From Candidatus Eiseniibacteriota bacterium (lineage in GTDB: Bacteria > Eisenbacteria > RBG-16-71-46 > CAIMUX01), in NCBI GenBank assembly GCA_903844735.1, contig CAIMUX010000033.1, positions 1 through 64,000 on the forward strand: a stretch of 64,000 nt of DNA, written 5' to 3'. The notes beneath the pieces are model-generated. The model ran no database searches. It saw only the letters and a program-made list of their open reading frames with translations, and was not told the DNA's origin. The position numbers were made by a program, and so were the translations under genes. Shown piece by piece: positions 1 through 64,000 of this stretch. Every line of letters begins with the position of its first letter. The stretch's first letter is position 1.

Positions 1-1
1 A

Positions 2-352
2 CGCCTGCGGTGGGCGGAGGTCTTTGCTCGCCGCCGCTTTCCGCGGGAACGCGAGCTGCCCGGATCGTGGTGGAAGTACTACTGGCGGCAGGTGAAGACC
101 GCGGCTCTGGGCGATCGTCAGACCGAAAGAAAACAGCGCGCACTTCGCGTTCTGATCCTCCGAAGCAGAGCACCGCGTCCCCCGTGGGCCGATGTTCGCG
201 GCGGTCGCCACAGATCCATCCCGCCAACACGGGCCGTAGGTCGCGCCCGACGTCACCACCCCCGCCTGGGCGTCAAGACCGCCCGAACTCCGGCCGATGG
301 CCAACGGAGACCGGTCCCGGAAGCTGCTGTCAGGCCCGCCCGCGAGCCTTGA
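2..352 (+). CDS. Possible 3' end of an unknown gene (partial)
   Basis: One frame is open from the window edge to a TGA at 352. Its first third looks protein-like, with an aromatic/basic stretch GSWWKYYWRQV followed by a basic helix-like run. The last half is arginine- and proline-rich and less convincing. No family is recognised. A strong hairpin follows at 385-412, which fits the end of a transcription unit. A competing frame is open from 10 to 429 but is low-complexity. The call rests only on the open frame and composition, so it may not be a gene. Confidence 0.3.
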   Translation, partial: RLRWAEVFARRRFPRERELPGSWWKYYWRQVKTAALGDRQTERKQRALRVLILRSRAPRPPWADVRGGRHRSIPPTRAVGRARRHHPRLGVKTARTPADGQRRPVPEAAVRPAREP

Positions 353-384
353 TCAACAGAAATCGATCCATAACCAGAAGCGAA

Positions 385-412
385 CCGGCCCTCCCCCGAA
401 GGGAAGGGCCGG
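385..412. terminator. GC-rich hairpin, likely bidirectional terminator
   Basis: An 8-bp perfect stem (CCGGCCCT paired with AGGGCCGG) is extended inside by CCC/GGG around a CGAA loop. It lies between the partial + strand frame ending at 352 and the - strand OPT gene ending at 483. There is no T-tract, so termination is inferred from stem strength and position. Confidence 0.5.
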
Positions 413-482
413 GCTCGCCGTCGTCCTGACCGCCTAGGCAGCCGGAATCAACACCGTGCAGGGGATCTTCCGATCCACAGTA

Positions 483-2468
483 TTATTGGATCCCCAGTAT
501 CTTTAGGATCATCTCCTTGCCGTTCTGCCAGAAGGCCAGCACAACGCCCATGAGACTCTCACCCGCGATGATCCCCGATGCCACGGGGAAAGTAAAGTCC
601 TCAGATGCCTTCGGGTGTTTCTTTTCGAACCAGGTGCCGATCAGAGCACCGAGAAAGAAGAGAAGCCCGTAGAACCAGTGGAAGGTCCAGGCCAGTCCCA
701 GGCCAGCGGGGGAAGGGATCCACTTCGCCTGTTTCGGCAATACCTTGCTGAGAAGCGGCAGGATGATCCCGATGATTCCGCCGATGATGATCAGGTTCAC
801 CTTGACCGGTTCGAGCGACGAGAGGCCGCGGCTCAGCGCCTCCGCCACCGCCTTCCAGGTCTGGGCCGCAGGCGCGGGGAACTGATCACCGCCCAGCACC
901 GAGGCGTTCGGCACCAGGATGTTGAAGCAAATCACCGGCACCAGGGTTCCCACGAAGATCCCGGCGAATTGCGCGATGAACTGCTTGCGGGGGTGGGCGC
1001 CCAGGAGGTAACCGCTCTTCAAGTCGGTGAGGAGGTCGGCCGAGGCTCCGGCGGAGGCGGCGGTGATGTTGGCGCTCATCAGGTTGACATTCATGTTGCC
1101 GGGGCTGATCGCGCCGAAGGTGAGCTGCGTGATTTTGCCCATGGCGCCGACCGGCGTGGTGTCGGTCTCCCCGGTGACGCGGCAGGCGACGAGGGCAAGG
1201 GCGAAGGAGATGACGACAGCGATCAGGGTCTGCCAGTAAGGCATGTGGAAGGTGAGGTGACCCAGGACGGCCAGCCCGGCGAACCCGAAGACCTGACCGA
1301 AGAAAAACCACGAGGAAGGCGTCTCGATCGCCTCCATCGGGTCATTGGTCTTTTTCCGTCCGCCCGTGAACATGCTGCCGATACTGCTGAAGGCGCGTAC
1401 CGCGCTCTTCCACTGCATGGCGAAGGAGAGGAGCCCCGAGGTGACCATGCAGGCGGTGCCGGCCCAGAGTGTCCAGCTTACGAGGGCACGGTAGCCGCCG
1501 GCGGCCGGGACGTAGGTATGCAACACGCCGGCCGCATCCACGGTGCCGTGGCTCTGGAGCCAGGGAGCAAAGACCATCCAGCACAGGACACTTCCCAGCA
1601 GCATGCTGACGCAGACGCGCAGTCCGGTGATGGCGCCCGCGGCAATGAACATCGGCTCCCACGAGAACATCACGGTGCGGCCGGTCCAGGCCGGTCCCAG
1701 GACGCTCGTGTTGAAGCGGGTCACCAAGGTCCCGATCATGAATGGTTCGAGCTTCGGACTGATGAGGACCAGCCCATCCGTCCAGAACTTGCTGACCAGC
1801 CCGAAGAGCCCGGCGATTCCCAGGGCGCGGGCCGACTGCATCCCCTTGCTGCCGGTGGAATGCAGCGCGCGCAGTGTCTCGGCCGCGGCGATGCCGCTGG
1901 GGAAGCGCAACTGCTCTGTGTTGATCATCTGCCGCTTCATCGGGATAGCCATGGTCACACCCAGCACCGCGAGGAAGAAGACCCAGCCCATCATCAACGG
2001 CACCGGCATGGATTGGTTGTTGAGGAGGATGAAGGCGGCGAAGGCCGAAACGAGAGTCCCGCCCGTCGAATAGCCGGCCGAGCTGGCGGTCGACTGCATG
2101 CAGTTATTCTCGAGGATGGTCATCGGCGTGCGGGCGATCTTGACCTTGTAGAGGAAGGTCCAGATGGCATAGGAGAGGATGCACGCCGTGATCGCCACCC
2201 CGAACCCCCAGCCGGCCTTGAGGCCGATGTAGAGGTTGGTCAGGGAGAGGATCCCACCCAGGACCGATCCCATGATAACGGCGCGCCAGGTGAGCTGACG
2301 CATTCGGTCACCGCGGCCGGTGTAGACCTGCTCGTACCACTGCCGTTCGATCTCCTCCGGGGTTCCCTGGAACCCCTCGATGCAAAGTTTGTCGAGCTCA
2401 TCGGGGTTAGCGTGGGGGTCTGCCGGGCCGCCGCCGGTCGTCTGCGGTGGTTTGCTCGGATTGCTCAT
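483..2468 (-). CDS. OPT-family oligopeptide transporter
   Basis: A 661-aa integral membrane protein of the oligopeptide transporter (OPT) superfamily, expected to import peptides or metal-chelate compounds across the inner membrane with a cation gradient. The N-terminal about 60 residues are hydrophilic, with the stretch EEIERQWYEQVY before the first helix, as in bacterial OPT proteins. Many hydrophobic segments follow, with typical loops such as LTNLYIGLKAGW and IPMKRQMINTEQLRFPSG. Length matches the family. The ATG at 2468 has AAAGGAAC just upstream; an in-frame extension to 2522 lacks this. It is divergent from the MFS gene. A peptide importer fits the many secreted peptidases in this window, but the substrate is inferred. 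Confidence 0.9.
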   Translation of the reverse strand: MSNPSKPPQTTGGGPADPHANPDELDKLCIEGFQGTPEEIERQWYEQVYTGRGDRMRQLTWRAVIMGSVLGGILSLTNLYIGLKAGWGFGVAITACILSYAIWTFLYKVKIARTPMTILENNCMQSTASSAGYSTGGTLVSAFAAFILLNNQSMPVPLMMGWVFFLAVLGVTMAIPMKRQMINTEQLRFPSGIAAAETLRALHSTGSKGMQSARALGIAGLFGLVSKFWTDGLVLISPKLEPFMIGTLVTRFNTSVLGPAWTGRTVMFSWEPMFIAAGAITGLRVCVSMLLGSVLCWMVFAPWLQSHGTVDAAGVLHTYVPAAGGYRALVSWTLWAGTACMVTSGLLSFAMQWKSAVRAFSSIGSMFTGGRKKTNDPMEAIETPSSWFFFGQVFGFAGLAVLGHLTFHMPYWQTLIAVVISFALALVACRVTGETDTTPVGAMGKITQLTFGAISPGNMNVNLMSANITAASAGASADLLTDLKSGYLLGAHPRKQFIAQFAGIFVGTLVPVICFNILVPNASVLGGDQFPAPAAQTWKAVAEALSRGLSSLEPVKVNLIIIGGIIGIILPLLSKVLPKQAKWIPSPAGLGLAWTFHWFYGLLFFLGALIGTWFEKKHPKASEDFTFPVASGIIAGESLMGVVLAFWQNGKEMILKILGIQ

Positions 2469-2682
2469 GCCGGTCGTTCCTTTCTGGCCGGTAGCCGTGG
2501 GGACGGGCGCCATTCTACACAAGCTGTCTCAGCATGCCAAGCGAGAGGTTCGTCGGTCTTGCAGGAGGTTTGACGGCCCCGCGCGAGGTTTGTCGGCGAC
2601 GGATGGCGCGCCCCGCTGGACGGCGACCCTTCCGTGGCCCATACTCCCCCTCGTGCCAACCGACGCGGACAGGGATCATGGA

Positions 2683-3996
2683 GTGACGCCCTCCACGGGG
2701 GGCACGGCTCCCGAGGAGGGGACCAAGGCCCCCTCACGCTCGTTCTGGACCCGGTCGTTCTTCCTGGTGTGGCAGGGGCAGCTCGTCTCCTCTCTCGGGG
2801 ATGTCGTCTACCAGTTGGCGCTCGGATTCTGGGTGCTCAAGGTGACCGGCTCGACGGCGCTCATGGGAACCCTCATGGCTGCTTCGACCCTTCCACGGAT
2901 CCTGGTTGCCCCGTTCGCGGGCGTCGTGGCCGACCGCGCCGACCGCAAGTGGCTCATGACCTGGATGGAGCTGATTCGCGGGGTTTGCGTCACCCTCGTC
3001 GGAATCGCGGCCTTCGGCGGGTGGCTGCAGGTCTGGATGGTTTTCGTCGCCGGCGTCATCATCGGTCTGGGCGGAGCCTTCTTCGGCCCCGCGATGGGTG
3101 CCTGCGTTCCCGACCTTGTTCCGTCCGCGAAACTGGTCCAGGCGAACTCAGCCATGCAGATGGTCGGGACCGGCTCGATGATCTTCGGCAGTGTTCTCGG
3201 TGGTTTCCTCTACCAGGCGATGGGTGAGGCCAGGCTCTTTCTCTTCAACGGACTGAGCTATCTCTTCAGCTCGCTCATGCTGGTGTTTGCCCGGATTCCA
3301 CGCGTGATCCGCACCGGCGCGCCGCAGCATTTCATCGCGGATCTGCGCGACGGATTCCGCCTATCCTGGGACATGCGTGGACTGCGGATCTTGGTCCTGG
3401 CCGGTTCGGTGCTGAACTTCTTCGCGGTGATCGGGCTCGTTCTTCTGATGCCGCTGTTCGAGCGGACGGAGGGCTTAGGCCCAGCGCGTTATGGGGTACT
3501 GATGGGCGCCGTGGGAGTCGGGTTCTTCGCCGGCTTTGCTGCCGCCGCCCTCGTTCCGGTGCCTCCCGCGCGGCGGTTCCGCATATTCTATGCGTGCAGT
3601 ATCACCCTCTCGCTGGCCATGATCGCGGTTCCGCTGGTGCCTTTCCCGGTCATGATGGTGCTCAGCGTGGTGACCGGAATCAGCAACGCGATCATGAACG
3701 GCTTCATTCAGTCGCTTGTGCAAATGGCGGTTCCTGCGGACATGAGGGGAAAGGTATTCGGGTTGCTCGGGTCGCTCTCGACCGGCCTGACCCCGTTGGC
3801 CATGGCCCTGGGCGGCGTGTTGGCCGAATTCATTGCGGTGCGTCTGCTTATCGTCTCGTGTTTCGTGGTGACCCTGTTCATCTTTTTGCCACTGGCGTTG
3901 AGTGCCGACTTCCGGAAATTCATCAACCTCGATCCGGCGGCACAGGGTTCGTCGGAGGGATCGCCTCCGCATCTCGGACCTCTGTCACCAGGATGA
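2683..3996 (+). CDS. MFS exporter (EntS/MFS_3-like)
   Basis: A major facilitator superfamily permease of about 437 aa with roughly 12 hydrophobic segments. The conserved loop after helix 2 reads VVADRADRKWLM, the GxxxDRxxRK signature, and the protein resembles the MFS_3/enterobactin-exporter type of drug or siderophore efflux pump. The GTG at 2683 with AGGGA 7 nt upstream was chosen, since the membrane domain begins shortly after (FWTRSFFLVWQGQLVSSLGD); GTG at 2653 is an alternative, and the frame is open further upstream only as overlap with the OPT gene. The 3' end overlaps the convergent MutL-like gene by 74 bp. The substrate cannot be told. Confidence 0.85.
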   Translation: MTPSTGGTAPEEGTKAPSRSFWTRSFFLVWQGQLVSSLGDVVYQLALGFWVLKVTGSTALMGTLMAASTLPRILVAPFAGVVADRADRKWLMTWMELIRGVCVTLVGIAAFGGWLQVWMVFVAGVIIGLGGAFFGPAMGACVPDLVPSAKLVQANSAMQMVGTGSMIFGSVLGGFLYQAMGEARLFLFNGLSYLFSSLMLVFARIPRVIRTGAPQHFIADLRDGFRLSWDMRGLRILVLAGSVLNFFAVIGLVLLMPLFERTEGLGPARYGVLMGAVGVGFFAGFAAAALVPVPPARRFRIFYACSITLSLAMIAVPLVPFPVMMVLSVVTGISNAIMNGFIQSLVQMAVPADMRGKVFGLLGSLSTGLTPLAMALGGVLAEFIAVRLLIVSCFVVTLFIFLPLALSADFRKFINLDPAAQGSSEGSPPHLGPLSPG

Positions 3997-6838
3997 TCCG
4001 CGGCCTTCGTACCCCCACGCGGATCTCCGTAGTGCCGTCGAGCAGGGTCCAGCCGCCGGCATGGGCGGCAAGGACCGTGCGCACACCCACGGGAAACCGG
4101 CGTGCACCGAACCCCTCGGTGAGTACCAACGGATACGGTGGGGCCCAATCCAGAAGCTCGCAGAGCCTGGCGCTCGCCGCGATCACTCCGGCGACCCCGC
4201 CCTCCGCCCAAGCAACGAGCTGAGCTCGTGTGACAGATCCGTCGTGAACGACGATGGGTCCGGGCGTGCCTCGCGAGACACCTCCTGTGCCAGGAACGCG
4301 TCGGCCGTCCCCTCTTGCCGGCGAATCACCGAACACCAGAGTCCCCGCGGTCTCGTGTCCAGTGCCCCAGGCACCTGCCAACTCGATGCCGGCGCCCTCG
4401 ATGAGAGCTCCACGCGAGGTCACCTCCACCACCAATCCGGGGAGCCACGCGGTGACCTGCAGCTCCTCGCGGAGCGGATGGATGCGGATCGTGCCTTTCA
4501 CGGCATCGATGGCCTCGATGCGCCCGCGCCCCGGCGAGCAGGAAACTCTCGGAACGCCGCGTCCGACTTCGGCGGCGAGCCACTGCCCCTTTTCCACCTC
4601 CTGCCCCGGATGGCAGCGGAGGTAGGGAGCGAGCCGTTTCGCCGGGAAGCCCAGGTCTCGGGCGGCATCCACGAGCCAGGCCTCTTGTGCCATTTCCGGC
4701 CGCTCGCGCACGACGACGGTACCGTCAGGGAGAATCCGCTCGATGGTTCCTGTCACGGTCGAGTGAAACTCCTTGGACGAGAAGGAGCCGGTCTTGCGGC
4801 GGGCGAGGAGCGTGCCGGCCTCGATGAGGTCACCGCGCGTCTTCAGGAGAGAGGAAGCGACCTCTTCCGGGGCGCATTGCAACGCCGACGCGGGCTTGAG
4901 GAAGAACGGCCGTGGGAACAGACGGGTGCACCGGGCGACGACGGTCTCGCTGTGCACCGTCTCGCCCGCCCGAACCCGCACATCGCCCGCAATGATCAGC
5001 TCGCGGCGGAGGCGGATGAGCACGGGCCGGTAGTCCGTTGAGGAGAGCGTGGTGTCGGTGGTGGAGCCTGTGATGGCGTGCGTCATGGTCCCCGGGGTGG
5101 CGCCCGCGATGGCATTCGTGATGGTCCCCGGGGTGGCACCCGCGATGGCGTTCGCCATAGTCTCCGAGGTGGCACCCACGATAGCGGCAGAGATGGCGCT
5201 TGGCTGGCCGGCAACCGTGCCCGCCGTGTCTACAGTGGGCGGCACCCCTTCAGAACTCCCCTCGACGCCGACCCTGCTTTTCTTGACCGTCGATTCCTCC
5301 TTCCCGGACCAGCGTTTCGTCCGGCGGTCCCATCCCGTTTCCCGGCTCTTTTTTGCGGTACCCAACCGCTCCAGCGCCACACTGCGAAACAGCTCCACTG
5401 CGAGGTCCGGCTGCACGCTCGCCAGCGCGCCCAGGTGGGGGATCACGAACCCACGATCCACGGCCAGTTCGACCCGGTCGTCGGGCTGAAGTCCTTCGAC
5501 GAGGATGCGGGCGGCAACACCCGGCTGGGCGTGAGATAGAATTCCCCCGCTACCGATGACGAGGCTGTAACCGCGCAGCGATTCGGGTTTCAACGAGGGG
5601 CTGCGCACGGAGGCTTCGTCCTTTGCTCCAGCGTCTTCCGCCCCGCCCAGCACCGAACGGATCCTCAGCTCCTCGGAACTGCGATCGAGCGAGACTCCAC
5701 GCAGTACCTGTAGGTGGTCCCGCACCGCCTCCCGGATGGCCAGCGCCGCGACGGCACGCTCCACACGGGCTTCATCCTCCGTGGCCGGCAAACGGGTCGG
5801 GTGAAGCAGCTTCCCGCCGATCCGGTCCACCACTTCGCCGGGGTCCATGGGCGGGTCGAGCAGGGCGCAGATCGCTTCCACCCCGACGCGACGCAACACG
5901 TGAAGGATCGAGTAGCTCATGCCGAGATTGGCGCTCACGGTGCGTTGCACCACACCGTGCTTGGCGGTGAAGACATCCGTGGTGGCGCCCCCGATGTCGA
6001 TGGCCAGGATGCGCGACGTCTCCGTCTGAGACGCCAGCGCCAACATGGCGCCGAACGCGGACGGCGTCGGCAGAACCGGAGCGGCCACCCAGTCCAATAG
6101 CGTGGGATATCCCGGCGCCTGCGACATCACATGCTCCATGAACGTCTTGTGAATGGCATCGTGAGCGGGCCCCAAGTTCTCACGGTCGGCGCCCGGTCGA
6201 AGGTTGTCCACCACGGACACCGCGAACCGCTGGGAAAGCGTCTCGAGCACGAAGGACGCGGCCTGTGCGTTCCCGGCGTAGATCACCGGCAGCTTGGTCG
6301 CGGTACTCAACTTGGGCCGCAGTGCCGCCTCGTTCAGCATTTCGGCGAGGAATACCGGTCCTGAAATGTTCTCGCCGTCGAAGCCCCCGGCGAGGAGCAC
6401 GATATCTGGCCGCAGCGTTTCGAGGGCCTGCACCTTGCCGTAGGGTGTGCGGCCGTCATCCATGGCCAGGGTATCGAGTACGATGGCGCCCGCGCCGAGG
6501 GCGACCCGCTCCGCGCTGCGCGAGGTGATCGAGGTGACCAGTCCGGTGACGACCATGGCCAGTCCGCCCCCGGCGCTGGATGTAGAGAGGTACGGCACCG
6601 CCGGGCGGTCATCCGCCCAGAGACGGCGGCTGCTTTGGATCTCCAGCGCTGCGAGTGCGCGCTGCACACCGACGGTGACGTCCTCATGCGGCCGTTCCAC
6701 CGTCGTGGGCGACTCGGCGTGCTCAACGCGCCAGCCGGTCCCTTCGCGCAGGAAGAGCCGTGCCTTGGTCGTGGTGCTGCCGACGTCGGTAATACAGAAA
6801 GCGCCGAGGTCGGCCGGGAATCCCGGGTGAATGGGCAT
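3923..6838 (-). CDS. Enlarged MutL/GlmL-type ASKHA protein
   Basis: The N-terminal about 470 residues match the GlmL/MutL family found with B12-dependent glutamate and amino mutases. The ASKHA phosphate loops FCITDVGSTTTKARLF and ILAIDIGGATTDVFT and the family signature LLAGGFDGEN are present. The family is thought to help assemble or reactivate the mutase. Here the protein is 971 aa, about twice the usual length. A low-complexity linker (about residues 547-596) is built from 12-residue repeats (NAIAGATPGTMT type), followed by a beta-rich C-terminal region with barrel-sandwich-like phrases (KTRGDLIEAGTLLA, HPGQEVEKGQWLAAEVG). The ATG at 6838 has AGGGAGA 7 nt upstream. No mutase subunit gene lies in the window, so its partner is unknown. 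Confidence 0.75.
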   Translation of the reverse strand: MPIHPGFPADLGAFCITDVGSTTTKARLFLREGTGWRVEHAESPTTVERPHEDVTVGVQRALAALEIQSSRRLWADDRPAVPYLSTSSAGGGLAMVVTGLVTSITSRSAERVALGAGAIVLDTLAMDDGRTPYGKVQALETLRPDIVLLAGGFDGENISGPVFLAEMLNEAALRPKLSTATKLPVIYAGNAQAASFVLETLSQRFAVSVVDNLRPGADRENLGPAHDAIHKTFMEHVMSQAPGYPTLLDWVAAPVLPTPSAFGAMLALASQTETSRILAIDIGGATTDVFTAKHGVVQRTVSANLGMSYSILHVLRRVGVEAICALLDPPMDPGEVVDRIGGKLLHPTRLPATEDEARVERAVAALAIREAVRDHLQVLRGVSLDRSSEELRIRSVLGGAEDAGAKDEASVRSPSLKPESLRGYSLVIGSGGILSHAQPGVAARILVEGLQPDDRVELAVDRGFVIPHLGALASVQPDLAVELFRSVALERLGTAKKSRETGWDRRTKRWSGKEESTVKKSRVGVEGSSEGVPPTVDTAGTVAGQPSAISAAIVGATSETMANAIAGATPGTITNAIAGATPGTMTHAITGSTTDTTLSSTDYRPVLIRLRRELIIAGDVRVRAGETVHSETVVARCTRLFPRPFFLKPASALQCAPEEVASSLLKTRGDLIEAGTLLARRKTGSFSSKEFHSTVTGTIERILPDGTVVVRERPEMAQEAWLVDAARDLGFPAKRLAPYLRCHPGQEVEKGQWLAAEVGRGVPRVSCSPGRGRIEAIDAVKGTIRIHPLREELQVTAWLPGLVVEVTSRGALIEGAGIELAGAWGTGHETAGTLVFGDSPARGDGRRVPGTGGVSRGTPGPIVVHDGSVTRAQLVAWAEGGVAGVIAASARLCELLDWAPPYPLVLTEGFGARRFPVGVRTVLAAHAGGWTLLDGTTEIRVGVRRPRIILVTEVRDAEAIPPTNPVPPDRG
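5070..5177. repeat. 36-bp tandem repeat, three near-perfect copies, inside the MutL-like gene
   Basis: Three copies (5070-5105, 5106-5141, 5142-5177) differ at a few positions, with degenerate flanking copies on both sides. The 36-bp unit keeps frame and gives a 12-residue protein repeat in the linker between the ASKHA domain and the C-terminal region. Copy number may vary between strains. Confidence 0.85.
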
Positions 6839-7093
6839 CGTGAGATCTCCCTGGGGGCTCTCGGTCGCGTGTTCGGACTGGGCCGATGCGTGTTCCACGG
6901 GCGAGTGTAGGAGGTGCGCCCAGCTTCGTCCACGCGGATCCCCGGATGGACGCCGGCGCGAGTGGCTGCTACCGTAGGGCGCGGTGCCGGACCCGGCATC
7001 TACCGGCGTCTACCGGCGATTCGACCGCGGGTATTCGGAGGGCTGGTCTTTAGGGGGAACGTGCCGCTAGGATCGTCTCAGTCAGGTGGGCCG

Positions 7094-7750
7094 GTGGCCA
7101 AAGGGGCTGGCCGTGCGGACACCATGACACTCGGGCGCCTGTTGCGCACTGTGACCCTCGTGCTTCCCTTCTTGCTTCTGACCCAGGCCTCCTGCTGCAC
7201 CATCCTTGGGTACAACATCGGCTCGAAGATCGACGGAAAGACCCCGGCTCGGCAGTCCGATTCCCTCGTGCGGGCCGGGCGAATGTACGCGGGTCGGGCG
7301 ATGGAGGTGACGACCCGCGACGGCCGCGTGGTCACAGGCGCGTGCGAGGCCAGCCATGAACTCACCGGGGCGGAGTTGCGCGAACTCTACCAGGGGCTCG
7401 CCGACCGCTTTTCCCTTGCGCCCCGGCTGCCGCCGCCGGGGGACACGATGCTCGTTTCCACCGAAATCCGGCGTGGCTGGGCGCGATTCGACAGGTTTGT
7501 CCAGCGGGAGCCGCGGCCTGGAGCAGTCCTGCTCGACACCACCGGCGTAATCGAAGCCGTTTTCGGCCTGTCGGAAGTAGCCGCGCCCGTGACCATGCCC
7601 TTGTCGTCCATCGACCGGGTCCAGTGGGCCGACAGCGCGCGGCTGGACAATCCGCGTCTCCTGCTGCCGGTGCTGACGAGGATCCCGGCGAACCCCCGAG
7701 TGATTACCGTCTCAACGGAATCCGGCGCCCGCGAGGAGTTCCGATCCTGA
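7094..7750 (+). CDS. Exported lipoprotein of unknown function
   Basis: A protein of about 218 aa with a signal peptide (LLRTVTLVLPFLLL) and a lipobox-like TQASC, so probably a lipid-anchored envelope protein. The mature part has no recognised domain; it is beta-rich with phrases such as MEVTTRDGRVVTGACEASHEL and SSIDRVQWADS that recall small barrel proteins altering a surface or a regulator. The GTG at 7094 has AGGTGGG upstream; the ATG at 7124, immediately before the signal peptide, is the alternative. It is divergent from the MutL-like gene and sits alone. Confidence 0.6.
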   Translation: MAKGAGRADTMTLGRLLRTVTLVLPFLLLTQASCCTILGYNIGSKIDGKTPARQSDSLVRAGRMYAGRAMEVTTRDGRVVTGACEASHELTGAELRELYQGLADRFSLAPRLPPPGDTMLVSTEIRRGWARFDRFVQREPRPGAVLLDTTGVIEAVFGLSEVAAPVTMPLSSIDRVQWADSARLDNPRLLLPVLTRIPANPRVITVSTESGAREEFRS

Positions 7751-7994
7751 GAAGTCGAGCAGGTCGAAACAGTTCACAAGAGGACCGCCACGACGATCGG
7801 CATGATCACAGGAGTGGGGGGGGCGATGTCTTGCTTTTGTACCTCCATGCACCCCGAATCCCCGGAGGTGGGTAAGGTCAGTAGCGGGTGCCGTCACCCC
7901 CAATGCCTTCGCTTGAGCCGGCTGGGTTCAGGCCGCCGCGGATTTCGCCAGGCATGTGGCCCAGGTACTTGACCCGCTTCATTCGTGAAGCAGG

Positions 7995-8909
7995 CTAGCG
8001 TCCCCGCAAGAACAGCATCGCCACCCCCGCCACTGCGACCACTGCCCCGAATACAGCTCGCGGCGAGACGCGTTCCTTCTGTACAAATACAACAATCGGC
8101 AATACCAAGACCGGCACTGCCGAAATGAGGGTCGAGGCGATCCCTACCTGCGTACGCTGCACCGCCACCAGCGAAAGCCAGATACCGATGCCGGGGCCGA
8201 GGATGGTGGCGCCGACCATAGCCGCGATCACGCGCCTGTCCCGCCCCGGATTGATCGACTCCGTCACCCGCCTCGTCACGGCCGCCAGGGCGAAGGTTGC
8301 CACCATGGCTGCGAACATCCGCACCGCCGCCGCGGGGAGAGGCGCGATCCCGCCGGCCGTGCCCCCATTGGGGGACATCCCGGCCTTGGACATGACCAGC
8401 GCCACCGCTTGCCCGACCGAGCCGAGGATGCCGCAGGCGGTGCCGCGAATCCGGTGACCCCGGGGCGTCCCGTCGGTGGGGCGCTCCAGCACCACCCATG
8501 CGACTCCGACGATCGTGAGCGTCATCCCGGCCAGCTCGCGCCAGCCGGGATGCTCGTGCAAGACGAAGATCCCCAAGAGCACGGTGAGGGGCGGGGAGAG
8601 CGTGATGAAGAGCGTCCCGAGTCGCGGACCGAGCAAGTGCAGCGATTGGAAGTAGGCCCAGTCACCGAGCGTCAATCCGACCCACCCGGAGATGGAAAGG
8701 ACGAGGAGGTCGCGCGGCCGCGCCGCCACGAGCCACCCCGTGCCGAAGAGGAGAAGAGCGAGGCCGCCGAGCATCACTGCCGCCAGCGTGACCCGGATGA
8801 GATTCAGCCGGAACGCGCCGAGGTGCCGGACCACGAACCCGAACAGGATCGAGGTGCAGGCCCAGCAGGCCGCGGTGAGAAGGGCGGCAGTCTCGCCGAG
8901 GAACAGCAC
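7995..8909 (-). CDS. EamA/DMT-family transporter
   Basis: A 304-aa membrane protein with about 10 hydrophobic helices arranged as two EamA repeats, the drug/metabolite transporter fold. Typical features are the opening GETAALLTAACWACTSILFG, the glycine- and proline-containing end of the first repeat (SPPLTVLLGIFVLHE), and the matching second repeat (SAVPVLVLPIVVFVQKERVS). It probably exports a small metabolite or amino acid; the substrate cannot be told. The start is GTG at 8909 with only a weak ribosome-binding site, so the N-terminus is uncertain. It is convergent with the lipoprotein gene. Confidence 0.85.
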   Translation of the reverse strand: MLFLGETAALLTAACWACTSILFGFVVRHLGAFRLNLIRVTLAAVMLGGLALLLFGTGWLVAARPRDLLVLSISGWVGLTLGDWAYFQSLHLLGPRLGTLFITLSPPLTVLLGIFVLHEHPGWRELAGMTLTIVGVAWVVLERPTDGTPRGHRIRGTACGILGSVGQAVALVMSKAGMSPNGGTAGGIAPLPAAAVRMFAAMVATFALAAVTRRVTESINPGRDRRVIAAMVGATILGPGIGIWLSLVAVQRTQVGIASTLISAVPVLVLPIVVFVQKERVSPRAVFGAVVAVAGVAMLFLRGR

Positions 8910-8963
8910 CTAGCCCGCGCTATTCATGAGTGCTCGGCTGCGACATCGGGCCTGCCGACACTC

Positions 8964-9030
8964 ATCGCCGCCTCGGCCGTCGACACCCGCCGCCGCGTCG
9001 GCCGTCGGCACCTGCTGCCGCCTCGGATGC
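8964..9030. repeat. Short GC-rich tandem repeat, about 24-bp unit
   Basis: Three imperfect copies of a CGCCGCCTCGGCCGTCG-type unit lie just downstream of the M28 peptidase gene. The function is unknown; this may be simple slippage-derived repeat DNA in the 149-bp gap between two - strand genes. Confidence 0.5.
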
Positions 9031-9058
9031 CGCATATGCCGCGTTGTGCTTGCCCGGG

Positions 9059-11992
9059 CTACGGCGCCACGACCATTCGCTGGGAGAGCACCCGCCGGCC
9101 TGCCGTCAGCCGACAAAAATAAACTCCCGGCGCGACCGGGCGGCCGGTGCCGTTCCGTCCGTCCCAGACGACCTCCTGCTCTCCAGCCGGGCGCGCGCCG
9201 CGCACCAAGGTCCGCACTAGACGCCCATCGATCCCGAAGACTTGGAGAGACACCGGACCGGCCCCCGGCAGCGCGAAGAGCAGGTGAGTCCCGTTCATGG
9301 ATGGATTCGGCCTTGGCGCTTCGAGGCTCAGTACCGCCATCGGCGATTCACCTCCGATTCCCACCGGTGTACACGTGCCGCTGAGTTCAAAGTCGTCGAC
9401 CGCGGCTTCGACAATCGATCCGGGGGCGATGTCGTTCGCGATGAATCGGACCCGCATCTGACTCGTCGGGGTCAGGAAATCAGAGACGAGGAACGACTTC
9501 TGCGTCCAACTGTTCGCCGAAACGATCGTGTTCTCGATGTTGACCCAGCTCGTGCCCCCGTCGCCCGAGATCTGCACGACCCACGGATCGAGATTCGGGC
9601 TACTGCCGAGGTTGTTCGTGTACCAACGCCAGTAGGTGACGCGCGCACCGACGATGCGGGAAACGTCGAGCAGCGGGGTGGTCAGGGTTGTCGTGCCGCC
9701 GTCGACATCCGTCGCCCCGATCGCACCACCCACCGCGCCCTGCCCGGTGACATAGCAGTCGGTGCCTGGTGCCGCGGTGTGGTCATCCTCGGGTTGGCAC
9801 TGCTGAGAGCCGGAGGTAGTACTCACCGGGTCACCCCGGACCCAGAGTCCGCTTGTTGCGATGTCGCCGGAAGCAGCGAGGCTCCAGGGGCCTTCAGCCT
9901 CGCACTCGTCATAGACCGCGGAGCCGACTTTGAGCTTGAAACTGGAAACGGTCTGATAGCCGCCGGCGGTGGAGATGGCCAGCGATACCACGAGGAGTTC
10001 TCCCGTCGTCACATCGGGCGATACCACAAACGTGAAGCCAGGCGAGAGATCGCTCGAACCGCCACTGGGGATGCTCGCGACCGTGGCCGTCCCGTCCAGG
10101 ACAACGAGATGCGCGCTGCCGCTCGTAGCCAGCGCGGTAACCGTCTGAGCGCCTTGGCTGCCGCGGTTGGAGACGGTGATGGGTACGAGGATCATCTCAC
10201 CGGGATCGACCACGCCGTTGCCGTTGCCGGTGGTTATGTCATTCACCTGGTGCCAATAGTGCGCGAGCCTCGGCGAGGCCGTGGTGTACTGCAACTGCAA
10301 CGGTTGGGTGTCACTGCTGTCGGTCATGCTGAGGGTGAAGCTAAGCAACGCGCCGTCGGTGACGGTCGCCGCGACCTGGAAGCGGAGGGCTGTGGCGTTC
10401 GTCTCCTGCCCGCCCATCGGGATGTCAGCCCAGGGGGCGGTTACGTTGAGGATGGTGACGCCCGGGGTCGTGGTCGTGAGCGTGCCGGTGACGCCGCTGG
10501 CGGTGCGCAGGCCGACGTTGCGCACGGTGGCCCACAACTCGACGGTCTCACCCGGATTGGCAATGCCGTCGCCGTTCCCGTTGGATCCACCCACCGTATC
10601 GTCGTCCAGCGTCGAGGAGCCGAGCACGAGGTACGACGACTGCGGGTTGATCGGCAGCGCAGTCAGGGCCACGGCGGCGAGGTTGGCCTTGGTGCAGGAG
10701 ATGACATAGTCCTGCGGGTATTGTTCGATCCGGTCGTTGCAGGTGTGGTACCAGGGGCAGAAGTCGGCCCCCCACGCCTCGTCTTCGATGGAGCAGACCG
10801 CTTTGTAGTTGTGCGTCCAGAAGGATGCATGGTCGCTTCCGGTCAACGCCTCCACGATCACGATTGGCTCGATCTGGCCCGGTACGTAGGTTGTGATGGC
10901 GTCGGCGAGGATGGTGGCGACCGACTGCGAGGCTGTGTTCGTGTAGATCACGAGGTCGGCCGGCGCCGGGTCGGTGCCGCGATACCCGATCATGTCACAG
11001 TTGTACACCGCGATGATGTTCTCGCCCGCGGCTGCCATCTCGGCGGCGTAGGCGGCGGAGCCGAGAAGTCCCTGCTCCTCGCCATTGAAGCAGACGAACT
11101 TGATCGTGTACTGGAACAAGTACTGGCTGAGGATGCGAGCGGTCTCCAGGACCGCGGCCGTGCCGGTGGCGTTGTCGTCCGCGCCTGGCGCGCAGGTGGC
11201 CGGGGTGGGAGATGTCGAGTCGAAGTGGCCGCAGATATAGACGACCTTCGTGGGGTCAACGGAACCGGGCATCGTGGCGACGACGTTGCGTTTCTGCCCG
11301 GTCTGCGCGTAGTAGTGAAAGGCGGCGCTGAGCCCATAGGACTGAAACCTCTCCAGCATCCATTGCGAGGAGGCCAAGTTGCCGGGCTGGAAGACCTCCC
11401 GCGTCTCGAAGTCGTCCAGGGCTTGCCAGAGCGGAACGTAGGTGGCCGTACTGACCTCGCTCACCAATCCCTCGATAAACGGGTCAACGTCCCGGGATGG
11501 TGCGGGCAACTCGATCCGGTCTGCCCGACTCGTGCGCGACGCGCGCGGCACCAGGTCGATCCGTACCGGCTGCTTGAGGCCGGTGAGCGCCCGATCGGAC
11601 TCGGCGGTCAGGCGCGGAACCTCCCCGGTGGTGGCGACGAGCACCTCGCGTCCCGCACGCACGAGCACGCGGGTGGGGGCTTCGAAGGCCGCGCGTTCGG
11701 CGTCTTCGAGGAGGAAGGCGTAGAGCGTTTCGCCCTGGGCCATGTCGAAGGCGAGGCCTCCGGCGGCGGTGAGCGTAGGAGTCTTCTCCGGGGCGACACC
11801 GACCACGAACCCAAAGAGCCCTTCGAAATACGTTTCCGGCACCGGGGAGAGCCGATCCGGCGAGGCTGGGCGGGGCAGCCAGAAGGCAGTGGCGCCATCC
11901 CCTGCTGCGAGCGCGGGGGTCGTGGACGCGAGGCCGAGCAGAACGGAGAAGCTGAGCAGGACGGACGCAGCTCGGACAGCGCGCGGATTCAT
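9059..11992 (-). CDS. Secreted M28-family zinc aminopeptidase with C-terminal sorting-like tail
   Basis: A 977-aa exported protein. The signal peptide ends near TTPALAAG. The M28 domain (roughly residues 180-450) shows the zinc-ligand motifs GHFDST, GADDNATGTA, NGEEQGLLGS, NCDMIGYRG and GSDHASFW, predicting a co-catalytic two-zinc aminopeptidase or carboxypeptidase acting on peptides outside the cell. Two beta-sandwich repeats follow, each with a NGDGIANPGE-like phrase, then a jelly-roll-like region. The last about 80 residues form a FlgD-like tail (VFGIDGRLVRTL, WDGRNGTGRPVAPGVYF), as on many T9SS-type or surface-exported proteins. The ATG at 11992 follows GGAGG. It stands as a single transcription unit downstream of gdhA. 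Confidence 0.9.
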   Translation of the reverse strand: MNPRAVRAASVLLSFSVLLGLASTTPALAAGDGATAFWLPRPASPDRLSPVPETYFEGLFGFVVGVAPEKTPTLTAAGGLAFDMAQGETLYAFLLEDAERAAFEAPTRVLVRAGREVLVATTGEVPRLTAESDRALTGLKQPVRIDLVPRASRTSRADRIELPAPSRDVDPFIEGLVSEVSTATYVPLWQALDDFETREVFQPGNLASSQWMLERFQSYGLSAAFHYYAQTGQKRNVVATMPGSVDPTKVVYICGHFDSTSPTPATCAPGADDNATGTAAVLETARILSQYLFQYTIKFVCFNGEEQGLLGSAAYAAEMAAAGENIIAVYNCDMIGYRGTDPAPADLVIYTNTASQSVATILADAITTYVPGQIEPIVIVEALTGSDHASFWTHNYKAVCSIEDEAWGADFCPWYHTCNDRIEQYPQDYVISCTKANLAAVALTALPINPQSSYLVLGSSTLDDDTVGGSNGNGDGIANPGETVELWATVRNVGLRTASGVTGTLTTTTPGVTILNVTAPWADIPMGGQETNATALRFQVAATVTDGALLSFTLSMTDSSDTQPLQLQYTTASPRLAHYWHQVNDITTGNGNGVVDPGEMILVPITVSNRGSQGAQTVTALATSGSAHLVVLDGTATVASIPSGGSSDLSPGFTFVVSPDVTTGELLVVSLAISTAGGYQTVSSFKLKVGSAVYDECEAEGPWSLAASGDIATSGLWVRGDPVSTTSGSQQCQPEDDHTAAPGTDCYVTGQGAVGGAIGATDVDGGTTTLTTPLLDVSRIVGARVTYWRWYTNNLGSSPNLDPWVVQISGDGGTSWVNIENTIVSANSWTQKSFLVSDFLTPTSQMRVRFIANDIAPGSIVEAAVDDFELSGTCTPVGIGGESPMAVLSLEAPRPNPSMNGTHLLFALPGAGPVSLQVFGIDGRLVRTLVRGARPAGEQEVVWDGRNGTGRPVAPGVYFCRLTAGRRVLSQRMVVAP

Positions 11993-12206
11993 GGATTCCT
12001 CCACCGGAAAATGGGCCGAGGTGCCGAGTTAGGAACGGATCCTGACGATTTGACTACGGGAAACCGCATTGATTGTAGCACGACGGATCAACCGTCGCTG
12101 CTGCAAAAGGGGTGGGAGGAGGGCATGGAGATTCGGAGTGACGCCCTCCGGGCCGAAGCCCGATGCCGCCGGCAGAGCAGCCAAGTCGCGCGCGCACCCA
12201 TGAAGC

Positions 12207-12234
12207 GGCCGGGGCGGCTTGCACCACCCCGGCC
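12207..12234 (-). terminator. Hairpin downstream of gdhA
   Basis: A perfect 8-bp stem (GGCCGGGG with CCCCGGCC) with a 12-nt loop sits 33 bp beyond the gdhA stop. No clear T-tract follows on the - strand, so function rests on stem strength and position. Confidence 0.5.
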
Positions 12235-12266
12235 CTTTCGATTCTCGTAGCCGAGAGCCGGTCTGA

Positions 12267-13997
<1,731 letters not shown>

Positions 13998-14510
13998 GTG
14001 GATCTTTTTGAGACGATCACGGCGCGGTGCTCGGTGCGAGCTTTTCTGGGGGAGCCGCTTCCCGCGGGCGGCCTGGATCGAATCCTGGAGGCCATCAATC
14101 GCGCCCCGTCCGCCGGCGACCTCCAAGCCTACGAGGTCTATCTCGTCCAGGACGCGGGACTGAAGGAGGCGCTCGTCCACGCGGCCTACGAGCAGACGTT
14201 TATCGAGCAGGCGCCGGCCGTGCTGGTGTTTTGCGCCAACCCCGCACGCGCCAAGCGGTATGGGGAGCGAGGCGCGTCACTCTACTGTGTGCAGGATGCG
14301 ACCATCGCCGCCGCCTATGCCCAGCTCGCGGCCACAGCACTCGGCCTGGCCACGGTCTGGGTCGGTGCTTTCGACGAGGCGAAGGCCGTCGCGGCCCTGC
14401 GCTTGCCCGAAGGCCGGCGGCCGTTGGTCATCCTACCGGTCGGCAAACCGGCGGAGTCGCCCGCTCCCACGCCGCGGCGGAACCTGGATGAGCTGATCCA
14501 CCGGCTCTGA
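13998..14510 (+). CDS. Nitroreductase-family flavoprotein
   Basis: A 170-aa cytoplasmic nitroreductase-fold protein, expected to bind FMN and reduce nitro groups, quinones or another electron acceptor. The N-terminal FMN-phosphate signature is clear (RCSVRAFL), followed by INRAPSAGDLQAYEVYLV, the central helix QDATIAAAYAQLAATALGL and the C-terminal LPVGKPAE. The length is that of the small single-domain subfamily. The start is GTG at 13998 with GGAGGGAG immediately upstream. The substrate is not predictable from sequence. Confidence 0.9.
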   Translation: MDLFETITARCSVRAFLGEPLPAGGLDRILEAINRAPSAGDLQAYEVYLVQDAGLKEALVHAAYEQTFIEQAPAVLVFCANPARAKRYGERGASLYCVQDATIAAAYAQLAATALGLATVWVGAFDEAKAVAALRLPEGRRPLVILPVGKPAESPAPTPRRNLDELIHRL

Positions 14511-15158
14511 CGAAGCGCGGCGTCCGGGCCGGCTCGGCCGGCGCAGCCGAAGAGTCGCGCGAGGACGTCCGCGGCTGGGCTAGGCGGAACTCGACCCTCC
14601 AGCGCTCCCGGGGCGGCCGGATTTGGCGCCAGGTGCAGTTAAGAACTCGGGGCCGTGGGGCTGGCCGGTACCGAGGATCGAGCAAGGCGCATTTGTCCCG
14701 GTACAGAATTCCGGCAGGCGTGCCATTGAACGAGGATCTACACCGCGAGGCGGTAGTCGTGTTCAACGCCGCCGAGGACAGGGAGCGCGACAGGCCGTGG
14801 AACTTGGCTGGCGCCTCGCTCGACGCTTGACATGATTTCCCCCACGCAGCACAGACTATCCCAACCCGGTGAATGCAGGCGCCTGTGGTGAGATCCGCTG
14901 GGGTCTCGTTGTATCCGCAACTGGCGCAGATAGTTGTGATGAGCTCGGGAGCGGGGAAACCCTCTTGTTGGAGACGGCAGAGAACGGCGATCGGGGCTGT
15001 TTGCCCGATTCGGCCTCCCAGACGGCGAGACTCTCTCTTTCTCGATTCTCTGTTTCGAAGTGGTGGACGCACCCGTCTTGATTGGGGTGGCGTGCAGGAC
15101 GGTTTTCGAACTCGGGCTAACCCTTGCCGCTCTGCAGTCTCAGGACTACACTGGCTGC
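14511..15158. other. 648-bp stretch without a confident gene
   Basis: All six frames are broken or low-complexity here. A - strand frame (14428-15072) contains a Cys-rich patch (CASCGYN) but is otherwise arginine/serine-rich and unsupported. A + strand stretch near 14710-14830 (GVPLNEDLHREAVVVF) looks slightly protein-like and could be a gene remnant. No promoter or RNA was recognised with confidence. Confidence 0.4.
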
Positions 15159-15554
15159 ATGAATCTTGCCGAAGAGAAATTGGACGACCTGTGCGCGACG
15201 CTCTGTCGTGATGGCCGAATCGATGCCGCCTACCTCCTGGGGTCGGCCCACGAGGGAACGTTTCGCCCCGACAGCGACATCGACATCGCGGTGCTACCGG
15301 CCCCGGGTGTGTCCATCTCTACGATGGAACGGCTGGATTTGGCCGCCGTGCTGGCCGAAGCCGTCGGCCGAACCGTCGATCTCGGAGTCTTGGACACGGC
15401 TAACCTGGTCTACGCCCGGGAGGCCGTTCTGGGCGGAATCTGCATCTTCTCCGCTTCCGATATGCGCCGGGATCTCTTCGCGGCAACCGCGCTGGGACTC
15501 TACGCCCGACTCCGTGATGAACGCAGAGAGGTGGAGAATGCCTATCGATCCTGA
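15159..15554 (+). CDS. mntA: MntA-type nucleotidyltransferase antitoxin
   Basis: A 131-aa minimal nucleotidyltransferase. The catalytic signature LLGSAHEGTFRPDSDIDIAV matches the GSx(9-10)DxD motif of MNT domains. In the MntA-HepT (HEPN-MNT) toxin-antitoxin family, MntA neutralises the HEPN ribonuclease by adding AMP to a tyrosine near its active site. The ATG at 15159 was chosen because it lies right at the domain start (MNLAEEKLDDL); an upstream in-frame ATG at 15060 adds a poor, non-domain extension. Its end overlaps the hepT start by 17 bp, as is usual for this pair. Confidence 0.88.
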   Translation: MNLAEEKLDDLCATLCRDGRIDAAYLLGSAHEGTFRPDSDIDIAVLPAPGVSISTMERLDLAAVLAEAVGRTVDLGVLDTANLVYAREAVLGGICIFSASDMRRDLFAATALGLYARLRDERREVENAYRS

Positions 15555-15963
15555 TGATGTCTGTCTGAACAAAGCTGCCATCATCGAGCGCTGTCTCCGC
15601 CGCATCCTCGAAGAATTTGAGTCCGCGCCGGCGTTAGACAACCGGACGCGATTCGACGCGCTGGTCTTGAACATCGAGCGGGCCTGTCAGGCCGCAATCG
15701 ACCTGGCCATGCACCTGGTGGCCATCCGGCGCCTGGGCATGCCCCAAACCAGCGGAGATGCCTTCTCTCTGTTGGAAGGTGCCGGGCTCTTGCCCGATGA
15801 ATTGGCGCGGTCGCTTCGGGCCATGACCGGGTTTCGAAACATCGCCATCCACCAATACCAGGATCTGGACAAGGAGATTGTGCGCAGGATCGCCACGGTC
15901 GGGTGGCTGGATCTGGTTCGTTTCTGCGAGGCGCTGGGGCTGCGCATTGTCGTTCAGCCATAG
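15538..15963 (+). CDS. hepT: HepT-type HEPN ribonuclease toxin
   Basis: A 141-aa helical HEPN-domain protein (DUF86 type). The catalytic Rx4-6H motif appears as FRNIAIHQYQ, including the tyrosine two residues after the histidine that partner MntA proteins modify. HepT toxins form dimers and cleave RNA, acting as cell-arrest or phage-defence modules. The ATG at 15538 lies inside the 3' end of mntA, giving translational coupling. A longer frame running to 15166 in the same phase is the out-of-frame shadow of mntA. Both genes look intact, so the module may be functional. Confidence 0.88.
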   Translation: MPIDPDDVCLNKAAIIERCLRRILEEFESAPALDNRTRFDALVLNIERACQAAIDLAMHLVAIRRLGMPQTSGDAFSLLEGAGLLPDELARSLRAMTGFRNIAIHQYQDLDKEIVRRIATVGWLDLVRFCEALGLRIVVQP

Positions 15964-16149
15964 ACAAGGAAGGCGCGCCGCGTCCCGCCAGTATGGTCAA
16001 AGCATGGGGAAGAAGCCCGACCATGCTTGGAAATGGGATTTCTCGATCGCTGGCTGCACCATCGGAGACGGCACCGCCGAGAGCTCCGGCTTCGCCGGGG
16101 TCGCGGGAACCGGCTGCCACCTGATCAGCCTTCCGGTATCGGCGCTGGG

Positions 16150-17682
16150 TCACCAGCTCTTCTGCAGTTCCCCGATCTCCGCTTCCACCGCCGCCAGAAC
16201 ATCGCACCGCTCCACCGCAGCCATCATGTTGTTGTGGTCGGTGAAGAGTGGGCGGTCGACATCCAGGTGCTCGACCACCCGGCGCACGGCGGCGTGGGCG
16301 GCGCGTGTGCCGATCCCCGGCGTGAACTCGCGGAAATCGAGCCCCTGCGCCGCGGCGATGAACTCGATCCCGAGGATGCCCCAGGCGTTCTCCAGGATCT
16401 GCCGCGTCTTGAGGGCGGCGTTCATCCCCATGCTGACGAAATCCTCCTGGTCGGCGGCGGCCGGGATCGACTGCGTGTAGGACGGCTGGCTCAAGATGCG
16501 CTGCTCCACCACCATCATTCCCGCCGTGTACTGGCTGAGCATGTGGCCGGAGAACATCCCCGCTCCCTTGGTGAGGAACGCGGGCAGGCCCACCGACAGC
16601 GCCGGGTTGAGCAGCCGGTTCAGCCGGCGTTCCGACATCACCGAGACCATGCAGATCCCGGCACCCATCGCGTCGAGCGGCAGGCTGACCGGGGTCCCCT
16701 GGAAGTTGGCGCCAGTGAGGACCGTGTCGCTCTCGGGCAGGAAGATGGGATTATCCACGACGCCATTCAACTCGATCTCGACCTGCTGCCGCGTCCAGGC
16801 CACGAGGTCACGCAACGAGCCGACAACCTGCGGCGTGGAGCGCATGGAGTACGCGTCCTGCACCTTCACCTTGAGCTTGCCGGTGACGAGATCGGAGCCG
16901 GCCATGACCGTGCGGAGGTTCTTTGCACAGGTCACCGCCCCCTTGAATCCCCGGAGCTGGTGCAGCCGCTCGTCGTACGGCTTCATGTTGGCGAGCAGGG
17001 CCTCCAGGGTCATCGCCGCGGCGATCTCGGCCTGGGCGACCCAGCGCTCCGCGTCGAAGAGGGTCAGGCAGGCCATTCCCGTGATGAGGTTGCTGCCGTT
17101 GATGGCGGCGAGCCCGTCGCGGGCCTGGAGGCCCGGGACCGGGATGCCGGCTTTTTCCATGGCCGAGCTGGTCGGCATCCGCTCGCCCTGGTAGAACGAC
17201 TCCCCTTCGCCCATCAGTGAAAGCGCGATCTGACTCATGGGGGAGAGGTCGCCGCAGGCGCCCACGCTCCCCTTTTCGCAGACGACCGGGGTGACGCCCC
17301 GGTTCAGCATCGCCACGTAGGTCTGGGTGATCTCGGGGCGGCATCCGGAATGGCCGCGGGAATGGACATTGATGCGGCTCAGCATCGCCGCGCGGACGTG
17401 GTCGATCGGGCAGGGCTTGCCGATCCCGGCCGCATGGTTGTAGATCAGATAGCGCTGAAACTGTTGCACCTGCTCGTCGGTCAGCACCACCTCGGAGAAC
17501 TCGCCGATCCCCGTGTTGACCCCGTACATGATCTCGTGGGCGGCGATCTTCTTCTCGAGCATCCCGCGGCAGGTGCGGATGCGATCCACGGCATCGGGCG
17601 CCAGTTCGATCGGCTCAGAGTGCCGGGCTACGCGGACAACGTCTTCAATCTTCAGGCTGCGGCCGTCGATGCGGATCGACAT
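16150..17682 (-). CDS. hutH: Histidine ammonia-lyase with Ala-Cys-Gly at the MIO site
   Basis: A 510-aa aromatic amino-acid lyase, best fitting HutH, which deaminates histidine to urocanate in the cytoplasm. The catalytic tyrosine loop IMYGVNTGIGE (Tyr53), the MIO region GSVGACGDLSPMSQ, the QDAYSMRSTPQVVGS helix and the E-rich C-terminal end are all in place. The triplet normally written Ala-Ser-Gly, which cyclises to the MIO prosthetic group, is Ala142-Cys143-Gly144 here (GCC TGC GGC, complement of 17251-17259). The ATG at 17682 follows GGGAGG. No hutU, hutI or hutG is in the window. A tyrosine or phenylalanine lyase or aminomutase is possible but less likely. Confidence 0.85.
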   Translation of the reverse strand: MSIRIDGRSLKIEDVVRVARHSEPIELAPDAVDRIRTCRGMLEKKIAAHEIMYGVNTGIGEFSEVVLTDEQVQQFQRYLIYNHAAGIGKPCPIDHVRAAMLSRINVHSRGHSGCRPEITQTYVAMLNRGVTPVVCEKGSVGACGDLSPMSQIALSLMGEGESFYQGERMPTSSAMEKAGIPVPGLQARDGLAAINGSNLITGMACLTLFDAERWVAQAEIAAAMTLEALLANMKPYDERLHQLRGFKGAVTCAKNLRTVMAGSDLVTGKLKVKVQDAYSMRSTPQVVGSLRDLVAWTRQQVEIELNGVVDNPIFLPESDTVLTGANFQGTPVSLPLDAMGAGICMVSVMSERRLNRLLNPALSVGLPAFLTKGAGMFSGHMLSQYTAGMMVVEQRILSQPSYTQSIPAAADQEDFVSMGMNAALKTRQILENAWGILGIEFIAAAQGLDFREFTPGIGTRAAHAAVRRVVEHLDVDRPLFTDHNNMMAAVERCDVLAAVEAEIGELQKSW

Positions 17683-17773
17683 CGGATCCTCCCTTCTCGA
17701 AGACCGTCTCGCCCGGATGGCGAACCGCGGTCTCTTTCCACACCACACCCACCTCCGAGTCGTCGGGGGCCAG

Positions 17774-19468
17774 TCACGGCATTCTAGCACCGGGGGAGCG
17801 GGCGGGATCCAGCCTTTCCATTGCGGCCGACCGGGCCGGGAGACGGAACTCCAGATCCGAAACGACCTGCGCCCCACGAATCGAGATCGCCGCGGCGGAG
17901 TCCCACGATGGCGTGCCCGGGTACCAGATCAGGCTGTCGGATGGGGATCCGGAACATGAGCCGTCCGCGGAAAGGAAGCGGTTTGTGACTCCGACTTTGT
18001 AGTCTCCATCCGAAAGCCCGATGAATCGGAATTGCCCATCGGGGTCGCTGACGTAGTCGCGCCGGAGGCAAGTGTCTTGATCCGCAGGAGTCAGAATCGA
18101 GCCGAAGAACGTAACCGGGTTGTCCTGGTAGTCGAGGACCAGGCCTTCGATCGTGCCTCCGGTGAGAAGGCGCACGGTCATCGGAACAACCTCTCCACCC
18201 GCTGGGACGACGATCGGCGTGGCCGCTTCCGGCGTGGGCGCGCGGTCGTACCACTGGGGGAGCCACTCCGTGTCCGCCTGATGGGACGGCTCGATGCGAA
18301 GGCGATAGGTGCCGCCCAGGAGTCCCGGGATCGCCAGGAGATCCGGGGGCTGAATCCGGGGCGTGCAGACAATCTCGACACGCCCGGTGGCATCGAACAC
18401 GCGGACCACGGCATAGGACGGGCTCTCGATCCCCTGATCGGCGACGACTGTTAGGAGAATCGCGCTTTCCATTCGCCCTGCGACCTCGACCTCCTCGCCG
18501 GGAGCAAGAACGAACTCGGTCGCCTCGCGGAATGAGGTTCCCCCGATCCAAAACGAGGCCTCTCCGAGCCCGACTCGGACACGGACCCGCTCGATCAAAT
18601 AGAGATCGAACTGAAACACTCCGAAGACGTCCGCGGCGCCCGACGCGACTTTGAGCGAATCGGCGTCGTACAACGACACTTGGGGGACGCCGATGCCCAG
18701 CCGCTGCCAGCTTCCCTGGATCTGCCCTCGGATCCGCGCGGCTGGGGACGCTAGCGTGGCGCGGTAGATGACCCTTTCTCCCGGTTCGATCGAAACCGTA
18801 TCCGCTGCCTGCGGGTCGCGCGTGAAAGGCATCCAGAACGGCTGCTGGAGTCCTCCGAAGCTCAGATTCGCGCGAATGAAATACGCTCCGGGCGGAACCG
18901 AGCCGAACGATCCCCGGCGATGCCCATCCTGCGCCCGGGCTGACACCGAGGCGTACTCAGCCCGGGAACGGGGATCTGGCGCGGTATCGCGCAGGGAGAC
19001 GTTCAGCATCGTGCCGTCGAGCCCAGCCGGCAGCGTGAGGTCGAACATGCCCGCACCGAAGACGAGATTGACCTGGTCGAGAATCTCGCCTCCCCGCACG
19101 GTCAGTGTGTCGGCATCGCGCGACAGGCGAACGGGCCCGTTCGCCTTGTAGTAATAGTGATTTCCGAAATCGGTTCGCAAAAGGTAGCGCCCCTCCGGCA
19201 CGTCGAGGACGTAGCCACCCTGTTCGCCGCAGGGTGCGCGGAAGGAGGCTCGGCGATTGTGATCGGCGAAGACACCCTCGGCGACGACGGCCAAGTGCAC
19301 CGAGTCGCCCGGTGCGTGGACAGTGCCCCGGATCGTGCCCGAAGCGGGAGGCGGACAGCACGCCGGCGTGTTCGACGATGTTTCGCAGCAAGGCAAGAGA
19401 GCTAATAAAATCGGAAGAATGAGGAGCGCCCTACGTGAAGAAGGGGCGTGAAGATGACTCATCTTCAT
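17774..19468 (-). CDS. Lipoprotein with repeated beta domains, paralog B
   Basis: A 564-aa exported lipoprotein with signal peptide and lipobox (LLALLPCC). The mature region resembles repeated carboxypeptidase-regulatory-like or CnaB-type beta domains: GTIRGTVHAPGD near the N-terminus, PEGRYLLRTDFGNHYYY, later GGTIEGLVLDYQDNPVTFFG, and GQFRFIGLSDGDYKVGV. It is a clear paralog of the gene upstream, sharing LPQWY and FRFVGLSDGDY-type phrases and the final beta unit with WYPG. The ATG at 19468 overlaps the upstream stop in an ATGA, so translation is coupled. Its role is unknown; the domains suggest binding of a carbohydrate or envelope component. hutH lies 91 bp downstream on the same strand. 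Confidence 0.7.
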   Translation of the reverse strand: MKMSHLHAPSSRRALLILPILLALLPCCETSSNTPACCPPPASGTIRGTVHAPGDSVHLAVVAEGVFADHNRRASFRAPCGEQGGYVLDVPEGRYLLRTDFGNHYYYKANGPVRLSRDADTLTVRGGEILDQVNLVFGAGMFDLTLPAGLDGTMLNVSLRDTAPDPRSRAEYASVSARAQDGHRRGSFGSVPPGAYFIRANLSFGGLQQPFWMPFTRDPQAADTVSIEPGERVIYRATLASPAARIRGQIQGSWQRLGIGVPQVSLYDADSLKVASGAADVFGVFQFDLYLIERVRVRVGLGEASFWIGGTSFREATEFVLAPGEEVEVAGRMESAILLTVVADQGIESPSYAVVRVFDATGRVEIVCTPRIQPPDLLAIPGLLGGTYRLRIEPSHQADTEWLPQWYDRAPTPEAATPIVVPAGGEVVPMTVRLLTGGTIEGLVLDYQDNPVTFFGSILTPADQDTCLRRDYVSDPDGQFRFIGLSDGDYKVGVTNRFLSADGSCSGSPSDSLIWYPGTPSWDSAAAISIRGAQVVSDLEFRLPARSAAMERLDPARSPGARMP

Positions 19469-21108
19469 TGCGGAATCCTCCAGTCCACGCCCGCAACCTC
19501 GCCGGAATCGCGAATCGACAGCACTCCCGCTGCCCGCCAGTCTGCCACGCCCGGATACCAGCGCACGGGAACGCGATACCATGCGACACCCAGCCGGTAG
19601 TCGCCGTCGGACAGACCGACGAAGCGAAAGGCTCCCGTGGCCACGTGAGCGGAAGCCCGGCGCAGAACCACCGTGGAGTCCGCAAGCGAGGACAGAAAGA
19701 GTTCAATCTGGCCGACCACGGACGCATCCTCACGGGTCACGCTACCGGCCAGGCTCCCGCCGGCGCGCAGGTGGAACGTCGCGTTCACCAGGCCGCCTTC
19801 CGTGGGAATGACCAGTGGTGTGGCGTACTGTATCGAGTCAGCCAACTCGTACCATTGTGGCAGCCAGATCTGGTCGTCCTCGGGAATGACCTGGAGATAG
19901 TAGGATCCGGGTCCGAGGTTCGGAACGGTGACGTCCGCCCGCTCATCCAGATGCAACGGGGATCTCGTCAATGTCCTGCCGAACCCGTCGATCACCTGGA
20001 TCAAGGCGTTATGGTAGCTCCAGGCTCCGGGTCCTTCCAACGTGATGTGAAAGCCACCGTCCGTGATCTCGATACCGTCGATCAACTGCCCCGGTTTGAG
20101 GTCGATCCGCGTGGCATGGGAGAAGGAGTCGCCTCCGAACCATCGCTGGATGCCTCGCGTCGTCAGGCAGACGCGGACAGGCTCGGGATGGTAGAGCCCG
20201 ATCCGAAAGTCCCGGCCTTCTCTCAGGTAGCAGGTAGCCAGTCGTACGGAGTCGGCGCTGAACAAGGTGATGTCGACCGATTCGTAAGGCTGGGGCCGAT
20301 CGCCCTCAATCCTGCCCTGTAGGTGTCCAGGAGCCTCGATATCCTCGCTACAGACGGTTACCTGGCCGTCCGAAACCGTAATCCGACCCGCGTTCTCCGG
20401 CTCACTTCCGCCACCCAGCCGAACATCTTCGTTGTAGGAGGATCGGAAGCTAAGGGAGTAGTCCAAGGCCGGCAAGAACGGAATGTCAACCTTGGCGATC
20501 CCGTCGACCAAGTTTGCATTCCGGGCAACGCGGACGGCAGCCCAGGCATAGGGTGGGTCGAGGCTCTCGAGCTGCAGCGCCACGCTCTCTCGCTGCCGGT
20601 CGTCCGACCCGGACGGAAACCGAATCTGAATCCGCAGGCTTCCGCCGAGCAGGTCGGCCTCCACGATCTGGCCGGCCTGAACCAGATTGAGAGTCTTGGC
20701 CCGAGCCGGGATGGTTGTGAGCCCGGCGTCCGAGTAGTAGAGATACGTGCTGACGCCATCCAGGACCGGTCGGAGCAGGTACGCTCCCAAGGGAAGCATC
20801 AACTCGAAGCGGCCGAGGGAGTCTACGGGCACCGTGGCGCGGGCGAAGTTCGGAGCCGCACCGTTAATCGGCTCGGCGGCCACCCTGATCGAGGCGAGTT
20901 CTCCCCCTCCGGTGATAATCCGCCCCCGAATCGTGCCCTGGCTGCCCTGGAGGCACACCGGATTCGTCGACTCCTTTTCACTGCACGAGGCAAGCAACCA
21001 GACCAGCAGAACGATCGCGCACAAGGGACCAAGTGCATATCGAATCACCCGTCTGTTCGAGCCGTAGCTGGAACCGATTCGCATTCGTCGGACGATGCGC
21101 ACAGGCAT
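19465..21108 (-). CDS. Lipoprotein with repeated beta domains, paralog A
   Basis: A 547-aa lipoprotein. A basic N-terminus, a hydrophobic run (GPLCAIVLLVWLLASC) and a canonical lipobox cysteine point to lipid anchoring. The mature protein has several transthyretin- or carboxypeptidase-regulatory-like beta repeats, for example QGTIRGRIITGGGELASIRV followed by GRFELMLPLGAYLLRPVL, and the C-terminal FRFVGLSDGDYRLGVAW with WYPGVADW. The same plan is seen in the downstream paralog, implying local duplication. The ATG at 21108 has AAGGAGA 6 nt upstream. It is divergent from the TldD-like gene across 482 bp. No enzyme motif was seen. Confidence 0.7.
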   Translation of the reverse strand: MPVRIVRRMRIGSSYGSNRRVIRYALGPLCAIVLLVWLLASCSEKESTNPVCLQGSQGTIRGRIITGGGELASIRVAAEPINGAAPNFARATVPVDSLGRFELMLPLGAYLLRPVLDGVSTYLYYSDAGLTTIPARAKTLNLVQAGQIVEADLLGGSLRIQIRFPSGSDDRQRESVALQLESLDPPYAWAAVRVARNANLVDGIAKVDIPFLPALDYSLSFRSSYNEDVRLGGGSEPENAGRITVSDGQVTVCSEDIEAPGHLQGRIEGDRPQPYESVDITLFSADSVRLATCYLREGRDFRIGLYHPEPVRVCLTTRGIQRWFGGDSFSHATRIDLKPGQLIDGIEITDGGFHITLEGPGAWSYHNALIQVIDGFGRTLTRSPLHLDERADVTVPNLGPGSYYLQVIPEDDQIWLPQWYELADSIQYATPLVIPTEGGLVNATFHLRAGGSLAGSVTREDASVVGQIELFLSSLADSTVVLRRASAHVATGAFRFVGLSDGDYRLGVAWYRVPVRWYPGVADWRAAGVLSIRDSGEVAGVDWRIPQ

Positions 21109-21590
21109 CACGTCTCCTTCCGAGGCCGTTCGGGCCCGGCCGTTGATCACTCCCGTTTGTGGATCCGGCCGGCGAGCTCTCGACGGCGGCGAGGATCGAG
21201 TTACGCAAGAACCCAGGAAAGCAACGGTCACGAAACATCATTTCTGATCGGGCGGTGCTTCGCAACCGCAAAGGTCGTTTATTCGCGACCCTGATCCGCT
21301 GCGCCAGGCCGAACCGGGCCTCCATCGTGCGAGGGGGGCGCCCGGCACTCGCCGGCAATCGGCGCTTCGGGCGAGATACGATGGCGGGTGTCATGGCCGC
21401 GGCCGAAGAGAAGCCGGCAGGAGCCGCGAAGGGCGCCGACGCCGGCCTGGGGGCCGTGCCCGGAAAACGCTTTCCCGCCGCCCGGATTTCCTGCCACACT
21501 CTCTGTCGCCATCGCGGAAGAGGATGGAAACCCCGGTGCGCGGCCCGTGCGCGGCTCCCGGGGCTCACGGGCGAAACACATGGAGGTCGT
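21109..21590. promoter_or_regulatory. Divergent intergenic region between lipoprotein A and the TldD-like gene
   Basis: 482 bp without a convincing gene. Frames run through it from both sides only as extensions of the flanking genes. It must carry promoters for both directions, but no clear -35/-10 pair or operator could be picked out by eye. Confidence 0.3.
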
Positions 21591-23339
21591 ATGTATCAGC
21601 GAGTCGGTCGTTGGTTCGCCTTGGTCCTGGCGCTCACGTTTCTCCTCCCGGGCTCAATCCGGGCGGCGTCGTCTCCGCTGCTGGATATCATGCAGCAGGA
21701 GCTGATCCGCTCCATGACGCATCTCTCCTCCATCCAGCCTGACTCGGTCTACTTCCTCCAGTACGAGGTGATTGAGGAAAGGGGGTGGGGACTCGATGCC
21801 CGCGATGGAGGACTCCTGGCACCCAGCTCCAGCTTCTCCCGTTCTCTCGATCTGGACCTGCGCTTGGGTAGTACCGAGCTGGACAATACCCATGAGATCC
21901 GTGGAGGGAACTGGAGGAACAATTTCCGGCCACGTCGAATCATTGCGTTTCCCATCGAGGCCGACACGGGGGCGATTCGGGCCGCGCTCTGGTCGGAGAC
22001 AGAGTACCAGCTTCAGAGGGCACGGGAGCGATACACCAAGGTCCTGAGCAACCGCCAGGTCAAGGTGGCGGAGGAGGACCTCTCGCCCGACTTCTCGACC
22101 GCGGCGCCGCAGACGTTCGAGGAGAGTTCGACCTATACACAGCTTGACACCCTGGCCTGGCGCGACATCATCCGGCAGACAGCCAGCTACTTCAGCCAGT
22201 TTGACTTCATCTACGAATCCAGGGTCGGCCTGCGTGCCGCGGATCGCACCGCCTACCTGGTCAACAGCGACGGGAGTCGCCAGGCACACGAGAATCACTA
22301 TCTGCGCTTCTCTTTGAGCGTTTCCGGGATGGCGCAGGACGGCATGGAACTGTATCGACCCGAGACCTTCTCCGCCGCCACGCCGGCACACCTTCCCGAC
22401 GAGGCGACGGTTCAGGCCGCGGCGGAAAGGCTGGTGGGAGAACTGAAGGCGCTGATCAACGCTCCAATAGTGGAGCCCTACATCGGACCCGCCATCCTCC
22501 GCAATCGAGCCAGCGGGGTGTTTTTCCACGAGATTTTCGGGCACCGAATCGAGGCCCACCGGCAGAAGAGCGTCTCCGAGGGGCAAACATTCACCAAAAA
22601 GGTCGGCGAAGAGATTCTGCCCACGTTCATCAGCGTCTATGATGATCCGACTCTGTCGACGTTCAAGGGCACGGACCTGCGCGGGTACTACCGGTTTGAC
22701 GACCAGGGGATGCCGGGGGAGCGGGTCACCGTGGTGGACAAAGGCATCCTGCGCAACTTCCTCTGTTCCCGTTCGCCCATCGCCAATTTTCCCGTCAGCA
22801 ACGGACACGGGCGGCGAGAGAGCGGCTTCCAGGTCGTCTCGCGCATGGGCAATCTGCTCGTGGAGTCAGCCAAGACCGTACCCTACCCCCGACTCCGGGA
22901 AATGCTGGTGGAGGAGTGCCGCACGCAGAAGAAGCCCTACGGGCTGATCTTCGATGACATCTCGGGAGGGTTCACCCAGACCGGTCGGGAGGGACCGCAG
23001 GCGTTCAAGGTTCTTCCTCTTCTGGTCACACGGGTCTATGCCGATGGGCGGCCGGACGAGGTGGTGCGGGGGGTCGACATCGTCGGCACGCCGCTGACCT
23101 CGTTCAGCAAGATCCTGGTCACGGGTGACGATGGCGGCGTTTTCAACGGCACGTGTGGCGCCGAGTCTGGATGGGTCCCGGTTTCCGCCGTCTCTCCGAG
23201 CATCTTAGTCTCGGAGATCGAAGTGGAAAAACGAGAGAAAGAGCAGGAAAAACCTCCGATTCTTTCCCCGCCCGCCCGGAAGTCACTGCATGCGCCGGGA
23301 GACCTCGATGACCTGGAACCGCGCAGAGCGCAGAACTGA
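21591..23339 (+). CDS. Secreted TldD-like metallopeptidase (HExxxH present)
   Basis: A 582-aa TldD/PmbA-family protein with an N-terminal signal peptide (FALVLALTFLLPGSIRA), whereas classic TldD is cytoplasmic and about 480 aa. The family zinc motif is intact: HEIFGH at residues 313-318 in GVFFHEIFGHRIEAH, and Cys522 in FNGTCGAESGW. The closing block PVSAVSPSILVSEIEVEK is family-typical. Known TldD works with TldE to degrade unfolded peptides, including microcin precursors. The ATG at 21591 follows TGGAGG; a longer frame to 21159 lacks a signal peptide. The next gene, 10 bp on, is a related protein without the zinc motif, so the two probably form a secreted heteromeric peptidase. Confidence 0.85.
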   Translation: MYQRVGRWFALVLALTFLLPGSIRAASSPLLDIMQQELIRSMTHLSSIQPDSVYFLQYEVIEERGWGLDARDGGLLAPSSSFSRSLDLDLRLGSTELDNTHEIRGGNWRNNFRPRRIIAFPIEADTGAIRAALWSETEYQLQRARERYTKVLSNRQVKVAEEDLSPDFSTAAPQTFEESSTYTQLDTLAWRDIIRQTASYFSQFDFIYESRVGLRAADRTAYLVNSDGSRQAHENHYLRFSLSVSGMAQDGMELYRPETFSAATPAHLPDEATVQAAAERLVGELKALINAPIVEPYIGPAILRNRASGVFFHEIFGHRIEAHRQKSVSEGQTFTKKVGEEILPTFISVYDDPTLSTFKGTDLRGYYRFDDQGMPGERVTVVDKGILRNFLCSRSPIANFPVSNGHGRRESGFQVVSRMGNLLVESAKTVPYPRLREMLVEECRTQKKPYGLIFDDISGGFTQTGREGPQAFKVLPLLVTRVYADGRPDEVVRGVDIVGTPLTSFSKILVTGDDGGVFNGTCGAESGWVPVSAVSPSILVSEIEVEKREKEQEKPPILSPPARKSLHAPGDLDDLEPRRAQN

Positions 23340-23349
23340 GGGGTGCAAC

Positions 23350-25095
23350 GTGAAAGCAACTGCCGCTGTCTGTTTGTCTCTCTTGATCCTCATGCTCGTC
23401 GTGCTCATGCCGGTCTCCACTGTGAGGGCGGCAGACACCCTCCAGGACGACGCTGTATTTCGAGCCATGCAGGACGAGCTGGACCGGTCCGGCAAGGGGC
23501 TTGCCATTCCCGGTATGAACCCTCCGTACTTCCTGAGTTATCGCGTTCGGGAGCACCGGGACGCGACCTTGGAATCGCGTTATACGGCGCTTACTGACAG
23601 CTCGACATCCAGGAGTCGCGGCTTGATGATCGGCCTGCGGGTAGGGGATCCGGGCCTGGACAACACCAACTTCTACCAGGACTGGCGCAACATCTGGGTC
23701 AGCCCCGGTGGGTTGGTCGATGAGAACAACTACGACGCCCTACGACACGAGATCTGGTACCAGACCGACGCCATGTACAAGAGTGCGCTCGAAAGCCTGG
23801 CCGGCAAGAAGGCCTATCTCCAGGCGAATCCGCCCAAGAAAGTCCTCGCCGACTTCACCCCGGCCGAACCGTTCGTTTCCCTCGGCCCGACGGTGCCGCT
23901 GACGGCCGACCGTCAGGAGGCGAGCCGTTGCGTCCGTCTGGCTGCAAGCGCGTTTCGGAAGAGTTCGGACCTGCAGGACTGGCGTGTGACCTGGTCCGGG
24001 CATTCGACCAATCAGTGGTACGTGAACTCAGAAGGAAGCAGACACCGCAAGGGAATGGCCGGTCAGGCTCTCGATATGAGCGCCACGCTCCAGGCCGGGG
24101 ATGGTCAACGCCTGACCGGGTTCGTCTCCTACCTGCTCCACCAGGACGACGGTCTTCCCGCCGCGGCGACTCTGACGGAAGATGCTCGCCGTCTGGCCGC
24201 GGATTTGCGGGAAATGGCTTTCGGGTCGCTTCTGGATGAGTACATAGGGCCGGTCCTCTTCACCGAGGTAGCCTCGGCCCAGTTCATCGCTCAGCTTTTC
24301 GCCGCACAGCTCACGTTGGTCCGCAAGCCCCTTACCACGGAAGAATGGATGAACCAGCGCATGCCCGTGGGCAAGCTCGCGGGCAAGTTGAAGCGGCGAG
24401 TCCTTCCCTCCTTCGTGAGCATCCAGGACCAACCGAAACTGGAGACATGGGGCGGTAGGAGATTGGTCGGCACCGCGGTGGTGGATGATGAGGGGGTGGA
24501 GAGCCGGGACATCACGCTGGTCGAGAACGGTCGGCTGATCAATCTTCCCATGGGCCGGCAACCGGTGGAAGGATTGGAGCGCTCCAATGGGCACGCTCGA
24601 TCCACGGCGCAGCAGATGACGGTTCCCGGCATTACGAACCTTCTGGTGACATCGTCCGATCCCAGACCGTGGGAGAAAATGCTCCGAGGCTTGCGCGATC
24701 TCTGCCGGGAGCAGGGGATCGAATACGGCCTCCTGGTGCGGAAGCTCGAAGATCCGCGCTTCTCGGATCTCTACCGGACCACAGAGCGCGCAGAAGAAAG
24801 CCAGCCGGAACTGCTCGCCCCCCCGCTTCTCGTGTACCGAGTCTACGCGGAAGATGGGCGGGTCGAGCCTGTCCGCGGTCTCGGCTTCGACGCGGTGTCG
24901 GTGCGCTCCCTGCGGGACATCACAGCGCTGGGGGCGGATGCGCAGGTGTACAACCTGCTGCAACCCGTGCCTGGATTCGGTGGCTACCAGCAGGTCTCGA
25001 TCATCACGCCGTCGATCCTTGTCGAGGAGATGGAGTTGAAGTCAGCGGGAGTTCACGAGCCACTCACCGTGGAGAAGAACCCGATCTTCGACTGA
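23350..25095 (+). CDS. Secreted TldE/PmbA-like partner lacking the zinc motif
   Basis: A 581-aa homolog of the preceding gene. It keeps the same architecture, including the closing block QVSIITPSILVEEMELK, but at the HExxxH position reads TEVASA (residues 305-310), so the zinc ligands are lost. This parallels the TldD/TldE relation, in which TldE has no metal. The start is GTG at 23350 with GAGGGG upstream, directly before a good signal peptide (CLSLLILMLVVLMPVSTVRA); ATG at 23290 would bury the signal peptide and overlap the upstream gene. Only 10 bp separate it from the catalytic partner, and a strong terminator follows, so this is a two-gene operon. Confidence 0.82.
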   Translation: MKATAAVCLSLLILMLVVLMPVSTVRAADTLQDDAVFRAMQDELDRSGKGLAIPGMNPPYFLSYRVREHRDATLESRYTALTDSSTSRSRGLMIGLRVGDPGLDNTNFYQDWRNIWVSPGGLVDENNYDALRHEIWYQTDAMYKSALESLAGKKAYLQANPPKKVLADFTPAEPFVSLGPTVPLTADRQEASRCVRLAASAFRKSSDLQDWRVTWSGHSTNQWYVNSEGSRHRKGMAGQALDMSATLQAGDGQRLTGFVSYLLHQDDGLPAAATLTEDARRLAADLREMAFGSLLDEYIGPVLFTEVASAQFIAQLFAAQLTLVRKPLTTEEWMNQRMPVGKLAGKLKRRVLPSFVSIQDQPKLETWGGRRLVGTAVVDDEGVESRDITLVENGRLINLPMGRQPVEGLERSNGHARSTAQQMTVPGITNLLVTSSDPRPWEKMLRGLRDLCREQGIEYGLLVRKLEDPRFSDLYRTTERAEESQPELLAPPLLVYRVYAEDGRVEPVRGLGFDAVSVRSLRDITALGADAQVYNLLQPVPGFGGYQQVSIITPSILVEEMELKSAGVHEPLTVEKNPIFD

Positions 25096-25102
25096 CGCGG
25101 GT

Positions 25103-25139
25103 GCGGCGGATCTCCGGTTGAACGCCGGGGATCCGCCGC
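25103..25139 (+). terminator. Strong hairpin ending the TldD/TldE-like operon
   Basis: A 15-bp stem with one G-T wobble (GCGGCGGATCTCCGG with CCGGGGATCCGCCGC) and a 7-nt loop begins 7 bp after the stop. No T-run follows. It sits between convergent genes and could serve both. Confidence 0.65.
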
Positions 25140-25187
25140 CTCACATCGATCAGGCCGGCTGATCAGCCGTCCTTCTCTACTTCCCCT

Positions 25188-26720
25188 CTACTCCCCGAAC
25201 TTCACAGGCGCGAGCTCGTGCAGCGGCCCGAGCCCGAGGCTTTCCAGCGAGCCGCCGAATTGGTCGGGGTTGCCGAGTACCAGAATGACCCAATCGTTGC
25301 CGGTGAGATACTGCTTCGTGAGTCGGGCCAGATCACCCGAGGAGGCCGCCTGCACGCGTTCGACGTAACGTGGACGGAAATCCGCCGGCCTCCCCTGTAG
25401 AATGTCCCCTACCGTGCGCTGGACGAGCGCTGCCGGAGTTTCCCCGGTCTGGATCTCGGAGCCGATCACGGAGACCTTGGCTGACTGCAGCTCCGTCGCC
25501 GTTGCCGGATCCTTCTCCATCCGCTTCGTTTCCTCGAGAATGGCGCGCAACAGCGGGAGGGTGGCATCGCCGCGCCCGGAGCCGGCGCCACGGATCAGGG
25601 TTCTCTCCGGGCCGACGTTGAGGGACATGAATGTGCCGTACGACAGTCCTTCTTCGCGCGTGCGGTAGAAGACACGCTGGTACCCGAGCACCGAACTCAG
25701 CAAATTCGCGGGTGCCAAATCGGGCGACTCATCCGTCAGGTCGACGATGCGCGCTGCCCGGATCTGGCTTTGCTCGTAGTCGCCCCGGAGGAGATAGACC
25801 CCGGGCTCGGGACGCGCGATCCACGGCTCCATCACCGGCGGTTCGTACGGTCCCGGAACCTTCCAATCGCGGAACAGCTTGTCCAGAAGCGCAAGCATCT
25901 GCTCGCGGTCGAAATCGCCGCTCACGCCGATCAACGCGTTCTCCGGACGGACGAAGCGCCGGTGCAGGATCAACAAGTCTTCTACCGTCACGCCTTCGAT
26001 GTCGGGCCGTGTTTCCAGGCGGGAGGTCGGGAACCCCTCTCCGTACACCAGCCAGCCCAGCCGCTTCTCGGCAATCGTCCTGGGTTCGTTGTTGATAGCC
26101 TGGAGCTCCTGCAGACGGGTGGCCTTGGCCCGCGCCAGGCGACCGGCGTCGAACCCGGGATGGATCACCACGTCGCGCCAGAGGGGAAGCGCCTTCTCCA
26201 TGTCCTCGCGGCTCAGGCTGACCGAAACTCCGCCGGTGCGTGCCCAGATGTTTGCCTTCACGGATGCGTCCAGTGCGGTCAGCACCGCATCCAGAGAGTC
26301 CGGCGGGATCGTCGTGGTCCCGCCATCCCGCCAAAGGCTGCCAAGCAGGCCGCAGGCCGTGTGCTTCTCGGCCGGCAGATAGCGCGTTCCCATCTTGAAC
26401 TGGATCGTGAGGTCGAGGATCGGCAAGTCACGGCTCGGGTAGAGAACCACCGGAATGCCACAAGGCAGCGTGGCTTGTTCGGCGCCAAGTGGCTTGGGCG
26501 TGAGCGGTTTCAGGGTCAGATCGTCCGGGTGTCTTGGCGTTTGCGCCAACGCGCCGGGAGCGAAGATCGAGACGGCCAGGATGAAGAGGAACACAGTTAA
26601 GGCGGCCGACCGGGTCGAGGCGCGGTGGCGAAAGGTGACAGGCCGGGCCGAGGCGCGGCGGCAGAAGGTGACCGACCCCGCCGTGGCATGCCCGTGGGTG
26701 GTTCGTGGCGTTGTAGGCAT
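25188..26720 (-). CDS. M16-family peptidase homolog without zinc motif (partner subunit)
   Basis: A 510-aa exported protein with a signal peptide ending near APGALAQT. The fold phrases are those of M16 (QATLPCGIPVVLYPSRDLPI, RPENALIGVSGDFD, FYRTREEGLSYG), but the HxxEH motif is absent: the matching region reads TACGLLGSLW. The substrate-binding Arg/Tyr pair in FYRTREEGLSYG is kept, as expected for the non-catalytic subunit of a heterodimeric M16 protease. The ATG at 26720 shares one base with the upstream stop (TGATG). The N-terminal leader contains a short direct repeat (VTFCRRAS, VTFRHRAS), so the true signal start could be the later hydrophobic run. Confidence 0.82.
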   Translation of the reverse strand: MPTTPRTTHGHATAGSVTFCRRASARPVTFRHRASTRSAALTVFLFILAVSIFAPGALAQTPRHPDDLTLKPLTPKPLGAEQATLPCGIPVVLYPSRDLPILDLTIQFKMGTRYLPAEKHTACGLLGSLWRDGGTTTIPPDSLDAVLTALDASVKANIWARTGGVSVSLSREDMEKALPLWRDVVIHPGFDAGRLARAKATRLQELQAINNEPRTIAEKRLGWLVYGEGFPTSRLETRPDIEGVTVEDLLILHRRFVRPENALIGVSGDFDREQMLALLDKLFRDWKVPGPYEPPVMEPWIARPEPGVYLLRGDYEQSQIRAARIVDLTDESPDLAPANLLSSVLGYQRVFYRTREEGLSYGTFMSLNVGPERTLIRGAGSGRGDATLPLLRAILEETKRMEKDPATATELQSAKVSVIGSEIQTGETPAALVQRTVGDILQGRPADFRPRYVERVQAASSGDLARLTKQYLTGNDWVILVLGNPDQFGGSLESLGLGPLHELAPVKFGE

Positions 26721-28318
26721 CACCGCTGCCCTCCCTGCTCCGAGGCTGCCTGGGCTTCCGGCTCGACCAGGATCACAGTCGCGCGATCCGTGGTGAACAT
26801 CTGCTTCGCGAGCGCCGTGACATCGTCGGCCGTAGCTTCGTCGGTCCTTCGCACCACGTCGATCGCCCGGCGCCAGTCGCCGTAGACCATCTGCCCATCG
26901 ACCAGGAAGTCCGCCAAGGCAGGGCCGGTGACGAGTTGGCGATAGAACCGCTTACGCCGCGAGGTCTGGATCTCCTTCAGCTTCTCGGGGGTGACGGGGT
27001 TCGAGACAACCCCCGCCAGTTCCTCCCAGGCCATCGTCTCGACCTGCTCGTTCGTGAACCCTTCGAGCGGCTTGGCGTGGACGAGGAGCAGTCCGGGATA
27101 GCGGTCTCCCGAAGCCGAGGCCCAGACGCCGGTCGCGGCCTTCTCCTTGATGTCCAGCCGTCGATCGAGGCGGCTCGTGATGTCGCGACTGAGGACGTCG
27201 GCCAGAAGAGTCTCCGTGACGTAGCGGGGGTCTGTCGGCACGAAGCCGTGGAAGGCGAGGAAGAGCTCGCGCTCGGTGCCCTGCCGAAGCACGGTTCTCC
27301 GCATGCCCTGCTGGGGAGGCTCGACCGTGTTGACCGGAGGCGGCGAGGGTCCCGCGGGGATGTCGCCGAAGTAGGCGGCAATCAAGCGTCTTGCCTCTGC
27401 CGGATCGAAGTCCCCGACCAGGGAACAGACTGCGTTGCCGGGGGCGTAGTACGTACGGTAGAACTCCTCCATCGCCTCCTGCGGGAGGGTCCGCAAGTCA
27501 CTCATGAAGCCCAGAACCGGCAGCCGGTAGGGATGCGCCGCAAAAACCGTCGCGCCGAGAGCCTCCCAGGCCTGATCGGTCGGATCGTCCTCGCTTTGGC
27601 GGCGCTCCTCGATCACGACGTCACGCTCGCGGTAGAAACCACGGAATGAGGGGTTCTGGATCCGCTCGCTCTCCATCAGCATCCAGACTTCGAGGGCATT
27701 GGCGGGCACGTCGGTCTCGTAGCTGGTGAAGTCCGGGCTGGTCCAGGCGTTGAAGTAGTAGGAGTAGCGGTCGTAAAGGCGGTTGAACTCATTCAGGTTG
27801 GTGAGATCGTACTGACGCTGCCCGAGCCGGTCTAACTCATTCTTGAGGCCGCGCACCCTGGCGGTGTCGCCCTCTTCGTGTAGAGCCACCTCGGCGCAGA
27901 GCGCTCGTCCGACCGACTTCAGGCTGTCCTCCACCGCGATTTCGGCCGGGCGATCCTTCGCGCCGATCCGATCGGTGCCCATGAATGCCATATGCTCGAA
28001 CATGTGCGCCACACCCGAGCGTCCGGCTGGGCAATCGACGTTGCCGGCGCGAAAGCGAATGCGACCGCTTACGATCGGCACTTCGTGACGCGGGAGCAGC
28101 AGGAAGAGCATGCCGTTCTCCAGCCGGACCTCTTCCACGCGATCGAAGATGGCGGGAGGCGTGAAAGCAGGCCGGGCCGGGTTCTTCGGCCCCGGCTTGG
28201 TGGCCGCCGACACTTCGCCGGTAACGAGCATGAGGAGCCCGAGAGACCCAAGCAGCAACAGCAGAGTCGCCCCTGGCGACCGCAGCCGAGCGAACCGGGG
28301 ATCGAGAAGATGCGTCAC
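26720..28318 (-). CDS. M16-family zinc peptidase (catalytic subunit)
   Basis: A 532-aa exported M16 peptidase. The inverted zinc motif is intact (GVAHMFEHMAFMGT, with HMFEH) and the downstream glutamate lies in YRERDVVIEERRQ. Between them is an insertion of roughly 50 residues, longer than usual. A signal peptide (LLLLLGSLGLLMLVTGEVSA) places it outside the inner membrane, so it should degrade peptides in the periplasm or outside. The GTG at 28318 follows AAGGAGG 5 nt upstream; an in-frame extension to 28384 has no such site. It is coupled to the inactive partner by a one-base overlap. Confidence 0.88.
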   Translation of the reverse strand: MTHLLDPRFARLRSPGATLLLLLGSLGLLMLVTGEVSAATKPGPKNPARPAFTPPAIFDRVEEVRLENGMLFLLLPRHEVPIVSGRIRFRAGNVDCPAGRSGVAHMFEHMAFMGTDRIGAKDRPAEIAVEDSLKSVGRALCAEVALHEEGDTARVRGLKNELDRLGQRQYDLTNLNEFNRLYDRYSYYFNAWTSPDFTSYETDVPANALEVWMLMESERIQNPSFRGFYRERDVVIEERRQSEDDPTDQAWEALGATVFAAHPYRLPVLGFMSDLRTLPQEAMEEFYRTYYAPGNAVCSLVGDFDPAEARRLIAAYFGDIPAGPSPPPVNTVEPPQQGMRRTVLRQGTERELFLAFHGFVPTDPRYVTETLLADVLSRDITSRLDRRLDIKEKAATGVWASASGDRYPGLLLVHAKPLEGFTNEQVETMAWEELAGVVSNPVTPEKLKEIQTSRRKRFYRQLVTGPALADFLVDGQMVYGDWRRAIDVVRRTDEATADDVTALAKQMFTTDRATVILVEPEAQAASEQGGQR

Positions 28319-28411
28319 CGTAACCTCCTTGGCAAATGGACCCCGCACCGGTCCAGACACCGACGCGGGGTCTCTTGTCATCACGAGTCCGTCAGAAGGT
28401 GGCCACGAGGT

Positions 28412-31400
28412 TCACTTGATACGCGGCAGCCTCCCGGGATTGATCCGCGGCCGGCCTTTGAGTTCAGGCACGCGCGGCTTGAGCTTGCGGACGAGCTTCT
28501 CCACCTCAGCCAGCGCGCGGGCGATCTGTGGATCGTTGCCGGCAGCCCAGTCCTGGGGACGAATCTCCACCTCGATGTCGGGGTTGGTGCCGTAGTTCTC
28601 CACGCCCCAGCCCACGTCCTTGAACCAGAACGAGAACTCCGGCTGGGTGGTCAGCGTGCCGTCGACGAGGGAGTGGCGCGGCCAGATGCCGACCACGCCT
28701 CCCCAGGTCCGCTTGCCCACGAGCGGTCCCAGGCCGAAGAGCTTGAAGCCGTGCGAGAAGATGTCGCCGTCGGAGCCGGCGTACTCGTTGGTCAGCGCGA
28801 CCATCGGACCCATCGGCGCGTCCACCGGATAGGACTGCGGCGTGCCCCACCGGTTGGCGTCGTAGCCGATCCGCTTGCGCAAGAGCTTTTCGAGGACGAG
28901 CTGCGAGACATGCCCTCCTCCGTTGTATCGCACATCGATGAGGAGTCCCGATCGGTTCACCTCGCCCATGAAGGAACGGTGGAACTCAGCGTAACCGCGC
29001 GGCCCCATGTCGGGGATGTGCACATAGCCGACGCGCCCGCCGGAGGTCTCGTGCACCCACGCGCGATTGGCCTCCACCCAGTCGCGATAGCGCAGTGCTG
29101 ACTCGGACGAAAGCGTCTTCACCACCACCGCGCGCACCTCATCCGGCGTCCGTCCGGGCTGAGCCTGCGCTCGCGCCGCGCGTCCACCCTTGCGGGCAGC
29201 GGGCTGGGCTACCTCGCCGGCGGTGCGGATGACGAGACGGACTTCCTTCCCCGCCTGATTGGCGAGCCGTTCGTAGGGAGAGACCTCGGCGTTGACCGGC
29301 AGGCCGGCCACCTCGAGGATCTCGTCCCCTTCCCGGATGTTCAAGCCGGGCGCCGCCAGCGGTGAACTCGACTTCGGATTCCAGGAATCCCCATGCGGGA
29401 TGTGGGCGATCTTCCAGGCATGACGGCGCCGGTCCCACTCTATGTCGGCGCCGAGGAACCCGTGCATCCAGGCCGGACCGGGCCGGTAGTCGCCGGCCAT
29501 CTCGTAGCAGTGCGATGTCCCCAGCTCACCCTGCATTTCCCAGACCAAGTCAGAGAACTCGGAGCGAGTGCCGCAGCGGTCTACCAGCGGTTGGTAGCGG
29601 TCATGTACCGCCACCCAATCGTGGCCCGACATGTCGGGGGTCCAGAACTGGTCGCGCTGCAGCCGCCAGGCCTCGCGGAACATCTGCTGCCACTCCTGCG
29701 CGGGCTCCACCAGAGGACGGACGCGATCGAGATCGATCCAGCCGCTTTCGCGTCCGGGCTCGTCCTTGATGGTCTTGCCTTCCGACTTAAAGCCCGAGCC
29801 TATGACGCGCAGCCGGTTGCCGACGCGCACGGAGAGCGCCTTTCCGTCAAGCGAGAGCCCGAACGAGGTGCAACGCTCGACGACCGTCTCGACCTTATCC
29901 TCATCAAAGCTCCAGGCCTGCAACTGCGCCTTGGCCGACGGTTCGCCGGTGTCCATGAAGCCCGTATCCAGGCTTCCCTCGGGTTGCACCGACGTGAAGA
30001 AGACGCGGCTCTTCGTGCCAAGGATGCCGGTGTAGATCCCCTCCGGCACCGGGAAGGCGACGATCCGGTCGTCGATGCCGTCGAGATCGATCTCCACGGT
30101 CGGCGGAGTCTTGGGAGCGTCTTTGTTCGCCGCAGTCTTGGGGTCGTCCTTCTTCTCGTCGTCGTCCTTGCCGTTCGGCAGAGGGGCGCCGGGGGCGCGC
30201 AACGGCTTCGTTGCCGCGGCAAACGGGGACGGCAGGTCCTCGCGGAGGGGCACGAGGAACGGCCGGCTCCCCTTGGGGAAACCGAGGTCGAAGTAGATGC
30301 CGTCATAGATGGGATCGAAGACGCGGAACGACACGAAATAGAGGTATCGGCCTTCCGGGTCAAAGGCGGGCTGCATGTCGAAGAACTCGGCGCGGGTCAC
30401 CGCGGTGACCTTGGCCGTCGCGGCCTCGCAGAGATGGATGGAACTGTTGCGCTCTCCCTCGGCGAACCCGTAGGCGAGCCAGCGACCGTCAGGAGACCAC
30501 GCTACTCCCGAGATCCTGTTGTGCGCACTTCGCTCGATGACGCGGTGTTTGGCCGTAGCGAGGTCAACCAGAATCAGTTCGTGTCGCTGGTTGGTGAAGG
30601 CGACGCGGTCCGGCCCATAGGGAGCCGGTGCGAGGTCGATAACGCGGCCAAAATCCCCGGCGATTCGCTTCTGGATGCCGAACTCGGGACGTTCGGCCGC
30701 CTGGGCGGCGGCAGTGTCGCTCTTGGCGGAGCGGCGGCCTTTGGCTGGCGCCGCCGCCGATGCTGTCGGCTGCGCGGCTGCGCCATCGGCGGAAAGGAGC
30801 ACCAGGCTCTCCTCGCCGCCCTCGTCGGTCACGGCGACGATCCGCCGGCCGTCGGGCAGCCACGAGGCGAGCCGGTAGCGTATGCCCGCCGGGTTGCCGA
30901 GACGATCCGGGGCGCCTTCCCAGAGCCCCATGCTGTACAACCCGCCGCGGTGCACCGAGGCGATCGAGTGTCCGTTCGGGTGCAGGTCGAAACCCTCGAA
31001 CCAGCGGGTGGCGGGGACGAACTTGCGGGCCCGCTGTGCGCGCGGGCTGGCCAGACGGATCTCCACTTTGCGCGCTTCGTCTTTCTCCGGGTCAAAGACG
31101 AAGAGATCCGCACCGGCGTGGTAGACGATGCGCCGACCGTCGGTGGCCGGGAAGCGGACGAAGTAGTCCTCGTGGTGCGTGTGGCGGCGCAGGCCGCGAC
31201 CGGTGGGGGTGCAGGAGTAGAGGTTGCCGTATCCCTCATGGTCGGAAAGGAACCAGATCCGTTCCCCGATCCACATCGGGTTGGCAAGGTTTCCGGCGAG
31301 CTTCAGGAGCTGGGCGAACTCACCGTTCCCCTGCCGGTCAACCCAGATGGTGCCCGCCGTGCCGCCCTTGTAGCGCTTCCAGCGGGCGGGATCGCCCGAG

Positions 31401-31858
31401 TTGCGGCCAAGGACCACTCCGCGCCCGTCGCGTTGCCAGGAGATGGCGCGGGCCGGTCCGAGATCGAGGGGGACGGGGGAACCACCTCCCACCGGCACCG
31501 CATGCAGCATCTGTTCACGCAGGAAAGGCCTGCGCCAGTCGCTGGAGAACACCACGGAACGGCCGTTGGGCATCCAGCCGGAAACGATGCTGGTGGTGCC
31601 GAGCCAGGTCAAGCGCCGCGGCGGGCCGCCCTCCGCGTCCATGCCGTAGACCTCAAGCGGACCCTCGTCCCGGGCGCTGAAGGCCACCTGCTTCCCGTCC
31701 GGAGAAAGCGAAGGAAACACGACCGCGCCTGGAGTGTCGGTGAGTCGGCGCGGGATGCCGCCTTCTGCCGAAACACTCCAAAGGTCGTCTTCGCTCACGA
31801 AAACGATGTTGTCGCCATGAATGGTGGGGTGCCGGTAGTAGCCCTGGGAGGAAGCCAT
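28412..31858 (-). CDS. Tricorn-like S41 protease, first copy
   Basis: A 1148-aa tricorn-protease homolog. The N-terminal half is beta-propeller repeats with TolB/WD40-like phrases (LSPDGKQVAFSARDEG, WSPDGRWLAYGFAEGERNSS). A charged low-complexity linker lies near residues 560-580. A PDZ-like region follows, then the S41 serine-protease core: GYVHIPDMGPRGYAEFHR, LLIDVRYNGGG and NEYAGSDGD with the nucleophile serine near residue 1022. It should cut long peptides into short ones. No signal peptide is evident at the ATG (31858, AAAGGA upstream), unlike the second copy, so the two may act in different compartments. Confidence 0.88.
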   Translation of the reverse strand: MASSQGYYRHPTIHGDNIVFVSEDDLWSVSAEGGIPRRLTDTPGAVVFPSLSPDGKQVAFSARDEGPLEVYGMDAEGGPPRRLTWLGTTSIVSGWMPNGRSVVFSSDWRRPFLREQMLHAVPVGGGSPVPLDLGPARAISWQRDGRGVVLGRNSGDPARWKRYKGGTAGTIWVDRQGNGEFAQLLKLAGNLANPMWIGERIWFLSDHEGYGNLYSCTPTGRGLRRHTHHEDYFVRFPATDGRRIVYHAGADLFVFDPEKDEARKVEIRLASPRAQRARKFVPATRWFEGFDLHPNGHSIASVHRGGLYSMGLWEGAPDRLGNPAGIRYRLASWLPDGRRIVAVTDEGGEESLVLLSADGAAAQPTASAAAPAKGRRSAKSDTAAAQAAERPEFGIQKRIAGDFGRVIDLAPAPYGPDRVAFTNQRHELILVDLATAKHRVIERSAHNRISGVAWSPDGRWLAYGFAEGERNSSIHLCEAATAKVTAVTRAEFFDMQPAFDPEGRYLYFVSFRVFDPIYDGIYFDLGFPKGSRPFLVPLREDLPSPFAAATKPLRAPGAPLPNGKDDDEKKDDPKTAANKDAPKTPPTVEIDLDGIDDRIVAFPVPEGIYTGILGTKSRVFFTSVQPEGSLDTGFMDTGEPSAKAQLQAWSFDEDKVETVVERCTSFGLSLDGKALSVRVGNRLRVIGSGFKSEGKTIKDEPGRESGWIDLDRVRPLVEPAQEWQQMFREAWRLQRDQFWTPDMSGHDWVAVHDRYQPLVDRCGTRSEFSDLVWEMQGELGTSHCYEMAGDYRPGPAWMHGFLGADIEWDRRRHAWKIAHIPHGDSWNPKSSSPLAAPGLNIREGDEILEVAGLPVNAEVSPYERLANQAGKEVRLVIRTAGEVAQPAARKGGRAARAQAQPGRTPDEVRAVVVKTLSSESALRYRDWVEANRAWVHETSGGRVGYVHIPDMGPRGYAEFHRSFMGEVNRSGLLIDVRYNGGGHVSQLVLEKLLRKRIGYDANRWGTPQSYPVDAPMGPMVALTNEYAGSDGDIFSHGFKLFGLGPLVGKRTWGGVVGIWPRHSLVDGTLTTQPEFSFWFKDVGWGVENYGTNPDIEVEIRPQDWAAGNDPQIARALAEVEKLVRKLKPRVPELKGRPRINPGRLPRIK

Positions 31859-31951
31859 GCTCGGGATCCTTTCTTATGGTAATCGACCAACTCGACAGTT
31901 CGTAATTATGTGGCTGTGTTTGCGTGGCGGTCAAGGAAAGGCATGAGGACC

Positions 31952-32071
31952 TTGAGATTCGGAGGCTTCGGGCTTCGGGTCGGAGGACGCCGAGCAGTCT
32001 CTGGAGGCCACGAATTGAAGCCCGATGCCCCTTCCGAATCTGCCCTCCCGAAGCCCGAAGCCCAATCTCAG
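31952..32071. repeat. Inverted repeat between the two tricorn genes
   Basis: The left arm 31952-31979 (ending GCTTCGGGCTTCGGG) and right arm 32048-32071 (starting CCCGAAGCCCGAAGCC) are complementary over about 25 bp with small gaps, separated by about 70 bp. It lies directly after the upstream gene's stop, so it could fold as an extended hairpin that reduces read-through. The GAAGCCCGAAGCC core recurs elsewhere in this window. Confidence 0.6.
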
Positions 32072-32077
32072 AGCCGC

Positions 32078-35000
32078 CTACTTTTCCCCCTGGAAAGCCT
32101 TCCGGCTGTGGTCCGGCGCCGGGCCGAAGTTCGGCACCACCGGGGGTTTCTCCTGGCGCAGGCGCAGAACCTCCTGGATGCCACGGTCGAGCTGGGCGTC
32201 GACGCCGCGGCCGAGCTCCTGGGGCAGGTTGTCGACTTCGATGTCGGGATCGACCCCGTGGTTCTCGATCGCCCAGCCGCCTTTCGGTTGCCACCAAGCA
32301 AACTCCGGAGTCGTCACTCCACCGCCATCCGCCATCTCCCAGATTCCGCGGATGCCAATGACTCCGCCCCACGATCGCTTTCCGATCACCGGGGCCAGAC
32401 CGGCGAGCTGGACCGCCTTGGGGAAAATGTCGCCGTCGGAGCCGGCATACTCGTTGGTAAGCACCACGAACGGACCGTTGAGCACCTTGTCGGGGTAGGT
32501 GCTGGTGCCTCCACCGCGGGCACGATCGAAGGAAATGACGCGCCGCATGAGCCGCTCGATGATGAGCTGCGAGACAAACCCACCGCCGTTCCACCGGGCG
32601 TCGACGACCATCCCCTCCTTGTCCAACTGCGGGTAGAACCAGGTGTCGAACTCCTTGAGTCCGCGGCCGCCCATGTCGGGGATGTGGACATATCCCATCT
32701 TGCCGCCGGTCTTCTCCGTCACATACTCCCGATTGCGGCGCACCCAGTCGGCGTAGCGCAGGCTATACTCGTCGCCGCCCTTCATGGCGGTTGCCACCAC
32801 GGTGCGCGAGCCCTCCGGAGTCGGCTTGGCATTCACCGTGAGGAGGACCTGCTTGCCGGCGAGCCCGCCCAGCAGCGCCTCGAACGGCAGGTCTTCTGCG
32901 AACGGCCGATTGTTAATCGCGAGGATGTACTCACCTTCCTTCACCATCGAGCCCGGTTCGTCGAGCGGAGAGCGAACGCGGTCGGCCGGCGCGCCGCGGA
33001 AGATCCGTTCGACCTTGAAGGCGTCTCCTTCCCGCTGGAGACGGGCGCCGAGGAGCCCTGTGGCCACGCGGGGCACGTTGACCCCGCGGTCACCGCCCCA
33101 GACATACGTGTGGGAGGTGGAGAGCTCGCCGATCATCTCGGCAATGAGGTCTCCCAGATCGGCGCGCGCGCCCAGCCGCGGCAGGAGGGTCGCGTACTGG
33201 TCGCGCACGGCCTTCCAATCCACGCCGTGCATCCCGGCGTCCCAGTAGTGGTCGCGGAGCCTTCGCCAGGCCTGGAAGAAAACCTGCTGCCATTCCTCGC
33301 GTGGATCCAGTTCGATCACGATGTTGTCGGTCGAGACCTTCTTCTTGTCCTGTTCGTCGCCGGGGGGCGTGTCGGCATCGAAGACGAAGAGGCCGCCGTG
33401 GTTGGACTTGCGCACGGCAATCTTGCCGGCCTTGGGCTGAAGATCGAAGGCTTCCACTCCCTCCAGAAACGGCTTGGCCTCCTTCTCCTCCAGATCGAAG
33501 GAGATAAGTGCTCCGCCCCCGTTCTCGTCCTCGTCGCCGAATTCGCCTTGGAACAACGGCTGCAGCTCCAGGGAGAGATAGAAGAGCTTGCCGCTGGTGG
33601 CGCCCAGCCCGAAGTAACGGCCAGGCTCCACCGGGACCTCGACGATGCGATTCTCGATGCCGTCGAAGGTGATCTCTACCGGCTCTGGCTTCTCGTCCTT
33701 CTTGTCGGCGTCGTCTTTGTCCCCGCCATCTTTCTTGGAGTCCTTCTTGGCGTCCTTGCTCTTGTCCTTGTCCTGGTCGGCCTTCTTTCCTTTGCCGTCC
33801 TTATCATCCTTCTTGTCATCGGGGCCCGGTGGCGCCCCCTCGATGGCGGCGAAGGGGTTCTTCACATCGGGCCGGAGCAGCACGAGGCACGGTCGCGCCG
33901 GGTTGATCTGGATCTGGTCGAAGTCGCCCAGGTCGCCGAGGAGCGGCTGGACTACCCGGTCGCTGATGAAGTAGAGATAGCGGCCGTCGGGGTCCCAGGC
34001 TGGCGTGCGATTCTCGGTGGTCCAGTCGGTCACGCGATGGATCTTGGCTTCCTTCGTATCGTAGATGTAAATCACGCCGCGGCCACGCTGGTCGGGTTTG
34101 TTGTAGGCCAGCCAGCGGCCATCGGGGCTCCAGGTGTATTCGCTGATCTCCCAGTGCTCGGCCCGCTCGACCTTGACGGGGTCACCGCCGGCGGCTTTGA
34201 CGATCCAGAGGGTGTTCGCCTGGTCGCCCCATGCGATCCATGTGCCGTCGGGCGACCAGGTGGGCGGGAAGGCGTGCCCGCTCACGCCGGGTGCTACGAG
34301 TTGCTTCACACTGCCGCGCCCCCAGGCGTCCGCGGTGACCAGGGCCTCGTCGCCGCCGGCGTCGGTGATGTAGACGACCCGTTCGCCCTTCGGGTCGTAG
34401 GCGACGCGATCCTCCCGCGCGCCGCTGCCGAAGGTGAGCGGCAAGGTGACGCCTTCCTTGGCGGGCAAGGAGTAGAGCTCCCCACGCGCTTCCACGGCCA
34501 CGCGATCCCCTTCGGGAGCGAGGGCGAAGCTGCGGAGGTACTGGTTGGCGTCCGGGTAGCGGATGCGGGTGAGGGTCCGCTCGCTGGGCAGGTCGATGGC
34601 CACGAGCCGTTCTGTGCCGTTCGCCGGGTCATAGATATGGATGTCGGCGGCCAGCGTGAAGGCGATGCGCCCCGTGGTCGGATCGATGGACGCCTGGCGG
34701 GCGTCCCAGGTGTCGAAGCGGGTGAGCTGCTTGCGCCCCGTTCCGTCAGGGCTCATCGACCAGAGGTTCATGGTGCCGCCCTGGTCGCAGAGGAAATAGA
34801 TCACGCCGCCGTACCACATCGGTTCCATGTCGGTGCCGTCGAAGGTCGTGACGCGCGCAAAGTCGGCCTTGGCGGGATCGCCCACCCAGATGTCGTCGGC
34901 CGTGCCTCCGCGGTACCGCTTCCAGGTTCCGCCGCCGCCATTGCGGGTGAAGGCGTAACGGCCTGACTGGGGATCGATCGAGAAGGAGAGTGCGCCGCCG

Positions 35001-35527
35001 ATCGGGAGTTTCACCGGCTCGCCCCCGTCGGGAGGCACCGTGTAGATATCGGGCGGCCACTGCGGGTTTTCCCGACCGCTCCGAATCAAGACCTTGCTGC
35101 CATCGGGTGTCCAGCCGACCGGCTCGTCGGTGCCCGGGTGCCAGGTCAGCCGCTTGGGTTCGCCGCCATCGGCCGGGATGACGAAGACATCCCGATTGCC
35201 GTCGTAGTCGCCGGCGAAGGCGATCCAGTTTCCGTCGGGAGAGATGCGGGGGAGCACCTCGTCGCCGGCGTGGGAAGTGATTCGCCGGACGGCGCTTCCG
35301 TCAATGCGGGCGGTCCAGAGATCTCCCTCGGCGTTGAAGACGAGCCGGTCTGCATGGATGGCTGGGGTGCGGAGGTAGCCTGGGGCGGCCTGGGCGGTAA
35401 GGGGGAAGGCCACGAGCATCGCCAGGAGCGCCGCGATGACGGCGAATGTGGTTCGGTGGGAGCAAGGAACCGGCGGAACCCGCAGAGGAACTTGGGCAAG
35501 TGTTTGTTCGGGGATGGGTCGGGGCAT
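32078..35527 (-). CDS. Tricorn-like S41 protease, second copy, exported
   Basis: A 1149-aa paralog of the neighbouring tricorn-like protease. This copy has a signal peptide (FAVIAALLAMLVAFPLTAQA). Propeller repeats (ISPDGNWIAFAGDYDGNRD, WSPDGRWLAYNKPDQRGRG) fill the first half. A lysine/aspartate-rich spacer of about 45 residues (around 565-612) replaces the shorter linker of the other copy. The C-terminal S41 core has MGYVHIPDMGGRGLKEF, VVDARWNGGGF and NEYAGSDGD. The ATG at 35527 follows GGAGGAGAA. Together the two copies suggest duplicated intracellular and extracellular peptide-trimming proteases, though the tricorn family also includes propeller-only scaffolds. Confidence 0.88.
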   Translation of the reverse strand: MPRPIPEQTLAQVPLRVPPVPCSHRTTFAVIAALLAMLVAFPLTAQAAPGYLRTPAIHADRLVFNAEGDLWTARIDGSAVRRITSHAGDEVLPRISPDGNWIAFAGDYDGNRDVFVIPADGGEPKRLTWHPGTDEPVGWTPDGSKVLIRSGRENPQWPPDIYTVPPDGGEPVKLPIGGALSFSIDPQSGRYAFTRNGGGGTWKRYRGGTADDIWVGDPAKADFARVTTFDGTDMEPMWYGGVIYFLCDQGGTMNLWSMSPDGTGRKQLTRFDTWDARQASIDPTTGRIAFTLAADIHIYDPANGTERLVAIDLPSERTLTRIRYPDANQYLRSFALAPEGDRVAVEARGELYSLPAKEGVTLPLTFGSGAREDRVAYDPKGERVVYITDAGGDEALVTADAWGRGSVKQLVAPGVSGHAFPPTWSPDGTWIAWGDQANTLWIVKAAGGDPVKVERAEHWEISEYTWSPDGRWLAYNKPDQRGRGVIYIYDTKEAKIHRVTDWTTENRTPAWDPDGRYLYFISDRVVQPLLGDLGDFDQIQINPARPCLVLLRPDVKNPFAAIEGAPPGPDDKKDDKDGKGKKADQDKDKSKDAKKDSKKDGGDKDDADKKDEKPEPVEITFDGIENRIVEVPVEPGRYFGLGATSGKLFYLSLELQPLFQGEFGDEDENGGGALISFDLEEKEAKPFLEGVEAFDLQPKAGKIAVRKSNHGGLFVFDADTPPGDEQDKKKVSTDNIVIELDPREEWQQVFFQAWRRLRDHYWDAGMHGVDWKAVRDQYATLLPRLGARADLGDLIAEMIGELSTSHTYVWGGDRGVNVPRVATGLLGARLQREGDAFKVERIFRGAPADRVRSPLDEPGSMVKEGEYILAINNRPFAEDLPFEALLGGLAGKQVLLTVNAKPTPEGSRTVVATAMKGGDEYSLRYADWVRRNREYVTEKTGGKMGYVHIPDMGGRGLKEFDTWFYPQLDKEGMVVDARWNGGGFVSQLIIERLMRRVISFDRARGGGTSTYPDKVLNGPFVVLTNEYAGSDGDIFPKAVQLAGLAPVIGKRSWGGVIGIRGIWEMADGGGVTTPEFAWWQPKGGWAIENHGVDPDIEVDNLPQELGRGVDAQLDRGIQEVLRLRQEKPPVVPNFGPAPDHSRKAFQGEK

Positions 35528-35672
35528 TTCTCCTCCAGGTAGCTGGCCAAGCGGCGCGGACGGACGGCCACGCCAAACTGCATGATACGACGGATTGGCG
35601 AGGCAGTTGCAGGAGGCGATGGGGCAGACCCAAGGATCACAGGGAAGGTCCGTGGGGGGCACCCGCCTTTCC

Positions 35673-35779
35673 ATGCAGATGGAGATCCTGGCGCTACGAC
35701 ATCAACTGGCGGTCTATCAGAGGGCAGCGGACCGTCCGCGAATTCAGCCCGCCGACCGAATCTTCAGGGCCTGGCTGAA
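35673..35779 (+). pseudogene. N-terminal stub of an IS integrase-type transposase
   Basis: About 35 codons (MEILALRHQLAVYQRAADRP, then PADRIFRAWL) match the start of the rve-integrase transposases that often begin with EIxALRHQLAVL. The match stops at RAWL, where the frame runs into a GAAGCCCGAAGCC-type repeat (35776-35799), and the DDE domain is absent. It lies on the opposite strand between the tricorn and histidine kinase genes. Confidence 0.7.
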
Positions 35780-35794
35780 GCCCGAAGCCTACTC

Positions 35795-37275
35795 TCAGGG
35801 GTTTCGCGGCAACTCGACCTGAAAGCACGCATTCCCAAGTCGGTCATCCACCACACGGATCGAGCCGCCATGCGCCAGCACGATACCTTTGACCAGGGCC
35901 AGACCCAGGCCCAGACCGCCGGCTGTCCTGGACTGGTACGGTTCGAAGACTCGAGCCCGGTCGCTCACCGCAATTCCAGGCCCGTTGTCTTCTACCTCCA
36001 ACACGACGCTCTCACCTGCGGCGCGCGTCGCCAGGCGCAGGCAGGAACGTTCGCGCCCGGCCGTGGCCGTCTGCGCGTTGTGCGCCAGGTTCATCAGCAC
36101 CTGCCGCAGCGCCAGGCCGTCGGCGTGAATCGTTCCAAGGTCGGGCGCCAGATCCGCCTCCACACGCAGATCGCGCAGCAGCGCCCCGGCGTCTGTGACC
36201 AGCGCGTTGAGGTCCAAGGGGGCGAATACAGGATCCACGGGACGGGAGAAGTCCTGGAAACGCTTCACCACGCTCTTCAAGCTTTCGATCTGCTCGATCA
36301 AGGCGCGAGGGGTCCGATCGAGGAATCCTGCGAACTCGCGGTCTTCTCCCTTGTAGCACAGGCTCAATTGCTCTGCCGTGGACTTCATCGGCCCGAGCGG
36401 GTTTCTGACCTCATGAACCATCGCGCCGGCCGTCTGTCGCCACTTGGCCAATGACTCGAGGTCCGCCTGGCGGCGAGACTGCGCGCCGAGACGGAGGATC
36501 ATGTCGTTGAACTGCTCGCTCAGGCGTGTGATCTCGTCGCGTCCGGTGACCGGCACACACACATCCCAGTTCCCGGCGCCGACCTCCTGGGTGGCCTGCA
36601 CCAGGCGTCGCACCGGCACCAGGAGGCCGCGCGCCAGCCCCCCTGCGACCAGAAGCGCCGCCAACACCGACACGGCGTACAGCCCGAGAAACGGCAGCCA
36701 GAAGGCGCGATCGAGTTCCTCGCGCAAGGACTGCAGACCGCGGACAGCCTGGAAGGCGGTCGCGATGTTCTCGGCGTCGGTTCGCCAGGCCTCGGACGTT
36801 GGACGGCGGACACGCAGCACGCTCCCGTCGGCCAGATTCTGCGTGACGTCTACCGAGCGGGGAGGAGCGTGCGACGAATGCGAGACGCGGGCGGTGTCGG
36901 TAGCACCCGACCGCAGAATCCGCGCCGTGTCATCCGGTAGCTGGAGCACGGCGTCCGTCCCCGGCAATCGCGCACCGGCGGGACCGGCCGCCGCCCGCAA
37001 CACACCATCCGCGAGTCCCGTCCGGCCCGTCGCTTCGCCAACCCAGGCGGCCACCGAGTCGGTCAGATCGCGGCCCTGTCGCTCGTACTGCTCGCGCGCC
37101 TGGCGGACTCCCGACTTCAGGGCTGCGTCGATCTGCGGGTTCAGAGGCTTCGCGTCACCAGTTGTCGGGCCATCCACGCAGCCGGCAGGGCGGGCAACAG
37201 GACCGAGAAGACCATGAGCAACGCCAGACCCAGAGGGAGAAACCAGCACAGACCGCCGTTTCGGCGAGCGCGCAT
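35795..37275 (-). pseudogene. Sensor histidine kinase interrupted by a frameshift
   Basis: A membrane histidine kinase. In the main frame (35795 to about 37140) there is a periplasmic sensor region, a second membrane helix (LPFLGLYAVSVLAALLVAGG), a HAMP linker, the H-box MVHEVRNPLGPMKS, the N-box LMNLAHNAQTAT and the G-boxes VEDNGPGIA and GGLGLGLALVKG. The expected first helix lies in another frame: an ATG at 37275 encodes LPLGLALLMVFSVLLPALPA and reaches a stop at 37141, exactly where the kinase frame takes over. One inserted base would join them. This is a real frameshift or a sequencing error. No response regulator is adjacent. It begins 3 bp after the Omp85-like fragment. Confidence 0.75.
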
Positions 37276-37278
37276 GGT

Positions 37279-37800
37279 CTAGAACGACCGGCCGAGGCTG
37301 AGATAGATCGCCGCGGGGCGCCGCTTGACCTGACCGGTCAACGGGTAGGCGACCTCCAGGTTCAAGGTCCGCAACCACGGGACGCGAACGAGGGCGCCAC
37401 ACCCAACGCCGGCGGCGGGATCGGCGCGCCCGCCGCCCGCGGCCCAGTGATTGCCGGCGTCGGCGAAGAGGGTGGCGATAACGCGCGGCCGGCTTGGATT
37501 CGAGCCGATCAGCGGATGACGCCACTCGGCGCTGACGGAACAGAGTGCGCGGGCGCTACGGGACCGCTCAACCCCGCGTCGGGAAACCCGTGCCCGCTCC
37601 CGACACCGCCGGCGATCGGACGAAGGAAATGCGGCGTGTCCGCGGAGGCATAGACCGCATGGAAGCGGAACGCCGCGGCCCGGGTGCCCGCCACCCGGAA
37701 GGCCCGATGGGCATCGAATTCGCTCCCCAAGAACGGCTCGGCGTCGCGAGGCGAGGCCCCCGCGGGACCATCCCCGCCCACGATCCGCTCTGCCACGGGC
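37279..37800 (-). pseudogene. C-terminal fragment of an Omp85/BamA-like outer-membrane protein, frameshifted
   Basis: Two adjoining frames together read as the end of an Omp85-type beta barrel. One gives a strand pair near 37590-37750 (FRFHAVYASADTPHFLRP). The other, from about 37570 to the stop, gives CSVSAEWRHPLIGSN, VIATLFADAGNHW and the final strand IYLSLGRSF, ending in Phe as outer-membrane barrels do. A one-base change near 37570 separates them. POTRA domains and most of the barrel are missing; upstream sequence instead resembles a DNA methyltransferase, so the gene was probably cut by a deletion. Confidence 0.6.
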
Positions 37801-38163
37801 GCCGTTGTCAAACGCCCCCGGATCCCATTTGCACTCGATGGCCAGCGGCGCCACGTCACCCCAAGTCTCGCCGGGCTTGAGGAAGCACTCTCTTCCGGGC
37901 ACGAGCGCTACGCGCCATTCCGCGATACCGAGTGCGAGCCGTTCCGTCTCCGCGCGGGAGATGTTCGGCGCCAGGCAGGTGATCAAGATGCCGCCGCCGA
38001 CCGCGTGGACGTCCTTGCCTGCGATGATCCGCTTCTCGATTCCGACGCAGAGGTCGAGGCCGTGCTTCAGCGGCGTTTCGTAAAGGATGTCGTTCTCGCT
38101 GCGCTGGTTTTTCAGGTGATCGAGAGACAACTGGAGCGATGCGTCGAGGTCTTCGGGTTTCGC
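37798..38163 (-). pseudogene. C-terminal fragment of a type III-like DNA methyltransferase (Mod)
   Basis: About 95-120 codons resemble the tail of Mod-type adenine methyltransferases: DLDASLQLSLDHLKNQRSEN, DILYETPLKHGLDLCV and KRIIAGKDVHAVGGGILITC. The catalytic motifs (DPPY and the AdoMet loop) are absent. The 5' side joins, with a frame change near 38160, a helicase N-terminal fragment; the 3' side runs into Omp85-like sequence, and the exact boundary there is unclear. The best reading is the remnant of a restriction or phage-defence locus. Confidence 0.6.
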
Positions 38164-38435
38164 TCGATCCACTCTCCGCAACGCCGGGCCAGCCATCGTT
38201 GCTGCAGGCGATTCCGGGCGCCACGGTCGGCTGCCGTACCGAGGATCTCGGGGTCGGCGGTCGCCGCCGGGAGGATCATGCGCACGAGCCGTAGGCGGTC
38301 ACACTCCCGGCGGAGCGCCTCGAAGACGAAGAGTAAGAACGTCGGGGTGACCAGGTCGAGGCCACGGCCGGGCAGGAACTGAGAACGGAGGACATCGATG
38401 ACGCGGTCGGCTCCGGGGTGGCGCATCACCCTCAT
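38154..38435 (-). pseudogene. N-terminal fragment of a PLD-domain helicase
   Basis: About 94 codons starting at ATG 38435 (GAGG upstream) match the N-terminus of large phospholipase-D-domain SNF2/DEAD helicases: RVMRHPGADRVIDVLRSQFL, LDLVTPTFLLFVFEALRREC and RNRLQQRWLARRCGEWIE. The helicase motor is entirely absent; the frame ends where the methyltransferase fragment begins. In intact loci such a helicase is followed by a Mod-like methyltransferase, so a deletion of several kilobases would produce this junction. Confidence 0.6.
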
Positions 38436-38648
38436 GTCAACGCCCTCGCATCCTGCAAATTCGCCACATGGTTCCTCACCATACTGGAAGTCTGACCGTT
38501 CCTGCAGCGAAGAATCGCGGATACCGCATCGGCTGACCACGGGAGTTTCGCGGCGTAGCCGGGTTTCCCAGCCCTGGAGCAGCTATGCTGTACGAGGAGG
38601 TTCCGTCTGCCGGAAGCGGTGGACGGCGTCAACTGGGAGGGAGGCACG

Positions 38649-39185
38649 ATGGATCGTCATGAGTTCCTGAAGAGCGCCTGCGGGCTTGGCGTCTGCGCCT
38701 GCGCCTTTCGTCTTCTTGGTGTGCCCGAGCAAGCACAGGCGGGCGAGACTCCCGCTGAGGACCAGCGGCTGGCGTTTGTCCGGTATCAACTGGCGAAGAT
38801 GGTCGGGCTCATGTCCAAGGAGATGCCGGCAGGCGCCTGCGCGGGGATTCTCGAGAAGACCGGCCGGGAGTGCGCGAAGCTGGGCCGGCTCCCGGCGAGA
38901 TTCAAGGGCAACCCGGAGGGCTACTTCGCTGCGGTCAAAACGAACTGGGGCACGGAGTTCACCTGGGACAAACAGAAAGGCGTGATCACCGTCGCGACGT
39001 CCGAAGGCGATTGCGGCTGCCCGATGGTCGACAAGCTGCGGATGCCCGCGGCCTGGTGCAACTGCACCGTCGGATACCAGAAGGAAGCGTTCGAGACCGT
39101 TTTCGGCCGGCCGGTCCAGGCGACCCTCAAGGAGTCCAAGCTCTGCGGGGCCAAGCGGTGCGTGTTCGAGGTCACGCTCTCGTGA
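38649..39185 (+). CDS. Exported cysteine-rich protein (DUF6144/V4R-like?)
   Basis: A 178-aa protein with a short TAT-like or Sec-like leader (FLKSACGLGVCACAFRLLG), hence probably periplasmic. The mature part is cysteine-rich: SEGDCGCPMVD, WCNCTVGYQKEAFETVFG and the closing SKLCGAKRCVFEVTL. The last block resembles the end of V4R/hydrocarbon-binding or L-2-amino-thiazoline-4-carboxylate hydrolase-like proteins, which bind small ligands or metals through cysteines. The ATG at 38649 lies behind GGGAGGGAGG. No partner gene is evident; a truncated defence locus is upstream and an IS remnant downstream. The family assignment is tentative. Confidence 0.6.
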   Translation: MDRHEFLKSACGLGVCACAFRLLGVPEQAQAGETPAEDQRLAFVRYQLAKMVGLMSKEMPAGACAGILEKTGRECAKLGRLPARFKGNPEGYFAAVKTNWGTEFTWDKQKGVITVATSEGDCGCPMVDKLRMPAAWCNCTVGYQKEAFETVFGRPVQATLKESKLCGAKRCVFEVTLS

Positions 39186-39223
39186 CGAAGTCTCCATGGG
39201 CACGCAGTGTGTGGGTGCACAAT

Positions 39224-40538
39224 CCTAACTCGCGTAATTCGCGAATTTGAGTGACAGGAAGGCCTCCGCGTGCTAGAAAAGCAGTGTTCAAGAGGCTTTT
39301 CGCACACACGGAGGCCCTCCGATGCCCACTCAGGCCACGACACCGTGTGTTGTTTTCCAGAGCTTTTTGACCGCCCCCTCGTCACCCAGTTCGACCTGGC
39401 CAACGCGAGCTCCGACGGCGGAGCAGCGCTTCTCAAGGTGGCTGATGCCCGTCTTGGATTGATCGAGGAGCTGGCGCGCTCGGTGCGCGACGAGCGCATG
39501 CCTGGGAAGGTGGATCACAAGCTTTCCGAGCTCCTCTCCCAACGGATCTTCGGCCTCGCCTGCGGGTATGCGGACTGCAACGACGCCGGGCGACTCGCCC
39601 ATGATCCGGTACACAAGATGCTCGTCGGTCGCGATCCCGTCCTGGGTGATTCCCTCGCCTCCCAGCCGACCCTCTCCCGCTTGGAGAACGCGGTCGGTCC
39701 ACGCGATCTGTACCGGATGGGCGAGACGCTGGTCGCGACCGTCATCGACCGGCATCGGCTTCGCCTCGACCGCATGTGCCGGCAGGTGATCATCGACCTC
39801 GATCCCACCGTCGACCCCACGCATGGCGCGCAGCAGTTGAGTCTCTTCCACAGTCACTATGACACCTGGTGCTACCTGCCCCTTCTTGGGTTCTTGAGCT
39901 TTGATGACGAGGCCGAGCAGTATCTCTTCACTGCCATGCTGCGACCCGGCGATGCCCCCGACCGCCTGGGAGTCTTGGGCGTGCTGCGTCGGATGATCCC
40001 GCGGGTGCGCAGCGCCTTTCCGGGAGCCCGGATCCTCGTCCGCCTCGATGGCGGCTTCGGCGGTCCGAAGATCCTCGACTTCCTCGATGACCAGCCCCGG
40101 GTGGACTACGTCATCGGATTCGCCCGAAACAGCGTGCTGGCGCGGTCCGCGCGCCGGTTGATGGGAAAGGCCCGGAGGATGTCCCGGCGCAGGTCGTCTC
40201 CTCCACCCGCCGCATCCTGATCCACCTGCCGGAGAGCTCTCCGTTCCGCGAGGATTGGTCCCGCATCGCCTGCGTGCTCGGGGCGCGGGCTGGATAGACT
40301 CGGCCTCCTCTTATCCACAACCACAGGTAATCCCACGCAGTTCGGACCCGAACCAGGGGCCAGGTGCGCCCGCACCTCAGACACACCGCTGTGCAACGCG
40401 CCCTGATCGCGCCCCGATGCCACCGCCGGTGCCGAATCGACGCTGCAGAGCGCGCCCAACCATGACAAGACCGCTCCAAAGGGCTCAGTCAACGACAATT
40501 CAGGGGATTCCGGGTCGTTTCATGACCAAAGCGGGCTA
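39224..40538. mobile_element. Degenerate IS1380-type element (approximate limits)
   Basis: The limits are set by a weak match between a left end near 39225 (CTAACTCGCG) and the complement of a right end near 40538 (CTAGCCCGCT), about 13 of 22 positions. The transposase inside is broken. The size of about 1.3 kb is shorter than the typical 1.6-1.7 kb of the family, in line with an internal deletion. No target-site duplication was confirmed. Confidence 0.45.
39322..40297 (+). pseudogene. IS1380-family transposase, frameshifted and internally deleted
   Basis: Three segments in different frames make up the gene. Segment 1 begins at ATG 39322 (MPTQATTPCVVFQ). Segment 2, from about 39360, gives LFDRPLVTQFDLANASSDGG, RIFGLACGYADCNDAGRLAH, IDLDPTVDPTHGAQQ, HYDTWCYLPLLGF and VRLDGGFGG, the DDE-transposase motifs of this family. 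Segment 3, near 40190-40297, gives the C-terminal RRILIHLPESSPFREDWSRI and ends GARAG. One base is missing near 39360, and about 110 codons including the last catalytic region are missing near 40185. It cannot be active. Confidence 0.82.
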
Positions 40539-41013
40539 GCTGCCGCCGTGCCCTCGAGAAGGAGCACTCACCGAGAGCTGCGATCGAGAACACGCGCGGG
40601 TCCCGGGGATCTCTTCCCGGGGCCCGCCGTGCAACCATCCGTGTAAGTCACGCCCCGCCCTCCCGGCCACCCCGCCGTATGCCCTGTTTCCCAGCCGATC
40701 GAAACATCTGTCCGGGTGTCTCCTGCGGGGGGTACGGTGAGCACCCCGGAAAGAAGGCCGGTTGAGAGTGCCCACGCCGCGCGCGAGTCACAACCCGGCT
40801 TAGATCTTGACGTCGACGGACACGCCCGCCTTCTCCCGGGCTGGTCGCGAACGGCACCAGCGCGTACTCATCGACCTGAAAGTTCAGGACCCGCAACTAG
40901 GGCATCAGGGCCATCACCGGATCAATCCGCGACTTTGGACCGATCCGACAGCCCAAAGAGAGAAGGCGTCCCTTCAGGGGGCGCCTTTTCTTATGCACGC
41001 CGCCGGTCCACAG

Positions 41014-41122
41014 GCGGGCACCCACCGCACCATCGAGGATCGTCCAGGCCGGCACGCACGCCGTGTTCGCATCGTCGGCGTAGTACGGACCGCAGTGACG
41101 CGCCGCCGCTTCGAGATACAAC
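41014..41122 (-). pseudogene. Fragment of a TonB-dependent receptor
   Basis: About 35 codons (YLEAAARHCGPYYADDANTA then VPAWTILDGAVGAR) are nearly identical to the C-terminal barrel of the intact receptor at 51544-53838. The DNA matches 51723-51831 with only about seven differences over 109 bp, in the same orientation. No other part of the receptor is present here. The dispersed 58-bp repeat joins its 5' end directly. Confidence 0.85.
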
Positions 41123-41125
41123 CCC

Positions 41126-41275
41126 GGTGTCTTCCTTGTCTCCTGTCTGTCTCCTTTCTTGCCTCATTTGTCTCCTTTTTGTCACCTATCTGTCTCCTCG
41201 TGTCTCCTCCTCCGATGGCGATGCGGCGATGGGGTTGTTGGCTGCCGCTGACCGACGAGATAACGCTCTGTGTAT
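41126..41275. repeat. Dispersed repeat, copy A (58 bp exact plus diverged flank)
   Basis: Positions 41126-41183 are identical to 51389-51446. The sequence is rich in TGTCTCCT words. Beyond it, about 70 bp stay similar to copy B at a lower level; on the - strand both flanks would read HRxLSRRSA. It lies beside a TonB-receptor fragment; copy B lies just past the 3' end of the intact receptor. Confidence 0.85.
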
Positions 41276-41476
41276 AAGCCGGTTGTGGGCGTCACGATCC
41301 CGGGTGGGGATATCAGGGGTGATGGCACGGAAGTTGAGATGAGCAGCAGTGTGCAGCGCCTTCCATGTCTTTGCAGGCCTTTGAGGCACGGGCGGGGAGG
41401 CAGCAGCCGGTCAACGGGCCGGCGGGTTGGCCAGGCGGAGTCCAGGCACGGGGCAATACCACAAGGAGGAATAGTC

Positions 41477-41602
41477 ATGGTCCAGGCGCAGCTCTCGTGC
41501 TCGAGCCCGCTTTGGAGCGAAGGTTTCCGTCCGATCGAACCCGGCCTACCCCGCGATGGCGTCAAGAACGACGGTTGCTTCGTCTGCGGCAAGTTCGAGT
41601 GA
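41477..41602 (+). CDS. Possible 41-aa small protein with CxxC
   Basis: A short frame starts at ATG 41477 behind a perfect AAGGAGG (41463-41469) at ideal spacing. It encodes 41 residues, with a Cys pair near the C-terminus (DGCFVCGKFE). A stem-loop at 41619-41646 follows 16 bp after the stop. Ribosome-binding site, start, stop and hairpin in order make it a plausible small gene within remnant DNA. No family is recognised, and the peptide could be a chance frame. Confidence 0.4.
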   Translation: MVQAQLSCSSPLWSEGFRPIEPGLPRDGVKNDGCFVCGKFE

Positions 41603-41618
41603 GCCCGCCACCAACCAG

Positions 41619-41646
41619 GGCCGGGGTTGTCGAGACGATCCCGGCC
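41619..41646 (+). terminator. Hairpin after the 41-aa frame
   Basis: A 9-bp stem (GGCCGGGGT with ATCCCGGCC, one G-T wobble) with a 10-nt loop. It follows the small frame and precedes the secreted-protein operon starting at 41849. No T-tract. Confidence 0.45.
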
Positions 41647-41848
41647 CGGTTCGGAGATGAACCGATGCTCACCGCCTTCCGGGATGTCACCAGCGCCAGC
41701 TACCACGGGGCCAACCCCGGTGGTCCGACGCGTGCAGACCGGACGAGGCCCTCATGGGTGAATCACACCCCTCTACGGAAACGGCAGATGTCCATGGCAC
41801 TCGGATGCTGTCGCCAGGTTCTTAGAGCGCCGGACAAGGAGACGCGTC

Positions 41849-43351
41849 ATGAAGCGTATCGTCGCCTTCATCGTCCTGCTGCTTCTGGGACTCGCCGCTC
41901 TCCCGGCTTCGGCTCGGGAAGGGCAGCGCCCTCCGGAGGGTCGAAGCTACGACGAAGTTCTGATCATCGGACGTGCCGCCCGCTTGCCAGAGATCACGGC
42001 GTTGGCAACCAGCGCCGGCGGATGCGGGGTTACGCCGATTGCTGAAACCCTTGAGGACATACGCGGATGGTGGCCTGGTGAGCCGGACACGGCAGCGATT
42101 CAACTGGAAGTTGCGTGGTGGTTCTCCGGCACCGACCTGCGCTACAAGAACGTCCTGCTCTTTGGAGCATGGACGGGGCAAGCCTCCTACCCCGAGTATC
42201 GGGAGATTCCCGCGCGCTTGGTGTATGTGGGCGATCTGGCCCCGGGTGGCTGGACGGTCTCCGACCAGCCCTACGGTGACATCCACAGGGACGGACATTG
42301 GGATGTCCCCGTCTTTCGCCTGATCACTCGATCGTCCGCAGAAACGAATATGTACTGTCAGAAGATCGCGGCGTACTACAACACGCCTCACAACCAGGAT
42401 TGGCAGAGAAGCGTCGCCATCCAAAGCGATGACATGGACACGGATGTAGCCTCGCCCGACATAGCGCGAGAGTTGAGCCTTCAACTTTCCGCCTGTGTAG
42501 GGGGGAACTTCATTCCCGACCCGGTCATCCTGGCCGCGGATCACGACGGCCCCGACCAAACCTTCAACCGAGCCGTCTTGCCGAACGCCCTCAGCGCCGG
42601 CAAGGCGGTCATCGTCGCGGGACCGAGTTCCGGGTCCAGCTCGGTGAACTGGCTCTGCTTTGCCCCGATCGCCTGGCATTTCGCCGAGGGGGCGGCGAAC
42701 TCCATGTGGCCGCTCATGCTCGGTGGATCCTGTGACATGGCAAGGTTTCAGCTCTACATAAACCATGCCGATGACTCGTGTCCGTTCACTCGCGACTACC
42801 TTCATGTAACCGACTACCGCCAGGGACCGATCTCCTGGATGGGACCCACCTGTGGCACTCACCAGCAGATCAACTTCTGGGTTCTGCAGCAGCTCCTGCC
42901 TGCCCTCATGGTCTACGGATGTGACTTTGGTCACGCGCTCGTGTATGCCACAAACATGGTCTACGCCGGTCATGAGGAGGCGCGAGAATCGCTGCTGTCC
43001 TACGCCGGGGTCGGCGTGCCGTGGCTCAAGCTCCACCGCACGTCGGGAACCTTGCCTTCCTCGGTCGCCGAGCGCAGCAGCCCACCGCCGCTTCGGCTGG
43101 CCGTCGCGCCCAACCCCGTCCACGCCGATCGGAGCGTGCAGATTAGCCTGAGCAATGCGCCCGGGCCGATCAGCGGAGCCTTGATCGTGGACCCGGGGGG
43201 ACGAGTGGTCAGGAGCTTCACTGCTCTCGGCCCTGGTCCACTGAGCTGGGACCTGAGGGACAACGCGGGACGACAGATCTCCTCTGGGATCTACTTCTTG
43301 CGAGTCCCCGGAAACGGAACCACCGGCAAGTCCATCGTGGTCGTACGCTAG
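41849..43351 (+). CDS. Exported C25 (gingipain-like) protein, catalytic His not found
   Basis: A 500-aa exported protein with signal peptide (IVAFIVLLLLGLAALPASA). Middle sections resemble peptidase family C25: the strand before the GD motif (LVYVGDLAPGG), DQPYGDIHRDGHWDVPVFRL and KIAAYYNTPHNQDW, then a cysteine in LGGSCDMARF (Cys295). In C25 proteases a histidine in a GHG(S) motif precedes that cysteine; here the equivalent region reads IVAGPSSGSSSVNWL, so the dyad seems incomplete. The C-terminus is a FlgD-like tail (WDLRDNAGRQISSGIYFLRV). The ATG at 41849 follows AAGGAG. It heads a run of three exported-protein genes. Proteolytic activity is doubtful. Confidence 0.65.
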   Translation: MKRIVAFIVLLLLGLAALPASAREGQRPPEGRSYDEVLIIGRAARLPEITALATSAGGCGVTPIAETLEDIRGWWPGEPDTAAIQLEVAWWFSGTDLRYKNVLLFGAWTGQASYPEYREIPARLVYVGDLAPGGWTVSDQPYGDIHRDGHWDVPVFRLITRSSAETNMYCQKIAAYYNTPHNQDWQRSVAIQSDDMDTDVASPDIARELSLQLSACVGGNFIPDPVILAADHDGPDQTFNRAVLPNALSAGKAVIVAGPSSGSSSVNWLCFAPIAWHFAEGAANSMWPLMLGGSCDMARFQLYINHADDSCPFTRDYLHVTDYRQGPISWMGPTCGTHQQINFWVLQQLLPALMVYGCDFGHALVYATNMVYAGHEEARESLLSYAGVGVPWLKLHRTSGTLPSSVAERSSPPPLRLAVAPNPVHADRSVQISLSNAPGPISGALIVDPGGRVVRSFTALGPGPLSWDLRDNAGRQISSGIYFLRVPGNGTTGKSIVVVR

Positions 43352-43388
43352 CCGGGCGAACATCGAAGGCATTCAGAGAGGAGTCATC

Positions 43389-44306
43389 ATGTTGAAGTCG
43401 GTCGTTCTCTTGCTTACTGCCCTGGCGGTGGCCGTACCGGCGCTGGCCGCCGTGACCCCGCACGAGACGGTGCTCACCCTCTCATACGGAAACGCCGTGG
43501 GGCAACTGGACACCACCCTGGTGTCGGCTGACGATCCATCCCGCACCCTCGTCCAGTCCTTCCGCGTGGAGGAAAACGGGACGGCCTGGGTGTTCCCGCG
43601 CTGGGAAGTGGCCGGTCAGCGAACGGTGCTGCTCTGCTACGAGCGCGGCGCCTTCGCACGCGAAGTCCCGTTTACGGGCTACACAGCGGACTTTCTGCTT
43701 GCTCCTGACGGGGTGTATTCCTGGGGGCCGGCAGCCAACGAGGACGTGGCCGCGCAAGTGGCCTTCGACCCCGGAAAGGGAGAAGTGCGCTACGCAAAGC
43801 TCCCGGCTTCGGCGGTCGCGAAGCCCGGCTTCGCCGGGTGGCTTGAGTCCTTTGGGGGGAATCCTTGCCTCGTCGGCCGGGGAGAGGGCAATCACCTTTT
43901 CACTGTGCGGCTGAGCCGTGGGCTTTCGTCCGCACAGCTCAGCAGTCAGGTCGACGTGGACCGGGGAGTCACCGTTCCCGGTGCTTCCGGCGGACCGGTT
44001 TGGCAAGACACCAAGCTCGTCAAGCAGGGCACGCGGCCGGTGTACGACATCGGCCTTCAGGAAGGAACTCTCGTCGCTGTCTTTCCGGATGCCGGTTTTG
44101 TCATCCGCCGCCCCGGCGAGAGGAACGGTGACACCAGAAATCCCGTGTTCGAGATTCGCAATGCAACCGGCGATCTGGTCCGAACGGTCGTGACGCTGCC
44201 GCGTACCGATCAGTTCGGAGTCGGCACGCCACCGTGGATCTTCACGCCCCAGCACGTCTACCAGTTGCTTCTCGGTCCTGCCGAGGGACAACTGGTGCGC
44301 TACTAA
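43389..44306 (+). CDS. Exported protein of unknown function
   Basis: A 305-aa protein with a clear signal peptide (VVLLLTALAVAVPALAA). The mature region is beta-rich with regular hydrophobic strands (VFPRWEVAGQRTVLLCYERG, YTADFLLAPDGVYSWGPAAN, DLVRTVVTLPRTDQFG) that could form a small beta-propeller; no motif was recognised. GAGGAG lies 7 nt before the ATG. It lies 37 bp after the C25-like gene and 15 bp before the next exported protein, so the three are probably co-transcribed and act together at the surface. Confidence 0.7.
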   Translation: MLKSVVLLLTALAVAVPALAAVTPHETVLTLSYGNAVGQLDTTLVSADDPSRTLVQSFRVEENGTAWVFPRWEVAGQRTVLLCYERGAFAREVPFTGYTADFLLAPDGVYSWGPAANEDVAAQVAFDPGKGEVRYAKLPASAVAKPGFAGWLESFGGNPCLVGRGEGNHLFTVRLSRGLSSAQLSSQVDVDRGVTVPGASGGPVWQDTKLVKQGTRPVYDIGLQEGTLVAVFPDAGFVIRRPGERNGDTRNPVFEIRNATGDLVRTVVTLPRTDQFGVGTPPWIFTPQHVYQLLLGPAEGQLVRY

Positions 44307-44321
44307 GAAAGGGGTGAGACT

Positions 44322-45389
44322 ATGCGCAAAGTTCTTCACGCGACTCTGGCGCTTGTTCTGGTCGGCGGTCTGGCCGGACAGGCAGGTGCTCTCACGCGGC
44401 CGGACGTTCTGGTGCGGGCGCGGTTGTACGCCACGGCCACGTGGGCGATCACCGATACGGCGAAGGCGCTGTACGATTCGCCCACGTACCGGTATCGGGA
44501 GACGGGAGAGTGCAACAAGCATTCCCCGCTCGTCGAGTGGCTTCTCCGCCCCGAGCAGGGTGGACGGTTCTACGACACCTACACCGGAGCTCCCTACGCC
44601 TATGGCGGGAGGCAGACCCCCGAGCAGGCGACAGACTGGCTGAGCCCAGGTACGAACCCCGTTGGGCTCTGCCAGGAACAATGGGTGTGGCGTTACAACC
44701 ACGGCAAGACGCCCTACTGTTTCGCTGGAGTCAGCGATTGCATGATGGCGGCCTACGCCACTCAGTGGCGTGACTGGAACACCAAGGGCACCCAGAATCT
44801 GTTCGACGAGGCCCAGAGCGGAGCCGATTCCTACTACCTTCAGCTCTGTACCAGTGCCTGCGGCGGATCGGGGGTGGACTATGAGATACCCGTGTACGGG
44901 GACGTCCTGGTGAAGCCTGGCGTGCATGTCGAGGTTTGGGTGAGCGGCGGCAGTACCGTCCCGACCGGTGTCATAGAGTGTACCGGCGACGCCGAGATCG
45001 AGCGCTGCGTGGAGCGCACGGACACGAGGACGTACGAGGACTTCACGGGCGAAGGGTACTGGGGAGTGGCAGTTCGGGCCCTCCACGACAACCCCAGGAC
45101 AAGTTTCCTCAGCGTTTCGAGTCCGTCGGCCGGGATTCTGGAGTGGGTCACCGGCTGGACCAGCAACACCTGGGGATTCGCGGTGACGGTTTCGTCGGAC
45201 GGGCAGAACTGGACCAAGGTGGGCGACTACCTTCCGGCCAACGAGCCCGACAGCTCCGAGCCCAAGACCTGGACCTGGCAGGGACCTCTGCCGGCATCCG
45301 GACTTGTACGAGTGGTTGAGATCGAAGCGGGGTCCCAGAGGCTGCAGGCCTCCCCCGCCATCGACATCGGCAGGTTCACGAGCAAATAG
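44322..45389 (+). CDS. Exported protein, possibly with an NlpC/P60-like fold
   Basis: A 355-aa protein with a signal peptide (ALVLVGGLAGQAGA). A region near residues 90-150 has TGAPYAYGGRQTPEQA and PYCFAGVSDCMMAAYA, loosely recalling the GxPYxxGG and DCSG motifs of NlpC/P60 or CHAP amidases, but the Cys/His arrangement is not convincing. The C-terminal about 150 residues form a beta-sandwich-like region (WVTGWTSNTWGFAVTVSSDG), perhaps a discoidin-type or other binding domain. The ATG at 44322 follows AAAGGGG. It is last in the three-gene run and is followed by a long inverted repeat. Confidence 0.65.
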   Translation: MRKVLHATLALVLVGGLAGQAGALTRPDVLVRARLYATATWAITDTAKALYDSPTYRYRETGECNKHSPLVEWLLRPEQGGRFYDTYTGAPYAYGGRQTPEQATDWLSPGTNPVGLCQEQWVWRYNHGKTPYCFAGVSDCMMAAYATQWRDWNTKGTQNLFDEAQSGADSYYLQLCTSACGGSGVDYEIPVYGDVLVKPGVHVEVWVSGGSTVPTGVIECTGDAEIERCVERTDTRTYEDFTGEGYWGVAVRALHDNPRTSFLSVSSPSAGILEWVTGWTSNTWGFAVTVSSDGQNWTKVGDYLPANEPDSSEPKTWTWQGPLPASGLVRVVEIEAGSQRLQASPAIDIGRFTSK

Positions 45390-45409
45390 CGCTAACAACC
45401 AAGTCCATC

Positions 45410-45486
45410 GGCGTTCTCCTTCCTGGACGGGGGTCGGAACTCCAACCAATCCACGGAGGTCCCGCTCTCGTCCACCGGAGAACGCC
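45410..45486. terminator. Long two-part inverted repeat between convergent genes
   Basis: The outer arms GGCGTTCTCC (45410-45419) and GGAGAACGCC (45477-45486) are perfect, with CCAT/ATGG just outside. An inner pair TGGACG/CGTCCA (45424-45429, 45469-45474) continues the stem. It lies between two converging genes, so a bidirectional terminator is likely; a relic of a small mobile repeat is an alternative. Confidence 0.6.
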
Positions 45487-45509
45487 ATGGCGCCGAACCG
45501 AGCGGAACG

Positions 45510-48095
45510 TCATCGCAACAGAACGATGCGCTGGATCGCCTGGGCCTCCGCCGACCTGAGGCGCAGAAAGTACACACCGGAAGGAAGCCGTCGTTTCCCT
45601 TGTGCCGGACCGACTTGAAGCTGCACCCAGTCCGTGATCCCGATGGACATCTGTGATTCCCAGACGGACCGCCCGCGGACGTCGAAAAGCTTGATCTCCA
45701 GCGTGCCGGCGTGCGCCATGCGCACGGCGGTCGAGATTGGCCCGGGCCCCGGATTCGCCGAGAGAAGCCGAGTCTGGAGGGATGCCGGATGTCCATCCTG
45801 ATCACGGATCGCCGTGTTCAGCCCCACGCGGATCCCGTCCGTCCGCATGACCACGAGGTCGGGATCTCCGTCCCCGTCCACGTCTGTCCACCAAGCCCCC
45901 GGCCTTCTCGGACGTCGAACGCCGGCGACGTCGTCAGCGAGGACCCAGACCCTCTCTGAAGCCGTTCCCTCCAGATCGTGGATCAGGTTGAGCGACGAGC
46001 CGGAATAGGATTCAAGGACGAGCTCCGGGGTGCCGTCCGCTTCCAGGTCGACGCTTTGCCCCCAGGGTTGACACTCGACCATGACCGACGAGAAGGCGCT
46101 CTTGTGGGCACTCGACGTCAAGCCGTCCCATGACCAGAGGTTCACGGTGTGGTAGTCGGACCAGAACAGCTCCATGGCCCGGTCCGCGTCGAAGTTCACG
46201 GGAGCTCCCCCCATCAGGGTTTGCGATGCCCTTTCCATCCCCTCGAGACGCACCGTACCCGTGATCGAGTCGAGCGACCACAGGCAAAGGTACGATCCCT
46301 GCTGCACGAGGAGGTCGTCTCTGCCGTCGCCGTCGAAGTCCCCGTCGAACCAGACCGCCCCCACAATCGGCGTTGAGGCTTGGACCGCCGGGGCCGGCTG
46401 CCGGTCGGCCGTCCAGGAGAAGAACGTTCCCCCGTTCAGGTTCGGACAGAAGACTTCGGCTCTGCCCCGTCCACTGAAGTCGCCCACGCAGGCGTCTGCA
46501 TCCACGATCCACTGGACGGCCGACGGCGGTTCCCTCCGGATGGCCGCGCCGTTCCAGTCCAGCAGCTCCAGCCAGGTCTGCCCGGACTCAAAATCCTCAT
46601 AGGAGCCCAAGATCTCGGTGGTCCCGTCACCATCGAAGTCCCCCGGATACGCGCGGATCATCCGGTAGGGCGCCTCGATGATGACCGGAGGCTGAAACCA
46701 TGGGTGTTCCGCGATGCCGCGCAGGAGAACGAGGGGTGCCGAACCGCCCGCCAGGGGCTTGTAGGCGAGCACGTCCTTCCGTCCGTTTCCATCCAAATCG
46801 GCCAGCGCGAGAGCCTGGTCCAACGTGGCGGAGACGGTCGCGGGTGGTCCGACTCCGGCACGGGGTGGAAGAAGGACCCATCCCCCATCCAGATTCCAGA
46901 GGATCGCCAAGGTCCCGTCGTTGCCCCGGATGAGGGCGCCCATCGGGATCGTAGTGGCCACAAGGCTCGGCGGGTCAATCCACCGGATCTGAACGCGGGG
47001 CCTCCCGTCCGGCCCGAACTCCAGGATCACGCCCTCCGGCCCATAGGCGAACTGCCCGCCCTTCGCCAGAATCGGCGAATCGGCGAGCTGAACTACCTGC
47101 GATTGGGTGCCCATGTGACCGCACCAGTGGTTGGGCAGGCCTTCGATCGGCAGCGACCGGACGGTCACGCTGTCACCTGGAAGCGTTGGGACAAGCTCGT
47201 AGAGCGTGTCGCTCTCACAACGAATCCAGGGAATCTCCATCCCCCAGTAGTAGGCGTGATCACCGTCTTCCTGGTGAACAAGAGCGAAGTTCTCACGATA
47301 CCAGAACGGCAGTGGCATCAGAACTCGTTTCCCCCAGCCATCCTCTCGCAGAAACATGCCAACGGACGTGACAGATTCTCCATCGCGTTCCACGCCAAAG
47401 ATGACGCCTCTGTCTTCCTGTGGCAGACACCCATGGACGTCCAGATAGCCGCCCGGAACCAGATCGCTGACATGCTCGTTGAGGATGCGCAGGCCATCCG
47501 GAAGCGTCCACTCGATGATCAGCGCGCGCAGCCGGTGTTCCCCCGGCCGGTGACCCAGGACCAGCAGCCGACCTTGTCGGTCGAAGCGGCCCATCCAATC
47601 GACGCTGCGCAAGGAGGAGATCTCGATTCCGGCCGGCGGAGCGAGACGGGCTTCGCCGGTCCGTTGCCGCAGGGCGTACAGATGGCGATCGGGGCCGTCT
47701 ACCGACGTGACCAGGAGATCCTGAAGACCGTCGCCATCGACGTCCACGACAGCCGACGAATACTCTGATCCGCGGACCTCGACCTGCTGCGCCAACGACC
47801 ATTCCCCCGACCGGTCTTGGACGATCAGGTAGATTCCGATGCTTCCCTCCGACGCGATCAGCCGGGTATCCCCGTTCAAGAGCCCCGATCCAATCAGTAT
47901 GAGCGAAGTGCCGGGCTCGCCGCCCAGTTGGATCGTCCGGATCTGTCCCTGGCATGTCGCCAGCAACGGGGTCACCAGCCCTAAAGAGTCCATGACTGTG
48001 GCGGCGGCCATCCTTGGTGCCAAGAGCAAGGCCCAGAGCAGAAGAACCCAGATCCCGCGGACGTCGACTGAAACCAAAGCTGGGTCGTACCTCAC
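45510..48095 (-). CDS. Exported FG-GAP/VCBS-repeat protein with C-terminal sorting-like tail
   Basis: An 861-aa exported protein. After a signal peptide (VLLLWALLLAPRMAAA) come many propeller blades of the FG-GAP/VCBS type with calcium-loop phrases: DVDGDGLQDLLVTSVDGPDR, DLDGNGRKDVLAY, DFDGDGTTEILG, DFDGDGRDDLLVQ and DVDGDGDPDLVVM. The end (IKLFDVRGRSVWE, RRLPSGVYFLRLRS) is a FlgD-like tail as on the M28 and C25-like proteins, pointing to a shared export route. Such proteins often bind partners at the cell surface. The start is GTG at 48095 with GGAGGGAGG about 12 nt upstream, slightly far. Confidence 0.8.
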   Translation of the reverse strand: MRYDPALVSVDVRGIWVLLLWALLLAPRMAAATVMDSLGLVTPLLATCQGQIRTIQLGGEPGTSLILIGSGLLNGDTRLIASEGSIGIYLIVQDRSGEWSLAQQVEVRGSEYSSAVVDVDGDGLQDLLVTSVDGPDRHLYALRQRTGEARLAPPAGIEISSLRSVDWMGRFDRQGRLLVLGHRPGEHRLRALIIEWTLPDGLRILNEHVSDLVPGGYLDVHGCLPQEDRGVIFGVERDGESVTSVGMFLREDGWGKRVLMPLPFWYRENFALVHQEDGDHAYYWGMEIPWIRCESDTLYELVPTLPGDSVTVRSLPIEGLPNHWCGHMGTQSQVVQLADSPILAKGGQFAYGPEGVILEFGPDGRPRVQIRWIDPPSLVATTIPMGALIRGNDGTLAILWNLDGGWVLLPPRAGVGPPATVSATLDQALALADLDGNGRKDVLAYKPLAGGSAPLVLLRGIAEHPWFQPPVIIEAPYRMIRAYPGDFDGDGTTEILGSYEDFESGQTWLELLDWNGAAIRREPPSAVQWIVDADACVGDFSGRGRAEVFCPNLNGGTFFSWTADRQPAPAVQASTPIVGAVWFDGDFDGDGRDDLLVQQGSYLCLWSLDSITGTVRLEGMERASQTLMGGAPVNFDADRAMELFWSDYHTVNLWSWDGLTSSAHKSAFSSVMVECQPWGQSVDLEADGTPELVLESYSGSSLNLIHDLEGTASERVWVLADDVAGVRRPRRPGAWWTDVDGDGDPDLVVMRTDGIRVGLNTAIRDQDGHPASLQTRLLSANPGPGPISTAVRMAHAGTLEIKLFDVRGRSVWESQMSIGITDWVQLQVGPAQGKRRLPSGVYFLRLRSAEAQAIQRIVLLR

Positions 48096-48392
48096 GTGAA
48101 CCGGCCTCCCTCCTCGATCAGGTCACAGCCCAGGGGAATGTCGAAATGTGGCACTCAGACTACCACGGACGCTTGGGGACCGTGAGCTCCAATCCGTCGT
48201 GCCCGGGCAAGCCTCGTCTCCTCCCGACTGAAGCTCGACGCGCTCCCGATCGATACCACAATCGAATCTAGCCCGGACTATTTCCATTAGCAGACGGTTT
48301 TGGATTGACAACTCTGGGGCCAAGGCGCACACTCTCGGCGTTTGTTGGGGCTGTCCCAACTGTTCTTACGGGGTTGAGAGGAGAGTCTCTCG
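48096..48392. promoter_or_regulatory. Divergent intergenic region, FG-GAP gene to proline-rich peptide
   Basis: 297 bp with no frame that looks coding. A TTGACA occurs at 48306-48311 but no convincing -10 follows at the right spacing. A TGGCAC at about 48150 lacks the TTGC half expected of a sigma-54 promoter. No firm regulatory call. Confidence 0.3.
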
Positions 48393-48746
48393 ATGCGTAT
48401 CCGAAACCGATGTTTCCTGGTGATCGTGTTTTTCTTGGCAGTCGCGTCGCTGACTGTGCGCACGACCACGGCCAGGGTTATCAACCCACCGCCGCCGCCG
48501 ACGGTGACTATGGATCCCGGGGATCCGGATGACCCCGGCATCGACAAATGCCTACAAAGTGATCCTTCCCCGTCAGGCGGGCTCTCCCAGATCGCGGTCT
48601 GCCCCACCGGGTCCGGGATACCCCGACCGCCGGAGTCTGGCACACGCGAGTTCTCGCCTGCCCGAGTGCCACCAGTACATGGTGGAGACTGGCGACTTGG
48701 GAGAGTCCTGATGCTTCTTCTCTTCCGTTTGCATCTCGGACGCTGA
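48393..48746 (+). CDS. Small exported proline-rich peptide
   Basis: A 117-aa frame whose first 50 residues look real: a signal peptide (CFLVIVFFLAVASLTVR) followed by a proline run and an acidic turn-rich segment (PPPPPTVTMDPGDPDDPGID). The remainder is less protein-like and may reflect a frameshift. A GAGAGGAGAG ribosome-binding site precedes the ATG. It sits immediately upstream of the TPR/sigma-54 regulator on the same strand with 41 bp between. No family is recognised. It might be an exported signal, a processed peptide or a structural fragment. Confidence 0.55.
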   Translation: MRIRNRCFLVIVFFLAVASLTVRTTTARVINPPPPPTVTMDPGDPDDPGIDKCLQSDPSPSGGLSQIAVCPTGSGIPRPPESGTREFSPARVPPVHGGDWRLGRVLMLLLFRLHLGR

Positions 48747-48787
48747 ACTGGACACAGGCACGCAGACAAAAAAGGCTGGAGGCGTCG

Positions 48788-51298
48788 ATGGGGGTGAAAG
48801 GCGATCGAGAGACCCGAAGGGCGAGAACGCCACAGGGCGACGCAAACCTGACGTCGACTCTACGCTTGGCCCGAATGTATCTGGACACGGGGTGTCCCGG
48901 GATCTCGCACGAGTTGCTTTCCCCGCTTGGGCTGACCGTACCCTCACCCGATGCCCTTTCGGTCGAAGCGAGACTGGAGTTGCTGACTCTCCAACTCCGG
49001 GGATGCCAGGCGCTGGGACATGCCGATCACGTAGCGAATCTGTCAGCCGCGCTGGCGGGTCTGGTGGCGAAGGCGCCGCCGGTTTGTGCCGAGCTTTGGG
49101 CGGAAGGGATCCTCGCTCTGGCTGGTGTAATCAGCCGGCGTGGAGACTACGCACAGGCTTCTGCCCTTGTGAACGAGTTCATGAAGACCGAAGAAGCCCG
49201 CGACCTACCGGCCGCCATGTTTGTCTCTCTCTCGGTCTTCCGATTTCACAGCCTCTTTCGCGAGGGCAAGATCGACGAGGCTGAACAGGTTGCCAGCCTG
49301 GCCATTGAGAAAGCCGATCTGGGCAGCGCGCCACTTCCTGCCGGCATCGCTCGGAACCTACTCGCCCTCGTCCTGAAGGCCAGAGGGCGCTTGTTGGATG
49401 CGCTGAATCTCCACGCCCAGGCTGCCGCCCATTTCACCCTCGCGGGTGATCACATGTGGCTGTCCCGCGTCCATCTCAACCGCGCTGCGCTTCTCAACCG
49501 CATCGGCCACCTGCCGGAGGCTCACGCGGCCTACGAGGAAGCCTACCGCCGCGCCCGTGAGATATCCCACGCGAAGAACATCATGTGTTCCCGCCTCGGC
49601 CTGGGGATGGTCTCAATCCGTCAAGGACACTTGGCCACAGCCCGCCGTCACCTTCTGCAGGGTTGGCTGGAAGCGAGGCGGCTGAAGAGTCCCCGCGAGC
49701 AGGCGCTCGCGCTGGAGTTCCTCGCGGAAGCGCTGATCCTGATGGATCGCCCCGTCCCGGCGCGTAGGGCGCTCGCGCTCTGTCGCCGGATCGCGACACG
49801 GATCGCTCCCGAGGGAGACCTGGTCGCCGAATGCGGGATCCGCGAGGCGCTCCTCGCGCTCACGCAGGGTGACGCGGCTGCCGCGGAGAAAGCGGCGACC
49901 GCGGCGCACGCATGCGCGGCCAAGGCCGGCTTCGCGTGGGAGGAATCCCAGGCGCTCCGCCTGCGCGGTGTCGCCCGGTACCGGCTCGGTCGCTGCGCAG
50001 AGGCAAGGTCCGACCTCCAAGCAGCACACGACAAACTGCAGGCCATGGGCGAGGAGCTGGAGAGCCGGCTCGTCTGCCGCTGGCTGGCGTTTCTGGAGGA
50101 CGAGAACGGGGGTGAGCCGCCGATCCACCCGGCGCCCATGAACAACACGCGACCGGCTCGGGTCGTCCGGACCGTGGAATCTCGGTCTTCCAGACATCTT
50201 GTCGGCCAAGCTGTCCCCAGACGCAGTGCCGGAAACGGAAACGGAACGAGGGCACATTCGCCCGCTGAGCCGGAGGATGCCGAGCGTGTCCTTGCTCAGC
50301 TCCGCCAGAACGATCTGGTCGGCTGCTCCCCCGGCCTGCTTACCGTCTTTCGGGAGGCGATGCAGATCTCACGCCTGCGCCTACCCGTGTTGATCTGTGG
50401 AGAAACCGGGACGGGAAAGGATCTCCTGGCGCGCGCGATCCACCGCCTGAGTCCATGGGCAGAAGGACCGATGGTCGCGATCAACTGCGCGAGCTGTCCC
50501 CGCGAGTTGCTGGATGCGGAGCTCTTCGGCCACACACGGGGCGCCTTCACTGGTGCCGGCCGGGAGCGTGTGGGTTTGGCCCGCTCGGCGGATCAGGGGA
50601 CGCTCTTCCTAGATGAAGTCGGGGAGCTTTTGGCGGGCGTGCAGGCGAAGTTACTGCGGTTCCTGGATTCCGGGGAGGTGCAGTCACTCGGGCGGGACGC
50701 TTGCCACCGGGTCGAGACCCGGGTCGTCTCGGCGACCAACGCGGATCTGGACGCGATGGTGAGGGACGGTCGGTTTCGGTCGGATCTGCTTTACCGGCTC
50801 TCGGGTGCTCGGCTGGTCATGCCGCCGTTGCGGGATCGGCGGGAGGACATCCGGCTGCTGGTCACGCATTTTGTGGCCGCGGTACAGAAGGCGGGGGTGC
50901 CGGGATTCTGTGGGTTCGGCGAAGGCGCTCTGCGGAGCATGGAGAAGTATCACTGGCCGGGCAACGTGAGGCAGCTCCGCTCGGAGGTGTTTCATGTGGC
51001 CGCGGTGTGGCCTGACGGCCGAGAGGTACCGAGGTGGTTGCCACCTTCGCGTGATGAAGTCGGAGTGGCGGGATCGCCGGTGCCGGGATCCACTACCTTA
51101 GCCTGCGGTCTGGTGCCGCTCAGCTTGGTGGAGCAGCAGGCTGTCCTACGCAATGCGGCTCGCTTCCGGCGACTCATGGAGGAAAGCGACGGTCAGATCT
51201 CGGCCGTGGCCTCCCGGCTCGGCGTGTCCCGGCAGCACGGGTATCGCCTGTGGAAGCGATTCCGGATTGACGACGAGGAGCCGCTGGGCCTGAGGTAG
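48788..51298 (+). CDS. TPR-domain sigma-54-dependent AAA+ transcription activator
   Basis: An 836-aa cytoplasmic regulator. Residues about 20-450 are helical TPR-like repeats (RVHLNRAALLNRIGHLPEAH, LRLRGVARYRLGRCAEAR). A short linker leads to a complete sigma-54 activator domain: Walker A GETGTGKD at about 538, the sigma-contact loop RGAFTGAGR at about 586, Walker B GTLFLDEVGEL, then WPGNVRQL. A Fis-type HTH closes the protein (GQISAVASRLGVSRQHGYRL). It should use ATP to open sigma-54 promoters in response to a partner bound by the TPRs, instead of the usual receiver or GAF domain. The ATG at 48788 follows GGAGG. No sigma-54 promoter was found by eye, so targets are unknown. Confidence 0.88.
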   Translation: MGVKGDRETRRARTPQGDANLTSTLRLARMYLDTGCPGISHELLSPLGLTVPSPDALSVEARLELLTLQLRGCQALGHADHVANLSAALAGLVAKAPPVCAELWAEGILALAGVISRRGDYAQASALVNEFMKTEEARDLPAAMFVSLSVFRFHSLFREGKIDEAEQVASLAIEKADLGSAPLPAGIARNLLALVLKARGRLLDALNLHAQAAAHFTLAGDHMWLSRVHLNRAALLNRIGHLPEAHAAYEEAYRRAREISHAKNIMCSRLGLGMVSIRQGHLATARRHLLQGWLEARRLKSPREQALALEFLAEALILMDRPVPARRALALCRRIATRIAPEGDLVAECGIREALLALTQGDAAAAEKAATAAHACAAKAGFAWEESQALRLRGVARYRLGRCAEARSDLQAAHDKLQAMGEELESRLVCRWLAFLEDENGGEPPIHPAPMNNTRPARVVRTVESRSSRHLVGQAVPRRSAGNGNGTRAHSPAEPEDAERVLAQLRQNDLVGCSPGLLTVFREAMQISRLRLPVLICGETGTGKDLLARAIHRLSPWAEGPMVAINCASCPRELLDAELFGHTRGAFTGAGRERVGLARSADQGTLFLDEVGELLAGVQAKLLRFLDSGEVQSLGRDACHRVETRVVSATNADLDAMVRDGRFRSDLLYRLSGARLVMPPLRDRREDIRLLVTHFVAAVQKAGVPGFCGFGEGALRSMEKYHWPGNVRQLRSEVFHVAAVWPDGREVPRWLPPSRDEVGVAGSPVPGSTTLACGLVPLSLVEQQAVLRNAARFRRLMEESDGQISAVASRLGVSRQHGYRLWKRFRIDDEEPLGLR

Positions 51299-51374
51299 GT
51301 GCGGGCCGGGCGTGCGGTCGTACCCCGGCTTTGTCTTGGGTGCGCCACCTCTGTCCGCCGGTCGGCCCGCGGGA

Positions 51375-51520
51375 CGCGATAGAACCCGGGTGTCTTCCTT
51401 GTCTCCTGTCTGTCTCCTTTCTTGCCTCATTTGTCTCCTTTTTGTCTCCTCCTCCGATGCGTGATGCGGCTGTGGGCTTGTCGACCATCGCGGATCGCCG
51501 AGACAACTCCCGGTGCATCG
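51375..51520. repeat. Dispersed repeat, copy B
   Basis: 51389-51446 is identical to 41126-41183. Diverged similarity continues to about 51520. It lies in the 245-bp gap between the sigma-54 activator and the 3' end of the TonB receptor, which is otherwise empty. Confidence 0.85.
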
Positions 51521-51543
51521 GCGCTGGACGGCGGGTATGGTAC

Positions 51544-53838
51544 CTATTCCCGCCGCAGCGTGATCGAAGCCACGAAATTGCGCGGCAGGCCCGGCTCGAA
51601 GAAGCGTGCGTCAGCGGGGTTCGCCGGCACGATTGCGTTCACCCACACCGACTCGGTGTACAACCGATCGGCGAGGTTCCGTGCCGACAGTGCAACATCG
51701 GCCTGCATGCCGCCGATCTTCACGCGGGCACCCATCGCACCATCGAGGATCGTCCAGGCCGGCACGCGCGCCGTGTTCGCGTCGTCGGCGTAGTACGGGC
51801 CGCAGTGGCGCGCTGCCGCTTCGAGATAGAACCCGGCCCGCGGCTCCCAGCGCAGGATGGCGTTCAGCGAGCGACCGGGGATGCCGGCCGACCACATGTT
51901 GTCGAAGTTGTCCAGACCGGTCCTGTACGTGACATGCCAATTGCTCGAAAGCGCGCCTGAAACCCGCAGGCGGAGTCCGCTCCCGGGAGAGAGCTCGGTG
52001 CCGATCTCCACCCCCTGGCGGCGCGATGTTCCATCCATGAAGTAGTAGGCCCCGCCGTCCCATGGGATGATGTCGTTGCGCACTTCGAGGCGGTAGGCGG
52101 CGAGGTCGTAGGTCCAGGTCCGGATGACCCCGTGGGGCGGAGTGTCGAGGTGGTCTGCCTCTGCAGCGCCCTCCGACTCTCCCGCCCTGCGATCGAAAGA
52201 TGTGTCGCTTCCGCGCGTCCCGAAGATCCGCCCCTTCAGCCCGCCCTCGAAGGTCAGGCTCCGCGCCGGCTTCAGGATCGGGTTCAGTCCTGGCGGGATG
52301 CCGAGCGAGGGCGGCGGATCGGTTTCGTTGAACGCCGGTGCCTCCAGCCCCGATGTCACGGCGGCCCACGTCGTGTGCCCTGAATGGAACAGGAACGCCA
52401 CCGCGCCGCGCGGCGTCACCTCGCGGAGAGTCTTGCGCGCGCTCAGCGACGGATCGACCTCGATCGGGGCATGGTTGTCATAGGCATAGCGGATGTCGTC
52501 GTGCCGCAGCCCCGCCGTGAGCGTCCACCGCGATCCGAACCTCCCCTCGACCTCGGAGAACACGCCGAGTGTGCGAATCGCCTCGCGTTTGTCGGCCTTG
52601 ATGGAGGTGCCGCGTGTCCCGCCCGGCCCCAGGTTGTAGAAGATCGTGGTGCCGTCCTGCCAGGCCCCGTCAATGCCGGCGCTCCAGCGTAGTCCCACGC
52701 GCGGAAATGGGGCAAAGCTCCACGCGTGTAGCGCGCTCCCTCCGTCGTGGATTCGCTGGAAGTCGCGATAGGATTTCCGCTCGGAGCGGTGCAGTGTCTT
52801 GGGCTCGACGAACCCCGCGATTTCGATCAATCGCGACGGCGCGTACCGGTGCCGCACGCTCGTGGAGACGCGCACGATCCGGTTGTCGCGGCGCTCGTTA
52901 CGTTGCACGAAGTCGGGGTTCGCGGCCTCGGCGCTGTCGCGGTTCGCGACCTGCGCGCTCGTGAGCGCCCCCGGGATGCACGAGAGATTGTGCGCACCGG
53001 CGGCGTAGAGGGCGATGGAAGTCCGTGTCGACGGTTCGCAGAAAAGCGATCCTCGCAGGATCGTCCGCTCGTTCTCGCTGTGGGCCCGCCAGCCGTCAAA
53101 GCTCGAGCCGCTTCCACTCAGATAGACCCGGGTCGGACCGCCGGCCAATCCCTGCGAAACGGCCCAGCGGCGCAGCCCAAACGCACCTCCCGCCGCCTGC
53201 AATTCGGTAAACGGCCCCCGAAAGTTCGACGGCGTACCTAGGTCGATGACACCGCCCGAAGCCGACCCAAAGAGAACCGATCCGTTGGAGCGCAAGACCG
53301 TGACCCGCTCGAGGGCCGTAGGGTCAGCCAAGTCGAGACTCGTCCGACCATCGGGCTCGGTAAGTGGCGACCCGTCCAGCAGGATCCGAATGCCGCGCGT
53401 GGTCCCGGCGTTGGACCGTTCTCCCGCCCCCCGGGCGCCGAAGCCGCGTGCGGTGATCCGGACATCCGTGCCGCCCGAGCGACTCAGGGCGAGAATCCCC
53501 GGCACCATCGAGAGTGCCTCCTCGATGCCCACCCCTCGGGTTGGCCGCAAGTCCTCCCCGGAAATCACAGTCACGGCGGCCGGGGCACGCCGAGGGTCCG
53601 CCGGTAGCCGCTCGCTCAGGACGAGGACAGTGTCCGCCACCACGTAGACCTTCGCCGTGTCCCCGGCGGCAGTCTCCCCGGAGGCCGCATGCCGCACCGC
53701 CCCGTAGGCAGCGGCCACGCAAACCGGCCCGAGGCCGATCGTCGAAGCACAGAGAAACAGGGCCAGTCCCCCGACCCCGATCCGCTCCCGCCGGGCGTTC
53801 ACGTCTCGCCGTCGACGCCTCTCACCAAGCCGTTGCAT
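51544..53838 (-). CDS. TonB-dependent outer-membrane receptor
   Basis: A 764-aa receptor. After a signal region (ALFLCASTIGLG) come the plug domain (APAAVTVISGEDLRP, VPGILALSRSGGTDVRITARG, IRILLDGSPL) and a 22-strand-like barrel with aromatic strand ends. It should import a siderophore, metal complex or other scarce nutrient, energised by TonB. The barrel ends in LRRE instead of an aromatic residue, which is unusual. The ATG at 53838 follows AAGGGGGAG; a frame extension to 54033 is rejected. It is divergent from a small membrane peptide and an ArsR regulator, with an operator-like palindrome between. Confidence 0.9.
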   Translation of the reverse strand: MQRLGERRRRRDVNARRERIGVGGLALFLCASTIGLGPVCVAAAYGAVRHAASGETAAGDTAKVYVVADTVLVLSERLPADPRRAPAAVTVISGEDLRPTRGVGIEEALSMVPGILALSRSGGTDVRITARGFGARGAGERSNAGTTRGIRILLDGSPLTEPDGRTSLDLADPTALERVTVLRSNGSVLFGSASGGVIDLGTPSNFRGPFTELQAAGGAFGLRRWAVSQGLAGGPTRVYLSGSGSSFDGWRAHSENERTILRGSLFCEPSTRTSIALYAAGAHNLSCIPGALTSAQVANRDSAEAANPDFVQRNERRDNRIVRVSTSVRHRYAPSRLIEIAGFVEPKTLHRSERKSYRDFQRIHDGGSALHAWSFAPFPRVGLRWSAGIDGAWQDGTTIFYNLGPGGTRGTSIKADKREAIRTLGVFSEVEGRFGSRWTLTAGLRHDDIRYAYDNHAPIEVDPSLSARKTLREVTPRGAVAFLFHSGHTTWAAVTSGLEAPAFNETDPPPSLGIPPGLNPILKPARSLTFEGGLKGRIFGTRGSDTSFDRRAGESEGAAEADHLDTPPHGVIRTWTYDLAAYRLEVRNDIIPWDGGAYYFMDGTSRRQGVEIGTELSPGSGLRLRVSGALSSNWHVTYRTGLDNFDNMWSAGIPGRSLNAILRWEPRAGFYLEAAARHCGPYYADDANTARVPAWTILDGAMGARVKIGGMQADVALSARNLADRLYTESVWVNAIVPANPADARFFEPGLPRNFVASITLRRE

Positions 53839-53960
53839 CGCTCCCCCTTCCCGCGGCCGCCGTTTCGTCCGCACCGGAATTGACGACCGCCTCGACCGCT
53901 TCCGCCCTCGCAACTCAATGTACCCCACCATTGTCGCGCGGACCGGTCGTGCCGCGCAAT

Positions 53961-53971
53961 CCCCCCCCCCC
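53961..53971. repeat. Run of 11 C (G on the receptor strand)
   Basis: A homopolymer of 11 C lies 123 bp upstream of the TonB receptor start. Such tracts upstream of surface receptors can vary in length and alter expression, but chance cannot be excluded in this GC-rich DNA. Confidence 0.8.
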
Positions 53972-54027
53972 GCCCAAATCGCCCTTGGACCCGCTCTCTC
54001 GGCAAATTCTCTTGGAACCAAGCAGAG

Positions 54028-54053
54028 TTTCATGTTTACATGTATTCATGGAA
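54028..54053. promoter_or_regulatory. Palindromic operator-like site
   Basis: The sequence is a nearly symmetric palindrome: outer arms TTTCATG and CATGGAA around the perfect core TACATGTA. It is AT-rich in a GC-rich region and lies between the TonB receptor and the operon with the ArsR regulator, 28 bp before the small peptide start. This placement suits an autoregulatory ArsR site. Confidence 0.55.
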
Positions 54054-54080
54054 CAACGAAATCAGAGGCGGGAGGGACGC

Positions 54081-54176
54081 ATGGACTGGTCGGCGATCCT
54101 GAAGGTTGTACTCTTCGTAGCGGGGTATCTGCTGCTCACGTCGGTGGTCCTGCCGCGCCTCGGGGTTCCCACCTGA
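54081..54176 (+). CDS. 31-aa single-pass membrane peptide
   Basis: A very short gene with a strong ribosome-binding site (GGGAGG) and one hydrophobic segment (VVLFVAGYLLLTSVVLPRLG), a classic small membrane protein. Such peptides are often found next to ArsR regulators and redox or metal-transport genes. It lies 103 bp before the ArsR gene and just after the palindrome, so it is probably co-regulated. No further family is recognised. Confidence 0.6.
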   Translation: MDWSAILKVVLFVAGYLLLTSVVLPRLGVPT

Positions 54177-54279
54177 GGCTCGCCTCTCTCCCGGTCCGGG
54201 GGAGATGCCTGTCGCGTAGATCTCGGTCAGGGGGAGAAGAAGACCGCGGCCGCACCCGACACCCAGGAGGTGAAGTCCC

Positions 54280-54648
54280 ATGGACCCCAAGCGGAAGCGA
54301 AGCACTCGGGCCGGTGAACCGGAGTTTGACGAAGCGGCGGGCCTTCTGAAGGCACTCGGCCACCCGCTGCGTCTACGGCTCGCCTGCGGCCTTACGCGCG
54401 AGCCGTCCAGTCTGAGCCGGATTGCCGGCGACCTCGGCTCGCCGATCTCTACCGTCGCCCTGCATCTCGGCGTCCTGCGTCGGGCCGGGGTCTTGACAGA
54501 GGAGCGAAACGGTGCGGAAATCCTCTTTCGCGTGGGCGAGGCCCGCGTGCGCTTGATTCTGGGCGCTCTCTGCGCGTCGGGGGCCGAGACGGCACCGGCG
54601 GGGTGGGCGTGGAACAAACTGGCCCGGGAGCTGACAACTTCGCGCTGA
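54280..54648 (+). CDS. ArsR-family transcription regulator
   Basis: A 122-aa winged-helix regulator. The N-terminal helix AAGLLKALGHPLRLRLACGL and the recognition helix region SPISTVALHLGVLRRAGVLT are typical of ArsR/SmtB proteins, which leave DNA when they bind a metal or a redox or other signal. The usual ELCVCD metal site is absent; single cysteines are at the end of the second helix (RLACGL) and near the C-terminus (GALCASG), so a thiol or non-metal signal is possible. The ATG at 54280 follows AGGAGGTGA. The palindrome at 54028-54053 is the likely operator. Confidence 0.88.
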   Translation: MDPKRKRSTRAGEPEFDEAAGLLKALGHPLRLRLACGLTREPSSLSRIAGDLGSPISTVALHLGVLRRAGVLTEERNGAEILFRVGEARVRLILGALCASGAETAPAGWAWNKLARELTTSR

Positions 54649-54690
54649 GGGCTTGAGCGTAGAGCCCCGGCCCAGAGCCCTCGGTCCGAA

Positions 54691-54708
54691 ACCCGAAGCC
54701 CGAAGCCG
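54691..54708. repeat. GAAGCCCGAAGCC dispersed motif
   Basis: One of several intergenic copies of this short motif (others at 31952-31979 inverted, 32048-32071 and 35776-35799). Here it lies between the ArsR and FmdB-like genes. Confidence 0.55.
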
Positions 54709-54738
54709 GGTTTCCCGGCTGAAAGGAGAACTCCGACG

Positions 54739-54954
54739 ATGCCGTCCTATGAGTACGAATGCCACAAGTGTGGCCATGGCTTCGAGACGATGCGGAAGGT
54801 CGAGGAGCGCGACAAGCCGCTCCCTTGCCCTCAATGCGAGTCGACCCGTGTGGAGCGAAAGCTCTCCGCTTTTGTCGCCGGCCGGGTCGCACCGTCCACC
54901 CCTGGTTGTTCCCCGGAGAAAGCCGCGAGCTGTGGCAACGCCGGCTTCGGCTGA
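54739..54954 (+). CDS. FmdB-type zinc-ribbon protein
   Basis: A 71-aa cytoplasmic zinc ribbon of the FmdB/CxxC_CxxC_SSSS type. The start MPSYEYECHKCGHGFETM and the second pair LPCPQCESTRVERK give the two CxxC knuckles, followed by a serine/glycine-rich tail with extra cysteines. These proteins are widespread, bind zinc and are of uncertain role, possibly in regulation. The ATG at 54739 lies behind AAAGGAG. It follows the ArsR gene on the same strand. Confidence 0.88.
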   Translation: MPSYEYECHKCGHGFETMRKVEERDKPLPCPQCESTRVERKLSAFVAGRVAPSTPGCSPEKAASCGNAGFG

Positions 54955-55029
54955 GGGGTCAATCGCTGAGGGCGGTCGCCCTTCGATGACGCGGGCATGC
55001 CGGTGCTCGGAGTGCTTGGGTTATTCGGG

Positions 55030-55488
55030 CTATTCTGATTGTTCGGGCTCCTCAAACGGAGGTGGCGGCGCGGGTTGCTCGGGTTTCGCGGGCTGCGCAG
55101 CCTCGTCCACCTTCGCCAGCACCAGCCGACGGATCTTCTCCGGCAGGATCGCCGTCGCAACCTCGGAGACGCGTTGGACCAGCGCCACGATGTCCTCCGG
55201 TCCGTCCCAGTAGGCCTGCAACTTCTCCGGGCCCATGCGGTTCACTAGCCGCAGCAGGACCAACGAAATCAGGTAGATGTCGTCCAGCTCTCCGATCACG
55301 GGAATGAAGTCCGGGATCATGTCGATCGGGCTCGCCAGGTAGGCCAATGCGGCCAGTACCAATGCCTTATCTTTGCCCGAGACTTCCGGATCGGCAGCAA
55401 TCCTCCCTAGGAGCTTGGCCATGCGGGGAAGAAACAGCAGCAGGTCGATCGCCTTCTGCTTGAGATCTCGGGGCGGTTCTGTGGTCAT
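55030..55488 (-). CDS. DUF1232 (YkvA-type) membrane-associated protein
   Basis: A 152-aa protein with the DUF1232 signature: VSGKDKALVLAALAYLASPI followed by DMIPDFIPVIGELDDIYLIS, a hydrophobic hairpin. Members are small membrane proteins of unknown role. The C-terminus is proline- and glutamate-rich (EQPAPPPPFEEPE). The ATG at 55488 follows AAAGGAGGTG; a frame extension to 55644 lacks support. It converges with the FmdB-type gene 75 bp away. Confidence 0.85.
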   Translation of the reverse strand: MTTEPPRDLKQKAIDLLLFLPRMAKLLGRIAADPEVSGKDKALVLAALAYLASPIDMIPDFIPVIGELDDIYLISLVLLRLVNRMGPEKLQAYWDGPEDIVALVQRVSEVATAILPEKIRRLVLAKVDEAAQPAKPEQPAPPPPFEEPEQSE

Positions 55489-55875
55489 GGGCGGGCACCT
55501 CCTTTGGTCGTGAACCCTGCCGGGCCGCGATGGGCAGCCGGGCGAGATCTTCCTTATCTCACACTGCCATGAATCACTACAAACATCCACTTGACTTTGA
55601 CGAGGTGACGGAACACTGTCCCCGGTGCGATCTCGGCTCGGCAATCCTCACGAATGCACGGATGGACGATCGCCCCTCGCTGGCCTGTCACTCGCGGAGC
55701 TGTCCGCTCACGGGCTCGCCGGTGTGTGGGCTCGACGGAACGGGATCGCAAGGGAAGCGATCGATGGGGCCGGTCTGGTTTCCGCCTGGACAGAGACGAC
55801 AACAGGAATGACTCTCAGGCCCGATCGACCGAGTGGGTGTTTGTCTCGTAACCTCGCGGGTTCAAGAGGCGTCAC
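55489..55875. other. 387-bp gap without a confident gene
   Basis: The divergent space between the DUF1232 gene and the CBM48 gene. A + strand frame in 55530-55811 contains a CPRC but has no ribosome-binding site and poor composition. A GGTTCAAG near 55859 recalls a tRNA T-loop, but no tRNA fold could be drawn. Confidence 0.4.
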
Positions 55876-56211
55876 ATGATCGAGATTCTGGGAGCCGGCT
55901 GGGTCCGCTTTGCCTTTGAGCAGGCGGTTGACATGCCCGTCTTTCTCGTCGGCGACTTCAATGGCTGGGATGAAGGATCCCATCAACTGGAGTTGCAGGA
56001 GGACGGCACGTACCAGACTCTCCTGAAGCTGAATTCCGGGGAGTTCGAGTTCAAGTACAAGTGTGGCTGCTCCTGGTTCAACGACCGAGCCGCCCACAAG
56101 TACGTGCAGAACTGCTGGGGCAGCGAGAACTCCATTGTCGTCGTGCCCATCTACGAGGAAGCCGCCGGCTCAGATTGGCTGCCCGAGGCTGCAGCGCCTC
56201 CGGCCGCCTGA
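55876..56211 (+). CDS. Stand-alone CBM48/glycogen-binding domain protein
   Basis: A 111-aa protein that is almost entirely one early-set beta domain of the CBM48/AMPK-glycogen-binding type: VFLVGDFNGWDEGSHQL, DGTYQTLLKL, FEFKYKCG. Such domains usually sit on glycogen-branching or isoamylase enzymes or on AMPK; alone they may target glycogen or act as an adaptor. The ribosome-binding site before the ATG is weak (AGAGGC), but the domain begins right at the start. The C-terminus is alanine/proline-rich. No glycogen enzyme is adjacent. Confidence 0.8.
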   Translation: MIEILGAGWVRFAFEQAVDMPVFLVGDFNGWDEGSHQLELQEDGTYQTLLKLNSGEFEFKYKCGCSWFNDRAAHKYVQNCWGSENSIVVVPIYEEAAGSDWLPEAAAPPAA

Positions 56212-56245
56212 GCGCGCAACCACTCCCCGCGTCGCACGACGCGCA

Positions 56246-57814
56246 TCAGCGACGGGAGCCGCCCGCGATCAGCCCTCCCAGGGCAGGGCGGCTTCGTCTC
56301 CACAGCCAGAAGAGCTGGCAGACCGCGGCGCCGACCACAGCGCCCAGGCCGACGAAGATCCCCGGTGCGTGGACAAAGCGTATCCCCAGTGCCAGCAGGA
56401 CGAGGTTGGCCCCGAGGTAAATCACCACCGACTCGGTGATGCCCCGGGTGCGTCGACTGTGCACAAGTACCCCCTGGAACCAGCTCTGGAGCGCACCGAA
56501 GCCCGGCATGACCACGACGATCCGCACCGCCTTCGTCGCCAATGCGGTCAGCTCCGGCGAGAGGGCGGTCACCTTCGCGAAGTAGAGGCGGGCCAGCGGG
56601 GTGAATCCCACCACGGCGAAGATCGTAGTGGTTGCCAGGCCCAAGAGGACGGAGAAGCGCCGCAGGCTGCGTATCGCACCGGGGCGGTCGAGATGGGCCA
56701 CCACCACTTCGTTCACCGCCATCCCCAGGCTGCGCAAGATGAACGTCAACCCGTTGATCACCGGCCAGACGGCGAGGGAGTCGAGTGGTCGCGGCATCCG
56801 GCTCACCGTAGCGCTCACGATCGGCCCCGTCGACATAAGCAGGAGCGAGGTGAGCGCCAGAGGGATGTAGAACTCGAAGAAGGCGCCCCATGTAAGAGGT
56901 GGGCGGGAGTCGCCGGAAAGCGCGATATCGCCGGAGGGTGCGATGCCGTTGGGGGGTGCGATGTCGCCGACCCTGGAGACGGAGGTCGGTGAGACTCCGT
57001 CCCTGGCCGCCGGCAAGCATTCCGAGGTTGATCCGACACCATCCTGTCGGTTCTCGACCCCCACCGCGGCCGGCCCTTGCGGCCGTCCCGGCCGCCTCGG
57101 AAGCAGGTCGCGTACAGTTCGGAAGGCGGCATTCCCGAACTGCTCCCGCAGCGTCGGGCGAACGGCGATGCCGATGAAGAGCGACTCACTCATGACGCCG
57201 ATCGCCACCGCGGTAGCTCCCACGACGACCCCCGGCAGATTCCCGAGAATCATCCCGACGGTAAGGATGGCGGCGTTGGCTCCGAGTCGCACCATGGTGC
57301 CGATCCCGACGAGATGGGAGCGGCCGCTACGGATGAGTACTCCCTGCTGGAAGCGGCGATAGGCGATCGACCAGGTCCAGGGTGTCATGATCATGAGGCC
57401 GACGCGAGCCGGACCTAAGACATCGGCCGGAGGATGGATGATCCGCCCCACCACCAGATCGAAGAGCGGCGTGAAGGCGATGAGCGCGTGGAGGAGAGTG
57501 AGCACGAACCCACAGCGCATCATGAAACGGCGCAGCATCAGATAGCTCCGCCGGTCGCGCGACAGCGCCGTTGAGGCGGAGAGGAGCATGATGATCGGCG
57601 CCTCGATGATCATGGAGAGCGGAAAGACGACCCCACCGTACGCGGCCAGGCTGACTTTCGGGTCGGGCAGGCGCGAGATGACAGCACTCACCGCCGGCAA
57701 CTCCATCCCCATGAGGAGCCAGCTCCCCGCCAGCGGGTACCATGCCGTGAAGACCTCGCGCAGGGTGAGTCGCCGGGCGTCGGGTGCCGTCACGCCGTTT
57801 GTTTCCCGGTTCAC
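56246..57814 (-). CDS. MATE/ANKH-like polytopic membrane protein
   Basis: A 522-aa membrane protein built of two similar halves with about 12 helices. The first half opens REVFTAWYPLAGSWLLMGME and has VSAVISRLPDPKVSLAAYGG; the second has TGPIVSATVSRMPRPLDSLA and LRSLGMAVNEVVV, a duplicated pattern typical of the MOP (MATE-like) superfamily and perhaps closest to ANKH-type proteins. A hydrophilic linker of about 60 residues with a repeated GDIAP/SGDIALSGD pattern separates the halves. It may export an organic anion or drug. The start is GTG at 57814 with AAGGAG close upstream. Confidence 0.7.
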   Translation of the reverse strand: MNRETNGVTAPDARRLTLREVFTAWYPLAGSWLLMGMELPAVSAVISRLPDPKVSLAAYGGVVFPLSMIIEAPIIMLLSASTALSRDRRSYLMLRRFMMRCGFVLTLLHALIAFTPLFDLVVGRIIHPPADVLGPARVGLMIMTPWTWSIAYRRFQQGVLIRSGRSHLVGIGTMVRLGANAAILTVGMILGNLPGVVVGATAVAIGVMSESLFIGIAVRPTLREQFGNAAFRTVRDLLPRRPGRPQGPAAVGVENRQDGVGSTSECLPAARDGVSPTSVSRVGDIAPPNGIAPSGDIALSGDSRPPLTWGAFFEFYIPLALTSLLLMSTGPIVSATVSRMPRPLDSLAVWPVINGLTFILRSLGMAVNEVVVAHLDRPGAIRSLRRFSVLLGLATTTIFAVVGFTPLARLYFAKVTALSPELTALATKAVRIVVVMPGFGALQSWFQGVLVHSRRTRGITESVVIYLGANLVLLALGIRFVHAPGIFVGLGAVVGAAVCQLFWLWRRSRPALGGLIAGGSRR

Positions 57815-57837
57815 CCCACTCCTTCCCCAATGAAGAC

Positions 57838-57868
57838 GCGGCCGTCCGTCAGGGCGACGGATGGCCGC
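57838..57868 (-). terminator. Hairpin downstream of the ferredoxin gene
   Basis: A 13-bp stem with one G-T wobble (GCGGCCGTCCGTC with GACGGATGGCCGC) and a 5-nt loop lies between the ferredoxin stop at 57902 and the downstream MATE-like start at 57814, so it probably ends the ferredoxin transcript. Confidence 0.65.
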
Positions 57869-57901
57869 GCGGAACAGCGGTCAAGACGCATGCGAGGAAG
57901 G

Positions 57902-58072
57902 CTACTGCTCCTTGATCGCCTCGTTCGGGCACTCGCTGACGCAGGCACCGCACTCGATGCACTCTTCCTGATTGATGATGTAGATCGGGTCGCCTTCCTT
58001 GATAGCCTCGGAAGGACAGGTGTCCACGCAGGTGCCGCACTTGTTGCAGGCGTCAGTGATGATATAGGCCAT
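57902..58072 (-). CDS. 2[4Fe-4S] ferredoxin
   Basis: A 56-aa bacterial-type ferredoxin. Two clusters of the CxxCxxCxxxCP form are present (CNKCGTCVDTCP and CIECGACVSECP), with a symmetrical DACNK/QEECIE repeat. It is a soluble low-potential electron carrier for oxidoreductases. The ATG at 58072 follows GAGGAG with 8-nt spacing; a frame extension to 58204 is rejected. The gene is monocistronic with a hairpin after it; no partner enzyme is next to it. Confidence 0.95.
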   Translation of the reverse strand: MAYIITDACNKCGTCVDTCPSEAIKEGDPIYIINQEECIECGACVSECPNEAIKEQ

Positions 58073-58439
58073 GACGATACTCCTCTGAAGCCATACTCCT
58101 CTGAGACCACCGTGGCGCGAAAGCGGATGACAACGCCCGCCGGGCGCCCAAGGCTGCCCGCGCCGTAACAAGCCATTCTCGGCATCGACCTCGGCGTTGT
58201 CCACAGGAATTCCATTCTCAGGTCATGTTTGCGAGGAGGGAACAGGCGGAACGGCAATGGTGCGGCTTGTTGGGATCGGGTCGCCGATGGGGCCCTGTCG
58301 TGAGCTTGACCTGGGTGCTTCGCACTGCTTTCCTTTCCCGGTGGGTCTCGATGCAGGTCCGGCAAGGCTCTGGACCCTCGTGTTGCGTGCCCGGAACGAC
58401 CCGACAAGGGAATCGATTTGTCCGGGATGGAGGGCTCGC
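58073..58439. other. 367-bp gap without a confident gene
   Basis: Divergent space between the ferredoxin and the small membrane protein. Frames here are short and low in quality; the apparent coding extension of the next gene back to 58197 has no ribosome-binding site. Nothing else was recognised. Confidence 0.4.
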
Positions 58440-58715
58440 GTGACGACGCTTCTGACCGCTGCGATGATCGTCGTGATCGGGATCGCGGCATACGCGCAGG
58501 CGCGACGCGTAGGGATCTGGTCCTGGCGTCGCTTCGGCGTCGTGGTCTTCGTTCTATTGCTTGTTGGAGGGGGGATCGGCCTCGCCGTGAGCGCGATCGG
58601 TCACCGGGCCGGGCCGAAGCATGCGTTGCTCCTGACGGCGATCGCCGTCATCGCGATCTTCGGGGGCGTCTTTGCTCTGGCCCTGGGAATGCGACGGCGG
58701 TCTCGCCCCCGCTAA
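58440..58715 (+). CDS. Small membrane protein (three helices)
   Basis: A 91-aa protein with three hydrophobic segments (LLTAAMIVVIGIAAYA, GVVVFVLLLVGGGIGLAVSA, ALLLTAIAVIAIFGGVFALA) and a basic C-terminus, so an inner-membrane protein of unknown role. The start is GTG at 58440 with GGAGGG at good spacing; the longer frame to 58197 would add a non-hydrophobic, unlikely region. No family is recognised. Confidence 0.6.
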   Translation: MTTLLTAAMIVVIGIAAYAQARRVGIWSWRRFGVVVFVLLLVGGGIGLAVSAIGHRAGPKHALLLTAIAVIAIFGGVFALALGMRRRSRPR

Positions 58716-58888
58716 CCGCCTTTACCCTCTACAGAATCGCCGAAAGAATCGCGAGTACCAGGCCGCCGATCAACCTGAAGCCGAGCAGAACGCAGGTCAG
58801 GATGAAGACGCCCCCTTGACGTTCCGTTCCGCGGCACTCAGAATTGCCGGGAGTCATTTCCACCGTGCGGGGACCGTTCGGAGGCCGA

Positions 58889-59890
58889 ATGGAAACGAAC
58901 AATCCGCTCGATCCACCGGTCCCAGGGCCGGATTCCGCATTCCTCGCGGTCGATCTCGACCGTGACGGCAACGTCGATCTCGTTCTTCTCGATCTCGACC
59001 GTGACGGAGAGATCGATCTGATTCTCATCGAGGAGGAAGAGGCTCTGCCCGACGCGTTCTACGTCGTCAACGAGGCGGAGGCTGCCGACGGAGGGGATGA
59101 GGACGAGGAGGCAGAGTCGACAGAAGAGACAGCACCGGCCGAGGCTACCGCCGCCGAACCGGGGGCCGAAGCACCGGCCGAGGCCGCCGCCGGGGAACCG
59201 GGGGCCGAAGCACCGGTCGAGGCTACCGCCGCCGGGGAACCGGGGGCCGAAACACCGGCAGCCGCCGTCGCTGCCGAATCCGCTGAACCGGTCGACTCGG
59301 ACCAGGACGGCCTTACCGACGAGCAGGAGTCGCAACTTGGTACCGACGCTCTACGTGAGGACACCGATGCCGATGGCATCAAGGATGGCGCCGAGGACGC
59401 GGACAAGGACGGCTGGTACGACGTCGGCTGGGAGAGCGATCCGCTGTCGAAGGACACCGATCGTGACGGCGTGAGTGACGGTGTGGAAGACGCCGACAAG
59501 GACGGTCTCCGCGGTATCGGGGAGACCGATGCACGAACCGCCGATTCCGACCTCGACGGCGTGAAGGACGGCCAAGAGGACCGCGACTCCGACGGCGTGT
59601 ACGAGCCCGACCAGGGCGAGACGAACGCGCTCGACGGGAAGTCGGTGAACGACGCCGACCGCAACAACAAGTACGACTCGACCGGCGCTGCGAACTACAC
59701 GAGCGAGGATCTCGATGGCGAACGGCAGATCTCCAATCCGGAAAACCTGACCCCCGAAGCGCTCGAAGCCACCGAAGACCCCGCGGGCGATGACCCGGCG
59801 GACGACGACCTGGATGTCGCTGCCGCCGCCGCGCCCGCCGAAGCAGACGACAGCGCCGCTTCGCTTGACGCCGAAGAGGATCTCGACTGA
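58889..59890 (+). CDS. Acidic thrombospondin-type-3-repeat protein
   Basis: A 333-aa, very acidic protein. An N-terminal pair of calcium loops (DLDRDGNVDLVLLDLDRDGE) is followed by an alanine/proline/glutamate-rich spacer made of a tandem repeat (59132-59251), then six to seven aspartate-rich thrombospondin-type-3 repeats (DSDQDGLTDEQESQLGTD, DTDADGIKDGAEDADKDG, DTDRDGVSDGVEDADKDG, DSDLDGVKDGQEDRDSDG). Calcium binding is predicted. No signal peptide is seen at the ATG (58889, GGAGG upstream), so export is uncertain. It precedes the zinc-ribbon genes by 53 bp on the same strand. Confidence 0.75.
   Translation: METNNPLDPPVPGPDSAFLAVDLDRDGNVDLVLLDLDRDGEIDLILIEEEEALPDAFYVVNEAEAADGGDEDEEAESTEETAPAEATAAEPGAEAPAEAAAGEPGAEAPVEATAAGEPGAETPAAAVAAESAEPVDSDQDGLTDEQESQLGTDALREDTDADGIKDGAEDADKDGWYDVGWESDPLSKDTDRDGVSDGVEDADKDGLRGIGETDARTADSDLDGVKDGQEDRDSDGVYEPDQGETNALDGKSVNDADRNNKYDSTGAANYTSEDLDGERQISNPENLTPEALEATEDPAGDDPADDDLDVAAAAAPAEADDSAASLDAEEDLD
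59132..59251. repeat. 39-42-bp tandem repeat in the acidic-protein gene
   Basis: Three copies (59132-59170, 59171-59209, 59210-59251) encode the AEAxAxEPGAEAP-type spacer. Changes are in-frame, so length variation would be tolerated. Confidence 0.85.
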
Positions 59891-59943
59891 GGTCGGACGC
59901 GACGTCTTCGAGGATGCCGCAACGCAGAGCAGGAGGAACCGTC

Positions 59944-60456
59944 ATGCCATTTTGTCCGCAATGTGGAACCGGAAACCCGGATGGAGCACGCTTCTGCCAG
60001 TCGTGCGGCAAGCCGATACCGGTGCCGGCCGGTTCGCCACCAGGCGCCGCTCCCGCGCCAGGTTCACATCCACCTCCCTCGACTGCGCCTGCGCCGGGCT
60101 CGTATTCGCAGCCCGGTCCGGCTTCCTATCCCCCGCTCCAACCCGGCTACGGTGCTCACGGCCATTCCTCTCCGGGCGGCGCCATGCCGGTCCGCCACAA
60201 GAGCCCCGGCACCGCGTGCGCCCTCGGCCTGCTGTGGGGCTTCGGCGCGCAGGCTTTTTACAACGGCCAAACACTGAAGGCGGTGGTTCAGATCGTCCTG
60301 AACCTGCTGATCATGTGGCCTATGTTGCAGGCCACCGGTGGCGGCGGAGCCATGATCCTCGGCTTCGGCGTAGCTGGGATCTTCATGGCTGACGGCTACA
60401 AGATCGCCAGGAAGATCAACGAGGGCATTCCTGTTGGTCCCTGGACTTTCTTCTAG
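59944..60456 (+). CDS. Zinc-ribbon membrane protein (TM2-like)
   Basis: A 170-aa protein. It starts with a zinc ribbon (MPFCPQCGTGNPDGARFCQS with the second CxxC in FCQSCGK), followed by a proline/glycine/serine-rich spacer and then a membrane region with two helices (LGLLWGFGAQAFYNGQ, IVLNLLIMWPMLQATGGGGA, MILGFGVAGIFMADG) that resembles TM2-type domains. The ribosome-binding site AGGAGGAAC precedes the ATG. It is the first of three adjacent genes (gaps 18 and 2 bp) whose products all begin with zinc ribbons, so they may form a complex at the membrane. Confidence 0.75.
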   Translation: MPFCPQCGTGNPDGARFCQSCGKPIPVPAGSPPGAAPAPGSHPPPSTAPAPGSYSQPGPASYPPLQPGYGAHGHSSPGGAMPVRHKSPGTACALGLLWGFGAQAFYNGQTLKAVVQIVLNLLIMWPMLQATGGGGAMILGFGVAGIFMADGYKIARKINEGIPVGPWTFF

Positions 60457-60474
60457 ACCCACCCGGAGGACCGC

Positions 60475-61521
60475 GTGTTCTGTTATCAGTGCGGAGGGCA
60501 AGTACCCGCTGACGCGAGCTTCTGCCATCAGTGCGGGGCGCCGCAGGCCCTGGTCGAGGCCCGACCTCCGCTTGGGGCGCCGATTCCCGCCGACCCGTAC
60601 CCCGCGCCGGGCGAGACGGCGTGGCGGCCTCCGTCTCCCCTGAGCGTAGCCCCCGTCGGCAACTACATTTTGGCGCCCGATGAGTACATCTCGCCTCATG
60701 ACCGCTCGGCGATGCGCGCACTGCAGTCGACGGGGGAACTGAACCGCCTGGTCCAGACGTTCGTGGGCAAATATGCCAAGCCGTGGCTCGAGTCGAGCTT
60801 TCTCGGCAATGGCGTAAAAGTGGGCCCCGACCAGTTCCCGATGCTCTACCGCCTCGCCGGAGAAGTGGGGGAGATCTTTTGCCTGACGCGGCTGCCCGAC
60901 ATCTACGCGGTCAACCTGTACAACACGCCCCTGGCGATCGCCCGGGGAACGCGCTCGGCGACCATCGGGACCGATACCGAGTCGTTCGTCGTGCTGGACG
61001 CCCGTCTCTTGGCTCGACTCGGGGATCCCCGCCTCACGATGGAGCAACTGCGCCGCGACCCGATCTGCTTCCTGCTCGCCGCTGAACTGAGCCACGTCGC
61101 GCTCGGACACGCGCTCTGGCTCGGCATCGCGATGTGGATCTCCTTGCGCGGCCCTTCGGGAATCACGGGCATCTTCAGCCGCCCGCTGATCATGCCGTTG
61201 ATCTTCTGGGCACGACAGGCCGTCCTCTCCGCGGATCGCGGGGTCGTGCTGGCCACCGGGATGGTCGAGGAGTTCCGCAACGCGCTTCTCTCGACGCTCG
61301 TCGCGGTCCCCCGGCTGGTGCCGCTTGTGAACGTCGATGCCTATCTCCGCCAGGTCGAGGGGCGTAATGAGTCAATCGGTCGCTTCCTCGAAGGATTCTC
61401 CAGCACGCAGCCCTACATTTCCCGCCGGCTGAGCGCCCTGGACGAATTCGTCAAAGGACTGTCCTATCCGTATCTGCGCGAGAAGATAGAGGTGTTCATC
61501 CAAGAACGAGGGAGGGCGTGA
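60475..61521 (+). CDS. Zinc-ribbon protein with degenerate M48-like metallopeptidase domain
   Basis: A 348-aa protein. The N-terminal ribbon is MFCYQCGGQVPADASFCHQC. A spacer leads to a domain that looks like an M48 peptidase, with the helix LLAAELSHVALGHALW. M48 enzymes have HExxH here; this one reads A203-E204-L205-S206-H207, so the first histidine is replaced by alanine while glutamate, the second histidine and a following GH remain. Hydrophobic stretches flank the motif (MWISLRGPSGITGIF, RPLIMPLIFWARQAVLS). The enzyme is probably inactive or uses another site. The start is GTG at 60475 with GGAGG 5 nt upstream. Confidence 0.7.
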   Translation: MFCYQCGGQVPADASFCHQCGAPQALVEARPPLGAPIPADPYPAPGETAWRPPSPLSVAPVGNYILAPDEYISPHDRSAMRALQSTGELNRLVQTFVGKYAKPWLESSFLGNGVKVGPDQFPMLYRLAGEVGEIFCLTRLPDIYAVNLYNTPLAIARGTRSATIGTDTESFVVLDARLLARLGDPRLTMEQLRRDPICFLLAAELSHVALGHALWLGIAMWISLRGPSGITGIFSRPLIMPLIFWARQAVLSADRGVVLATGMVEEFRNALLSTLVAVPRLVPLVNVDAYLRQVEGRNESIGRFLEGFSSTQPYISRRLSALDEFVKGLSYPYLREKIEVFIQERGRA

Positions 61522-61523
61522 CC

Positions 61524-62159
61524 ATGCCGTTTTGCATCGGATGTGGCGTGCGGGTCGATGGAGGTGCCGAGCGGTGTCCGGCGTGCGAGAGCAAGGTGGC
61601 GGAATCACGGCGCTGTCCGCAGTGCGGGGCGCCGGCCGGGGGCGCGGCCTCGCGCTTCTGCGTGGTCTGCGGGGCGCCGATGGGCGCGACGGAGGCGCCG
61701 GCCTCGGGCGTGGGGACGCCGCAAGCGACTCCGACGATGAACCGAATGGCAACGCCGCCCGCGGTGCAGGCCTCTTCAACGCCGCACCCTTTGCCGAATC
61801 GAAGCGGCGAAACTGCGGGGTCCCGCCGGTCCGTGGGCTCGGCCGCCGGCCCGGCCGCTGACCCTGTCGCCGTCTCGTCGGGAAGCCTGGTGGAGACGAC
61901 GCGTCGGGAACGCCAGGCTGTCTACCAGCGCCTCGGCCGCTCCCTCGTGGCTGCGTGTTATGAAGGGGCGGTTGCCTATCCGTCGCTCCCCAAGGAACTG
62001 GGGCAACAGATCCAGGCGGGGATCCAGACAATCCGCAAAGGGCACGCGGGACTGGTCGAGGCCGGCATCTGCCCGCGATGTCTGGAGGCGGGGCTGGGCG
62101 GCGAGCCGATGACGTGCCCGCGGTGCCATCTTGTGGTACCGCCACCACGGGCCGCTTGA
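61524..62159 (+). CDS. Multi-zinc-ribbon protein
   Basis: A 211-aa protein with about three to four zinc knuckles: FCIGCGVRVDGGAERCPACE at the start, then RRCPQCGAPAGGAASRFCVV with a following CGAP, a serine/alanine-rich spacer, a helical region (ERQAVYQRLGRSLVAACYEG) and a final ribbon (GICPRCLEAGLGG, MTCPRCH). No enzyme domain is seen; it could tether or regulate the preceding pseudo-M48 protein. The ATG at 61524 follows GGAGGG; GTG at 61518 overlaps the upstream stop and is a possible coupled start. Confidence 0.7.
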   Translation: MPFCIGCGVRVDGGAERCPACESKVAESRRCPQCGAPAGGAASRFCVVCGAPMGATEAPASGVGTPQATPTMNRMATPPAVQASSTPHPLPNRSGETAGSRRSVGSAAGPAADPVAVSSGSLVETTRRERQAVYQRLGRSLVAACYEGAVAYPSLPKELGQQIQAGIQTIRKGHAGLVEAGICPRCLEAGLGGEPMTCPRCHLVVPPPRAA

Positions 62160-62190
62160 GGGGGACTTGCCGAGATCGTTCTCCGCTGCG

Positions 62191-63213
62191 TCAGTAACTC
62201 GACGCGTCCAGTTTCACCTTCCCACGAAAGATCCAATAGATCGAGACGGTGTACGTCACCACCAACGGCACTCCGATGGCAGCAATGATGAGCATGTTTC
62301 GCAGAGTTCGCGGCGAGGAAGCGGCGTTGTGGATGTTCCAACTGTGGGCCGGCTGTGGGTTGGAGTAGACGAGATTGGGGAACATCCCGAGACCGAAGAG
62401 CGCCAGCAGCGACACAATCACCGCAGCAGACGACAGGAAGGCCCGGAAGTCGCGGCCGTGATGCACCTCACGCGGAATATTGGCGATGGCCAGCATGCCG
62501 ACGAGGGCCACGAGGAAGAGCGCCGGCTGCTCGCGGATCCGGTCGGTCATGTGGGGGACACAGAGGAGCGTCGCCACGGTGGTAGCAGCGTAACAGATGA
62601 CGAAGACGATGATGGCGGGGCGGGTCCAGCCGCGAATCCGTTCCTGTAGCGCGCCCTCGGTCTTCAGGCCTAAGTAGATGGCGCCGTGCATGGCGAAAAG
62701 GGCCACCGTGGTGATCCCGGTGAGGAGCGGATACGGCTTGAGCAACGTCCAGAAGCTGCCGGCAAACTCGCCGTCGGCGCGCAGCGGCACACCCCAGGCG
62801 AGATTCCCCAGGGCGACGCCGATCAGGAGAGCGCCGAGCGTACTCCCGCCGAAGAAGCTCAAGTCCCAGGCATGGCGCCACCACGCCATCGGCTGCTTGC
62901 TGCGAAACTCGATGGCCACCGCCCGGAAGATCAGCGCGAAGAGAAGCAGGATCATCGCCAGGTAGAATCCGGAGAACACGGTGGCGTAGACGTGCGGGAA
63001 AGCCGCGAAGAGAGCACCCCCACCGGTAACGAGCCAGACCTCGTTCCCGTCCCAAACAGGTCCGATGGCGTTGATCAAGGTCCGCCGATCGGTGTCGGTT
63101 TTCGAGAATAGGTGGAGCGTGCCGACCCCTAAATCGAAACCGTCGAGAATCGCATAGCCGGTGAAAAGTACCCCGACGAGCAGGAACCAGATGGTGTTCA
63201 GGTCGAGGCTCAT
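62191..63213 (-). CDS. cydB: Cytochrome bd ubiquinol oxidase subunit II
   Basis: A 340-aa membrane subunit with about 8-9 helices. Signatures include the start LNTIWFLLVGVLFTGYAILD followed by GFDLGVG, INAIGPVWDGNEVWLVTGGG and YSNPQPAHSWNIHNAA. With CydA it forms the bd-type oxygen reductase, which reduces O2 to water from quinol and works at low oxygen. The ATG at 63213 overlaps the cydA stop in an ATGA, so the two are coupled. Convergent with the zinc-ribbon operon, 31 bp apart. Confidence 0.95.
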   Translation of the reverse strand: MSLDLNTIWFLLVGVLFTGYAILDGFDLGVGTLHLFSKTDTDRRTLINAIGPVWDGNEVWLVTGGGALFAAFPHVYATVFSGFYLAMILLLFALIFRAVAIEFRSKQPMAWWRHAWDLSFFGGSTLGALLIGVALGNLAWGVPLRADGEFAGSFWTLLKPYPLLTGITTVALFAMHGAIYLGLKTEGALQERIRGWTRPAIIVFVICYAATTVATLLCVPHMTDRIREQPALFLVALVGMLAIANIPREVHHGRDFRAFLSSAAVIVSLLALFGLGMFPNLVYSNPQPAHSWNIHNAASSPRTLRNMLIIAAIGVPLVVTYTVSIYWIFRGKVKLDASSY

Positions 63214-64000
63214 GCGCGTTGTCCTCCCGTCCGGGGCTCCAGGTCATCCGGACCGTGTTTGATCTTCCGGTCGAGTAAGAACAGGAAGAGGACGAGGAGC
63301 AGCAGGTAAACCAGCGTGAAAAGGATCAGCGAGGTGAGGACCATGCCGGCTGTCACGACCCGGGAGAGCCCGTCCGGCGTGCGCAACAGTCCGTAAACGA
63401 TCCACGGTTGCCGTCCCACCTCGGCCGACAGCCAGCCGAGCTGGTTGGCGAACTGCGGCCCCAGCACCGCGAAGACAAACGCCCAAAGCAGCCACCGACT
63501 CCGGAAAAGGAACCCGCGCCACCAGCCGAGCAGTCCCAACAGACTGATCCCGATCAGCGCCATGCCAAGTACCACCATCACGTGGTAGCTTTGAAAAACC
63601 ACCTTCACGGGCGGCCGATCCTGTGGCGGGAAGGCCCGCAGACCGGTCACCGGGGTGGTGGTGTTGCCGTGGATGAGAAAGCTGAGCATGCCGGGCAAGC
63701 CGAGGCCGAAGCGGACCCGTTCTCCCTCCGTGTCGGGAAGGCCGAAGAGCCAGAGGGTACCGGGGGCTGACTGCGGGTAGTGGGCCTCATAGGCCGCGAG
63801 TTTGGCGGGTTGGTACTTCGCCACGGTGATGGCGCTGCCGTGGCCGGTGACGAGCTGGAGCATCGAAGTGAGTACGGCCACCGGGAGGGCGATCTTGATC
63901 GAGGCGCGGGCGAACTCCTCGTGGCGGCGACGGAGCAGGTAGTAAGCACTCACGCTCAGGACCAAGAAGGCACCCGCCTGCCACGCACCGCATAGAACAT
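63210..64000 (-). CDS. cydA: Cytochrome bd ubiquinol oxidase subunit I (partial)
   Basis: The C-terminal about 262 residues of CydA; the gene runs off the window. Visible signatures are the quinol/heme region LQLVTGHGSAITVAKYQPAK followed by LAAYEAHY, the GRQPW block (SAEVGRQPWIVYGLLRT) and the last helices before the DRKIKHGPDD end. Subunit I carries the hemes and the quinol site. The frame is open to the window edge. It is upstream of cydB with an ATGA overlap. Confidence 0.93.
   Translation of the reverse strand, partial: VLCGAWQAGAFLVLSVSAYYLLRRRHEEFARASIKIALPVAVLTSMLQLVTGHGSAITVAKYQPAKLAAYEAHYPQSAPGTLWLFGLPDTEGERVRFGLGLPGMLSFLIHGNTTTPVTGLRAFPPQDRPPVKVVFQSYHVMVVLGMALIGISLLGLLGWWRGFLFRSRWLLWAFVFAVLGPQFANQLGWLSAEVGRQPWIVYGLLRTPDGLSRVVTAGMVLTSLILFTLVYLLLLVLFLFLLDRKIKHGPDDLEPRTGGQRA

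Follow-up and report, generated by a model that had tools for sequence, protein, structure and literature searches.

Two adjacent genes at positions 21,591–25,095 of the 64,000-nucleotide stretch of Candidatus Eiseniibacteriota DNA analyzed here (hereafter, the window) were originally predicted to encode a secreted TldD/TldE-like pair, one with and one without the zinc motif. This raises the question of whether they are an exported version of the known TldD/TldE peptidase or something else, and what such a pair would do outside the cytoplasm. Both genes are on the forward (+) strand, as are their associated features described below, and they are separated by 10 bp. Gene A (21591..23339) starts with ATG and encodes a 582-aa predicted exported TldD-like zinc peptidase, while gene B (23350..25095) starts with GTG and encodes a 581-aa predicted exported TldD-like pseudoenzyme, so the positions, spacing, and lengths of about 580 aa given in the original prediction all stand. 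Both have good ribosome-binding sites: GGAGG for A (21582..21586) and GAGGGG for B (23338..23343), the latter overlapping the stop codon of A. Coding is supported by GC contents that are far higher at third codon positions (0.76–0.77) than at second positions (0.45–0.49). The two genes had also been proposed to share a terminator. There is indeed a very strong GC hairpin directly after B (25097..25144; –38.6 kcal/mol, z –7.2), which sits between convergent genes, but it has no T run and is therefore terminator-like at most. Scans of the sequence for sigma-70 promoters and T-run terminators found nothing useful.

Both proteins belong to the TldD/E family based on domain searches, and structure predictions agree. 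The C-terminal PmbA/TldD domain (PF19289; cut-off 22 bits) was matched by A at 101 bits (E 5e-29) and by B at 68 bits (E 1e-18). The HMM of the N-terminal PmbA/TldD domain (PF01523) did not match either protein; it does match classic TldD/TldE proteins encoded elsewhere in this genome, on three further contigs. In sequence searches against the PDB, A matched E. coli TldD structures (E 2e-13), while B had zero matches. A structure prediction of the heterodimer had been proposed as a check, and we modeled a natural A-B fusion (L019) with AlphaFold2 (pLDDT 87.8, pTM 0.84), as well as B (pLDDT 90.7). Foldseek comparisons of these two models with the PDB gave 16 matches at E ≤ 0.001, all of them TldD, TldE, or PmbA (best E 3e-28; target TM up to 0.78), and the predicted fold aligns along whole TldD subunits (~530–560 columns) despite the missing PF01523 match. 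Thus, A and B are predicted to share the TldD/E fold. Assembly of the two into a heterodimer is predicted as well, on indirect grounds: the co-occurrence and natural fusions described below point to it, and the pTM of the modeled fusion counts for it, since two equal halves of unsure relative placement should fall short of such a value, with the qualification that some rows of the underlying alignment joined A to B by translating through the in-frame stops that separate them, which builds in the fused arrangement.

The two proteins differ at the zinc site. Protein A carries the full TldD site, H313, E314, H318, and C522. Its HEIFGH motif (residues 313–318; 22527..22544) aligns with H262–H267 of E. 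coli TldD and its Cys522 (23154..23156), the predicted third zinc ligand, with TldD C454, which confirms both elements named in the original prediction. All 32 aligned A proteins, which come from across phyla, have the same zinc ligands and general base, and the most conserved A columns include VFFHEIFGHR and CGAESG, i.e., the ligand and catalytic residues with their surroundings. In B, a column alignment shows that all zinc ligands are absent and that there is no HExxxH. The loss of the motif from the second gene was therefore called correctly, while the residues assigned to it were not: TEVASA (B residues 305–310) aligns with RNRASG of A, and the true counterpart of HEIFGH is the degenerate AQLFAA (residues 314–319; 24289..24306). 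B retains the conserved motifs SNGHGR and RVG..LDN without catalytic residues, as might be expected if the pair were an exported chaperone-like shell in which A binds metal and the two subunits hold unfolded peptides without cutting them. We regard this as very improbable, since the ligand and catalytic columns of A are among its most conserved, which fits selection for catalysis.

Are both proteins exported? Each N-terminus is positively charged, then hydrophobic, and then has a plausible signal-peptidase site, and sequence, hydropathy, and homologues together predict Sec signal peptides at residues 1–25 of A (21591..21665; cleavage between IRA and A) and residues 1–27 of B (23350..23430; cleavage between VRA and A). 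Neither a lipobox nor an additional strongly hydrophobic segment was found in the A or B of the window. Our export calls come from a simple heuristic (a charged hydrophobic N-terminus plus a cleavage-like site) rather than SignalP; the full signal is present in 68 of the 77 A proteins and 64 of the 71 B proteins, and 71 and 69 of these, respectively, have at least the hydrophobic N-terminal stretch. The same heuristic flagged two of 34 classic TldE proteins, which served as a control. This supports the signal peptides that had been noted on both genes, and both A and B are predicted from their sequences to be Sec-exported. The obvious objection, raised with the original prediction, is that these are ordinary cytoplasmic TldD and TldE with mis-called starts, and Pfam and NCBIfam do place A and B only in the TldD family. 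We rejected mis-called starts because both subunits carry predicted signal peptides in many phyla and the control proteins rarely do. The genome also has separate classic pairs on other contigs, and our phylogenetic tree (below) separates A and B from them. Altogether, we give a cytoplasmic pair next to no chance, less than any other reading considered here.

The pairing of A and B extends well beyond this genome. A scan of public genomes yielded at least 493 relatives of A, and we analyzed the best 80, from records that name Calditrichaeota, Eisenbacteria, WOR-3, Zixibacteria, Planctomycetota, Acidobacteria, Verrucomicrobia, Elusimicrobia, Cyanobacteria, and others; three of the 80 are on contigs that end too early to test. 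Among the 77 testable loci, B is directly downstream of A in 74 (two of these are fusions, and in one the contig ends within B). In the remaining three (L032, L083, and L086), a B-type gene without HExxxH is encoded elsewhere in the genome; in two of these genomes (G048 and G049), that second copy is distant (~350 bits). All 18 whole genomes examined have equal numbers of A and B, though in two of these the B counted is a distant copy encoded on a different contig. In the phylum of the window, six of 47 genomes encode a full-length A and the same six encode a full-length B. Co-occurrence across genomes, which had been suggested as a check on the pair, is therefore borne out, and the recurrence of the arrangement across phyla indicates that it is more than chance. 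Three genomes (G051, G055, and G058) have the exported pair and no PF01523 proteins, indicating that the pair is independent of classic TldD/TldE.

There are also three independent natural fusions of A and B in a single frame (L019, on the same contig as L125; L126; and L078), none with an internal signal segment. The distance matrices of A and B correlate (r = 0.92 over 65 pairs, to which shared species history contributes), and mean identity is 50% among A and 35% among B proteins, which suggests that the dead subunit changes faster. A tblastn search of plasmids gave distant matches, none reaching 80% coverage of A. Separately, one genome of the same family as that of the window encodes a lone A/B-type protein of ~549 aa (L129; G001:C59, 3531–5178) that contains HEVLGH and the Cys motif; it has no partner and shows no evident signal peptide. 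Its scores against A (418 bits) and against B (364 bits) are similar, and it may be a single-gene (homodimer) form.

If A resembles TldD, is B then an exported TldE? A tree of 50 sequences resolves A, B, TldD, and TldE as separate groups and divides A+B from TldD+TldE with 100/100 support. A is not inside TldD but is sister to B. The AU test rejects a grouping of B with TldE, both on all columns (p = 2e-75) and on the C-terminal domain alone (p = 1e-15), and a grouping of A with TldE is rejected too; the branch between A+B and TldD+TldE is long, which calls for caution about model error. Direct comparisons follow the same pattern: A and B share 29% identity over nearly their full length (181 bits), while A matches TldD at 77 bits, B matches TldD at 29 bits, and B does not match TldE. 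By these sequence comparisons, A and B are each other's closest relatives, and we reject B as TldE. Since A and TldD share the zinc site, their common ancestor had it, and, given the tree, B and TldE lost it separately, so that a catalytically dead partner arose twice. Thus, of the label "exported TldD/TldE," the predicted export, the pairing, the combination of an active and a dead subunit, and the TldD/E fold all hold, while the identification of B with TldE does not. The better label is an exported TldD-like enzyme whose partner is a duplicate that was inactivated separately.

What would such a pair do? In E. coli, TldD/E is a hollow heterodimer in which TldD alone holds the metal (H262, H267, and C454); neither subunit suffices by itself, and trimming of unfolded peptides starts at the N-terminus, in a "pencil sharpener" mode [Ghilarov et al. 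2017; PMC5810440]. Carrying this mechanism over by analogy, we consider it probable that A-B degrades unfolded peptides as an M103-like, heterodimeric zinc peptidase that is either periplasmic or secreted. After export by Sec, each as its own preprotein, A and B would fold in the periplasm (or beyond it) and come together as a hollow TldD/E-type heterodimer. The metal would be held in A by H313, H318, and C522, E314 would act as the general base, and B, duplicated from the same ancestor as A and deprived of its zinc site independently of TldE, would be a catalytically dead shell subunit. Unfolded peptides would enter the chamber and be trimmed to short peptides in the same pencil-sharpener fashion. 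The likely role would be the non-specific breakdown of unfolded or partly digested envelope peptides, for nutrition and/or clean-up.

The genomic neighborhood in the window is in keeping with digestion. Other genes there specify an OPT peptide transporter, a MutL-family protein, M28 and C25 peptidases, the members of an M16 pair, two S41 proteins of the tricorn type, a glutamate-type dehydrogenase, and an aromatic amino acid lyase. Genes for protein digestion and amino acid catabolism are unusually dense over positions 1–48000. Just upstream of A-B, two tandem, similar-looking genes on the minus strand (17774–19582 and 19465–21231) contain carboxypeptidase-regulatory-like stretches. This context is local: the families that neighbor A-B in the window are nearly absent at homologue loci, where neighbor families are mixed between loci, and we found no conserved third gene or biosynthetic cluster near them. 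The surroundings of A-B thus suggest peptide digestion, as a feature of this genome rather than of the pair at large. The commonest neighbor family elsewhere was LptF/LptG, an LPS export permease (8 of 91 neighbors scanned with Pfam), which could hint at another role in the envelope and which we count against degradation. At eight loci, mostly Acidobacteria, a ~770-aa gene lies within a few bases 3′ of B (L062, L068, L074, L079, L081, L082, L085, and L087); we take these genes to be the eight LptF/LptG matches.

The LptF/LptG neighbors would also be compatible with an exported maturation protease, one that removes leader or pro-peptides from particular exported substrates, such as a RiPP-like peptide or an envelope protein, and TldD/E is known to remove the leaders of microcin B17 and other RiPPs [PMC5810440, PMC10885120]. 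However, no conserved precursor or modification gene lies beside the pair, as neighbors vary by locus; those in the window are mostly digestive, catabolic, or transport genes, and a general function better fits so wide a spread of the pair among phyla. Maturation is therefore unlikely, and we favor degradation over it on the strength of the pair's own neighborhood and the lack of a conserved maturation gene. Less likely still is that A-B is an exported amidohydrolase or N-deacetylase whose substrate is a small amide or a compound of the envelope. The TldD/E family is said to include N-deacetylases, going by the title of a review from 2022 that PMC10885120 cites, and low identity to E. coli TldD leaves scope for changed chemistry. 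However, the predicted fold keeps the whole TldD-type subunit, the set of catalytic motifs is unchanged, and there is no biosynthetic cluster context.

Returning to degradation by an exported peptidase, we found no description of an exported TldD/E pair in the literature searched, which omits most subscription papers. Two leads come nearest. One is a "Peptidase U62" (MXAN_2519), at most a candidate for the A/B branch, in outer membrane vesicles of Myxococcus xanthus [PMC4158809]; the other is a TldD in a Leptospira exoproteome, which at 49.9 kDa is of classic size [PMC5881292]. The fold and chemistry are thus known, while the literature that we searched, in which characterized family members act inside the cell, does not describe the exported branch, the separate dead partner that goes with it, or its wide spread across phyla. 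On balance, we lean toward the view that A-B represents an exported, ATP-independent, self-compartmentalizing zinc protease that clears unfolded envelope peptides in many poorly studied phyla, and whose pseudoenzyme evolved independently of TldE, so that the active-plus-dead heterodimer arose twice. As such, it is a candidate for ATP-free envelope peptide clearance in many uncultured phyla, and its separately evolved dead subunit is a natural repeat experiment on why TldD needs an inactive partner. The natural A-B fusions may be convenient to express and crystallize.

Compared with known systems, A-B is closest to E. coli TldD/TldE (MEROPS M103; 5NJ5, 5NJ9, 5NJC, and 5NJF): one subunit has HExxxH and a distant Cys, the second is dead, and the fold is the same by prediction. 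However, E. coli TldD and TldE are shorter (481 and 450 aa), signal-free, and encoded apart, while A and B bear predicted signals and are adjacent. A is 24% identical to E. coli TldD over 402 columns, and B has no match to TldE, to which it is not sister; B also keeps clamp-region residues around the lost Cys that are absent in TldE. Another comparison comes from the same genome, in which the classic TldD proteins on two contigs (G000:C131, L001; G000:C80, L002) have Tat-like N-terminal signals and the adjacent TldE have none. The same combination occurs at L100, L102, L117, and L124, and examples of the Tat-like signals are DRRAFLSRLG, HRREFLGVLGG, and SRRTFLK. This suggests that TldD and TldE may be exported there as a folded pair, with TldE as a passenger. 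Like A, these are TldD-type zinc proteases that are apparently exported, but the signal is on TldD only, whereas A and B each have a predicted Sec signal. Finally, two overlapping M16 genes on the minus strand (25188–26723 and 26720–28384) adjoin the A-B pair; the latter has HMFEH and the former lacks HxxEH, making them a second active-plus-dead metalloprotease pair next door. Such M16 pairs follow the same logic of an exported active subunit with an inactive partner, but with an unrelated fold and an HxxEH motif.
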